Assembly (NCBI GenBank): GCA_949297305.1
Contig: CASFSG010000064.1
Coordinates: 1-45,025 of the forward strand
From: an uncultured bacterium
Lineage (GTDB): Bacteria; Bacillota_I; Bacilli_A; RFN20; CAG-826
Length of the DNA stretch: 45,025 bases
Reading direction: 5' to 3'
Position 1 is the stretch's first letter. Each line of letters opens with the position of its first letter. Of this stretch, positions 1 to 45,025 are shown one piece after another. Below the pieces are notes generated by a model that did no database searches, had not been told where the DNA came from, and saw only the letters and a program-made list of their open reading frames with translations. The position numbers were made by a program, and so were the translations under genes.

Positions 1-920
1 ACCGCAATATAATCTTTAAAGCGACCAGGAATCGGCTTATATGTCGCGTGAATTAAACCTAAAATTTCATAGCAATTTAACTCACTTTCGGTAATGATTC
101 TTATCGCTAATAAATCATAAATTTCATCGAAATTATGGCCTTTTTCATAGACTTTACGATATATTGAATAAATCGATTTAACTCGCGATTCCATCATAAA
201 AGGAATATTATGTTCAAAAAGAATATCGGCAATTCTTTTCTTTAAATTATCGAGTGATTTTGTGCGATTTTTCGTTCTTTTATTTAATGAATCTAGGATA
301 TCATTATAAATGTCGGGATGAAGATATTTTAATGATAAATCTTCAAGTTCGCTTTTGATTGTATTAATACCTAAACGATGGGCGATGGGCGAAAAAACCT
401 CTAGTGTCTCTTTTGCGATAATTTGTTGTCTTTCGACGCTTAATGAATCTAAAGTCCTTAAATTATGCAAACGATCGGCGAGTTTGATTAAGATGACGCG
501 GACATCATGCGCCATTCCAAGGAAGATTTTGCGATGATCTTCAGCGACGAAATCATCTTCTTGACGATGTGATAATTTCATCCGTTGAATCTTTGTTAAC
601 GAATCGACAATATGCATGACATCTTCGCCGAAGTTCTCTTCGATTTCTTTTAAAGTTACACTCGTATCTTCGACGACATCGTGTAAGAAGGCTGCTGCTA
701 ATGTTGAAGGCCCGCACGATAAGGAAGTTAAAATATACACCACTTCTAATAAATGATGATAATAAGGTTCACCTGATTTTCTTTTTTGATCTCCGTGAGC
801 GTTTTTTGCAAATAGAAAAGCTTTTTCAAGCATCGCGCGTGAGTCAGGGTTAGTAATATAAACATAATAACGTTCTTTTACTTCCTCAAATGTATGCAAT
901 TTCTTAATATCATCAGCCAT
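1..920 (-). CDS. rel: Bifunctional (p)ppGpp synthetase/hydrolase Rel, 5' part only
   Basis: The open frame starts at ATG 920 and runs off the left edge, so 306 N-terminal residues are visible and the C-terminal half is outside the window. It makes and degrades the alarmone (p)ppGpp in the cytoplasm. The HD hydrolase domain comes first: RKSGEP near residues 47-52, the HDVVEDT motif near 80-86, and a LADRLHN motif supplying the second metal ligand. These hydrolase residues look intact. The synthetase domain begins after about residue 225 and contains the typical KPIPGRFKDYIA stretch at the edge. A TATAAT at 930-935 on the minus strand would start the mRNA about 3 bases before the ATG and there is no Shine-Dalgarno. 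Gene order (recJ then rel) is usual for Bacillota, here interrupted by htpG and a lipoprotein gene. Confidence 0.95.
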   Translation of the reverse strand, partial: MADDIKKLHTFEEVKERYYVYITNPDSRAMLEKAFLFAKNAHGDQKRKSGEPYYHHLLEVVYILTSLSCGPSTLAAAFLHDVVEDTSVTLKEIEENFGEDVMHIVDSLTKIQRMKLSHRQEDDFVAEDHRKIFLGMAHDVRVILIKLADRLHNLRTLDSLSVERQQIIAKETLEVFSPIAHRLGINTIKSELEDLSLKYLHPDIYNDILDSLNKRTKNRTKSLDNLKKRIADILFEHNIPFMMESRVKSIYSIYRKVYEKGHNFDEIYDLLAIRIITESELNCYEILGLIHATYKPIPGRFKDYIA

Positions 921-1003
921 AACAATTTAATTATATACTTAATAGTATATTATTTAATATAATTTTGTTTATTTATAAAAAGTAAAAAAAGATTTTAAAA
1001 TAT

Positions 1004-1030
1004 TTAGCACTCTCTACTTGCAAGTGCTAA
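1004..1030 (+). promoter_or_regulatory. CIRCE operator (HrcA binding site) upstream of htpG
   Basis: The inverted repeat reads TTAGCACTC, nine bases, AAGTGCTAA. This matches the CIRCE consensus TTAGCACTC-N9-GAGTGCTAA with one mismatch. It overlaps the -35 element of the htpG promoter, so a bound HrcA repressor would block RNA polymerase and heat would induce htpG. hrcA itself is not in the window. Confidence 0.93.
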
Positions 1031-1045
1031 AGAAGGTGTTATAAT
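1018..1045 (+). promoter_or_regulatory. Sigma-A type promoter of htpG
   Basis: The -35 is TTGCAA (1018-1023), the spacer is 16 bases, and the extended -10 is TGTTATAAT with the hexamer at 1040-1045. Transcription should start near 1052, which rules out an upstream TTG at 1051 as the htpG start codon. The -35 lies inside the CIRCE element. Confidence 0.85.
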
Positions 1046-1077
1046 ACTTCTTGCAACAATTTAAGGAGGGTTATTTT

Positions 1078-3000
1078 ATGAAAGAAACAAAAGAATTCCA
1101 AGCTGAAAGTCAAGAACTGCTCAACTTGATGATTAATTCAATTTATTCAAATAAAGAAATCTTTTTAAGGGAATTGATTTCTAATGCTTCCGATGCCTTA
1201 GATAAATATCGTTATCAAGCCCTAAAAGCGGAAAATAATTTACCAGCTAAAGATTATGCTATCGAGCTTATTCCTAATAAAAAAGAACGCACATTAATTA
1301 TTAAAGATAACGGGATCGGGATGAGCAAAAAGGAAATCGAAAACAATTTAGGTACGATTGCCCGTAGTGGCTCAAAAGAATTCTTAAAGAAATATAAAGA
1401 CTTTAAGAAAGATGAAAGTATGAACATTATTGGACAATTTGGGGTTGGCTTTTATTCGCTATTTATGGTTGCTAATAAAGTGGAAGTTTTAACTCGAAGC
1501 GCTCATGAAGATAAAGCCTACTTATTTTGTAGTGATGGGAAAAAATCGTATACTATTGAAGACGCAAACAAAGACGAATCTGGAACCGAAATTAAAGTTT
1601 ATTTAAAGAAAGATGAAAAAGATGGTGAAGAATATTCTTCTTACCTAGATGAATGGAAGATTAAAGATTTAGTTAAGAAATATTCTGATTATATTCGTTA
1701 TCCTATTAAAATGATGTGCACACATCACGTTAATAAAAAAGATGAAAAAGGTGAAGATATCAAAGATCAATATGAAGATATCACATCTTTAGATATCCTT
1801 AACTCAATGGTGCCACTATGGAAAAAGAATAAAAACGAAATCAAAGAAGAAGAAATTAATGAATTTTATAAAAATAAATATTATGACTATGAAAACCCCT
1901 TAATGCATCTTCTTATTCATGTCGATGGATTGATTAGTTATGATGCTTTGCTATTTATTCCTAGCCATGCTCCATTGAATTTATATTCGGAAAATTATGA
2001 AAAGGGTTTAGATTTATACGCAAAAGGGATTTTCATTAAAGAAAAGTGCAAAGAATTAATTCCTGATTATCTCAAATTTGTCAAGGGTTTAGTCGAATCG
2101 AATGATTTTTCTTTAAATATATCGCGTGAAATGCTGCAATCATCCCCACTATTAAGAAAAATAGAAGATAATCTCGAAAAGAAAATCATCGATAAATTAT
2201 TAGATTTAAAAGAGCACGATAAGGATCAATACTTAAAGTTTTATAAAGAATTTGGTAATCATATTAAATTTGGTATTTACTCATCATACGGATCAAAGAA
2301 AGATTTATTAAAAGATCTCATTATGTTCAAATCTTTAAAACATCCAGAAGAATATATCTCATTAAAAGAATATCTTGAAAATATGAAAAAAGAACAAGAA
2401 CATATTTATTATGCTTCTAGTAAAAATCTCGACCAAATCAAACTATTGCCGCAATTAGAAAAATACCGTCAAGATGATGTCGATGTTCTTTATTTCGACC
2501 AAGAAGTCGATGAATTTATGGCGATGATGATGAACGATTATGAGAAAAAGACTTTTAAGAATATTTCGAGCATCGATCAAAATGAGTTGAGCAAAGAAGA
2601 GAAAGAAGAAATCGATACTTTAGTCGCAAGTAACAAACGCCTTCTCGATAATATTTTAGAAGCCTTAAAAGGTGAAGTTGATGAAGTGACTTTCTCAAAC
2701 AAATTAGTCTCTTCGCCTGTTTGTATTACAACTAAAGATGGTTTGTCAATGTCAATGGAAGAAACATTAAATCAAAATCCTGCACGTGGTGAAAATGAGG
2801 TTAAGGCCCGTAAAGTGCTTGAGATTAATCCAAAACACAATTTGTTTAAAGCCTTACAAAAGCTAACTGACGATGAGGAAATGAAACAATACGGCTCTCT
2901 TTTATATGACGAAGCTCTCTTGCTCGAAGGGTTCGAGATTAAAAACAAACAGAACTTTGTCGAAAAAATAAATGAATTATTGGTTAAAGCTATCAATTAA
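1078..3000 (+). CDS. htpG: Molecular chaperone HtpG (bacterial Hsp90)
   Basis: A 640-residue ATP-dependent cytosolic chaperone homodimer of normal family length. The GHKL ATPase signatures are all present: ELISNASDA with E32 and N36, DNGIGM at 77-82, GQFGVGFYS at 119-127, and an SGTEI motif near 170. The middle client-binding domain and C-terminal dimerisation domain follow. I place the start at ATG 1078 because AAGGAGGG at 1063-1070 is an ideal ribosome binding site. The longer frame from TTG 1051 would begin upstream of the predicted transcript start. The gene is monocistronic: a CIRCE-controlled promoter precedes it and a terminator follows at 3165-3196. Confidence 0.97.
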   Translation: MKETKEFQAESQELLNLMINSIYSNKEIFLRELISNASDALDKYRYQALKAENNLPAKDYAIELIPNKKERTLIIKDNGIGMSKKEIENNLGTIARSGSKEFLKKYKDFKKDESMNIIGQFGVGFYSLFMVANKVEVLTRSAHEDKAYLFCSDGKKSYTIEDANKDESGTEIKVYLKKDEKDGEEYSSYLDEWKIKDLVKKYSDYIRYPIKMMCTHHVNKKDEKGEDIKDQYEDITSLDILNSMVPLWKKNKNEIKEEEINEFYKNKYYDYENPLMHLLIHVDGLISYDALLFIPSHAPLNLYSENYEKGLDLYAKGIFIKEKCKELIPDYLKFVKGLVESNDFSLNISREMLQSSPLLRKIEDNLEKKIIDKLLDLKEHDKDQYLKFYKEFGNHIKFGIYSSYGSKKDLLKDLIMFKSLKHPEEYISLKEYLENMKKEQEHIYYASSKNLDQIKLLPQLEKYRQDDVDVLYFDQEVDEFMAMMMNDYEKKTFKNISSIDQNELSKEEKEEIDTLVASNKRLLDNILEALKGEVDEVTFSNKLVSSPVCITTKDGLSMSMEETLNQNPARGENEVKARKVLEINPKHNLFKALQKLTDDEEMKQYGSLLYDEALLLEGFEIKNKQNFVEKINELLVKAIN

Positions 3001-3058
3001 CCTTCAAGGATATATCTAACCTTTACAAGTAAAAATTTATGTTATTGCACTAAATCGT

Positions 3059-3151
3059 TTATCTTGTTAAGATAATATTCGATGAGAGTTATGTCCTATT
3101 TTAGAACATTAAGTCTTCCCCCCTTAACTAGCAAGGAAGAATATTCTTTCC
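3059..3151 (+). other. htpG downstream spacer with small hairpins and an IS-end-like motif
   Basis: The 286-base spacer after htpG holds no convincing gene. It contains a 7-bp hairpin TTATCTT-GTT-AAGATAA (3059-3075), the string ATTTTAGAACATT at 3098-3110, whose core recurs at 5559-5570 beyond the next gene, and a near-palindrome GGAAGAATATTCTTTCC (3135-3151). The best reading frame there is 26 codons from 3081, with no ribosome binding site. Confidence 0.4.
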
Positions 3152-3164
3152 ATGCTTTATAAGC

Positions 3165-3196
3165 AAAAAATAACGCTTTTAATTGCGTTATTTTTT
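3165..3196 (+). terminator. Rho-independent terminator after htpG
   Basis: The stem is AAAAAATAACGC, an 8-base loop, and GCGTTATTTTTT. The T run follows on the plus strand and the A run precedes it. It separates htpG from the lipoprotein gene. Confidence 0.8.
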
Positions 3197-3286
3197 ATTT
3201 TGCAAAGGTATTAACATTTATTAATCGTCTGCATTAATTAAATGGTAATATATAAAGTAATAGAAGAAAGGAGAAAATATCAACTT

Positions 3287-5329
3287 ATGAAGAAAAGTTT
3301 ATTTCTATTACCACTACTTGCGTGCGTAATGTCTCTTACAAGTTGTCCAGGTCCTGCTGGTAGTGATAGCACTAGCACGGTTCCCTTTGAAGAAGGTCCT
3401 TGGAACGATGCTTTAGTAGAAGGCGAAACAGCTTTAGAAGATGTTATTAACGTTGAAGACGGCACTATGGTGACCGTTAGAGGTACAATTACTGGACATA
3501 GCGGATCATCTTTTGGTTTATACCGCAATGGTCATTGGCTCTATGTTTATAACATTCAGCCATCAAGCGCACCAAAAGAAGATGAAACCGATAACCGCAT
3601 TTGGACAGAAGGCGAACTTCCTACAGGTTCTTATGTTGAAGTTACAGCAATAAAATCTTCTTATAATGGTTCTGCTCAGTTAGCTGGCTATAGCGATGGC
3701 GCATATGTTGACGGCCGCGAACTTACAGTTATTGAAGAAGATGGTCAAACAATTACACCAGTAGTCTTTAATGATTCGACTTCTTATGATGCCGCAACTA
3801 CTAATGGAGCATTAGTTTCGATTGATGGCTTTGCTACTAGCGATAATTTAGCTTATGTTGCTGGCGAAACAACTACAATTGCTTGGGGCGATCCAACTGA
3901 TCCAGCTGCTAGATTCGAAGTTCGTATGGAAAGCTATCATAGCGATGAAACCGCTAATGCTTTAATCGAATCATTCCCAACTTTCGAAAAATATCATTAC
4001 TATACCTTTACTGGTATGGCTGTTAAAACAAGCAGCGCTTGGAGAATGCTTTTAGTCGATTCTTCGACTATCGTAGCTTCTAGTAAAGACGCTTATGTTC
4101 CACCGGCAGCCGAAGAGGTCTTAACACCAGAAGGTTTCTATGATACTCCTGAAACAGCACTTGAAATTTCTTATGGTACTTACCATGACCTTAAAGTAGA
4201 AATTACACCAGCTTTAGCTGAACAAGATCTTGAAGTAACTGTTCCTAGTGATGCTAAATTTACAGTTGAAAATCGCGGTGATAATATTTTCCGCATTTCA
4301 CCAACTGAAAATGTTGCTACTGAACCAGTGGCAGTCAAATTCGCTGCTAAGAGCAACACAGAATTAAGCGAAGATGTTTATGTTAAAGTTTTAGCAGCTA
4401 CAATGACTGATTTGCCTGATGGTATTTATCGAGCTTCTGTTACATCGGATGTTCTTAAAGTTGGCGCTAATGATGTTGAAATTAACTTAAAGGCTCCTGC
4501 TGATGGTTTAGCTTATCCAACCTTAAGAGTTGAAATTGGTGATGTTAAAGAAATTAATGAAAAGTATAATGAATTTAAAGTCACCAATCAAAGTTACGCT
4601 AAATTAACCGCTCCTGAAGGAACGACAATTACCAATGTTAATACTATTACATTCCATAGCAACATTTCCGTTTATGATGGCGAAAATAATGAAGCGCCAA
4701 AAGTCGAAATGGTCGGCGAACCTGATGGAAACGACTATAATGTCAATTATCCAACGACAAGCAATGTAGTTTATATTGCGGTTGATGTTGGTACTTATGA
4801 TCAATCATTCGACGCTATTAATGTTACCGTTGAAAAAGGCGAACTAGTTGAAAAAGAATATTTAGCCTCATATACTTTTAATCATTTAACTTCTAAGGGC
4901 GATGCGTTTGATACTACCAAATTAAAAGAAGCGTTTGATGGTGGCTATCAAGCTGGTACAGCAGATAGTAATATTCTAAGTTCCGTTGATTCGGTAACTA
5001 AAGTTTATGATGGAAACGGAGCTGGAGGCGCTTACGCAAATACTGCTGGCCTCATTAAATCTGGCACTGGTAGTGACAATGGTGTCATGGTTTTAACATT
5101 CTCACAAGCTATTAGTCATGTTGATATCGTGTGTCATGACTGGTATGCTAAATCAGCCGATCATCCAACCAATAGTAATAATGTCGATGTCAACGGCGTT
5201 ACATTACTTGCTCCATATAACGAACAAGCCGCGGGTGAAACTTTAACCTTCGATTTAACTGCCGCTAGCACCACTGTAACTATTACAACAATGAAACGTG
5301 CTTTCATATGGGAAATCCACGTTTATTAA
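3287..5329 (+). CDS. Large surface lipoprotein of unknown function
   Basis: The 680-residue product starts with a lipoprotein signal peptide: KK, a hydrophobic stretch, and lipobox LTSC with the lipidated Cys at residue 20. It should be anchored on the outer face of the membrane. I chose ATG 3287 over ATG 3242 because only the former puts the signal peptide at the N-terminus; a ribosome binding site (AAAGGAGA, 3267-3274) lies 12 bases upstream. After a Gly/Ser/Thr-rich tether, residues of about 45-140 (core motif TVRGTITG) and about 170-260 (VSIDGF) look like two OB-fold-like beta segments. A mid-region of repeated beta-sandwich-like sequence follows, and the C-terminal 160 residues resemble a carbohydrate-binding-like module. 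These domain readings are inference. No catalytic motif is recognised. It is monocistronic, flanked by terminators on both sides. Confidence 0.85.
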   Translation: MKKSLFLLPLLACVMSLTSCPGPAGSDSTSTVPFEEGPWNDALVEGETALEDVINVEDGTMVTVRGTITGHSGSSFGLYRNGHWLYVYNIQPSSAPKEDETDNRIWTEGELPTGSYVEVTAIKSSYNGSAQLAGYSDGAYVDGRELTVIEEDGQTITPVVFNDSTSYDAATTNGALVSIDGFATSDNLAYVAGETTTIAWGDPTDPAARFEVRMESYHSDETANALIESFPTFEKYHYYTFTGMAVKTSSAWRMLLVDSSTIVASSKDAYVPPAAEEVLTPEGFYDTPETALEISYGTYHDLKVEITPALAEQDLEVTVPSDAKFTVENRGDNIFRISPTENVATEPVAVKFAAKSNTELSEDVYVKVLAATMTDLPDGIYRASVTSDVLKVGANDVEINLKAPADGLAYPTLRVEIGDVKEINEKYNEFKVTNQSYAKLTAPEGTTITNVNTITFHSNISVYDGENNEAPKVEMVGEPDGNDYNVNYPTTSNVVYIAVDVGTYDQSFDAINVTVEKGELVEKEYLASYTFNHLTSKGDAFDTTKLKEAFDGGYQAGTADSNILSSVDSVTKVYDGNGAGGAYANTAGLIKSGTGSDNGVMVLTFSQAISHVDIVCHDWYAKSADHPTNSNNVDVNGVTLLAPYNEQAAGETLTFDLTAASTTVTITTMKRAFIWEIHVY

Positions 5330-5403
5330 TTAAATAGTTATTTTATATAATAACGGCTCTATCAAATATAATTAACTAAGAACTGTTAAATAAAAAGACA
5401 GGG

Positions 5404-5442
5404 TAATAAAAGCATAGGTCACACTGCCTATGCTTTTTATTA
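5404..5442 (+). terminator. Rho-independent terminator after the lipoprotein gene
   Basis: The stem is AAAAGCATAGG pairing with CCTATGCTTTT, with an 8-base loop at 5419-5426, followed by TATTATAA. It ends the lipoprotein transcript. Confidence 0.85.
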
Positions 5443-5619
5443 TAAGAAGATACTAGTAATATCCTTTTTCTAATTTAGTTTATTTATTCACTTTTATTAT
5501 TATCAAGACTTACATCAAAACGCTTGTAAAATGCTTTAAAATTCAATTAGGACATCTTTTTTAGAACATTCTAATTTTAAATAGAGACCTATTTAGCAAA
5601 ATTTTTGAATCAAATTATA
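5443..5619. other. Spacer between convergent lipoprotein gene and recJ
   Basis: AT-rich with no open frame that I trust. It holds the palindrome TTAGAACATTCTAA at 5561-5574, which shares TTTTAGAACATT with 3099-3110, and a short hairpin AAATAG-GTCT-CTATTT on the minus strand (about 5579-5594) downstream of recJ that lacks a clear U-tract. Confidence 0.4.
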
Positions 5620-7185
5620 TTAATAAAGTTTGTAGTCAATAATTTTAAAATTAATACTTTCCTTATTACGGAATGTATTTAATTCATAAATGCCGTATAT
5701 ATCGATATATTTATATAACGAAATATCTTTTTTATTTATGTTCCAGCCGACTAATTTAGTGTTCATTGATAAATTAGTTAAAATATGCTGTCCGTCTTTA
5801 ATAAAAGTTAATTCATTAGTTAACAAGTGATCTATTTTAAATAGTGGCTGGTTCATTCCTTCGCCGAAAGGTTTAAAAGATGCAATTAGATGATAATTTT
5901 CGCGATTGATATCATTTAGAGAAATTTCGATAAAAGGTTTTTCTAAATTGAAAAAGGGATGATTGATTGCATAGGCATTCAAACGTTTTTTAAATTCTAA
6001 ATAATCATCTTTGCTAATCGATAAACCGCCTGCATTTACATGTCCACCACTTTTTATAATTAAATCTTGATTAGTAATTAAAAAATCGTAAACATCAAAG
6101 CCTTCTTTTGAGCGCATCGATCCTTTTAAAGTATTTTGATCCTCTTCAAAAGTAAAGATACAAGTAGGTTTTAAATAGGTATTCATTGCTCTATTAGCGA
6201 TTAAACCTAATAAACCTTCGTTGACATTTAAAATTTCACAAACGGCGGCTTGATTTTGATCGACAAATTTATCTAACAAATTAAATCCTGCTGCTGTTAA
6301 GGTTTTTCTTTCTTCATTTACTTGATTGATAAATGAGGAAAATGAATTAATTATTTCTATGTTATTTGAAAGCAAGTAAGGAACAATTAAATTGAGTTTA
6401 TCGCCATCATATAATCTTCCTAAGGCATTTATTTTAGGAACGATTTCATAGCCATAAGTAATTTCATCAATCATCGCATTTTTCTCGCTCAATAGATTGA
6501 TTAAATTAGGGAAACGATATTGGTTTAAATAAGCTATCCCTAATTTTAATAAGATGCGATTATAGCCTTTTACAATCATTAAATCGGAAACGATGGTTAA
6601 ACTTGCTAAAACGATGAGATATTTATCATAATAACCTAATAACACAGCACTTATTAATAAGGCTACAAAAGCCCCTGAGGGATTATAATCATCAATTTTA
6701 GTAAGCAAGGAATGGAAAATTGCATAAGCATCTGGGATAATACTAGGAATTTCGTGGTGATCGCTAAGGAGGACATCGATATTCAATTGGTTTGCCCGTT
6801 TAATTGCTTCTAAAGAAGAGATGCCATTATCAACCGTAATGATTAATTTAACACCTAAAGAAGCGTACTCTTCAACTTTTTTAACTGTTAAGCCATAGCC
6901 ATCTTTTTTTCGCGAAGGAATATAAGTTAGATAATCAATATTGCCAAGAAGATTAAAAGTTTTTGCTAGGATTGCTACTCCCATCATCCCATCGCAATCA
7001 TAATCGCCATAGATGAGGATTTTTTCACGATTTTTCTTCGCTAGCAAAATTCTTTCTTTAAAGATAAAAAGCTCAGGAAATTGTTCAAAATTAGGTAAAT
7101 CGTCGATCTGACAATTTTCCTTTAAGTTTAAATAGTCTTCTTTACTAAGTTGATAATAATTTAATAACTTTTCTAAAAATGTCAT
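5620..7185 (-). CDS. recJ: Single-stranded-DNA exonuclease RecJ
   Basis: A DHH/DHHA1-family 5'-3' single-strand DNA exonuclease for recombination and repair. Visible motifs in order are DYDCDG (motif I), DNGIS (II), SDHHE (III), NPSGAF, PKINALGRL, and the DHHA1 signature GGHVNAGG. At about 521 residues it matches the short RecJ form and lacks the C-terminal extension of B. subtilis RecJ. I place the start at ATG 7185, preceded by TAGGA with 9-base spacing. The upstream in-frame starts at 7227 and 7218 lie inside a perfect hairpin and have no ribosome binding site. It is downstream of secDF on the same strand. Confidence 0.93.
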   Translation of the reverse strand: MTFLEKLLNYYQLSKEDYLNLKENCQIDDLPNFEQFPELFIFKERILLAKKNREKILIYGDYDCDGMMGVAILAKTFNLLGNIDYLTYIPSRKKDGYGLTVKKVEEYASLGVKLIITVDNGISSLEAIKRANQLNIDVLLSDHHEIPSIIPDAYAIFHSLLTKIDDYNPSGAFVALLISAVLLGYYDKYLIVLASLTIVSDLMIVKGYNRILLKLGIAYLNQYRFPNLINLLSEKNAMIDEITYGYEIVPKINALGRLYDGDKLNLIVPYLLSNNIEIINSFSSFINQVNEERKTLTAAGFNLLDKFVDQNQAAVCEILNVNEGLLGLIANRAMNTYLKPTCIFTFEEDQNTLKGSMRSKEGFDVYDFLITNQDLIIKSGGHVNAGGLSISKDDYLEFKKRLNAYAINHPFFNLEKPFIEISLNDINRENYHLIASFKPFGEGMNQPLFKIDHLLTNELTFIKDGQHILTNLSMNTKLVGWNINKKDISLYKYIDIYGIYELNTFRNKESINFKIIDYKLY

Positions 7186-7206
7186 CGCTAGTATTCCTAG
7201 ATACTT

Positions 7207-7230
7207 TAAATGCGGCATAAGCCGCATTTA
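7207..7230 (-). other. Perfect 10-bp intercistronic hairpin between secDF and recJ
   Basis: TAAATGCGGC, a 4-base loop, then GCCGCATTTA. It starts 7 bases after the secDF stop. No U-tract follows on the minus strand, so it is not a canonical terminator. It could be a processing or stability element that tunes recJ relative to secDF (inference). Confidence 0.7.
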
Positions 7231-7237
7231 TTAATTA

Positions 7238-9838
7238 TTAATCATTGATACCAATAAAGGTCGTTTCTTCTGGTTCGCTCGTCGTCTTTTTTGCTTTGAC
7301 TTTGCGAACTTTTTGACGTTTAGGCATATAAGTCATCATTTTATTAATCATCTTTTCATAGATGTTACTAATTGGTGCGAATAAAGTTAAGGTTAAAATC
7401 GTCACCAAGACGATACCTAATAAACTCGCCCCAAAGATTATCGCAAAATCAAATGGTCCAAAACCAAAATAGGAAATTGTCACAAATGCTGATAAAGACG
7501 CAAAGACTAAAAGTGCACTAGCGACCTTATTAGTAGCGTCTTTAACAAAGAATTCCTTGTCATCTAGCGATAAACTCTTATGAGCGTCAACTTTTAATTC
7601 TTTATCTTTATTCATTACTAGCATACTCATTAATAATCCCACGATGGTAACAAGTAGCATAGCGATGCCGGTTGTTGGCATCGTAACAATGCGGGTTAAC
7701 GAGAAGAAACCAATGGTGATTAATACCGCAATTGAGGTAGTTGTCAAGGTTGCTAAAGCCAAAGATGAACGATATCTTAAAGCGTAATAAATTGTCATTA
7801 TTACGACGCTGATCGCACAGGCTAAAGCAATATAACCATTATTAGGACCGGGGATAGTCGGTTCTACTTGACGAGATGTTGCGTATTCTTCGATGACGCC
7901 TTCATTAACACTCATTGCGCCATTGAAGGCTTCTTCTAGTGACATAACTTCAATAGGCGTATCATTTTCATCTAAATAAGCATAGGTTAAATCATCGCCA
8001 TAGGAACCACTTAATGAGGTGACAAAGTAATCATACTCGATAGTAATTTGTAAATCGTAATCATCGTAAGAACGTTCGTTATGTTTAACATCGAGGTATT
8101 CGATTACTTCGCCATCAACTAAAACGCGCGGTAAAACATTTTCTTCAAAAGATGCTAAATCGCTCGTTGATGGAGTTGGAAGTGTCTCGCTGCTAATTAA
8201 AACGAAAACTTGCGTTTCAGTCGCATTATATGAACTAGAATTATAAATATTGCCATTATTTAAAACGCCAAATGTCGTAATGCCTACAATACTAGCGAGC
8301 ATTAAGACTCCACTAACAATTGCGATTGCTTTTGAACGTTTAAAGAAATTGCGTTCGCTAAAGGGAGCTTTATATTCACTTTTTTCATCTTTAGTCAAAT
8401 CGGGTACCAATTTTTCATCGATATAGAAATAATTGTATTTATTTTGAACATTATTAGCATTGGCCAATAAATACATCATTATTTTATAAACAATTAAATT
8501 GATCAATAAGAAGAAAATTGCCCCAAAGAAGAGAATAACTCCAGCGCTCATTAAAGCACTACCACCAAGGAAATAAATTAATAATCCTAAAACTGCTAAA
8601 GCTACGCTAACATCAATTGTAGGCATCGTCATCTTTTTTGCAGCTTCTTGGTGTGCTTTTTTAATTGCGCGTCCTTTATACACTTCTTCCTTGAAGCGTT
8701 GACCATAAATAATTGTTGTACTTAAAGAAGCAATGTAAATAGTCGCTATCGCTACTAATGCTCCGATATTAAAAGTTGAACCTAAAGAAATGAAGACAAC
8801 CATCGTTAGGAATATTGTCAAAGCGTGCGTTGATATCATTCCAAAAGCCATCAAGCGATAGAAAGCAAATAAAATAATTGAAACGATAATATAAGCAACT
8901 AGAGTCGCCATTAATGTTAAAGATAAAGCGACAGTTCTTTCTGCACCACTATTAATTAGATTATCGACAGTGGCGGCGATTGGTTCTTCATATAATAATG
9001 TTACTTCATATTCATATTGGGAAGCGTTAAAGAAATTTGTGACGCGAATCGCCAAATTATTTGCTTCTTCAATGCGCGTAACATCATAATTGCCTTCCTC
9101 ATCGGCATATCCGCATAAGTACATTATCTCAGTTTCAGGTTCATCGCTATTTGGATACCAAATATTTTCATGATTAAAACTTGCGATAATTTTATTGGCG
9201 GTATATTGGTCTTCTTGCGCTTTGGCGTAGTCATCACCTTCTACCCAGTTTGCCCATAAATATACATCGGGAATTGCTTCTTCTTCTTCAGTAGATTCCT
9301 CAGCGCTTTCATCTTCGTTACCGCCTTCTTGGTTGAAGGTTTCTAATAGAGTATTAACGCGACTAGGATCGCTAACTGGGATAATTACATAAGGAACATA
9401 ACCTTCATAAACGATATAAGCTTCACTACCAACAAATATTTGATCTTGGCTTAAACGAGTTTCTTCGTTTTCGGTAGCTAAAGAGAAATCACCACCAGAG
9501 AACCCTAAGTATTGTTCAATATTTGCTCGTACAGTTGCATTAGGAATTGTCGCGAAAGAAACTTCAACCATATCGTTGCCTAAGGCCTTAACCTCATAAG
9601 CATCGACATCATAAATTTCCAAACGGCGGGTCATCTCTTCTGCTACTTCCTTAGCAGCGTTATGATCATTGGCGAGATCGCTAGAGGTATTTTCCCAATC
9701 GCTAAGTTGATAAGTAACTTGATAGCCATTGGAATAAGTCATGTCGCTACTAAGCATAGAAATAACTGGCACGAAAGATAAACCAATTCCTGTCAAAATG
9801 GCAATTGACATAATTAAGTAAGCTATAAATCGTCGCAT
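7238..9838 (-). CDS. secDF: Divergent SecDF-like protein-export membrane protein
   Basis: An 866-residue SecD-SecF fusion by topology: TM1 at 5-27, a large extracellular domain (28-300), five TMs (about 300-460), a second TM at 503-525, a second external domain (530-665), then five TMs (about 668-825) and a basic tail. SecD-like pieces remain, such as RFKEEV at 381-386 and TIDV at 407-410. The proton-relay motifs of the family do not: the position of VDAN reads LSTT (372-375), the SecF HD is IA (703-704), and the SecF ND is SM (738-739). An acidic insert sits near 174-188. Position between ruvB and recJ is the standard secDF locus. Start 9838 has AGGA 10 bases upstream. A partly degenerate or proton-independent SecDF is my best call. 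Confidence 0.82.
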   Translation of the reverse strand: MRRFIAYLIMSIAILTGIGLSFVPVISMLSSDMTYSNGYQVTYQLSDWENTSSDLANDHNAAKEVAEEMTRRLEIYDVDAYEVKALGNDMVEVSFATIPNATVRANIEQYLGFSGGDFSLATENEETRLSQDQIFVGSEAYIVYEGYVPYVIIPVSDPSRVNTLLETFNQEGGNEDESAEESTEEEEAIPDVYLWANWVEGDDYAKAQEDQYTANKIIASFNHENIWYPNSDEPETEIMYLCGYADEEGNYDVTRIEEANNLAIRVTNFFNASQYEYEVTLLYEEPIAATVDNLINSGAERTVALSLTLMATLVAYIIVSIILFAFYRLMAFGMISTHALTIFLTMVVFISLGSTFNIGALVAIATIYIASLSTTIIYGQRFKEEVYKGRAIKKAHQEAAKKMTMPTIDVSVALAVLGLLIYFLGGSALMSAGVILFFGAIFFLLINLIVYKIMMYLLANANNVQNKYNYFYIDEKLVPDLTKDEKSEYKAPFSERNFFKRSKAIAIVSGVLMLASIVGITTFGVLNNGNIYNSSSYNATETQVFVLISSETLPTPSTSDLASFEENVLPRVLVDGEVIEYLDVKHNERSYDDYDLQITIEYDYFVTSLSGSYGDDLTYAYLDENDTPIEVMSLEEAFNGAMSVNEGVIEEYATSRQVEPTIPGPNNGYIALACAISVVIMTIYYALRYRSSLALATLTTTSIAVLITIGFFSLTRIVTMPTTGIAMLLVTIVGLLMSMLVMNKDKELKVDAHKSLSLDDKEFFVKDATNKVASALLVFASLSAFVTISYFGFGPFDFAIIFGASLLGIVLVTILTLTLFAPISNIYEKMINKMMTYMPKRQKVRKVKAKKTTSEPEETTFIGIND

Positions 9839-9880
9839 ATTTTTATTTTCCTATCTATTTTTTTCTATTTTTATCCATCA

Positions 9881-9903
9881 AAAAGCAATTTGCATTTGCT
9901 TTT
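9881..9903 (-). terminator. Probable weak terminator between ruvB and secDF
   Basis: On the minus strand the 8-bp stem AAAAGCAA / TTGCTTTT has a 7-base loop and a short T run. It would reduce or end read-through from the ruvAB transcript into secDF. Confidence 0.55.
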
Positions 9904-9933
9904 AAATGATATTACTTTCTGAATATTTTTACA

Positions 9934-9955
9934 ATAATATTTTATAAAATATTAT
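9934..9955. repeat. Perfect 22-bp AT-only palindrome
   Basis: ATAATATTTTA is followed directly by its reverse complement TAAAATATTAT. It lies three bases past the ruvB stop codon. Loopless palindromes can be operator-like sites or cruciforms, but the all-AT composition means chance cannot be excluded. Confidence 0.5.
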
Positions 9956-9958
9956 CTA

Positions 9959-10969
9959 TTAGTACTTGAAAAGTGGGTCAAGATGATATTTTTCTAAATG
10001 TTGATAAGCCTTCTCGGTAAGCATTCTTCCTCGTGGTGTGCGATTAATAAAACCAATCTGTAAAAGATAAGGTTCATAGACGTCTTCCAAATTCATAATT
10101 TCTTCCCCAATGCTCGAAGCAAGAGTCTCTAAACCGACTGGTCCGCCATGAAATCTCTCCATAATCGCCTTTAAATATTTAATATCGACATCATCTAGTC
10201 CGATATCATCAACCTTTAATGCCTTTAAGGCTTTAATTGCATCATCAACATCAATTTGATCTTTCTTTTCATAATTAGCGAAATCTCTCACCCGACGAAA
10301 TAAACGATTAGCGATTCGCGGCGTTCCCCGACTTCTTGCTGCGATGAGTTCAGTCGCATCTTCATTTGTCGGAGTTTTATAGACTCTTGATGTGCGACGA
10401 AGAATTTGTTTAATCTCTTCGTTTGTATAATAGTTCATTTTATTTGTGATACCAAAGCGCGCGCGTAAAGGTGAAGATAAATCGCCAGGACGCGTCGTTG
10501 CACCAATTAAAGTAAAGGGTGGTAAATCGAGATTTAAAGACGAACTAGTTCCACTTCGATTGATAATAATTGATAATTTAAAATCCTCCATTGCCCCATA
10601 TAAAACTTCTTCAACAACTCTAGGCAAACGATGAATTTCATCGATAAAGAGGATGTCGCCTGGCTCTAAAGTCGATAACAAACTAGCTAAATCGCCAGTC
10701 TTTTCGATAGCTGGTCCATTAATTGATTTAAAATTTGCCCCCATTTCATTAGCGATAACATGGGCCAAAGTAGTTTTACCTAAACCTGGTGGGCCATATA
10801 ATAAGATATGATCTAAAACTTCATTTCGGTGCTTAGCGGCTCCAATGAAGACTTTTAAATTGTTGACAAGTTCTTCTTGTCCTACATATTCTTGAAGATT
10901 TAAAGGTCTTAAAGATATCTCTTCTTTCTCTTCGTCTTTAATTTTTTTTGCATCGAGAATTCTAGCCAT
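9959..10969 (-). CDS. ruvB: Holliday junction branch-migration ATPase RuvB
   Basis: A 336-residue AAA+ motor that forms hexameric rings on DNA with RuvA and drives Holliday junction migration. Walker A is GPPGLGKTT, Walker B LFIDEIHR, sensor 1 GATTRPG, the arginine-finger region ARFG, and sensor 2 GTPRIANRL. The C-terminal winged-helix domain ends with [17 protein letters not shown]. Length is normal. The start overlaps the end of ruvA by 8 bases, implying translational coupling. Confidence 0.98.
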
Positions 10970-11528
10970 TATTTTTTCTACCTAACCTTTTTAAAGCTTC
11001 TTTTAAAATTAATTCATTCGAGGCATTAGGAATGCTAATTTTTGCTAAAACATCATCGATTTCTTTAACTTTAAAACCGAGATTTTTTAAGGCTTGTCGC
11101 ACTTCATCATATTGTTCGATATTTGCGGATGCACCCTCTTGTAATTCCCCTTTTAAATCTAAGATGATTTGACTAGCAGCTTTCGTTCCGATTCCTGGCA
11201 ATTTCTTTAAATATGAAATATTATTTGAGGCAATCGCTTGAAATAAATCAAAAGCGCTAGTTTTTGACAGAGCGTTCAAAGCGGTTTTTGGTCCGATTCC
11301 TTTAACTTTAATTAATGATTGATAAGCCTTCTTTTCTTCTAGTGAAGAAAAACCAACCAAATACTCCTCATCTTCTTTAATCACTTGGTCAACATATATT
11401 TTCGTTTTGTTGAACAAAGCGAAATCATTAGGTCTAGCGATATAGACTTGATAACCTATATCGTTAACCTCAATGACGAGATAATCTTCTTTAATGAGAG
11501 TTATTGTTCCAAAAAATGAATAATACAT
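10962..11528 (-). CDS. ruvA: Holliday junction DNA-binding protein RuvA
   Basis: A 188-residue protein that binds four-way junctions and loads RuvB. It has an N-terminal OB fold, two helix-hairpin-helix motifs ([10 protein letters not shown] and [10 protein letters not shown]), and a C-terminal domain III (from about residue 145) that contacts RuvB. The start at 11528 has AGGAG five bases upstream. It overlaps ruvB by 8 bases. No ruvC is seen; RuvX and RecU-type resolvases serve other Bacillota. Confidence 0.97.
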
Positions 11529-11536
11529 TTTTACTC

Positions 11537-13760
<2,224 letters not shown>

Positions 13761-13766
13761 ACTATT

Positions 13767-13772
13767 ATTATA
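13767..13772 (-). promoter_or_regulatory. Candidate -10 element for a leaderless glycosyltransferase mRNA
   Basis: A perfect TATAAT ends 6 bases before ATG 13760, so the expected +1 is the A of the start codon. No good -35 is visible and the element abuts the preceding terminator, so confidence is limited. Confidence 0.4.
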
Positions 13773-13777
13773 CACTC

Positions 13778-13810
13778 AATAAATAAAATAGCGATTTACA
13801 TCGCTACTTA
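13778..13810 (-). terminator. Terminator of the rplU-prp-rpmA operon
   Basis: On the minus strand TAGCGA, a 6-base loop and TCGCTA form the stem core, flanked by AAGT/TTTT-type pairs and followed by TTTTATTTATT. It begins 2 bases after the rpmA stop codon. Confidence 0.75.
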
Positions 13811-13812
13811 TT

Positions 13813-14094
13813 TTATCGCGCGTAAACAGAAACGCGAGTGCGTCGACGACCAACGCGTTCATATTTAACGACGCCATCAATCAAACTAAACAAAGTGTCA
13901 TCGCCACCAATCTTGGTGTTATGTCCTGCGAGCATTTTGGTACCTCTTTGGCGATAGATAATTGCTCCAGCGTGGCAATATTGACCATCATGGAGTTTAA
14001 TACCTAAACGTTTCGATTCGCTATCGCGACCATTTTTAGTTGAACCAACACCTTTTTTAGAAGCGAATAATTGAATATCTAAGATAAAACGCAT
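13813..14094 (-). CDS. rpmA: 50S ribosomal protein bL27 with cleavable N-terminal extension
   Basis: A 93-residue L27 whose mature N-terminus reaches the peptidyl-transferase centre. The first 11 residues ([11 protein letters not shown]) are the Bacillota-type extension, followed by [14 protein letters not shown], so cleavage is expected between A11 and S12. The adjacent prp gene encodes the protease known to make that cut. The protein is otherwise canonical ([19 protein letters not shown]). It is the third gene of the rplU operon and ends at a terminator. Confidence 0.98.
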
Positions 14095-14099
14095 ATTGA

Positions 14100-14390
14100 T
14101 TATTTCCTTTCTATAGAAACATATTCGGGGTATTTTTCTTGAACAGTTTCTATTTGTGTGATGATTGTATGAATGACAATCATATCTTCTTCACTCAGTT
14201 TTCCTTTAATCGATATATAGCCTTCAGCGATTTTGATATCGTAATCACTTTTTAAGGCATTTAAGCCACCGATAGCGATAGCGCTTATTGCTGCGCAAAT
14301 TAAATCCTGACCTTTTTTTGCACTATAGGCGTGACCTTTAATCACTAAATCGATGGAACTATCATCTGATTTAAAAGAAACTTTAATCAT
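14100..14390 (-). CDS. prp: Ribosomal-processing cysteine protease Prp
   Basis: A 96-residue protein of the YsxB/DUF464 family. These cysteine proteases remove the N-terminal extension of L27 in Bacillota. The catalytic pair is visible as H20 in [10 protein letters not shown] and C32 in DLICAAISA. It lies between rplU and rpmA, the diagnostic context, with gaps of 2 and 5 bases. There is no separate Shine-Dalgarno, so translational coupling to rplU is likely. Confidence 0.95.
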
Positions 14391-14392
14391 AA

Positions 14393-14704
14393 TTATTTAA
14401 CATCGATGCTTTCGATAGCTAAACAAGTGTAAGGTTGACGATGACCATAAGTGCGGCGATAGTTATTTTTCGCTTTATACTTGTAAATGCGAATTTTTTT
14501 AGCTAAGCCTTGTTTGACAATTTTCGCTTTAACTAAAGCGCCTTTTACATAAGGATTTCCAACACTTAATTTATCGCCACTAACAAGAAGAACTTTATCT
14601 AAAGTAACTTCTTGATCAACTTCGCCATTTAAGCGTTCAACATAAATTTGTTGACCAACTTCAACACGAACTTGTTTACCACCGGTTTCTAAAATAGCGT
14701 ACAT
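14393..14704 (-). CDS. rplU: 50S ribosomal protein bL21
   Basis: A 103-residue L21, starting [11 protein letters not shown] and ending with the [15 protein letters not shown] region typical of the family. I use ATG 14704, which has GAGAGG six bases upstream. The longer frame from 14749 would run through the leader RNA. It is the first gene of the rplU-prp-rpmA operon, controlled by a structured leader. Confidence 0.97.
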
Positions 14705-14812
14705 ATATAACCTCTCTTTCTTCACCTGATGACTCGCTATGAAGGCCAATTAATGAAGCATTAATTAGTTAATAACCTTTTCTAGGCGGTTGTAGATGTG
14801 AGGCCTACAACG
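14705..14812 (-). ncRNA. Ribosomal protein L21-type leader (cis-regulatory RNA)
   Basis: The roughly 108-base leader before rplU folds into hairpins: GTTGTAG / CTACAAC (14789-14795 with 14805-14811), ATTAAT / ATTAAT (about 14748-14765), and CTTCA / TGAAG (14720-14744) just upstream of the ribosome binding site. Position and structure fit the L21 leader family of Bacillota, which is thought to mediate autogenous control. I recognise it by context and layout, not by a covariance-model match. Confidence 0.65.
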
Positions 14813-14818
14813 CTATTT

Positions 14819-14846
14819 ATTATAATAAATAACTTACTTAAAGCAA
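14819..14846 (-). promoter_or_regulatory. Sigma-A type promoter of rplU-prp-rpmA
   Basis: On the minus strand TTGCTT (14841-14846), a 16-base spacer and a perfect TATAAT (14819-14824). The start should be near 14812, exactly at the first leader hairpin. Confidence 0.8.
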
Positions 14847-14879
14847 GAAGAAAATATTATGTTCGTTTTTTATCGTGCT

Positions 14880-15560
14880 TTATTGGTGATTGTTAAACTT
14901 ATTATTTTCCAAAAAAGAATAATAAGATAGCGGCGAAATAATGATATGGTCGACCATTTTTAACTGGAATTTTCTCGCTTCGTTTTTGATTGATGTGGTG
15001 AATAATAAATCATCTTCGCTAGGAAGGGCATCATCGAGATGATTATGAATAATGATGAATCGCTTTTCTTCCGCTAGAAGCACTTCTTTGATAATCTTAT
15101 GAGGGCTAATTAAAACGGCGTCTTGAGTACCGACTGCTAATATCTTTTCTTTAGTTATGATGTTTCGTTTATTTAAAATTAATAAAATTAAAGTTTCATG
15201 TTTTTCGCTATTTAAATATTGATAATGTTTAGCAATATCTAAGGAATTATAGTACTTGGGGCAATTTTCTTCTTTTAAAATGCGTTTTGCCAATTCGAAG
15301 GCAACAACTAATTTTAATGTCGTAGCACGCGATAGCCCTTTAAACTTTGTCAATTCTTGATAATCTATTGATGATAGATTTTTTAAGGAAAAATACTCCT
15401 TTAATAGTTCGATAGCGATATCGATAGCGGAATTACCTTTAATCCCACTACCGATTAAAATCGCTAATAATTCATATTCGTTTAATGAGTGAACGCCATG
15501 ATAAATCGCTTTTTCTCGCGGGCGATAAATGAATGGAATATCCTTAATTTTTATTCCCAA
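14880..15560 (-). CDS. radC: RadC/JAB-domain protein
   Basis: A 226-residue member of the RadC (JAMM-like) family, of unclear biochemical role and common in Bacillota. The N-terminal helix-hairpin-helix region has YELLAILIGSG and KFKGLSRATTLKL. The C-terminal metal-binding motif reads HNHLDDALPSEDD, slightly shorter than the usual HNHPSG form. The homologous region begins at KIKDIPF, so I take TTG 15560 as the start. The frame can be extended upstream to 15650, but that sequence is antiphase to a better small gene. The TTG overlaps the last 10 bases of that small gene, implying coupled translation. Confidence 0.85.
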   Translation of the reverse strand: MGIKIKDIPFIYRPREKAIYHGVHSLNEYELLAILIGSGIKGNSAIDIAIELLKEYFSLKNLSSIDYQELTKFKGLSRATTLKLVVAFELAKRILKEENCPKYYNSLDIAKHYQYLNSEKHETLILLILNKRNIITKEKILAVGTQDAVLISPHKIIKEVLLAEEKRFIIIHNHLDDALPSEDDLLFTTSIKNEARKFQLKMVDHIIISPLSYYSFLENNKFNNHQ

Positions 15561-15730
15561 GTAAATTTCCAACCACCCGGAATTGTCGTCGAACCTTCTT
15601 TTGATAAAAAGAGGCGATAAACGATAACAGCAACGACGGCAATCGCACAAATTGCCATAATCGCCGTTAAAGTAATTCCTTCACCAAATTTTATTTCTCT
15701 TTTATCTAATTCGCTTAACTCGTGTTTCAT
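15551..15730 (-). CDS. 59-residue single-pass membrane peptide of unknown function
   Basis: ATG 15730 is preceded by an ideal AAGGAGGT ribosome binding site at 6-base spacing, and the frame ends at TAA 15551. The peptide has a charged N-terminus (residues 1-18, with LSELDKREIKFGEG), a hydrophobic span at about 19-41 (ITLTAIMAI, then AVVAVIVYRLF), and a short tail KEGSTTIPGGWKFTWE. The N-terminus loosely recalls double-glycine leaders of class II bacteriocin-like peptides, but it ends GEG rather than GG. No processing transporter is nearby. It could also be a small membrane regulator. It lies between the greA terminator and radC and overlaps radC by 10 bases. Confidence 0.8.
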   Translation of the reverse strand: MKHELSELDKREIKFGEGITLTAIMAICAIAVVAVIVYRLFLSKEGSTTIPGGWKFTWE

Positions 15731-15781
15731 TTTTTTACCTCCTTGTCTTTTTAATAGGCAAAAATCGATTAAAAAGTTCGC

Positions 15782-15810
15782 AAAAAATAAAAAAGGAGGC
15801 AGTCCTCCTT
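15782..15810 (-). terminator. Rho-independent terminator after greA
   Basis: On the minus strand AAGGAGG, a 4-base loop, CCTCCTT, then TTTTATTTTTT. It is the strongest terminator in the window and insulates greA from the peptide-radC unit. Confidence 0.9.
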
Positions 15811-15835
15811 ATTAATTTGATTAATTTTTATTTTC

Positions 15836-16315
15836 TTAGTCAGGTTGAACTATATCTAAAATTTCTAAATTAAATGGTGAACCTGATTTAACGGTGACAA
15901 CATCGCCAACCCTTTTGCCAAAAAGTGCTTCACCAACAGGTGAAATGTTCGATATTTGTGTTGGCAAGGCAAAAGGATCAGCTTCAACTGAGCCGACAAT
16001 TTTATATGTAAATGTTTTACCATTTTTTAAATTTTTAACAGTGACGGATGAACCAAAACCTACCGATTTAGATATTTTTGAAGCATATTTAACAATTGTT
16101 GCATTTCGCAAAATTTGCTCAATTTCATAAATGCGCGTTTCGACTTCGCCTTGTTTTTCTTTCGATGCTTTATAATCAGCGTTTTCGCTTAAATCTCCTT
16201 GCGAACGGGCTAAAGCGATTGCGCTAGCGACTTCCGGGCGAACGACATTGACTAAATTATTATATTCCGATTCTAATTTTTCTTTACCAGCTTTCGTTAA
16301 GACCATTTTTTCCAT
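15836..16315 (-). CDS. greA: Transcription elongation factor GreA
   Basis: A 159-residue factor that enters the RNA polymerase secondary channel and stimulates cleavage of backtracked RNA. The N-terminal coiled coil carries the acidic tip motif GDLSENADY (D and E ligands), and the C-terminal FKBP-like domain contains the GEALFGKRVGD stretch. Length is normal. It has its own promoter upstream and a terminator downstream. The first ATG (16315) is used; AAAGAGGT lies 12 bases upstream, a longish spacing. Confidence 0.97.
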   Translation of the reverse strand: MEKMVLTKAGKEKLESEYNNLVNVVRPEVASAIALARSQGDLSENADYKASKEKQGEVETRIYEIEQILRNATIVKYASKISKSVGFGSSVTVKNLKNGKTFTYKIVGSVEADPFALPTQISNISPVGEALFGKRVGDVVTVKSGSPFNLEILDIVQPD

Positions 16316-16378
16316 TTTCTAAACGACCTCTTTCTATTTTGCTAAATAGGACGAGCCTATTCCTATTCGGTGATAAAT

Positions 16379-16406
16379 ATGATAGCAAAGAAAACTTTAA
16401 GTGCAA
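16379..16406 (-). promoter_or_regulatory. Sigma-A type promoter of greA
   Basis: On the minus strand TTGCAC (16401-16406), a 16-base spacer, then TATCAT (16379-16384). The expected start is near 16372, giving a leader of about 57 bases. Confidence 0.75.
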
Positions 16407-16424
16407 GCGTTTTTTTAAGAAAAT

Positions 16425-16450
16425 AAAAATAGAAAAACGATACTATTTTT
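16425..16450 (-). terminator. Probable terminator after yrzB
   Basis: The stem AAAAATAG / CTATTTTT has a 10-base loop, followed on the minus strand by ATTTTC. It closes the alaS-ruvX-yrzB operon before the greA promoter. The stem is AT-rich, so confidence is moderate. Confidence 0.5.
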
Positions 16451-16482
16451 TTATACAATAATTTAAAGCGAATTTAAATTGA

Positions 16483-16758
16483 TTATGCCTCTGATTCGTT
16501 TTTATTTTCTTCGAAGAATTTTTCTGCTTCTATGTATTCTTCATCGCTTAAAGCACATAAAGCATTCGTTTCTTCATCGTAGTAAAAAGCTTCAATTTCG
16601 CCATCAGGATTATCGTCAACATACTCAATAAAGACGATATCTTTATCAAATTTATCGCTATGAAATGATTGATAGATTTTTACTTTAATTGGTTGACCAT
16701 TTTCATCTTCTAATTCTAATATTTCATCGCCATCATTTAAGATTTGTTCCTCACTCAT
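16483..16758 (-). CDS. yrzB: DUF1292 family protein (YrzB-like)
   Basis: A 91-residue, strongly acidic cytosolic protein of the DUF1292 family, with the diagnostic pattern of an ELEDENGQ turn, a FIEYVDD strand and LSDEEYIEAEKFF near the end. Its function is unknown. In Bacillota it sits after ruvX in the alaS operon, as here, with an 8-base overlap with ruvX. The IreB-type gene that usually lies between alaS and ruvX is absent. AGAGG lies nine bases before the ATG. Confidence 0.9.
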   Translation of the reverse strand: MSEEQILNDGDEILELEDENGQPIKVKIYQSFHSDKFDKDIVFIEYVDDNPDGEIEAFYYDEETNALCALSDEEYIEAEKFFEENKNESEA

Positions 16759-17206
16759 TATCGTTTTCCTCTCTTTCTTTTAAAATTCTTAATTGATTCA
16801 AATATTGATCTAAGATAATGGATGCACTGATTGAATCGATAATTTCTTTTTTTCTAACATGATTAACATTTAATTCTCTAAGTGCTTGATTTGCGCTGAT
16901 AGATGTAAATCTTTCATCAATTAGATGGATATTTAAATACGGTTTAATTTTTTTTAATTCGCCGATAAATTCTTGGACAAAATTAGACATATCCGAACTT
17001 TCGCCCGATAGATGAAGCGGATTCCCTAGTGCAATATCTTCGATATCAAATTCTTCAATTAATGGTATGATTTCATTTAAGGCATCTAATGTATTACGAT
17101 ATCTAATCTGGCAAGTTTTATATGGATGAGCAGATATTAATAAGGCGTCACTAAAAGCTACACCAATTCTTTTTTTTCCTAAATCAATACCCATGATTTT
17201 TTTCAT
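16751..17206 (-). CDS. ruvX: RuvX/YqgF RNase H-fold nuclease
   Basis: A 151-residue RNase H-like protein of the YqgF family, implicated in 16S rRNA 5'-end processing and proposed as a Holliday junction resolvase. The acidic motifs are GIDLGKKRIGVA at the N-terminus, GNPLHLSGESS in the middle, and DERFTS plus DSISASIIL near the C-terminus. It overlaps alaS by 4 bases (ATGA) and yrzB by 8 bases, giving a tight three-gene operon. Confidence 0.96.
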   Translation of the reverse strand: MKKIMGIDLGKKRIGVAFSDALLISAHPYKTCQIRYRNTLDALNEIIPLIEEFDIEDIALGNPLHLSGESSDMSNFVQEFIGELKKIKPYLNIHLIDERFTSISANQALRELNVNHVRKKEIIDSISASIILDQYLNQLRILKEREENDNE

Positions 17207-19806
17207 AATTTCGCCTTTAATAATTCACTAACTTGATTAATTTTTTCTTGAGTAAAGTTATCGATTGAACCTTGGGCAATTTTTTCTTTGCCATTACCCC
17301 TACCGCCTAAAGAAGCATTAATTTCTTTGATGACTTCATTAGCTTTTAAGTCTTTTAAATCGCTAAGGACAATAAGTGGATTATGTTCATCTTTACTTCC
17401 GATTAAAACGAATAAATATTCTCGGTTGTTCGCCTTTAAAATATCGGCTATTTTTAATAATAGCAGACGATTTTCATTCGCCATGACTTTAAAGAGGAAT
17501 TTTTTCTCGTTAACGATAATAATATCGTTTTCTAAATTTTTATATAAAGAGGACGCAAGACGGTCGAGTAATGACTCACATTCCTTCTTGATATTTTCTT
17601 TCTCTTTTTTACTAGCGTCCAACCGATTGATAATTTCGGCATTATTCTTCGCGTTGATATTTATACAAATATCTTTAAGTAATTTTTCTTCCGTTAGAAT
17701 ATATTGGTAGGCATGATAATTCGTTTTAGCTTCGATGCGGCGAACCCCACTAGCAATCGAAGATTCGCTTGTAATTTTGCATAAGCCTATTTCAGATGTA
17801 TTATTTAAATGCGTGCCACCACAAAATTCCATTGATACATTACCCATTTTAACAACGCGGACCATCTCGCCGTATTTATCATAAAAGAAATGTTTAGCTC
17901 CTAGTTTGAGCGCTTCTTCTTTAGGTAAGATTTCGACTTTTATTGGAAGTGCGTCAGCAATATTTTGGTTAACAATCTCTTCGATACGTCTTAATTCCTC
18001 ATCACTTATTTTCTTAAAATGGGAAAAATCAAAACGCAAATAATCAGGTCCAACATATGAGCCCATTTGTTTAATATGGTCGCCTAAAACGACATTTAAT
18101 GCGCTTTGGAGTAAGTGTGTAGCGGAGTGATTAGCCATTATCGCACGCCGTTTATTTTTATCGACAATTAGATGGCATTCATCGCCAATTCTTATATCAC
18201 CTTCATTCACTACTAAATGATGAAGATGTTGCTTATTAGGCGCATTGATGCAAGAGGAAACAACAAATTGCCATTTACCATCTTTAACAATCCCTGTGTC
18301 GCCTTCTTGACCACCGCTAGTAGCGTAAAATGGTGTTTGGTCAAAGATGACATCGCCTTCATCTATAATAGTGTCAACCATTGAGCCATCTTTAAATAAA
18401 CCAATGACTTTCGCGTGTTCTATTTCTAAATTTTCATAATCAAAACGACTCTCGTTTTTAAAGTCCATTAAATCGTTACTCTGCGCATGCATCGAATTGA
18501 TTTCTTGTCGGGCGAAACGAGAATTTTCTTTTTGGTTTTCTAATAGTTGATAGAAACCTTCTTCATCAACTAGAACATTCTTTTCTTGGCAAATATTCTT
18601 CGTTAATTCGAAAGGAAAGCCATAAGTATCATACAATTTAAAGGCATCTTCTGCTTTTAAATATTCTTTGTTTAAAATCAATTCATTTAATAGAGCTTCG
18701 CCACTAATGAGTGTCTTAATAAATTTGTTTTCTTCTTCAAAAATAATCTCTTTAATTCGTTTGATGTTTTCATTTAGTTCGGGATAAAAGTCTTGGTAAA
18801 TATCTCTGACTGAATCGACTAAGTTAGTCAAGAAAGGTTTATTTAAACCAAGACGCGAACCAAATAGCATCGCTCTTCTAAGTAATCGACGCAAGACATA
18901 ACCTCGCCCTTCATTTGAAAAGATTGCACCATCATTTATCGCGAAAGTTAAAGCGCGTATATGGTCGCTAATCACCCGGTAAGGTATTAAATTTTTCCCT
19001 CGATATTCGGTTTGACTAATTTGCGAAATCTTTTGCATGATCGGCATAAATAAGTCCGTTTCAAAATTGGTGTCGGTCTTTTGAATAATCGAAACGATTC
19101 TTTCTAAGCCTGCTCCTGTATCGATGTTTTTATGTGGTAGTTCTTGATACTCTGAACGTTTTTGACCCTTAACAGCGTTATATTGCGAAAAGACAATACC
19201 CCATATCTCAATATAACGGTCGTTTTCAATCTCGTCTATGAGCAATTTGATTCCTAAATGTGAGGGATCATATTTTTCACCTCGATCATAGAAAACTTCG
19301 GTATTAGGTCCACATGGCCCTTCACCAATTTCCCAATAATTCGATTCTAAGGGCACTAAATGTGAGGGATTTAATCCGTGTTTAATCCATAATTCTTTGC
19401 TCTCTTCATCTAATGGATTATAGGTAACGTACAATTTTTCTTTATCTAAGGCAAAGTAATCTTCGCTAGTTAAAATTTCTATCGCCCAAGCGATAATTTC
19501 CTTACGAAAATAATCGCCGATTGAAAAGCAACCAAGCATCTCAAAAAAGGTGTGATGGCGAGAAGTAAAACCAACATTTTCGATGTCGTTAGTCCGGATT
19601 GATTTTTGCACATTGACAATGCGCTTAGATGGAGGAACAATGCTCCCGTCCATATATTTCTTTAAAGCAGCAACTCCACTATTAATCCATAGTAAAGTTG
19701 GATCATTATAAGGTATTAAGGACGCACCTTTTTCATAGTGATGCCCTTTTTTTACAAAAAATTCTATCCATTTATTACGAATTTCTTTGGCTGATAAATA
19801 GTGCAT
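17203..19806 (-). CDS. alaS: Alanine-tRNA ligase
   Basis: An 867-residue class II synthetase that charges tRNA-Ala in the cytoplasm. The catalytic domain starts with IRNKWIEFF and SLIPYNDPTLLWINSG, and contains TSRHHTFFEMLGCFS. The editing domain has the zinc ligands HSATH and CGGTH. The C-terminal C-Ala domain ends with ASLGGRGNGKEKIAQG. Length is normal. AAGGAG sits seven bases before ATG 19806. The operon continues into ruvX and yrzB, and a T-box controls it. Confidence 0.98.
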   Translation of the reverse strand: MHYLSAKEIRNKWIEFFVKKGHHYEKGASLIPYNDPTLLWINSGVAALKKYMDGSIVPPSKRIVNVQKSIRTNDIENVGFTSRHHTFFEMLGCFSIGDYFRKEIIAWAIEILTSEDYFALDKEKLYVTYNPLDEESKELWIKHGLNPSHLVPLESNYWEIGEGPCGPNTEVFYDRGEKYDPSHLGIKLLIDEIENDRYIEIWGIVFSQYNAVKGQKRSEYQELPHKNIDTGAGLERIVSIIQKTDTNFETDLFMPIMQKISQISQTEYRGKNLIPYRVISDHIRALTFAINDGAIFSNEGRGYVLRRLLRRAMLFGSRLGLNKPFLTNLVDSVRDIYQDFYPELNENIKRIKEIIFEEENKFIKTLISGEALLNELILNKEYLKAEDAFKLYDTYGFPFELTKNICQEKNVLVDEEGFYQLLENQKENSRFARQEINSMHAQSNDLMDFKNESRFDYENLEIEHAKVIGLFKDGSMVDTIIDEGDVIFDQTPFYATSGGQEGDTGIVKDGKWQFVVSSCINAPNKQHLHHLVVNEGDIRIGDECHLIVDKNKRRAIMANHSATHLLQSALNVVLGDHIKQMGSYVGPDYLRFDFSHFKKISDEELRRIEEIVNQNIADALPIKVEILPKEEALKLGAKHFFYDKYGEMVRVVKMGNVSMEFCGGTHLNNTSEIGLCKITSESSIASGVRRIEAKTNYHAYQYILTEEKLLKDICININAKNNAEIINRLDASKKEKENIKKECESLLDRLASSLYKNLENDIIIVNEKKFLFKVMANENRLLLLKIADILKANNREYLFVLIGSKDEHNPLIVLSDLKDLKANEVIKEINASLGGRGNGKEKIAQGSIDNFTQEKINQVSELLKAKL

Positions 19807-19979
19807 ATTCTTTCTCCTTAAAAAAATAAAAACCGCTAATTAAGGAACGAATTAACCGCGGTACCATCCTTATTCATCTAACTAATAGATGCTCTTAAAT
19901 AGTGATAACGCTACTAGCGGCATTGATTAGATGCTCTACGAAGGAGTGGCTATTTAGCAACTGCTAACTTCTTTCCTTC
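19807..19979 (-). ncRNA. T-box riboswitch (Ala) upstream of alaS
   Basis: On the minus strand the T-box core ATGGTACCGCGG (19856-19867) is followed by a terminator whose CCGC...TTAATT strand pairs with AATTAGCGG and runs into TTTTTATTTTTTT. The alternative antiterminator uses the AAGGA / TTCCTT complement. Stem I appears very short (CGAAGGA with TCCTTCG, 19939-19980). A GCC triplet followed by A at 19948-19950 in its 3' side is my candidate Ala specifier. Uncharged tRNA-Ala would stabilise the antiterminator and allow alaS transcription. Confidence 0.92.
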
Positions 19980-19985
19980 GGCTAT

Positions 19986-20013
19986 AGTCTAGCATTTTTA
20001 AAATTTGTTGCAA
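19986..20013 (-). promoter_or_regulatory. Promoter of the alaS T-box transcript
   Basis: On the minus strand TTGCAA (20008-20013), a 16-base spacer, and extended -10 TGC-TAGACT (hexamer 19986-19991). The predicted start is near 19979, immediately before stem I. Confidence 0.75.
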
Positions 20014-20036
20014 GATATTTATTTTATATAAATATT

Positions 20037-21167
20037 TTAGTTAATTCTTTTCTCATTAAAATAAACTTCATCGATCACTCCGCTACCAATGAGGCGATCA
20101 TCTTCGCTATAAAAAACCGCTTCTTGGCCAGGTGTGACGGCTTTATATTTTTGATAAGAGACTAAGGCAGTGTCATCATCTATCAATTTTAAATCACCGC
20201 GAATATCTTTTTGACGATAGCGAAATTTAATTTTAATATTGCTTATATTTCTAATTTCTTCCTTATCGATATAATTCATTTTTTTAATGATGGCTTTATT
20301 CGAATATAAATATTGATTATCATCCCCGCTAGCGACATATAAAATATTGTTTTTCACATCTTTCTTAGCGATGTACCAACCCTTATTTTCTTTGTCTTTG
20401 ATACCGCCGATACCTAAGCCGCGATGTTGCCCAAGGGTATAATAAAAGACACCGCGATGTTGCCCGATTATCTCATTTGTAGCTATATCAATAATGTCAC
20501 CCTTTTTAGCTGGAAGATAATTTTCTAAAAAGAGGCGGAAATTTCTTTCACCAATAAAACAAACGCCAGTCGAATCTTTCTTATTAGCGATATTTAAATT
20601 TAAATCTTTTGCGATTTTTCGCACATCTTTTTTTAAAATATTTTCTAACGGAAAAAGACTCACTTTAATTTGTTCTTCGTTTAACGCTGCTAAAAAGTAT
20701 GTTTGGTCTTTTTCTAAATCTAAGGGTTTTTTTAGATAATAATGACCGTTATAAAAGACTTTTTTGGCATAATGGCCCATCGCAATCATTTGATAATCAC
20801 GACTAAAAGCAAAATCTTTAAAGGAAGCAAATTTAATATATTTATTACATAAAATATCTGGATTGGGTGTTCTTCCTTCGCGATATTCTTCTAGAAAGTA
20901 GGTAAAAACATTATCCCAATATTCTTTGATAAAATCGACTCTTAATAAAGGTATACCGATGATTTTACTAGCCTCTAAAGCATCTTCATAATCTTTTTCT
21001 TGCGGACAAATGTTATCGTCGAGAGTTGGATTACCTAAAAAATCATTATTAGCAAAACTATCCCAGTTACGCATAAAGCAACCTGCGACTTCGTGTCCTT
21101 CTTGTTTTAATAAATAAGCGGCAATTGCCGAATCGACACCACCAGAAAATCCAACTAATATTTTCAT
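20037..21167 (-). CDS. mnmA: tRNA-specific 2-thiouridylase MnmA
   Basis: A 376-residue enzyme that installs the 2-thio group on U34 of tRNA-Lys, Glu and Gln. The PP-loop is SGGVDS at residues 9-14. The two catalytic cysteines are in NPDILCN and STGVCFIG. The C-terminal beta-barrel is present (YTLGQHRGLGIGG, PGQEAVFY). AAGGAA lies 11 bases before the ATG. It lies one base after dtd and ends upstream of the alaS promoter. Confidence 0.97.
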   Translation of the reverse strand: MKILVGFSGGVDSAIAAYLLKQEGHEVAGCFMRNWDSFANNDFLGNPTLDDNICPQEKDYEDALEASKIIGIPLLRVDFIKEYWDNVFTYFLEEYREGRTPNPDILCNKYIKFASFKDFAFSRDYQMIAMGHYAKKVFYNGHYYLKKPLDLEKDQTYFLAALNEEQIKVSLFPLENILKKDVRKIAKDLNLNIANKKDSTGVCFIGERNFRLFLENYLPAKKGDIIDIATNEIIGQHRGVFYYTLGQHRGLGIGGIKDKENKGWYIAKKDVKNNILYVASGDDNQYLYSNKAIIKKMNYIDKEEIRNISNIKIKFRYRQKDIRGDLKLIDDDTALVSYQKYKAVTPGQEAVFYSEDDRLIGSGVIDEVYFNEKRIN

Positions 21168-21168
21168 C

Positions 21169-21618
21169 TTAAAATAATTCCTTAGAATCGAAAATGAAAG
21201 TTAAAGGACCTTGATTTATTAATTTTACATTCATCTCAGCTCCAAAAATACCATCTTTAACTAAAAGACCTTCTTCTTTTAAACATTGGTTAAAGTATAA
21301 ATATAATTCTTCCGCTTCTCGACCTTTTTTAGCGTCGCTAAATGAAGGACGTCTCCCTTCTTTTAATGAACCATATAAAGTAAATTGTGAAATTGATAAA
21401 ATCTCCCCACCGACATCTTTAATCGCTAAATTAATTTTATGATTTTCGTCTATAAAAATTCGGCTTGTAGCAATTTTATGTGCCATTTTATGACAGATAT
21501 CTCGATTATCATCGTTATTTAAGCCGACCAAAAGCGTTAAACCATAATCGATACGCGCATGAACCGATTGGTTAATTTCAACACAAGCGGATTTAGAAAC
21601 TTGGGCAATGACTCTCAT
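21169..21618 (-). CDS. dtd: D-aminoacyl-tRNA deacylase
   Basis: A 149-residue homodimeric proofreading enzyme that removes D-amino acids (and glycine from tRNA-Ala) from tRNA. Diagnostic motifs are SQFTLYG at about 77-83 and the Gly-cisPro motif NQGPLT near 136-141. Length is normal. There is no clear Shine-Dalgarno; it starts 3 bases after the pdp stop, so coupled translation is likely. Confidence 0.96.
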   Translation of the reverse strand: MRVIAQVSKSACVEINQSVHARIDYGLTLLVGLNNDDNRDICHKMAHKIATSRIFIDENHKINLAIKDVGGEILSISQFTLYGSLKEGRRPSFSDAKKGREAEELYLYFNQCLKEEGLLVKDGIFGAEMNVKLINQGPLTFIFDSKELF

Positions 21619-21621
21619 TGA

Positions 21622-22929
21622 TTACTTAATATATTCGTGAACAACTTTTAGCGGTTCAACTTTATTATTCGTTAGTTTAAAGGCATCATGAATTTCCTTT
21701 TCAACTGCCACTACATCCTCTTTATTTGTGTGCATATAGCATAAGACATCTCCCTGATGGACATAATCGCCGACCTTTTTATTTAAGATGATACCGGCGC
21801 TCAAATCGATAACATCATCATAAGTTGCTCGACCCGCACCTAATTTCATCGCTCCTTCGCCAATTTCTAAGGCATTAATTTCTTTTAAATAACCGTCACT
21901 TGAAGCAACAATTGGCTTAATATATTTAGCAACTGGGAATTTACTAACATCATCAATATAAGAAACATCCCCACCTTGCGCTTTAACGAATTCTTTAAAT
22001 TTACTTAAAGCTTTGCCTGAGCTAATCGCTTCTTTAATTAATTTAGTTCCTTCTATCATAGAGGTAACAATTTTAGCTTCATTTAGCATGACACTTCCAG
22101 CATAGATACATAAATCTTCTAAATCTTTTGGACCATGACCTTTTAAGGTAGCTATCGCTTCTTTAACCTCTAAAGCGTTGCCGATTGCTAGGCCTAAGGG
22201 TTGTTCCATGTCGGTGATTATCGCGCGAGTATCTTTCTTTAAAGCGCGACCGATTTTAACCATTACTCTTGCTAGTTCGATCGCGTCTTCTTTCGTTTTC
22301 ATAAAGGCGCCATTACCAAATTTTACATCGAGAAGAATCGCGTCGCTTCCACTCGCGAGTTTTTTTGACATGACAGAGCTAGCAATCAAAGGTAACGATT
22401 CAACCGTTCCAGTTACATCTCTTAAAGCGTATAATTTCTTATCAGCCGGCACCAAAGAAGAAGTTTGACCAACTATTGCAATTCCAATATCGTTGACTTG
22501 ATGAATAAATTCATCAATAGTTAAATTGATGCGCATCCCTGGAATTGCTTCCATCTTATCTAATGTTCCGCCAGTATGGCCTAGACCTCGACCGCTCATT
22601 TTAGCAAGTTTTGCTCCTAAAGAAGCGACGATTGGCCCTAATACTAAAGAGGTTTTATCACCAACGCCACCGGTAGAATGTTTATCGACTTTAATGCCTT
22701 TAATCATTTCTAAATTTAAGCGATCGCCGCTACTTAGCATTTCGCTAGTCAAATTGACTGTTTCATTTTCATTCATTCCTTGAAAAACAATCGCCATTAA
22801 TAAAGCACTTACTTGGTAATCGGGAATTACACCCTTAACATATCCATCAATAAAAAAATGAATTTCCTCTTTTGATAAAGGCATGCCGTCTCTTTTTTTT
22901 GTAATTAAATCTACCATTCTAAATTCCAT
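21622..22929 (-). CDS. pdp: Pyrimidine-nucleoside (thymidine) phosphorylase
   Basis: A 435-residue enzyme that cleaves thymidine, uridine and deoxyuridine with phosphate to release the base and (deoxy)ribose-1-phosphate. The family signature SGRGLGHTGGTLDKMEAI is intact, with KHSTGGVGD upstream for phosphate binding. The start at 22929 has AAAGGAGC at ideal spacing, so I keep it although it overlaps the upstream gene by 11 bases. The salvage gene lies in an operon with dtd and mnmA. Confidence 0.96.
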   Translation of the reverse strand: MEFRMVDLITKKRDGMPLSKEEIHFFIDGYVKGVIPDYQVSALLMAIVFQGMNENETVNLTSEMLSSGDRLNLEMIKGIKVDKHSTGGVGDKTSLVLGPIVASLGAKLAKMSGRGLGHTGGTLDKMEAIPGMRINLTIDEFIHQVNDIGIAIVGQTSSLVPADKKLYALRDVTGTVESLPLIASSVMSKKLASGSDAILLDVKFGNGAFMKTKEDAIELARVMVKIGRALKKDTRAIITDMEQPLGLAIGNALEVKEAIATLKGHGPKDLEDLCIYAGSVMLNEAKIVTSMIEGTKLIKEAISSGKALSKFKEFVKAQGGDVSYIDDVSKFPVAKYIKPIVASSDGYLKEINALEIGEGAMKLGAGRATYDDVIDLSAGIILNKKVGDYVHQGDVLCYMHTNKEDVVAVEKEIHDAFKLTNNKVEPLKVVHEYIK

Positions 22930-23512
22930 CTTTTTGCTCCTTTAGCAATTTCTTTGCAATCATTTCAGCTTTTTGATAAGCAATATTTTTATTTTGGTTT
23001 GTCTTTATGACATCATTAACATCCGTTCCTGAATAAGAGAGATTAATCACTTCTTGATAACCCCATAACTTTCCTAGAGCTTTTAGATAGAAAGAAGCTC
23101 CATCTTTAGTCTCATTATCGTCGATGCGATCGCCTCTAGTAGTAATATAAATTAATTTTTTAGCCTTAATATTTGGCAAAAACGAATCTTTAGTGGAAAT
23201 AAAAGTCAATCCATCAAGCGAAATATTTTCTAAAAAAGCGTGAACTAAAGAAGGTAAACCCATATCATAAAAAGGACAACTTAAGACGATTAAATCAGCA
23301 TCTTTGACTTTTTTGGCGTAATGATAATATTTTGCCTCAATTTGATAATTTTCAGCGAAAAAAGAAGTGTTTTTAGGTAAAGGACAATCATCCATGATAT
23401 TTATCTCTTCGATAGAACCTTTTTCTTTTAATAAGCTAAGAAAATAATTTGCTAAGTCGTTCGTGCGAGAATTTTCTCGTCGGATATTTCCATTTAAATA
23501 TATAATCTTCAT
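22919..23512 (-). CDS. Flavodoxin-fold NAD(P)H-dependent oxidoreductase (AzoR/AcpD-like)
   Basis: A 197-residue protein of the Flavodoxin_2 family. It begins KIIYLNGNIRRENSRT with the FMN phosphate-binding loop after strand 1, and has CPFYDMGLPS and TTRGD later, as in FMN-dependent NADH:quinone and azo reductases. Substrate is unknown. It is the first gene of the pdp-dtd-mnmA run. The ribosome binding site is weak (AGGTAG about 14 bases upstream). Confidence 0.85.
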   Translation of the reverse strand: MKIIYLNGNIRRENSRTNDLANYFLSLLKEKGSIEEINIMDDCPLPKNTSFFAENYQIEAKYYHYAKKVKDADLIVLSCPFYDMGLPSLVHAFLENISLDGLTFISTKDSFLPNIKAKKLIYITTRGDRIDDNETKDGASFYLKALGKLWGYQEVINLSYSGTDVNDVIKTNQNKNIAYQKAEMIAKKLLKEQKDGI

Positions 23513-23627
23513 AAAATAAAAAAAGCTACCTACGGAATTATTTTAAACTAAATGTGACTTTAAGAAAAATACTTTTTATTTTATTTAATCAAATAAATAA
23601 TAAGTAAGCGTTTTACGAATAATTCTT

Positions 23628-23656
23628 TTTACAACAATTATTGTTTCGACTAAAAT
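23628..23656 (+). promoter_or_regulatory. Promoter predicting a leaderless RsmF-like mRNA
   Basis: TTTACA (23628-23633), a 17-base spacer, then TAAAAT (23651-23656). The expected +1 falls on 23663, the A of the start codon, and no Shine-Dalgarno is present. Confidence 0.65.
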
Positions 23657-23662
23657 AAATTT

Positions 23663-24955
23663 ATGAAATTTTTAGATTATTTAAATGCTAATTATCAGCG
23701 AGAATTCATCGATAAATTTTTAGATGAGAAATACCATCAATATAAAGGATTAATTTTTCATCCGCAAAAAGTTAACGCGGAAATTTTAATCAAAGAATTG
23801 CCTTTTTTAATCAAACACTCCGATGTCAAAAATGGTTTTATCTATCATAAAAAATATCAAAAAGAAGTGACGAATTCATATCTCTATCATCTAGGTGCTT
23901 ACTATATTCAAGATCCATCGGCGATGGTTGTCGCGCAAGTATTACCAAAGGAAAATTATCAATATATTCTCGATATGTGTGCATCTCCTGGCGGTAAAAC
24001 AATCGCCTTAGCCATCAATAATTTAGAAGCGATTATCGTCAGCAACGATCGTTCCTATCAAAGAGCAAAAATTATCGAATATAATGTTGCAAAGATGGGA
24101 TTAGATAATGTTGCGATTATTTCGCAAGACTTTCGCCATAACCCAAAGAAATACCAAGGTATCTTCGATGCGATTATTTTAGATGCTCCTTGTAGTGGCT
24201 CTTTGATGGCTTTTAAAGAAGAAAAAATGCAACTTGATTGGTCAATAGAAAAAGTTTATCGCCAAAAAAAGATTCAAGGCGAGTTATTAGAAGTAGCCGC
24301 TCTTCTATTAAAAGAAAACGGCTATTTAATCTATTCGACATGCTCCTTATCTAAAGAAGAAAACGAAGATAATCTTCTTCATTTTTTAAATAATCACCAC
24401 TACCGTTTAATTGATTTAACATCTATCAAAAATTCTTGTGCTAGCCTATTAAAAGGAGCAATTTATCTTTATCCCCATCATTATAAAGGCGAAGGACAAT
24501 TTATTGCTTTAATGCAAAAGAAGGAGAAAGGTCCTAAGCAAGAATTAAAAAAATATAAGAATATTATTAAAGAAAATAAGTTATCGATAATTCGCGAATA
24601 TTCGCTATTAAATCGCTATAATTTTTTCTATAAAGATAATTATTATTCACTAAATAAACCCTTTGATCCTTCTTATTTTATGACTTTAAGACCAGGAATT
24701 CCGCTCTATGATAAAAACGGTCATCTTTCGCTTCATTTTACTCGCTTTTTAGATCCTAAATATGGTAGAGAAATTCAGCGCTCTGATTTAGAAAAATATC
24801 TTCAAGGTTATGAAATTGAAAATACTTATAATTACGATGAAAAAACCAAGATATTGAAATTTCAAAACTTAAACATTATGTCGACAAAACTTGTCAATAA
24901 TAAATTTAAAAATTATTACCCCAAGAGCGAAAGAAAATTAATTAATTTTGATTAA
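23663..24955 (+). CDS. RsmF/YebU-like rRNA m5C methyltransferase
   Basis: A 430-residue SAM-dependent RNA cytosine-5 methyltransferase of the NOL1/NOP2/Sun family. SAM motif I is MCASPGGKT, motif IV with a catalytic Cys is DAPCSGS, and motif VI with the second Cys is STCSLSKEENE. A C-terminal PUA/RsmF-specific region of about 150 residues follows, as in RsmF-type enzymes that modify 16S rRNA. The exact target base is not deducible. Its end overlaps the end of plsC on the opposite strand by 18 bases. Confidence 0.92.
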   Translation: MKFLDYLNANYQREFIDKFLDEKYHQYKGLIFHPQKVNAEILIKELPFLIKHSDVKNGFIYHKKYQKEVTNSYLYHLGAYYIQDPSAMVVAQVLPKENYQYILDMCASPGGKTIALAINNLEAIIVSNDRSYQRAKIIEYNVAKMGLDNVAIISQDFRHNPKKYQGIFDAIILDAPCSGSLMAFKEEKMQLDWSIEKVYRQKKIQGELLEVAALLLKENGYLIYSTCSLSKEENEDNLLHFLNNHHYRLIDLTSIKNSCASLLKGAIYLYPHHYKGEGQFIALMQKKEKGPKQELKKYKNIIKENKLSIIREYSLLNRYNFFYKDNYYSLNKPFDPSYFMTLRPGIPLYDKNGHLSLHFTRFLDPKYGREIQRSDLEKYLQGYEIENTYNYDEKTKILKFQNLNIMSTKLVNNKFKNYYPKSERKLINFD

Positions 24956-25750
24956 ATCACAAGCCAAAAGTTTTTCTTTTTTCTTTTTTGATAACTTCAT
25001 CTTACTAATAATTTCATAATCGATTGGTTTATTTTTTTCAATGGCTAAATCGACTAAAGAACGCATTTTTTCAGCGGTATTAACCGTATTCATCATAGCG
25101 ATTTCTTCGGGGGTTATCATATCGAAAATATCGACGAAAACAGGATATGATTTTAAATTAATTTTACTTGAAAAAATTCTAAATGTTCCATATAAAGCAC
25201 CTGGGAAGCAGACGACATCCGCTCTTAGAGGAACTTTGCTAGATCCTGCTTTAAATTCTAATGTTTTAGTGCCGGGATGACGATTGCGAGTGCCTTCGGC
25301 AAAAATGATGACATTTGGTATGCCGTTTTTAGCAATATCAATTGCGCGTTGCAAGGTATCAACTTGATTGCGAAGATTTTCGCGATCTAAAGGCAAGGCC
25401 TCTAATGCTCTTAAACAAGTGCCTACAAAAGGGTAAGTAAAAGCTTCTTTTTTTGCGACGAAAGTAATGGGCTTTTCGCTTAAAGCGATATAGATAAGCG
25501 GATCGCTATCGGATAGATGGTTAGAGATAATCACACACTTTTTGTCATAATTAACATATTTATCAAAACCCGTAACATGATAATCGATGTGAAATGCTTT
25601 CCAAATTTTTAATACTAGCTTTCTAATGCGATTATAACGGACCTCAAAAGGATATTTATCTGGATGACGAGCGTAGCGATTAATATAAAAAATAAAAGTC
25701 GCTAAAAGGCGAAAGCCTACTAAAAATAACAATCGCAAATATTTGAGCAT
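24938..25750 (-). CDS. plsC: 1-acyl-sn-glycerol-3-phosphate acyltransferase (PlsC-like)
   Basis: A 270-residue membrane-associated acyltransferase that makes phosphatidic acid from lysophosphatidate. The N-terminal hydrophobic anchor is at about 3-23. The acyltransferase motifs are SNHLSDSDP (HX4D) and FAEGTRNR, with PGALYGTFRIF further on. It is the last gene of the ftsK-acpS-pulA-SSB-like run, one base after the preceding gene. It converges on the RsmF-like gene with an 18-base overlap. Confidence 0.93.
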   Translation of the reverse strand: MLKYLRLLFLVGFRLLATFIFYINRYARHPDKYPFEVRYNRIRKLVLKIWKAFHIDYHVTGFDKYVNYDKKCVIISNHLSDSDPLIYIALSEKPITFVAKKEAFTYPFVGTCLRALEALPLDRENLRNQVDTLQRAIDIAKNGIPNVIIFAEGTRNRHPGTKTLEFKAGSSKVPLRADVVCFPGALYGTFRIFSSKINLKSYPVFVDIFDMITPEEIAMMNTVNTAEKMRSLVDLAIEKNKPIDYEIISKMKLSKKKKEKLLACDLIKIN

Positions 25751-25751
25751 T

Positions 25752-26039
25752 TTAATTTTTTTCTTCTATAAAAGAGCCGCGAAACAATGTATTCACCTGC
25801 TCTATAATTATTATAACACCATATTTTATATCGTTTTCAAGCCTTCCTTTTAAAGCGATATAACTTTCTTGTGGAATTTTCATAAAGTGATTATTTGGCT
25901 TTCTAGTCCAATATTTGGCTGGCAAATAATCGATAATTATTTTCTGCGCTTCAAATGATGGTCGATCGACTTCAATTAAGCGCAGATCGTTTTCGATTAT
26001 TTTTCCAGCTCGGCCGAGAATAAAAACATTGCTAATCAT
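25752..26039 (-). CDS. Short SSB-like OB-fold protein
   Basis: A 95-residue protein whose pattern (ISNVFILGRAGKI at the start, a YLPAKYW strand, YIALKGRLEN, then IIIIEQVNTLF) resembles a minimal single-stranded DNA-binding OB fold without the C-terminal acidic tail that recruits partners. I use ATG 26039, with AAGGAGG eight bases upstream. An ATG at 26057 lies in the same frame but would include the ribosome binding site inside the coding region. A TATAAT at 26064-26069 may give this gene its own start near 26057. Identity as an SSB family member is inference. Confidence 0.7.
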   Translation of the reverse strand: MISNVFILGRAGKIIENDLRLIEVDRPSFEAQKIIIDYLPAKYWTRKPNNHFMKIPQESYIALKGRLENDIKYGVIIIIEQVNTLFRGSFIEEKN

Positions 26040-26092
26040 TAATATAACCTCCTTCATAGGTAAATTATATTAAAAGATGTAAAATACTATTC

Positions 26093-28240
26093 TCATTTAA
26101 AAAATAATTCCGCGCATAAAGGTGGTATCATCGCGTGATTAACTTTAATTGATTTGTCTGCTTCTTTAACGAGCGGATAATAAATTGTGTAATGATCATT
26201 TAAATCGTAATAAATCGTTTTTAAATAAGGATTAATAAAAATTTTAAACGAATCGTATTTATGTAGTAATTCCCCTTTAAAATCAATTAATAACGCATCG
26301 TCGCAAGGTAAATATGATAGCATTTTATCAATTGTTTCGCTTTCATCAATCCGAAGGAAACTTAATTCTTTACGCATCTTGATCGCGTTAGAGAAATGCT
26401 CAATTAAATGATATCTTTTATCGTAGACATCGTAATCAAATTGGTTATATAAGTCGCCTTCGTTATATGTATTGGTGTGAAAATTCTTCGATAGACCAAT
26501 TTCTTGTCCCATATGAAAAAAAGGTACTCCAAAAGACATCAAAATCGTTTTATTAATTAGTAAAAGGCGATTGAGTTTATCTTCGACGTTTTCTTTATCT
26601 AAAGAGCGATCAATAACATCAAAAATCGTCCCATTATCATGACATTCAACATAATTGATTGATTGACTAGCTTTTACGAATAATTTTGGGTATAAGCGGT
26701 TGATACATGAACCACTATAAACAAATTTAAAGCCATCTAAAAAGTTATTATTGCCGAGTAAAAAGCCATTTTCTTCGAGATGGGTTTCTTGCCCTAAACC
26801 TTTAACAATATTGCGATAGCGATCATTAAAGAAGCCATATTCAGGTAATAGATGGGCGTTATCCATCGTCGCTAGAGGTGAATTATCCATTGTATTGGCA
26901 CCCATATTCCACCCCTCTCCATAAAGCATCGCATCAGGGCGAACGCTTTTGACCAAAGTAGAAATTTCTTTCATTGTATTGACATCCATCAAGCCCATCA
27001 AATCAAATCTTAAGCCATCAATATCAAAAACATCAAAAAGAAATTTAATCGAATCGAGAATTAATTTGCGACCCATCTTTCTTTCGCTAGCAAAAACATT
27101 TCCGCACCAACTTTGATTAGAGCGGCGTCCATCACTTTCGCGGCGGAAGAAATAATTTGGGACTATTCTCTCATATAAAGAATATTCGACTTCATAGACA
27201 TGATTATAAACGACATCTAAATTAATTCTAATACCCGCCTTATGATAAGCACCGATCAATTTTTTAAATTCAATCATCCGCGCATAGGGATCATCAGGAT
27301 TAGAGGAATAGGACCCTTCTAAAGTAAAATAATGAATTGGGTCATACCCCCAGTTATATTTATTCTTAATAGCATATTCATCGACATTCGCGAAATCTAA
27401 AACCGGCAATAATTGAAGATGGGTAAAGCCTAAAGATGTGAGGTAATCATAGCCGGCAGGATGACCTTTTCGCGTCTTTTTATTTTCTTCAATCATCCCT
27501 AAAAATTTGCCTTTATTAACGATATCAGTATGAGGATGAATTGTCATATCGCGGACACTAGCTTCATAAATAATCGCATGACAATTCGACTTGAAAAATG
27601 GTAGATTCTCGCGATTAGAAGGAATATCTTTAATCTTATTTATGTCGATAACAGATGAATAAGAAGAATTTCCTAGACCCGATTTAGCGTAAGGATCAAT
27701 CACTTCTTTTTCATTGCCAAAATTATTGACAATATAGCGATATCTTGCCCCATCATAATCGCCCATTAGTTTTATTCGATAAACACCGCGTTCATTGCGC
27801 TTTAACATATAATAAGAAAATTCTTCTTCATTAGGACGCGCAATTTTTAAACAAACGCGATGGGCTAATGGCGCCCATAAAGCAAATTCGGTATAATTTG
27901 AATGATAAGTAGGACCTAAATCAGAACCATCATAACTATATAATTCATCAAATTTTTCATTTTGGGATAAGTTGCTTAAATTGATGATAACATCGTTAAA
28001 TTCAGCACCAAAGGTGATTGAATATTGATGTCCTAAGACTAAATCTTCGTTTAGTAAAAATTCATAAAAGTATAAGGCGTGTAATGAAGCTCTTCTTTTC
28101 GGCGATAAAATCTTAAATTTATTGCCATCTTTTAATAAGACAAATGATTTGATATCGAGTTGAATTTCCGAGTAAATAACAAGTTGCAAATGATTGAAAT
28201 CTTGGGCAATCGCACTTGTGTAAAAGGCATTGTTTTTCAT
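26093..28240 (-). CDS. pulA: Type I pullulanase
   Basis: A 715-residue GH13 debranching enzyme hydrolysing alpha-1,6 links in pullulan, glycogen or branched oligosaccharides. An N-terminal CBM48-type domain (YTEFALWAPLAHRVCLKI) precedes the catalytic barrel. The type I signature YNWGYDP is present, with GLRFDLMG (nucleophile Asp), GEGWNMG (acid Glu) and VECHDNGT (HDN). No signal peptide is present, so it acts in the cytoplasm. Its start overlaps the end of acpS by 4 bases. A companion glycogen operon is not in the window. Confidence 0.96.
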   Translation of the reverse strand: MKNNAFYTSAIAQDFNHLQLVIYSEIQLDIKSFVLLKDGNKFKILSPKRRASLHALYFYEFLLNEDLVLGHQYSITFGAEFNDVIINLSNLSQNEKFDELYSYDGSDLGPTYHSNYTEFALWAPLAHRVCLKIARPNEEEFSYYMLKRNERGVYRIKLMGDYDGARYRYIVNNFGNEKEVIDPYAKSGLGNSSYSSVIDINKIKDIPSNRENLPFFKSNCHAIIYEASVRDMTIHPHTDIVNKGKFLGMIEENKKTRKGHPAGYDYLTSLGFTHLQLLPVLDFANVDEYAIKNKYNWGYDPIHYFTLEGSYSSNPDDPYARMIEFKKLIGAYHKAGIRINLDVVYNHVYEVEYSLYERIVPNYFFRRESDGRRSNQSWCGNVFASERKMGRKLILDSIKFLFDVFDIDGLRFDLMGLMDVNTMKEISTLVKSVRPDAMLYGEGWNMGANTMDNSPLATMDNAHLLPEYGFFNDRYRNIVKGLGQETHLEENGFLLGNNNFLDGFKFVYSGSCINRLYPKLFVKASQSINYVECHDNGTIFDVIDRSLDKENVEDKLNRLLLINKTILMSFGVPFFHMGQEIGLSKNFHTNTYNEGDLYNQFDYDVYDKRYHLIEHFSNAIKMRKELSFLRIDESETIDKMLSYLPCDDALLIDFKGELLHKYDSFKIFINPYLKTIYYDLNDHYTIYYPLVKEADKSIKVNHAMIPPLCAELFFK

Positions 28241-28557
28241 AAATCGCTCACCATTGCCATCGCATAATTTCCGTCGTGAGAAATCGAGACGCTATATTCC
28301 TTTCCTTGATATAAAATATACGGGATGGTCGTATCTTTTTTGTATAATACTTCAATCTCTTTAAAAGGGATTTGACCTAAACCCATTTCTTTCATCTTTA
28401 AAAACGCCTCTTTAGAAGCGTATCGACCAGCGATAAAATGTTTTTTATTTGGATGATTTTCGAATAGAATCTTTTCCTTATTAGATAAAATGAAATCGGC
28501 AAGACGACGATAATCTTTAATGCGCGAAATATAAACGATATCGATTCCAAAATGCAT
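28237..28557 (-). CDS. acpS: Holo-[acyl-carrier-protein] synthase
   Basis: A 106-residue phosphopantetheinyl transferase that activates acyl carrier protein using CoA. The motifs are FGIDIVYISRI (metal-binding Asp), FIAGRYASKEAFLKMKEMG (Glu and Lys) and SVSISHDGNYAMAMV. It lies 4 bases after ftsK and overlaps pulA by 4 bases (ATGA), without its own Shine-Dalgarno. Confidence 0.96.
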   Translation of the reverse strand: MHFGIDIVYISRIKDYRRLADFILSNKEKILFENHPNKKHFIAGRYASKEAFLKMKEMGLGQIPFKEIEVLYKKDTTIPYILYQGKEYSVSISHDGNYAMAMVSDL

Positions 28558-28561
28558 AATT

Positions 28562-31381
28562 TTAATTAATGAGAGCTGATTGTTCTGTCGATCCCGGATG
28601 TGAACTTTCGATTTTATCTTTTAAGACTTTATTGCCGCGACCAGCGTCATTTTCACTAGAAACATAGCCATCTTGCATCAAACGATTAAAAATGCGACCA
28701 GCTTTAGGAAAACCAACTGAAAAAGTTCTTTGAATATAAGAGATGGAAACATATTCTCGCGACATGATAACTTCTAATATTTTAGCGTACAATTCTTCTT
28801 CTTGATATTCCTTTGAAAATTGCATGACTTCAACACCTTCACCGATGTCACTATCTTTCGAATGGTCTTTTAAATCGAGAAAACGCTTGTCATATTGTGG
28901 ACTCATTTCATGGCGAAGGTATTCGCAGACGCGCGTCACCTCGTCCATTTCGACAAAACAACCTTGTACGCGAGGATGCATCGCGCGAGCAATATAGGCA
29001 CAATCGATGAGCATATCACCATTTCCTAATAACTTTTCCGCTCCACCTTCACCAATAATAGTCATCGAATCGATATAGTTAGAGACCATCAGCGCTACTC
29101 TTGTTGGCAAATTAGCTTTAATATCGCCAGTGATAATTTTTGTTTCCGGTCGTTGGGTAGCAATAACTAGATGAATACCGCTAGCCCGAGCTTTTTGCCC
29201 AATTCTTACAAGTGGTTGTCCAATATCCTTAGCCCCTTGAATCAAATCCGCGTATTCATCGACAAAAACGACAATATAAGGAATTTTTTCTAATTCTTTT
29301 TCTTCGCAGACTTTATTAAAGCTCTTAATGTCGCGCGCGCCGTATTTTTGGAATAAGGAATACCTTCTTTCCATTTCATCGACAAGTTTATCGAGCATCA
29401 CTTTCGCTTCGCTTCCTTCAGAAATGATTGGGCAAAGTAAATGAGGAATATCGCGATAATAATTCATTTCGACTTTTTTAGGATCGACTAAGACGATTTT
29501 TAAATCCTCCGGGCGATTTCGCATTAATAAAGAAACGATGACCGAATGCATAAAAATTGATTTACCAGAACCAGTTGTCCCCGCTACTAACATGTGAGGG
29601 AATTTATCTAAGGCTCCAGAAATGATACTGCCGGAAATATTTTTACCAAACGGCACTAAAAGAGAAGGACCATTAGGAGGATCCATCCTTTCTAAAGTAT
29701 CTTTTAAGCCGACCGTCGTGCGATCTTCATTAGGAATTTCTAAACCAGAATACATCGAACCAGAAACGACTTGTTCAAAGCGGATATTTAAACCACCTAA
29801 ACGCGAGGCGATATCGTTGATATATTTATTTAGCGAAGAAACTGAGACATTAGGAGCAGTTTCAATATTAAAGCGTGTGACCGATGGACCAATGGTAAAA
29901 TCATGAACATGCGCGCCGACATTTAAATCCGAAAAGATCTTGTTAATTGCTTCAACTCTCATCGCGCAAGAATCTTGATTTTTTAATAAATCTTCCGCGT
30001 TTTCATAATTGCGCAATAAAGACAAAGATGGCAATGTATATTTAGGACGTTTCTTCGCTTTAGGAACATAAAGAGGATCGCTAAGATCTTCGCTACTATC
30101 AACTTTCTTTATTTCTTCATTAATTGTGGTTGTAACTTTAACCTCATTTTTTTCTTCTTTAGCAAGCACTTCGTTTTCGTAAGGAGATATGTTAGTTTCT
30201 TCGATCGCGGGTTGTGTTTCTTCCATCTTATCGATTTCACTAGTAGCGACATTATCTTCATAAAAGGGATTTTCATAAACTTCATTTTCTTCATTATCTA
30301 ATGAAGGACTTTCGTCGATGTCTTCTTGATTAGAAGGACCATAATTAATTACTTCATTATTATTAGAGGCACTGAAAAATGATGGTTTAGCATTGACCAT
30401 CCCACCGCTTTCTTCTTCTTTTTTAACAATGTTATCATAAGGCAAGATAGAAGAGTTTTCCGTTAAGATATTATTACTAATAATATTAGTATCTTCTTTA
30501 TTTTTTTGATAATAAACGAAATGGGCTTTTTCCATTCCAGATATATGATTTTTTTGTTGATATGTAAGATTAGAAATGTTTTGATCTTTAACGTCTTGGC
30601 GATAGCTAAACGCCTCTTTTGGATCGATGTTTTGATATTGGTTAGAAAAGACAAAATCATCATTTAGCGAAATGTCATCATCTTGATTAGGATTAAGCAA
30701 TTTGCCTTTAACTTCGATTTCACTATCTTCTTCGATAGAACTTTCTTGAATATTTTGCTTCTTTTCTTTAATTTTCTTTCGCTGTTCTTTAGGTGATTTT
30801 AAATAGGTAAATAAGGCTTTAAGTTGACGGTTTAAAATCAATAAAAAGCCAATAAATATCACTACCCAACAAATAATCATTGTACCAATATTGGTAAAAG
30901 CAGTATTTAATAATGATAAAAAGAAATACCCAACAAAACCTCCACCAGTAATGGTTTTAAAAATTAAATATTCACTTTCGCCATTACTAAATGAAGCGCG
31001 ATAAACGTCCATGAAGTTACTAAAGATGACATACTTACCATCTTTATTAGAAATTGTTTCTTCTCCATATGATAAGCCATCGCTACCCCAATAAGATGTC
31101 AAAACTAAAATCATCAATAAAACTAAAAGTACACCAGTTAAAGCAATATCAAAACGGAATTTTCTAAGTTTTTTTCTAAACATGAAATAAATACCGTAAA
31201 TGAAGAGAAACGGAATTAAAATCCAATAGCCAATAAAACCAAAAACATAGATGATTGCATCGTTTAAAAAATCAAATGGTCGCTCGATAGCAAAAAGAAA
31301 AACTAAAGCAACTAAAGAGATGAATAAACCCACCATATAGTTGAGATGATTCTTATTTATTTTATTTTTCTTTTCATCCAT
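28562..31381 (-). CDS. ftsK: DNA translocase FtsK/SpoIIIE
   Basis: A 939-residue membrane-anchored DNA pump that clears chromosomes from the division septum. Four TMs lie at about 14-34, 42-68, 74-98 and 150-184, followed by a long Glu/Asn-rich linker (190-445). The motor has Walker A GTTGSGKS at 601-608, Walker B VVFVDEYADLI, and ATQRPETKIITGDIK. The C-terminal gamma winged-helix domain, which reads KOPS/SRS-type guide sequences, is intact. A TATAAT at 31389-31394 predicts a start one base before the ATG, with no Shine-Dalgarno. rnjB lies upstream, as in B. subtilis. Confidence 0.96.
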   Translation of the reverse strand: MDEKKNKINKNHLNYMVGLFISLVALVFLFAIERPFDFLNDAIIYVFGFIGYWILIPFLFIYGIYFMFRKKLRKFRFDIALTGVLLVLLMILVLTSYWGSDGLSYGEETISNKDGKYVIFSNFMDVYRASFSNGESEYLIFKTITGGGFVGYFFLSLLNTAFTNIGTMIICWVVIFIGFLLILNRQLKALFTYLKSPKEQRKKIKEKKQNIQESSIEEDSEIEVKGKLLNPNQDDDISLNDDFVFSNQYQNIDPKEAFSYRQDVKDQNISNLTYQQKNHISGMEKAHFVYYQKNKEDTNIISNNILTENSSILPYDNIVKKEEESGGMVNAKPSFFSASNNNEVINYGPSNQEDIDESPSLDNEENEVYENPFYEDNVATSEIDKMEETQPAIEETNISPYENEVLAKEEKNEVKVTTTINEEIKKVDSSEDLSDPLYVPKAKKRPKYTLPSLSLLRNYENAEDLLKNQDSCAMRVEAINKIFSDLNVGAHVHDFTIGPSVTRFNIETAPNVSVSSLNKYINDIASRLGGLNIRFEQVVSGSMYSGLEIPNEDRTTVGLKDTLERMDPPNGPSLLVPFGKNISGSIISGALDKFPHMLVAGTTGSGKSIFMHSVIVSLLMRNRPEDLKIVLVDPKKVEMNYYRDIPHLLCPIISEGSEAKVMLDKLVDEMERRYSLFQKYGARDIKSFNKVCEEKELEKIPYIVVFVDEYADLIQGAKDIGQPLVRIGQKARASGIHLVIATQRPETKIITGDIKANLPTRVALMVSNYIDSMTIIGEGGAEKLLGNGDMLIDCAYIARAMHPRVQGCFVEMDEVTRVCEYLRHEMSPQYDKRFLDLKDHSKDSDIGEGVEVMQFSKEYQEEELYAKILEVIMSREYVSISYIQRTFSVGFPKAGRIFNRLMQDGYVSSENDAGRGNKVLKDKIESSHPGSTEQSALIN

Positions 31382-31388
31382 ATTTAAA

Positions 31389-31394
31389 ATTATA
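31389..31394 (-). promoter_or_regulatory. Candidate -10 element for an almost leaderless ftsK mRNA
   Basis: A perfect TATAAT on the minus strand ends 7 bases before the ftsK ATG. The expected +1 is one base upstream of the start codon. No consensus -35 is visible at 16-18 bases, so read-through from rnjB could also drive ftsK. Confidence 0.4.
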
Positions 31395-31432
31395 AACTAG
31401 GTTAACAAAAGAGAGTATAAATTTATAAAAAT

Positions 31433-33109
31433 TTATTCACTAATTGCAATATATGGTAAAATAACGGGCACTTTACCAGTTTCTCGTCGCATTTGTCTTT
31501 GACATAAGTCGATGAAATTATCATAAATGCGATTAATTGCAAAGACATCTTCTTTAAATTCATTTTTGATCGTATTAATAAATAAACGCGTCACTTCGCG
31601 TAAAATCGATTCCGCATCTTTTAAATAGACGAAACCGCGCATTTGAACATCGGGACCTAAAATAATAGCTTTTTTAGTTTTAGAGATTGTCGCTCCTAAA
31701 AGAATGACACCATCATCGCTCATTTTCTTTCTTTCTTCTAAAGCTTTTTCATCATAATGGCCAAAAAGTTTACCATCGATAAATAAATCGCCATGTTTGA
31801 TGACATCCTTAGCGATATAAGCGCGGTTTTCATTAACTTCTAAAACCATCCCGTTATCTAAAACGAAAACATTTGAGTGATTTAAGCCTAAACCCATCGA
31901 TAATGCTAATTGGGCATTAGCAAGAAGCGATTTAAATGTTCCGCGAATCGGTAGATAATATTTTGGTTCTAACATGCTAATTGCCGCCTTAAGATCTTCT
32001 TCGGAAGCATGCATCTTGATGAATTCGTTTTTGCGGAAATAATTGACATTATCAACAACTTTTGTCAATTCATTAATCGCGTCATTTTCGGCAATTTCAT
32101 TTTCGTAAGAAAAAGCGTTAACGATGATAATCGTATCATCTTTAGCTAAACGAATGCGTCGATCTTCATTTTTTCCTAGCGCTAAAAGTTCTAATTTATG
32201 GAATAGTTTCGGTCCAAAACCCGTCATAAAGATGGCTACATCACTTTCTTTATAGCGGTTGACATCATCGCGATGGCCAACCATCTTTTCGCTCAAAACA
32301 AAGTTAGGAGAGGATTCCGCTAATGTTTTATATAAATTTAGCGTTTCATCGTCGTAAGAAAATAAACGTCGACCATATTTTAAAGAAGCTTTAGCTAGCA
32401 TTGATAAGTTGTAAATATCATCGGTCGGAACAGCGTAAATAATTCTTCCTTTAGCTTCTTTGATAGTGTAATCGAGCTTAGGAACAGCTTTATAAAAAGG
32501 CGAGGTATAACCAATGCGATCGGCATAAAGCGATTCGGTCATTAGTAAAAGAGTTTTTTCTTCGCCGATTTTCATTAAAGATCGTGCGTCATAGGTAAAT
32601 CCAGGGTCGCTATTATAGTCGTTAACAAAATCGTCGATAAAGATGATGTTGCCTTGGTCGGTTGAAATGCATAAGCCGAATGATTGCGGCATATTGTGGG
32701 TTGTCGAAAAGAAACGAAAGCGGCGATTAGCAATCATTCTATCGTCGGTGCTATTAACGATTTGATAATCGATTTTGACATTATCTAAAGCGCAATATTT
32801 GCGAAAAGATTCGACAAAAATCGAAGTGAGCTTCGTGCAATATAAAGGTGCCGGGCATAAAGAATATATATAAGGTAGTGCCCCGATTTCTGGATCGTGA
32901 CCATGAGTAATAATATAGGCGCGGATGCGATTTTTATTTTCGATTAAATAATCGATCTGCGGCATAATAAAGTCGATACCAGGCATCGTTTTATCGGGAA
33001 TTTTAATGCCGCATTCAATCACAAAAATATCATCATTAATTTCGATGCAATAGAGATCTTTTCCAATCTCGTCAAGGCCGCCGAGGGCAAAAATACGAAT
33101 CTTGTCCAT
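31433..33109 (-). CDS. rnjB: RNase J2-like protein with degenerate active site
   Basis: A 558-residue metallo-beta-lactamase/beta-CASP protein of the RNase J family, which degrades mRNA with 5'-3' exo- and endonuclease activity. The metal motif HXHXDH reads HGHDPE at 69-74, so the last Asp and His are lost. The later ligand motif usually written PVHGE is PIRGT. A similar loss occurs in B. subtilis RNase J2, the weakly active partner of J1, whose gene also neighbours spoIIIE. RNase J1 is not in this window. It lies 2 bases after the yfcE-like gene, in the operon led by pnp. Confidence 0.9.
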   Translation of the reverse strand: MDKIRIFALGGLDEIGKDLYCIEINDDIFVIECGIKIPDKTMPGIDFIMPQIDYLIENKNRIRAYIITHGHDPEIGALPYIYSLCPAPLYCTKLTSIFVESFRKYCALDNVKIDYQIVNSTDDRMIANRRFRFFSTTHNMPQSFGLCISTDQGNIIFIDDFVNDYNSDPGFTYDARSLMKIGEEKTLLLMTESLYADRIGYTSPFYKAVPKLDYTIKEAKGRIIYAVPTDDIYNLSMLAKASLKYGRRLFSYDDETLNLYKTLAESSPNFVLSEKMVGHRDDVNRYKESDVAIFMTGFGPKLFHKLELLALGKNEDRRIRLAKDDTIIIVNAFSYENEIAENDAINELTKVVDNVNYFRKNEFIKMHASEEDLKAAISMLEPKYYLPIRGTFKSLLANAQLALSMGLGLNHSNVFVLDNGMVLEVNENRAYIAKDVIKHGDLFIDGKLFGHYDEKALEERKKMSDDGVILLGATISKTKKAIILGPDVQMRGFVYLKDAESILREVTRLFINTIKNEFKEDVFAINRIYDNFIDLCQRQMRRETGKVPVILPYIAISE

Positions 33110-33111
33110 TA

Positions 33112-33672
33112 TTAATGACTTTCAAATAAAGAGGTGATGCTCTTCACTAGGAGCAATTCGCCACCTATAGAATATAATCGCAATTCATCATCGTTAATAA
33201 TCATATAAGTCTTTTTATGGTTAGATTGTTTTGGTAAAGCGATCGAACCAGGATTTAATAAGAGGACGCCATCGACGAGTTGGATATTAGGCTTATGAGT
33301 ATGGCCATATAAAAGTACATTACCTTCTTTTAATTCAACCATCTTTTTATCGAGCATATCACCATGAACTAGATAAAATGCGCGGCCATGGAGGACTACT
33401 TGATTAACTAGAGGTATTTTAAAATTTAATAATTCTTTATCAATTCTTGCATCGCAATTTCCTTCGCAAGCGATAATTTTTGCGGCGAATTCATTTAGAA
33501 TATCGATAACTTTTTCTGGATCATAATCATCAAATACTCCGTTACGAGGCCCATTATAAAGAAAATCACCGAGCATTAAAACTAAGTCAGCGCTTTCTTT
33601 TTGAACAATTTCTTTGAGGGCTAATGCACTAGAAACTGAACCATGCAAATCACTACAAACAATTGCTTTCAT
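33112..33672 (-). CDS. YfcE/MJ0936-type metallophosphodiesterase
   Basis: A 186-residue calcineurin-like phosphoesterase with SDLHGS, MLGDFLYNGPRN, EGNCD, HGDM, GHTHKP and NPGS. The NGPRN and GNCD spacing matches the YfcE subfamily, which hydrolyses phosphodiester model substrates. The physiological substrate is unknown. AAGGAG precedes the ATG by nine bases. It sits between the DUF1667 gene and rnjB. Confidence 0.93.
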   Translation of the reverse strand: MKAIVCSDLHGSVSSALALKEIVQKESADLVLMLGDFLYNGPRNGVFDDYDPEKVIDILNEFAAKIIACEGNCDARIDKELLNFKIPLVNQVVLHGRAFYLVHGDMLDKKMVELKEGNVLLYGHTHKPNIQLVDGVLLLNPGSIALPKQSNHKKTYMIINDDELRLYSIGGELLLVKSITSLFESH

Positions 33673-33675
33673 TTT

Positions 33676-34026
33676 TTAATTCTCCTTATTTTTTGTAACA
33701 ACAATATCAACATCCTCACCTAAAACATTTTTAATGACTATGTCACCAATATGAAGAGGAGTTCTTAAAACTATTTTATCAATTTCTTTCATAACATCAA
33801 AGATTTTTTCTTTTTTTATCGGTTTATTCGTTTTAACTGAAACGCGTGAATAGCCTTCGATAGTTGCCACTTTGATTGTCGAAGTAATCGTTCTTTTAGG
33901 AGCAAAAATTTCTTCGATGGCATATTTTTCACCGCGCGGACAAAAATTGCCTGAAACATGATTATTTTCATCAAGATGAAGGTGACAACCACGTGGGCAA
34001 ATGATACAAATTAAATCTTTCGTCAT
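33676..34026 (-). CDS. DUF1667 cysteine-rich protein, small subunit of flavoenzyme module
   Basis: A 116-residue protein with a CIICPRGC motif near the N-terminus and FCPRGEKYA after it, the four-cysteine pattern of DUF1667, probably binding an iron-sulfur cluster or zinc. DUF1667 genes occur almost always next to a GlpA-like oxidoreductase and an NAD/FAD oxidoreductase, as here. It overlaps the upstream flavoprotein gene by 4 bases. Function is inferred from that association only. Confidence 0.88.
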   Translation of the reverse strand: MTKDLICIICPRGCHLHLDENNHVSGNFCPRGEKYAIEEIFAPKRTITSTIKVATIEGYSRVSVKTNKPIKKEKIFDVMKEIDKIVLRTPLHIGDIVIKNVLGEDVDIVVTKNKEN

Positions 34027-35273
34027 TTTTCTTTTACTTTTATAATCAATTTACCTTCCTCGTTCAATAATTCTTTTTTGATTTTAATTATTTCCATTTC
34101 GCTAGGAATAATTGCCATCTTGTAAATTGATTTTATCATCTTATCATTTAAAAATATTTCTAAAGAGACATTTCGATATGGTCTTTTAACTCGTAGTTTT
34201 AATGAAACGTCATCATCTAACTGCTCTAGATAAATAATATTTGGAATAATATAAGAGACGCCATCAGATGGTTTAATTTCAATTTGCTTATCGCGCTTAT
34301 TTAGTTCTCCTTGAAGATATTTTTTTATTCCTAAGGCACATTCTCGACTTTCTAAAACGACTAAATCGACTAAATCGTGAACATGTAAAGAATTGCCAGA
34401 AGAAAATATCCCAGGGATATCGCTTTCTAGATAATTAGAAACAAATAAACCACCAGCTTTATTAAAGCGCAATGGTAAATTTTTAAATAAAGACATATAA
34501 GGAACAAGACCTATCGACAATAATAGCGTATCACAAGCTAAAATCTTTTCAGTACCAGGAAGATAATTTAAATTTTCATCAACTTTAACTACTTCGATAG
34601 CTTCAAGGCGATTTTTCCCAATAACGCGCTTGACAGTAGTCGATAGATGTAGAGGAATATCATAATCGTTTAAACACTGGACAATATTGCGATTTAAACC
34701 ATTTGAATAAGGCATAATTTCCATCACGCCTAAGACTTTCGCCCCTTCTAGCGTCATCCTTCTAGCCATTATTAAACCAATATCACCGCTACCAAGAATG
34801 TAAACATTTTTCCCAACTAAATAACCATAATTATTTAAATATAATTGAGCTTGTCCAGCTGTATAGATTCCACTTGGTCGCGTGCCAGACATTTTAATTG
34901 CACCAGCATTTCTTTCATAGCATCCCAAAGTTGCGACAATAGCATCGGCCATAAGAGTAACTTTACCCTCTTTTTCGTTGAGATAAGTTACTTCTTTTTT
35001 TGCGCTTACACTGATGATTGCTGAAGACAATTTAACTTCTATTTGATATTTTTTTATCTCTTCAGCTAGGCGAGTCATAAATTCAGGACCAGTCAATTCT
35101 TCTCGATAAATTTCTAAGCCGAAACCATTATGAATACATTGATCCAAAATACCGCCTAAATAATCGTTTTTTTCAATAATTAATATATCGCGAATGCCGT
35201 ATTTATAGGCTTCAATTGCTACTGCCATACCGGCAGAACCACCACCTAAAATTACCAATTGACGCTTCTTCAT
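34023..35273 (-). CDS. NAD(P)/FAD-dependent oxidoreductase, middle subunit of the module
   Basis: A 416-residue two-dinucleotide-binding flavoprotein. FAD binding is LVILGGGSAGMA near the N-terminus; a second Rossmann motif VYILGSGDIGLI lies near residue 155. A C-terminal extension of about 80 residues is basic and beta-rich. I use ATG 35273, which has GAGG nine bases upstream; the longer GTG at 35288 lies inside the upstream gene. It is one base past the GlpA-like gene. The trio resembles the Thermotoga and Bacillota set of GlpA-like, oxidoreductase and DUF1667 genes; the substrate may be glycerol-3-phosphate or a 2-hydroxyacid. Confidence 0.9.
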   Translation of the reverse strand: MKKRQLVILGGGSAGMAVAIEAYKYGIRDILIIEKNDYLGGILDQCIHNGFGLEIYREELTGPEFMTRLAEEIKKYQIEVKLSSAIISVSAKKEVTYLNEKEGKVTLMADAIVATLGCYERNAGAIKMSGTRPSGIYTAGQAQLYLNNYGYLVGKNVYILGSGDIGLIMARRMTLEGAKVLGVMEIMPYSNGLNRNIVQCLNDYDIPLHLSTTVKRVIGKNRLEAIEVVKVDENLNYLPGTEKILACDTLLLSIGLVPYMSLFKNLPLRFNKAGGLFVSNYLESDIPGIFSSGNSLHVHDLVDLVVLESRECALGIKKYLQGELNKRDKQIEIKPSDGVSYIIPNIIYLEQLDDDVSLKLRVKRPYRNVSLEIFLNDKMIKSIYKMAIIPSEMEIIKIKKELLNEEGKLIIKVKEK

Positions 35274-35274
35274 C

Positions 35275-36720
35275 TCAATTTGCCTCACTTTTAGTTTCAG
35301 TGACTAAAATATTCGAATTATCACGATCATAAAGGATGTTTAATGGTGATGTATGATAATATTTTGCCATCAAATTAACTACTTTAGGTGCACAAAAACC
35401 GCCTTGACAGCGACCAAAACCGATTCGTAATCTCTTTCTTAAACCTTTGTAGGTTAATTTGAAGGGCGAAGCATCTAATTCATCGATTATTTCGCCTTCG
35501 CTAACTTTTTCACAATTGCATATAATTTTGCCATAGAGAGGATTTTTTTGAATAATTTTAGTCGCTTCTTCATTATCGAGTAGATAAACATGCATTTGTT
35601 TTTTATTAAAAGGAACGATTTTTTCCTTTAGTTTTGGACTAAGCTCTTTTAAAATGAACTGATTTAAAACAAACTCAGCTATCGCTGGTGAAGATGCTAA
35701 GCCGGGCGATTCAATCCCAACCAAATTGATAAAAGTTGAATGATTTTTATCAGCTTTAAGATAAAAATCATGATTAGATGGTGTAGGTCTTAAACCGCTA
35801 AAAACGCGAATATTATCGCTTATTGGAAGTGATTTTAACATCGATGAAGCGCTCTTTAAAACTTCATCTAAAGTCGATTTATCAGTTGCGGTATCATCTT
35901 TATCTAAACAAAATTCGCTGCTAGGGCCAATTAAAACATTCGACGAGGTAGTCGGAATAATTAAAATGCCTTTGCCTTTTGATGAGGGCAAGGGAAAAAT
36001 GACATGATTGACAAGCGGATTAATTTGCTTATCCAAGACGAAATATTCGCCTTTGCGAGGAGTGATGGTATGAGGGAAATCTTTATCGAGCATTTTAGCA
36101 ATTTTGTCGCTATTAATGCCGGCAGAATTAATGACCATTTTACCAAAATAAGTGTTTTTAGTCGTCTTAATCTCATAAAGATTATCTATAAAATTAATAG
36201 CGGTAACTTCCTCGCCTAGAGCAATTTTTAATCCATTATTATAGGCATCGATAATCGCGTTACTAACAAGGAGAAAAGGATTGACGATTTTTGCACTTTT
36301 TGCTTCTAACGCTAATAAAACATCATCGCTCAAATTAGGTTCAATTATTCTTAATTCTTCTCGATTTAATAAATTTACATCAACGCCATTTATTTTAGCC
36401 CGCTCAACTAAATCATATAAAATTTTTATTTCATCATCAGAACGGGCAATTGTTAAAGAACCTATTTCTTTTAAAGGAACATTTAATTCTTTGCATAAAG
36501 ATGGAAATAATTTATTTCCCAAAACATTAAATTTAGCTTTATTAGTAAAAGGCAAAGGATCATAACCAGCATGAATAATAGCGGAATTAGCAGAGCTCGC
36601 TCCGTTACCAACATCATTTTCCTTTTCAATTAATAGGATTGATAAATCATATCGCGAGGCGAGGCGAGAGATCAGTGCCCCTATCACCCCACCACCGATA
36701 ATAATTAAATCATAAAGCAT
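35275..36720 (-). CDS. GlpA-like FAD-dependent dehydrogenase with BFD-type Fe-S domain
   Basis: A 481-residue DAO-fold flavoprotein. The dinucleotide motif IIIGGGVIGALISR is at the N-terminus, the GASSANSAIIHAGYD stretch follows, and a C-terminal BFD-like [2Fe-2S] domain shows NCEK (after C) and CQGGFC. Related proteins are anaerobic glycerol-3-phosphate dehydrogenase subunit A and L-2-hydroxyglutarate oxidase. The present data do not decide between substrates. Its ATG overlaps the pnp stop by 1 base (TAATG). Confidence 0.9.
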   Translation of the reverse strand: MLYDLIIIGGGVIGALISRLASRYDLSILLIEKENDVGNGASSANSAIIHAGYDPLPFTNKAKFNVLGNKLFPSLCKELNVPLKEIGSLTIARSDDEIKILYDLVERAKINGVDVNLLNREELRIIEPNLSDDVLLALEAKSAKIVNPFLLVSNAIIDAYNNGLKIALGEEVTAINFIDNLYEIKTTKNTYFGKMVINSAGINSDKIAKMLDKDFPHTITPRKGEYFVLDKQINPLVNHVIFPLPSSKGKGILIIPTTSSNVLIGPSSEFCLDKDDTATDKSTLDEVLKSASSMLKSLPISDNIRVFSGLRPTPSNHDFYLKADKNHSTFINLVGIESPGLASSPAIAEFVLNQFILKELSPKLKEKIVPFNKKQMHVYLLDNEEATKIIQKNPLYGKIICNCEKVSEGEIIDELDASPFKLTYKGLRKRLRIGFGRCQGGFCAPKVVNLMAKYYHTSPLNILYDRDNSNILVTETKSEAN

Positions 36721-38888
36721 TATTTTTTATTTCTTTTCTTTGGGCCAAAATTAGGTTTTTCAACATAACCATCTGGTTTTTCAGTAAATTCCCGGTGTGA
36801 GACCTTCACTTTACCATTATCATCAATTTCGGTGACGATAACTTTTAAAATGTCGCCAACTTTAGTTACATCTTGCGCGCGACTAATGTAGCCATAACCT
36901 AAACGCGAGACATGACATAAACCCTCAACATTACCAAATAAACGCACGAAAGCGCCGTAATCCTCAACGCGAGTCACTTCACCTTCATAAACTTCACCAA
37001 TTTTAGCTTCTCGAACAATATCTTCGATTAAATGTTTGGCTTTATTAATCATCTCACGATCCATATGATAAATGACGACATGACCATCGTCACTAATATC
37101 AATTTTACAATTATCGCATTGAGCAATAATCTCATTGATCGTTTTACCGCCAGTACCGATAACTTCACGAATCTTATCGACATCGATTTGCATCTTATCG
37201 AGTTTTGGTGCATATTTAGAAACATCTTCGCGCGGTTCACTAATGGCATTAGCCATCACTTGACGAATTTCGGCGCGCGCTTTATTGGCTTGGGCTAAAG
37301 CTTCGGCTAAAACTTCTCTAGTAACACCAGAAATCTTAATGTCCATTTGTAAAGCTGTAATACCTTTTTCCGTACCAGCCACTTTAAAATCCATATCACC
37401 AAAATGGTCTTCCAAACCCTGAATATCGGTTAAGATGGTATAAGGATGATGACCATCGAGAGGTCCGGAAGTAATTAGTCCCATCGCAACGCCACTAACC
37501 ATCGCTTTAATAGGGACGCCTGCTGCCATTAAAGACATACAACCAGCACATATACTAGCTTGGGAAGACGAACCATTAGATTCAAGAACTTCACTAACGA
37601 CACGAATGGTATATGGAAATTCTTCTTCGCTAGGAATAACATAGCTTAAAGCTCTTTCACCTAACGCCCCATGGCCGACTTCGCGACGAGCTAAAACACC
37701 AAGTTTACCCGTCGAGCCGACACACCATTGTGGAAAATTGTAATGATGCATAAAACGTTTATGTTCTTCGGGGGTTAAATCATCGATAATCTGTTCATCA
37801 CTTAAAGGACCTAAAGTTGTCACTGACATAACTTGCGTTTGTCCACGAGTAAATAAGGCACTACCATGAACGCGAGGTAAAATATCAACTTGAGCGTCAA
37901 GCGGGCGAATTTCATCTACTTTACGACCATCGGGACGTATTTTTTCTTCGGTAATCAAACGACGAACTTCATTATGAACGATATCTTCCATAATGTTATG
38001 AACATTGCTGATTGTAGTGTTTTTATCTTTTTCAGTTAGATATTCTTTAGCGGCATATTCAGCTTCAATTTCTTGCTCAATTTCATCGATGGCATGTTGT
38101 CGTTCTAACTTATCAAAAATCGAAACTGCCTTACGTAAGCGACTATCGCTTAAAGAAATAACTTCCTTTTTCAAATCTTCTGGAATGGTTTTTAATTGAA
38201 CTTCGCGTTTTGGTAAACCAATTTCATCAATAATTTGTTGTTCAAATCGACATAATTTTTTGACTGCTTCATGTCCAAACATTAACGCTTCAAGCATTTC
38301 TTCATCGCTGACTTCTTGTGCGCCAGCTTCGACCATGTTAATCGCTTCAATGGTTCCGGCAACCGCTAAATCAATATCGGATCTTTTTCTTTCTTCAACA
38401 GTTGGGTTAATAATTAATTTACCATCGACGCGCCCAACGTAAACGCCAGCAATTGGACCGTTAAAAGGAATATCGGAAATTGAAACGCATAGCGAAGAGG
38501 CTAGCATCGCAGTCATTTCGGGCGAATTATCGTAATCGGCACTTAAAACTTGGGATACGACTTGGACTTCGTTACGGAAACCTTCTGGAAACATCGGTCG
38601 CATCGTTCGGTCAGTTAGTCGCCCAGCTAAAATAGCGTGAGTTGAAGGACGCGATTCGCGACGTAAAAACGAGCCAGGAATTTTGCCAGCAGCATACATT
38701 CTTTCTTGATATTCAACAGTAAGAGGAAAAAAATCCCAATCAACAGTATGTGGCGACATCGTCACATTCGATAAAACAACAGTTTCACCATAGCGGACTA
38801 AAACTGCTGACGCTGTTTGTTTAGCGAGTTCTCCCGCTTCAACAACGATTTTTCTTCCTTCGAAATCTAATTCGAACACTTTTTTCAT
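36720..38888 (-). CDS. pnp: Polyribonucleotide nucleotidyltransferase (PNPase)
   Basis: A 722-residue 3'-5' phosphorolytic RNase, trimeric, with two RNase PH domains, a KH domain (IREVIGTGGKTINEI) and an S1 domain (GEVTRVEDYGAFVRLFG). The second PH domain contains EVGHGALGERAL and DFKVAGTEKGITALQMD, with the catalytic acidic residues. Length is normal. It begins a run of six same-strand genes (pnp, GlpA-like, oxidoreductase, DUF1667, YfcE-like, rnjB) with minimal spacing. It follows rpsO, as in most bacteria, but a terminator separates them. Confidence 0.98.
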   Translation of the reverse strand: MKKVFELDFEGRKIVVEAGELAKQTASAVLVRYGETVVLSNVTMSPHTVDWDFFPLTVEYQERMYAAGKIPGSFLRRESRPSTHAILAGRLTDRTMRPMFPEGFRNEVQVVSQVLSADYDNSPEMTAMLASSLCVSISDIPFNGPIAGVYVGRVDGKLIINPTVEERKRSDIDLAVAGTIEAINMVEAGAQEVSDEEMLEALMFGHEAVKKLCRFEQQIIDEIGLPKREVQLKTIPEDLKKEVISLSDSRLRKAVSIFDKLERQHAIDEIEQEIEAEYAAKEYLTEKDKNTTISNVHNIMEDIVHNEVRRLITEEKIRPDGRKVDEIRPLDAQVDILPRVHGSALFTRGQTQVMSVTTLGPLSDEQIIDDLTPEEHKRFMHHYNFPQWCVGSTGKLGVLARREVGHGALGERALSYVIPSEEEFPYTIRVVSEVLESNGSSSQASICAGCMSLMAAGVPIKAMVSGVAMGLITSGPLDGHHPYTILTDIQGLEDHFGDMDFKVAGTEKGITALQMDIKISGVTREVLAEALAQANKARAEIRQVMANAISEPREDVSKYAPKLDKMQIDVDKIREVIGTGGKTINEIIAQCDNCKIDISDDGHVVIYHMDREMINKAKHLIEDIVREAKIGEVYEGEVTRVEDYGAFVRLFGNVEGLCHVSRLGYGYISRAQDVTKVGDILKVIVTEIDDNGKVKVSHREFTEKPDGYVEKPNFGPKKRNKK

Positions 38889-38921
38889 ATACTTTTCTTT
38901 TACCTTTCAAAAACTAATTAA

Positions 38922-38930
38922 ATCTTAACA
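38922..38930 (-). promoter_or_regulatory. Candidate extended -10 promoter of pnp
   Basis: On the minus strand TGT-TAAGAT forms an extended -10 (hexamer 38922-38927). The expected start is near 38915, giving a leader of about 27 bases. The -35 region is poor. Confidence 0.45.
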
Positions 38931-38972
38931 TAAAAAGAATGGAATAAATATAAAATTTTATTTTATTTTATT

Positions 38973-38996
38973 AAAAAAGAGCCCGAAGGCTCCTTT
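38973..38996 (-). terminator. Rho-independent terminator after rpsO
   Basis: On the minus strand GAGCC, a stable TTCG tetraloop, GGCTC, then TTTTTTAA. It insulates rpsO from pnp. Confidence 0.9.
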
Positions 38997-39011
38997 GAAT
39001 TAATCCTTAAA

Positions 39012-39281
39012 CTATTTGCGGATATTTAGCGCTCTTAATAACTTGATATATCCATCGCGATCCGTGCGATTAAGATAATCTAATAAGCCGCGCCTTTTAC
39101 CGACAAGAACAAATAAACCACGGCGTGCCGAAGCATCTTTTTTATTGCTTTTTAAATGAGCGCTCAAATCATTTATTTGGGCGGTTAATAAAGCTATTTG
39201 AACTTCGGTTGAGCCAGTGTCGTTTGGATTTTTGCCATATTCTTTGACGATTTCTTGAATTCGTTGTTTACTTAATGCCAT
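39012..39281 (-). CDS. rpsO: 30S ribosomal protein uS15
   Basis: An 89-residue primary 16S rRNA-binding protein. The family pattern is clear: GSTEVQIALLTAQIN, HLKSNKKDASARRGL, and the C-terminal KRRGLLDYL. It starts at ATG 39281 behind AAAGGAGT. It has its own promoter, a structured leader and a terminator, so it is a monocistronic unit. Confidence 0.98.
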   Translation of the reverse strand: MALSKQRIQEIVKEYGKNPNDTGSTEVQIALLTAQINDLSAHLKSNKKDASARRGLFVLVGKRRGLLDYLNRTDRDGYIKLLRALNIRK

Positions 39282-39360
39282 TTTTTACTCCTTTCTTCTT
39301 CTCTTAGCCTAATCCAAGCCTAACGGGTAAGGAGTGACCGTTAAACGTAGATTAAGTCGC
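39282..39360 (-). ncRNA. Candidate S15 autoregulatory leader RNA
   Basis: The transcript folds into an outer stem CTTAATC / GATTAGG (39350-39356 with 39308-39314) and an inner 6-bp hairpin TAACGG / CCGTTA (39321-39326 with 39338-39343). The inner loop contains ACTCCTT (39329-39335), which is exactly complementary to the rpsO ribosome binding site AAGGAGT (39287-39293). That pairing would be a pseudoknot blocking initiation, similar in principle to S15 feedback leaders of E. coli and Geobacillus. No covariance search was run. Confidence 0.7.
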
Positions 39361-39366
39361 GTTGAT

Positions 39367-39395
39367 ATATTAAATAATATATTATCAATTTTCAA
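39367..39395 (-). promoter_or_regulatory. Sigma-A type promoter of rpsO
   Basis: On the minus strand TTGAAA (39390-39395), a 17-base spacer, then TAATAT (39367-39372). The start should be near 39360, just before the leader fold. Confidence 0.75.
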
Positions 39396-39410
39396 GGTTT
39401 ATTTTGTTTT

Positions 39411-40178
39411 TTAGCGAAAACGATTAATTTCCTTAACTAAGACATCGGCAAGTTGTTTGCTCCAATCGCGTTCAGAATGGCGACCATCTTGATAAATAGT
39501 TAATTCATTATTAATGTTTTTGAAATCTAAATAATCTTTCAAGAGCTTAGAACAGTATAAATATGCTTGATGACACATTTCTTTATTGTAATTTATGTCT
39601 TCTTCTTTAGTGCCGACACAGATTTGATATTTGGCTTTTTCATCTAGTTTAGTCAAGCGAATATAATCGTTAAATAAAATTAAAAACGGCCAGCTCGCTA
39701 AAGAGAATGACATTACTAAAGAAAAGATTCCTTTAAATGTTGCAGAAATGTATAAAGAAATAACCGCTCCATAGGAACTACCGCCGATAAAGGTGTGCTC
39801 ATAATCGCTTAATGTACGCAACTTTTTATCGATTATAGGTTTGAGTTCCTCCGTTATAAATTGTCCATATTCATATGCTTTTGAAGTAAATTTCCCTTTA
39901 AAATCAATCGGGCGAAAGGGGCAATATTCTTGTACGCGATTTTTGTTAGAATCAATCCCGACAACTATCGCCTCAATATTTAAGTCCTTAAATGTTTTCT
40001 TGATTCCCCAAGAGGAATTTGAAAAGGGACTACGATGGACGAGATTTTGTCCATCATGAAAATAGAAAACAGGATATCTTTTATGCAAGTCTTTAAAATA
40101 ACTTTCAGGAAAAAGAATGCGAACTTGTTTATAACAATTTAAATATTTTGAATACTCTCGATGAATTCGTTCAATCAT
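39411..40178 (-). CDS. Esterase family alpha/beta hydrolase
   Basis: A 255-residue protein of the putative-esterase (esterase D / enterochelin esterase-like) family. Visible features are the YFHDGQN oxyanion region, nucleophile elbow GGSSYGA, and a final GRHSERDW supplying the His. There is no signal peptide, so it is cytosolic. Substrate unknown. I use ATG 40178 (TGATG overlap with the ribF stop), which has GGAGG at 7 bases; ATG 40181 is equally in frame. It is an insertion between ribF and rpsO, which are usually adjacent. Confidence 0.85.
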   Translation of the reverse strand: MIERIHREYSKYLNCYKQVRILFPESYFKDLHKRYPVFYFHDGQNLVHRSPFSNSSWGIKKTFKDLNIEAIVVGIDSNKNRVQEYCPFRPIDFKGKFTSKAYEYGQFITEELKPIIDKKLRTLSDYEHTFIGGSSYGAVISLYISATFKGIFSLVMSFSLASWPFLILFNDYIRLTKLDEKAKYQICVGTKEEDINYNKEMCHQAYLYCSKLLKDYLDFKNINNELTIYQDGRHSERDWSKQLADVLVKEINRFR

Positions 40179-41071
40179 CATTTTTCCTCCAAAGATAAAA
40201 AATCTTTATCTATCTGCGTTTTTAAATCATCTAGATTAGAAAATTTAATTTCTGGTCGAATAAAATCTAAAAATGCTAAATAGACAGTTTGACCATATAT
40301 ATCGCCAGAAAAATCTTTAATATGAACTTCAACAAGCGGTTGATTTAATTGATTAATCGTCGGATGAACGCCGACATTTGTTATCGATATGTAAGGAATT
40401 CCATGAACATAACAAATGGTCTTATATACCCCATTTTTAGGAAGCAAATAATTGTCTTTTAAATTCAAATTAGCAGTAGGATATTTTAAAGTTCTCCCTA
40501 TCGAATTGCCATGGATGATATTCCCGACAATTTCATAATATCTTCCGAGCATTTTATTAGCTTTTTTAATCGCGCCTTTCATTAAATAATTTTTGATTAA
40601 TGATGTGGATATTTTTTGGTTAGCAATTTTTACTATATCTTTAACGTGGATAGGAAAATGTTCTTGCAATAATTTAATGTCGCCTCTTGCCTGAAAGCCA
40701 AAGCGAAAATCTTCACCGACAAATATTTCTTTAACATTCATTTTTTTTAATATCGCAATAAATTCTAAAGGAGATAAATTGATAAAATCAGCATCGATTT
40801 TAAGCGAAATTATTTTTTTGATATGATAAGGATATAAAATTCTTTTTTTGTCAAAATTCGCTGTTAATATTTTGCTTTCTTTACCATTATTTATAAATTG
40901 ACTTATCGGCGCAGAAAATGATAATAAACACAAAGGATATTTTGCTTCATAATGCGCGGTTTTTATTAAGGCAATGTGCCCTAAATGCAATCCATCAAAA
41001 TAACCTAAAAGTAAAGAAATTTCTTCTTCTTTTTGACTAATTTGACGATAATCTATCTCTTCAATTTCCAT
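40178..41071 (-). CDS. ribF: Bifunctional riboflavin kinase / FAD synthetase
   Basis: A 297-residue cytosolic enzyme that makes FMN then FAD. The N-terminal adenylyltransferase domain has GYFDGLHLGH (about residues 23-32), and the C-terminal kinase domain has RTLKYPTANL. I use ATG 41071, which has AAAGGG about eight bases upstream; ATG 41101 lies inside truB. It overlaps truB by 11 bases and the esterase by one base. FAD supply may support the flavoenzyme module farther along. Confidence 0.94.
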   Translation of the reverse strand: MEIEEIDYRQISQKEEEISLLLGYFDGLHLGHIALIKTAHYEAKYPLCLLSFSAPISQFINNGKESKILTANFDKKRILYPYHIKKIISLKIDADFINLSPLEFIAILKKMNVKEIFVGEDFRFGFQARGDIKLLQEHFPIHVKDIVKIANQKISTSLIKNYLMKGAIKKANKMLGRYYEIVGNIIHGNSIGRTLKYPTANLNLKDNYLLPKNGVYKTICYVHGIPYISITNVGVHPTINQLNQPLVEVHIKDFSGDIYGQTVYLAFLDFIRPEIKFSNLDDLKTQIDKDFLSLEEK

Positions 41072-41918
41072 AATAGAACCCTTTTTTTGAACAATATTCA
41101 TTTAAATCTTTTCTTTGATAAATAGCAATAATCTGATTTTGATAATATAAAGAAACGATGTCCGAAACGTTGTTTAAATAAATTTGGCGACCATTTTTTA
41201 CTTTTTTAAATAAATTTTCATCCATATTTATTGAAGCAAAGATTTTTCCTAATTCGTCAATCGAGATAATGTCTTCTTCACTTAATTGATCAATCTTTTT
41301 AGCGCCTTGAATAAAAAAATGTCCATTTTGTATTCGCTCTAGCTGATTTAAATGGCCAACTGTTTGAAGCTTATTTGCAATATCTCTTCCTAAAGAACGA
41401 ATATATGTTCCTTTTGAACAAGTAACCGAAAAAGTAATTTCATCATCTTGATAAGCGATCAATTTAATATTTTTAATCGTGATTTGCCGACTTTTAAGTG
41501 TAAAATTCTCATTATTTCGCATCAATTGATAAGCTGGCACACCATTAATTTTAATTGCCGAATAATTTGGTGGAATTTGATTGCTTTCACCCAAAAAACT
41601 GTTTAAAACAGCAATTATTTCTTCACTATTATAATTAGTTTTATCGACTTTTTTAGTTATCACACCTTCGCTATCTAAAGTATCGGTTTCGCTAAAAAGT
41701 TTTAAAGTCGCAAGATATGTTTTATCCCCTTCTAAAAATTGAGCGAATTTTGAACCTTGATTGACAAAGACAATTAATAATCCGCTGGCGAAAGGATCCA
41801 AAGTTCCTAGATGACCACATGATTTTAAATTAAATTTCTTTTTGATGAGATTATCGACTTGGCGGGATGACATCCCCACTTCTTTATCGACTAAGAAAAT
41901 TCCGTTTTTCGTATCCAT
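41061..41918 (-). CDS. truB: tRNA pseudouridine(55) synthase TruB
   Basis: A 285-residue enzyme that converts U55 to pseudouridine in the T loop of tRNA. The catalytic Asp is in GHLGTLDPFASGLL near residue 42; KGTYIRSLGRDI is a further family motif. The start at 41918 has no Shine-Dalgarno, and a minus-strand TATAAT (41933-41938) predicts an 8-base leader. It overlaps ribF by 11 bases. It is separated from rbfA by an antisense gene. Confidence 0.95.
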   Translation of the reverse strand: MDTKNGIFLVDKEVGMSSRQVDNLIKKKFNLKSCGHLGTLDPFASGLLIVFVNQGSKFAQFLEGDKTYLATLKLFSETDTLDSEGVITKKVDKTNYNSEEIIAVLNSFLGESNQIPPNYSAIKINGVPAYQLMRNNENFTLKSRQITIKNIKLIAYQDDEITFSVTCSKGTYIRSLGRDIANKLQTVGHLNQLERIQNGHFFIQGAKKIDQLSEEDIISIDELGKIFASINMDENLFKKVKNGRQIYLNNVSDIVSLYYQNQIIAIYQRKDLNEYCSKKGFYYGN

Positions 41919-41932
41919 TTACTAAATATATT

Positions 41933-41940
41933 ATTATAAT
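41933..41940. promoter_or_regulatory. Overlapping divergent -10 elements (truB and ttcA-like)
   Basis: ATTATAAT contains TATAAT on the plus strand (41935-41940) and TATAAT on the minus strand (41933-41938), offset by two bases. Each is placed to start an mRNA within 8 bases of its gene. -35 elements are weak. Only one polymerase could occupy the site at a time. Confidence 0.5.
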
Positions 41941-41950
41941 CAAAAAGAAG

Positions 41951-43006
41951 ATGAAAACAATTCGACATATCTTAGGAAAAATTAAAAAGGCCGACGAAGA
42001 ATATTCGCTGATTAATAAGGGCGATAAAATTGCTTTAGGACTTAGTGGAGGTAAAGATTCGATGGCCCTATTATATTGCCTACATTTATACAATAAATAT
42101 TCTAAGAAAAATTTTAAAATCTATCCAATGATCATTGATTTAGGCTTCCCTGCTTTTAATGTAACAAAAATTAATGAATATGTTGCTAGTTTAGGATATA
42201 AGCTAGATATCATCGACCATCAAGATGCCTATAAAATTTTAAGTGACCATCGCGAACATGATTTGCTTCCTTGCTCAATATGCGCAAAAATGAAAAAATC
42301 GATGATTGATAATTACGCAAAAGAAAGAGGTATTACTAAAATTGCTTTCGCTCATCATATTGACGATGCTTTAGAAACTTTGTTGATGAACATGATTTAT
42401 GGCGGTCGAATAGCAACTTTTTCGCCTTATATGCATCTAGATAAAGACGACGTTGATTTCATTAGACCATTTATCTATGTTAAAGAACATGAAATAGCAA
42501 CCTTGGTGAAGGAAGAAAATATTTATATTGAAAAAAGCGCTTGCCCAAACGACAAATTAACTACCCGTGAAAATATTAAAAATATCTTAAAAAATATCTA
42601 TCGCGGTTATCCAATTGCTAAGCTAAATTTTGCCAAAATGTTAACTGATGATGTTCATCTTGATTTATGGTTTAATTTAAAGAAAATAGCAATTAAAAAC
42701 ACTCCGCTATATCTTAAAAAAATTATTTTTGCAAAAGAAATGATTGCTTATCAAAATTTTTACCAAAAACACCATCTAGGTAAATTGCCTACTAATCAAG
42801 AAGTTATCAATTTTTATGGTATTTATAACAAGCGGAACATTTTGCAAGGTAGCTTTTATTTAGCAATTAATAAAAAAGAAAAAATCATCGTTTCAAAGAA
42901 GCCATTTTTATTGCCTGCAATCAAGAAATACCATGATAACATTATGGATTTTTACGATGATTTAATCTTAAAAAATTATTCAAGTTATAATTTTAAGAAG
43001 AAATAA
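41951..43006 (+). CDS. TtcA/Ncs6-like tRNA thiolation enzyme with extra C-terminal region
   Basis: A 351-residue PP-loop ATPase. The PP-loop SGGKDS is at residues 32-37, the paired cysteines PCSIC at 107-111, a third Cys in SACPND (198), and AHHIDDALETLL near 134-145. These fit TtcA, the iron-sulfur enzyme that makes 2-thiocytidine 32 in tRNA, or a relative acting on another position. Residues after about 245 form an extension (VINFYGIYNKRN, KEKIIVSKKPFLL) that I do not recognise. I use ATG 41951; the frame from 41867 lies inside truB. It is antisense between rbfA and truB, ending directly against the rbfA stop codon. Confidence 0.88.
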   Translation: MKTIRHILGKIKKADEEYSLINKGDKIALGLSGGKDSMALLYCLHLYNKYSKKNFKIYPMIIDLGFPAFNVTKINEYVASLGYKLDIIDHQDAYKILSDHREHDLLPCSICAKMKKSMIDNYAKERGITKIAFAHHIDDALETLLMNMIYGGRIATFSPYMHLDKDDVDFIRPFIYVKEHEIATLVKEENIYIEKSACPNDKLTTRENIKNILKNIYRGYPIAKLNFAKMLTDDVHLDLWFNLKKIAIKNTPLYLKKIIFAKEMIAYQNFYQKHHLGKLPTNQEVINFYGIYNKRNILQGSFYLAINKKEKIIVSKKPFLLPAIKKYHDNIMDFYDDLILKNYSSYNFKKK

Positions 43007-43366
43007 TTATTTATTTTTCTTCATTTGTGATAATTGTTCTTCTTCTAGAATGAGCAATTCATCGATTCGCGCGGATTTTTCATTTGTCTCGTCGAGGATA
43101 AATTCTAATTCAGGAATTTTTCTAGTTGCCATCTTCTGCGCTAATTCATGACGAATAAATCCTTTGCATTTATTGAGTTCATGAAGATTATTTTTAGGAG
43201 TATTTGTTCCTAAAAATGTTACATAGATGCGAGCTTTCGATAAATCCTTTGCTAAAATTACTTCATTAATTGTCACAAAACCAACGCGCGGATTTGTTAA
43301 AGAAAATTGAATAATTTCAGTGACGTTTCTATAAATGATGCTTTCTAACCGTTTATATCGTTCCAT
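43007..43366 (-). CDS. rbfA: Ribosome-binding factor A
   Basis: A 119-residue 30S maturation factor with a KH-like fold that binds near 16S helix 1. Family features are IQFSLTNPRVGFVTINEV and KARIYVTFLG. It lies immediately downstream of infB (TAATG, 1-base overlap), as in most bacteria. Its stop codon abuts the stop of the convergent ttcA-like gene with no gap. Confidence 0.96.
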   Translation of the reverse strand: MERYKRLESIIYRNVTEIIQFSLTNPRVGFVTINEVILAKDLSKARIYVTFLGTNTPKNNLHELNKCKGFIRHELAQKMATRKIPELEFILDETNEKSARIDELLILEEEQLSQMKKNK

Positions 43367-45025
43367 TATTCTTTAACTTTCATCTCATAACCTTCAATGA
43401 TATCTAATTCTTTTAAATCATTGAAATTTTCAATTGTTAAGCCACATTCATAGCCTTCTTTAACTTCCTTGACATCGTCTTTAAATCTTCTTAAAGAGGC
43501 AATTTTGCCATCATAAATGATGATACCATCACGTAAAATGCGAACTTTTTCGCCAACTTTTATTAATCCGCTTGTAACATAAGAGCCAGCAATAATGCCG
43601 ACGCGAGAAATTTTAATCAGCTCGCGTACCTCAGCTTGACCAGTAACAATTTCCACTTCTTCTTTTTTAAGCATGCCCTTTAAAGCATCTTCCATCTCTT
43701 CAATTAAGTCATAAATGATGCGATGTAAACGAATTTCAATATGTTCTAAATCAGCCTTAGCTTTAATTTGTGAACTCGGTCGTACATTAAAACCGTAAAT
43801 AATTGCTTTAGAGGCGCTAGCAAGCATGATATCGCTTTCAGTGATTGCACCCGCTGAAGCGTGGATAATATTTACACGGATTTGATCATTAGATAATTTT
43901 AATAATGATGCCTTAACCGCTTCACTTGAACCAGTTGTATCGGTTTTTAAAATGATGTTAACATCTTGAATTTCTCCTTCATGAATGCGGTTATATAAAT
44001 CATCAAGACTTGCACCTTTCGATGAGTTTCTCTCCTCTTCAATTTTGATCAATTTTCTCTTTAAAGCGATGTCGCGAGCTTGTTTTTCATTAGGAAAGGC
44101 CATGAAGTGATCACCAGCATTAGGAACTTCTGATAGCCCAATGACCGCGACCGGTGTCGATGGTGAGGCGCTTTTAATAATCTTTTGAAATTCATTTGTC
44201 ATGCGGCGAATTTTTCCATAAGCTGTTCCGACGACAACATAGTCTTGAAAAGATAAAGTGCCGTTTTGGACAAGCAAAGTAGCTTTAGGTCCTTCACCTT
44301 TATCGAGTTTTGCTTCAATAACTGTTCCAATAGCGTAGCGATCTGGGTTAGCTTTTAATTCGAGCATTTCAGCAACTAAAAGGATTGCATCGAGCAAATT
44401 GTCGATACCAATATTCTTTTTGGCGGAGATATTAACGAAAATATTTTTACCTCCCCACTCTTCGGAAATAATATCATATTTAGCGAGCTCATTACGTATT
44501 TTATCAATATTAGCCCCTTCTTTATCAATTTTATTGATAGCAACAATAATTGGAACACCAGCTGCTTTCGCGTGGTCGATTGCTTCGATTGTTTGAGGCA
44601 TAACTCCATCATCAGCCGCCACAACCAAAACGACGATATCGGTAACGGAAGCTCCGCGAGAACGCATGGCAGTAAAAGCTTCATGCCCAGGTGTATCGAT
44701 GAAAGTAATCTTTTGACCATTTATTTCTTTTTGATATGCCCCGATAGCTTGCGAAATACCGCCTACTTCACTAGCAACTAAATTGGAATTTCTAATCGCA
44801 TCGATTAAAGTAGTTTTACCATGGTCAACATGCCCCATAATTGTCACCACTGGTGGTCGGGGTTTTAAATCTTCGGGCTTATCGACAATTTCTAAATCTT
44901 CAAAATTTTCTTCTTCGACGATTTTTTCCTTATGAAAATCAAATCCGAACTCTAGACAGATTAAACCAATTGTTTCATCATCTAATATTTGGTTGACAGT
45001 GAACATTTTACCATTTAAGAAAAGA
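43366..45025 (-). CDS. infB: Translation initiation factor IF-2, C-terminal part (5' end beyond window)
   Basis: The frame stays open to the right edge (visible codons before ATG 45006 read LFLNGK), and that matches the usual IF-2 sequence [13 protein letters not shown], so this is a partial gene and not a start at 45006. 552 residues are visible. The G domain has [17 protein letters not shown] and NKID; domains 2 to 4 follow, ending [10 protein letters not shown]-2 is the GTPase that delivers initiator tRNA to the 30S subunit. Confidence 0.97.

What the first reader, a model, noticed from the sequence alone, without database searches (positions are those of the whole stretch)
15551..15730. 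Overlooked 59-residue membrane peptide gene with an ideal ribosome binding site, overlapping radC
It has the best Shine-Dalgarno of its region and a coherent charged head, single membrane span and aromatic PGGWKFTWE tail. The head is loosely like a double-glycine bacteriocin leader. It occupies the same DNA, in another frame, as an apparent N-terminal extension of radC, so automatic annotation is likely to miss it or mis-start radC. It could be a bacteriocin-like peptide, a signalling peptide or a small membrane regulator.
Basis: partly seen in the sequence, partly recalled or inferred. Interest (0 to 1): 0.65.

Follow-up and report, generated by a model that had tools for sequence, protein, structure and literature searches.

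The report
Core membrane peptide with leader-cutting protease
The overlooked 59-residue gene is real: it encodes a tiny membrane protein made with a bacteriocin-style "double-glycine" leader, kept as a single-copy core gene throughout this order of gut bacteria and in relatives as far as mycoplasmas, alongside a leader-cutting protease that in this order has lost its export motor.

Summary
The ORF at 15551-15730(-) is a real gene. Homologs occur in 91 of 95 relatives (71 of 71 good genomes), normally one copy, between valS or greA and radC/rplU; dN/dS against a sister species is about 0.04. Relatives show what the window copy hides: a canonical double-glycine leader (LxxxExxxIxGG), one membrane helix and a conserved tail (KGxxxxPGGxxFxW). 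The same genomes carry one Peptidase_C39 protein near ybeY. In most of this order it keeps the C39 domain and the PCAT-type membrane domain but has no ATPase (about 390 aa). In a neighbouring family it shrinks to a bare C39 domain (about 120 aa), present in 12 of 13 leader-bearing genomes; in other members the peptide is leaderless (about 40 aa) and the protease is absent (0 of 16 inspected). Counterparts occur in mycoplasma-like families, where a C39 transporter without known substrate is an acknowledged puzzle of the minimal cell (PMC6609329). Best reading: a housekeeping membrane peptide matured by a dedicated C39 leader peptidase, not a bacteriocin. Cleavage is inferred, not shown; the cellular role is unknown; the leader-protease correlation rests on 1-3 evolutionary events.

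The parts
15551..15730 (-). Gene of the 59-aa precursor peptide (stop included)
   Evidence: Homologs in 91/95 relatives, purifying selection, alignments A1 and A3
15737..15744 (-). Shine-Dalgarno AAGGAGGT, 6 nt before the ATG
   Evidence: Sequence; strong SDs before most homologs
15683..15730 (-). Residues 1-16: double-glycine-type leader (L5 at -12, D9 at -8, I13 at -4, F15 at -2, G16 at -1); predicted C39 cut after G16
   Evidence: Alignment with relatives that have the canonical GG; the cut is inferred
15602..15682 (-). Residues 17-43: start of mature peptide and membrane helix
   Evidence: Hydrophobicity and AlphaFold2 helix 7-42
15554..15601 (-). Residues 44-59: conserved tail KEGSTTIPGGWKFTWE, modelled as a beta hairpin
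   Evidence: Near-invariant G46, P51, W58; model strands 46-50 and 54-58
14880..15560 (-). radC with its likely true TTG start, overlapping the end of the peptide gene
   Evidence: UPF0758_N position, start at or near the peptide's stop in relatives, stops in that frame upstream
15836..16315 (-). greA, upstream neighbour; greA or valS precedes the peptide in relatives
15793..15810 (-). Terminator-like hairpin with T run between greA and the peptide gene

Best explanation
The gene encodes the precursor of a small, generally conserved, single-pass membrane protein. A 16-residue double-glycine-type leader is cut after G16 by a dedicated C39 cysteine peptidase encoded elsewhere in the genome beside ybeY (G000 contig C25, 390 aa). 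That enzyme descends from a peptidase-containing ABC transporter (PCAT) but has no ATPase, so in this order it acts as a leader peptidase rather than an exporter. The mature peptide of about 43 residues stays in the membrane, probably N-terminus out and tail in, where the conserved tail hairpin (KGxxxxPGGxxFxW) would contact a partner. Shown: the gene, its conservation, the leader motif in relatives, the C39 catalytic residues, the missing ATPase, the synteny, and the joint absence of leader and protease in some lineages. Inferred: the cut itself, the topology, and a housekeeping role in the membrane or envelope.
For: Single-copy conservation and purifying selection; canonical GG leaders in relatives; one C39 protein per genome in 85/95 relatives, with C13, H88 and (nearly invariant) D103, no Walker A, AlphaFold2 pLDDT 89.5 and best PDB matches all PCAT1; fixed positions valS/greA-peptide-radC and C39-ybeY; family f25: bare C39 gene before ybeY in 12/13 leader-bearing and 0/16 inspected leaderless genomes, with phoH followed directly by ybeY in two leaderless genomes; tail flank more positive than N-flank in 41/45.
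Against: No cleavage or topology was measured. The window's own leader is degenerate at -2 (Phe) and -7 (Lys). Peptide and C39 gene are unlinked. G007, G029, G030, G017 and G093 have the peptide without a detected C39 (these are drafts, 79-95% complete). G522 has a leader but no C39 hit (89% complete). The leader-protease correlation may be a single event on well-supported branches.
Confidence: 0.7

Rival explanations
1. It is a secreted peptide (class II bacteriocin or pheromone): the leader directs export and the mature peptide acts outside the cell.
For: GG leader; weak matches of 13 of 45 members to the cerein 7B class IIb model (TIGR03949, best E 3.4e-5); some families (f20, f17, f22, part of f11) have full PCATs with an ATPase.
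Against: No ATPase on the C39 protein of this order, a bare C39 domain in f25, leaderless forms with no C39 at all; conserved core gene with no immunity, regulator or exporter genes beside it.
Confidence: 0.15
2. The leader is not cut by the ybeY-adjacent C39 protein; that protein serves other substrates, and the leader works by another protease or stays on.
For: The genes are unlinked; the leader is degenerate in the window's genus; a few peptide-bearing genomes show no C39 hit.
Against: Joint absence in f25 and identical 16-genome sets in f20; only one C39 match in the own genome.
Confidence: 0.1
3. It is a translated upstream ORF whose role is to couple or regulate radC translation.
For: Its end overlaps the likely radC start; peptide-radC adjacency is widespread.
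Against: Strong amino-acid-level selection; no radC was recognised beside it in L056 and L057; in mycoplasma-like genomes it stands beside lspA-ileS or rplU instead.
Confidence: 0.03

Closest known systems
PCAT systems: C39 peptidase-containing ABC transporter plus double-glycine-leader peptide (PCAT1/CtA, ComA/ComC)
   Same: Leader motif; C39 domain with catalytic Cys, His, Asp; PCAT1-like membrane domain in the fold search
   Different: No ATPase in this order; C39 gene unlinked from the peptide; single-copy core gene; further reduced to a bare C39 domain, or lost with the leader, in f25
Class IIb bacteriocins (lactobin A/cerein 7B, TIGR03949; Bacteriocin_IIc, PF10439)
   Same: GG leader followed by a short hydrophobic peptide
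   Different: Weak matches in a minority of members, none for the window copy; no immunity or export cluster; conserved across an order rather than strain-variable
JCVI-syn3A gene 0401, C39 transporter without known substrate (PMC6609329)
   Same: C39 transporters in f11/f22 stand before ybeY-era-recO-glyS; 0401 is four locus tags before glyS 0405, and such genomes hold GG peptides
   Different: syn3A itself was not available; its orthology with this slot is inferred from tag spacing only
Small bacterial membrane proteins such as YohP (PMC7549839)
   Same: Single-helix protein of similar size, easily missed by annotation
   Different: Those are inserted without a C39-type leader (general knowledge)

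Membership tests
Double-glycine-leader (C39 substrate) peptides | Leader with hydrophobic residues at -12, -7, -4 and G(-2) G(-1) | tested here: inconclusive
   Family: L at -12 41/45, I/V/L at -4 38/45, G at -2 35/45, G at -1 41/45, M/L at -7 24/45. Window copy itself meets -12, -4 and -1 but has Lys at -7 and Phe at -2
Double-glycine-leader (C39 substrate) peptides | C39 peptidase present in the same genome | tested here: met
   One match in the own genome, 85/95 relatives
Double-glycine-leader (C39 substrate) peptides | Cleavage after the second glycine | not testable with these tools
   Needs an in vitro assay or N-terminal mass spectrometry
PCAT (peptidase-containing ABC transporter) | N-terminal C39 domain with catalytic Cys, His, Asp | tested here: met
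   C13 and H88 invariant, D103 at least 90% in 17 sequences; Pfam in 17/17
PCAT (peptidase-containing ABC transporter) | ABC-type transmembrane domain | tested here: met
   Six long helices; Foldseek best matches PCAT1, TMq 0.61-0.63
PCAT (peptidase-containing ABC transporter) | ATP-binding domain (Walker A, ABC_tran) | tested here: not met
   Absent in all 17 sequences of A2 and in the own protein
Class II bacteriocin | Match to a bacteriocin family model for the window peptide | tested here: not met
   No such match for the window copy; only weak matches in other members
Class II bacteriocin | Immunity and exporter genes in the cluster | tested here: not met
   Neighbours are valS, greA, radC, rplU, mreC and similar
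Class II bacteriocin | Antimicrobial activity | not testable with these tools
   Needs an assay

The most novel reading that the evidence does not exclude
An ancient core membrane-peptide maturation system, conserved from this gut order through Erysipelotrichales-like families to mycoplasmas, in which a PCAT was stripped stepwise (full transporter, ATPase-less C39-TM protein, bare C39 domain, finally none with a leaderless peptide); it supplies the missing substrate of the orphan C39 transporter of mycoplasmas, including the minimal cell.
Probability: 0.45. Interest if true: 0.88.

Novelty: new variant of a known kind. Interest (0 to 1): 0.77.

Why it matters
It adds an unannotated core gene to a large clade of mostly uncultured gut bacteria, and shows double-glycine leaders and C39 peptidases used for what looks like housekeeping membrane-protein maturation rather than export of toxins or signals. 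It also gives concrete candidates (GG peptides upstream of rplU or beside lspA-ileS) for the substrate of the C39 transporter of mycoplasmas; the minimal-cell model, finding no such peptide, tentatively assigned that transporter to lipoate import (PMC6609329).

Tried and rejected
Pfam and NCBIfam on the single peptide gave only noise. A PDB fold search with the peptide model gave nothing. The weak second match in the own genome is an 821-aa-frame protein that looks like SecA by sequence, a chance similarity. A role tied to radC is disfavoured because the peptide stays where no radC was recognised (L056, L057). A C39 remnant in the phoH-ybeY gap of a leaderless genome was looked for and not seen. 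In four further g58 genomes I fetched stretches where rplU was expected by colinearity, but they missed the locus, so the peptide is shown in g58 for G097 only. A first assumption that the leader-protease correlation reflected many events was dropped after the tree.

Full report
The object. On the minus strand at 15551-15730 there is a 59-codon ORF, MKHELSELDKREIKFGEGITLTAIMAICAIAVVAVIVYRLFLSKEGSTTIPGGWKFTWE, with ATG and AAGGAGGT at ideal spacing. A terminator-like hairpin separates it from greA upstream. Its end overlaps a TTG that is the likely start of radC; the longer radC ORF is an artefact, because that frame carries stops in relatives and the RadC N-terminal domain begins only at residue 35. 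Against a same-genus species the peptide has dN 0.03 and dS 0.79, with differences 3/1/19 by codon position.

Distribution. In 95 relatives tblastn finds it in 91, and in 71 of 71 genomes of good quality, as one short ORF per genome in nearly all. A profile finds it in all 55 order members of a 395-genome class draw and in families outside the order. In the order it stands between valS (or greA) and radC (valS identified by its sequence, from general knowledge); in class-level relatives the same slot is followed by radC, mreC, mreD and minD. No Pfam or NCBIfam model covers it.

Anatomy. The alignment shows a double-glycine leader (L at -12 in 41/45, E at -8 in 36/45, I/V/L at -4 in 38/45, G at -2 in 35/45, G at -1 in 41/45), a hydrophobic helix and a conserved tail with S43, G46, P51 and W58 each kept in 41-43 of 45. 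The window's genus has Phe at -2, which hides the motif. AlphaFold2 gives one long helix and a C-terminal beta hairpin (mean pLDDT 80). The flank after the helix is more positive than the one before it in 41 of 45, which suggests N-out/C-in (inference from the positive-inside rule).

The partner. The same genomes carry a Peptidase_C39 protein: 85 of 95, usually one copy. In most of the order it is about 390 aa: C39 domain plus six long helices, no Walker A, modelled at pLDDT 89.5 and matching PCAT1 over both domains; in some families the C39 ORFs are shorter (about 130-250 aa). It lies next to or near ybeY in the cdd-era-recO cluster in most loci examined. In mycoplasma-like families f22 and f11 larger C39 proteins (about 600-690 aa) occupy the slot before ybeY, most with an ATPase; in two f11 members (L307, L309) no ABC_tran domain or Walker A is detectable.

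A natural experiment. In several f25 genomes the C39 gene is a bare domain of about 111-127 aa. Of 13 genomes whose peptide has a leader, 12 carry this bare C39 gene, each before ybeY. Sixteen sequence-inspected genomes have a leaderless peptide of 39-42 aa, and none has the C39 gene; in two of them phoH is followed directly by ybeY. Five further hits (G494, G496, G461, G506, G460) were ambiguous or not inspected and are left out. Fisher p is 2.5e-7 by genome and 2e-4 by genus, but on a RadC tree the leader state changes 3 times and well-supported branches force only 1 for the leaderless group. So the evidence is 1-3 events, not dozens, and those p-values overstate it. In f20 the 16 peptide-bearing and the 16 C39-bearing genomes of the class draw are the same set; without genomes lacking both to compare, this is supportive only.

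Mycoplasma side. With TGA read as Trp, most f22 genomes have a short peptide with a KGEIKTKDGxSxKW-like tail, usually behind a GG leader (17 of 20 at E below 1e-3); its profile aligns full-length with the window family (E 2.5e-13 for the single comparison). In f11, GG peptides sit upstream of rplU (G097, G363, G440) or after greA-rsmI or greA (G445, G215), the slot that in the window reads greA-peptide-radC-rplU-ysxB-rpmA. Their profile matches the f22 profile at E 1.7e-8, but the window family over the leader only, so f11 orthology is tentative. The minimal-cell paper states that 0401 is a C39 transporter for which no double-glycine peptide has been identified (PMC6609329); 0401 is four locus tags from the glycyl-tRNA synthetase gene 0405, consistent with the C39-ybeY-era-recO-glyS order seen in f11. 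The syn3A genome itself was not examined.

Interpretation. The simplest account is a housekeeping membrane peptide whose leader is removed by a dedicated C39 peptidase derived from an exporter. Survival of the mature part in lineages without leader or protease argues that the mature membrane peptide is what selection keeps. Export, bacteriocin and pheromone roles fit this order poorly because the ATPase is missing and there are no companion genes. What the mature peptide does is not known; its place beside mreC, mreD and minD, and beside ftsZ in one leaderless lineage (L179), is only a hint of an envelope or division role.

Literature. Searches for double-glycine peptides with Mycoplasma, Mollicutes, Spiroplasma or Erysipelotrichia terms returned no description of this family; the library lacks most subscription journals, so prior description cannot be excluded.

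Noticed in passing
L131:4479-5068 (G328, f20): Three tandem copies of the peptide gene in one genome; G233 of the same genus also has several.
   Followed up: no
L186:3552-6335, L188, L140 (f17): Another conserved arrangement: a full PCAT, a HlyD-like protein of about 140 aa and two different GG peptides, beside rpsU.
   Followed up: partly
L307:8786-10624, L309:6908-8698 (f11): C39 transporter-like proteins with no detectable Walker A or ABC_tran domain, apparently an independent loss of the ATPase.
   Followed up: partly
L056, L057: The peptide gene is kept although no radC was recognised beside it.
   Followed up: partly
L192:978-1358 (G303): A Cys/Gly-rich short ORF with a GG-like motif directly before a full PCAT, apparently an unrelated peptide-export cluster.
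   Followed up: no
window 14393-14749(-): The rplU ORF as listed starts at an upstream TTG; the natural start is probably the internal ATG ([11 protein letters not shown]).
   Followed up: no
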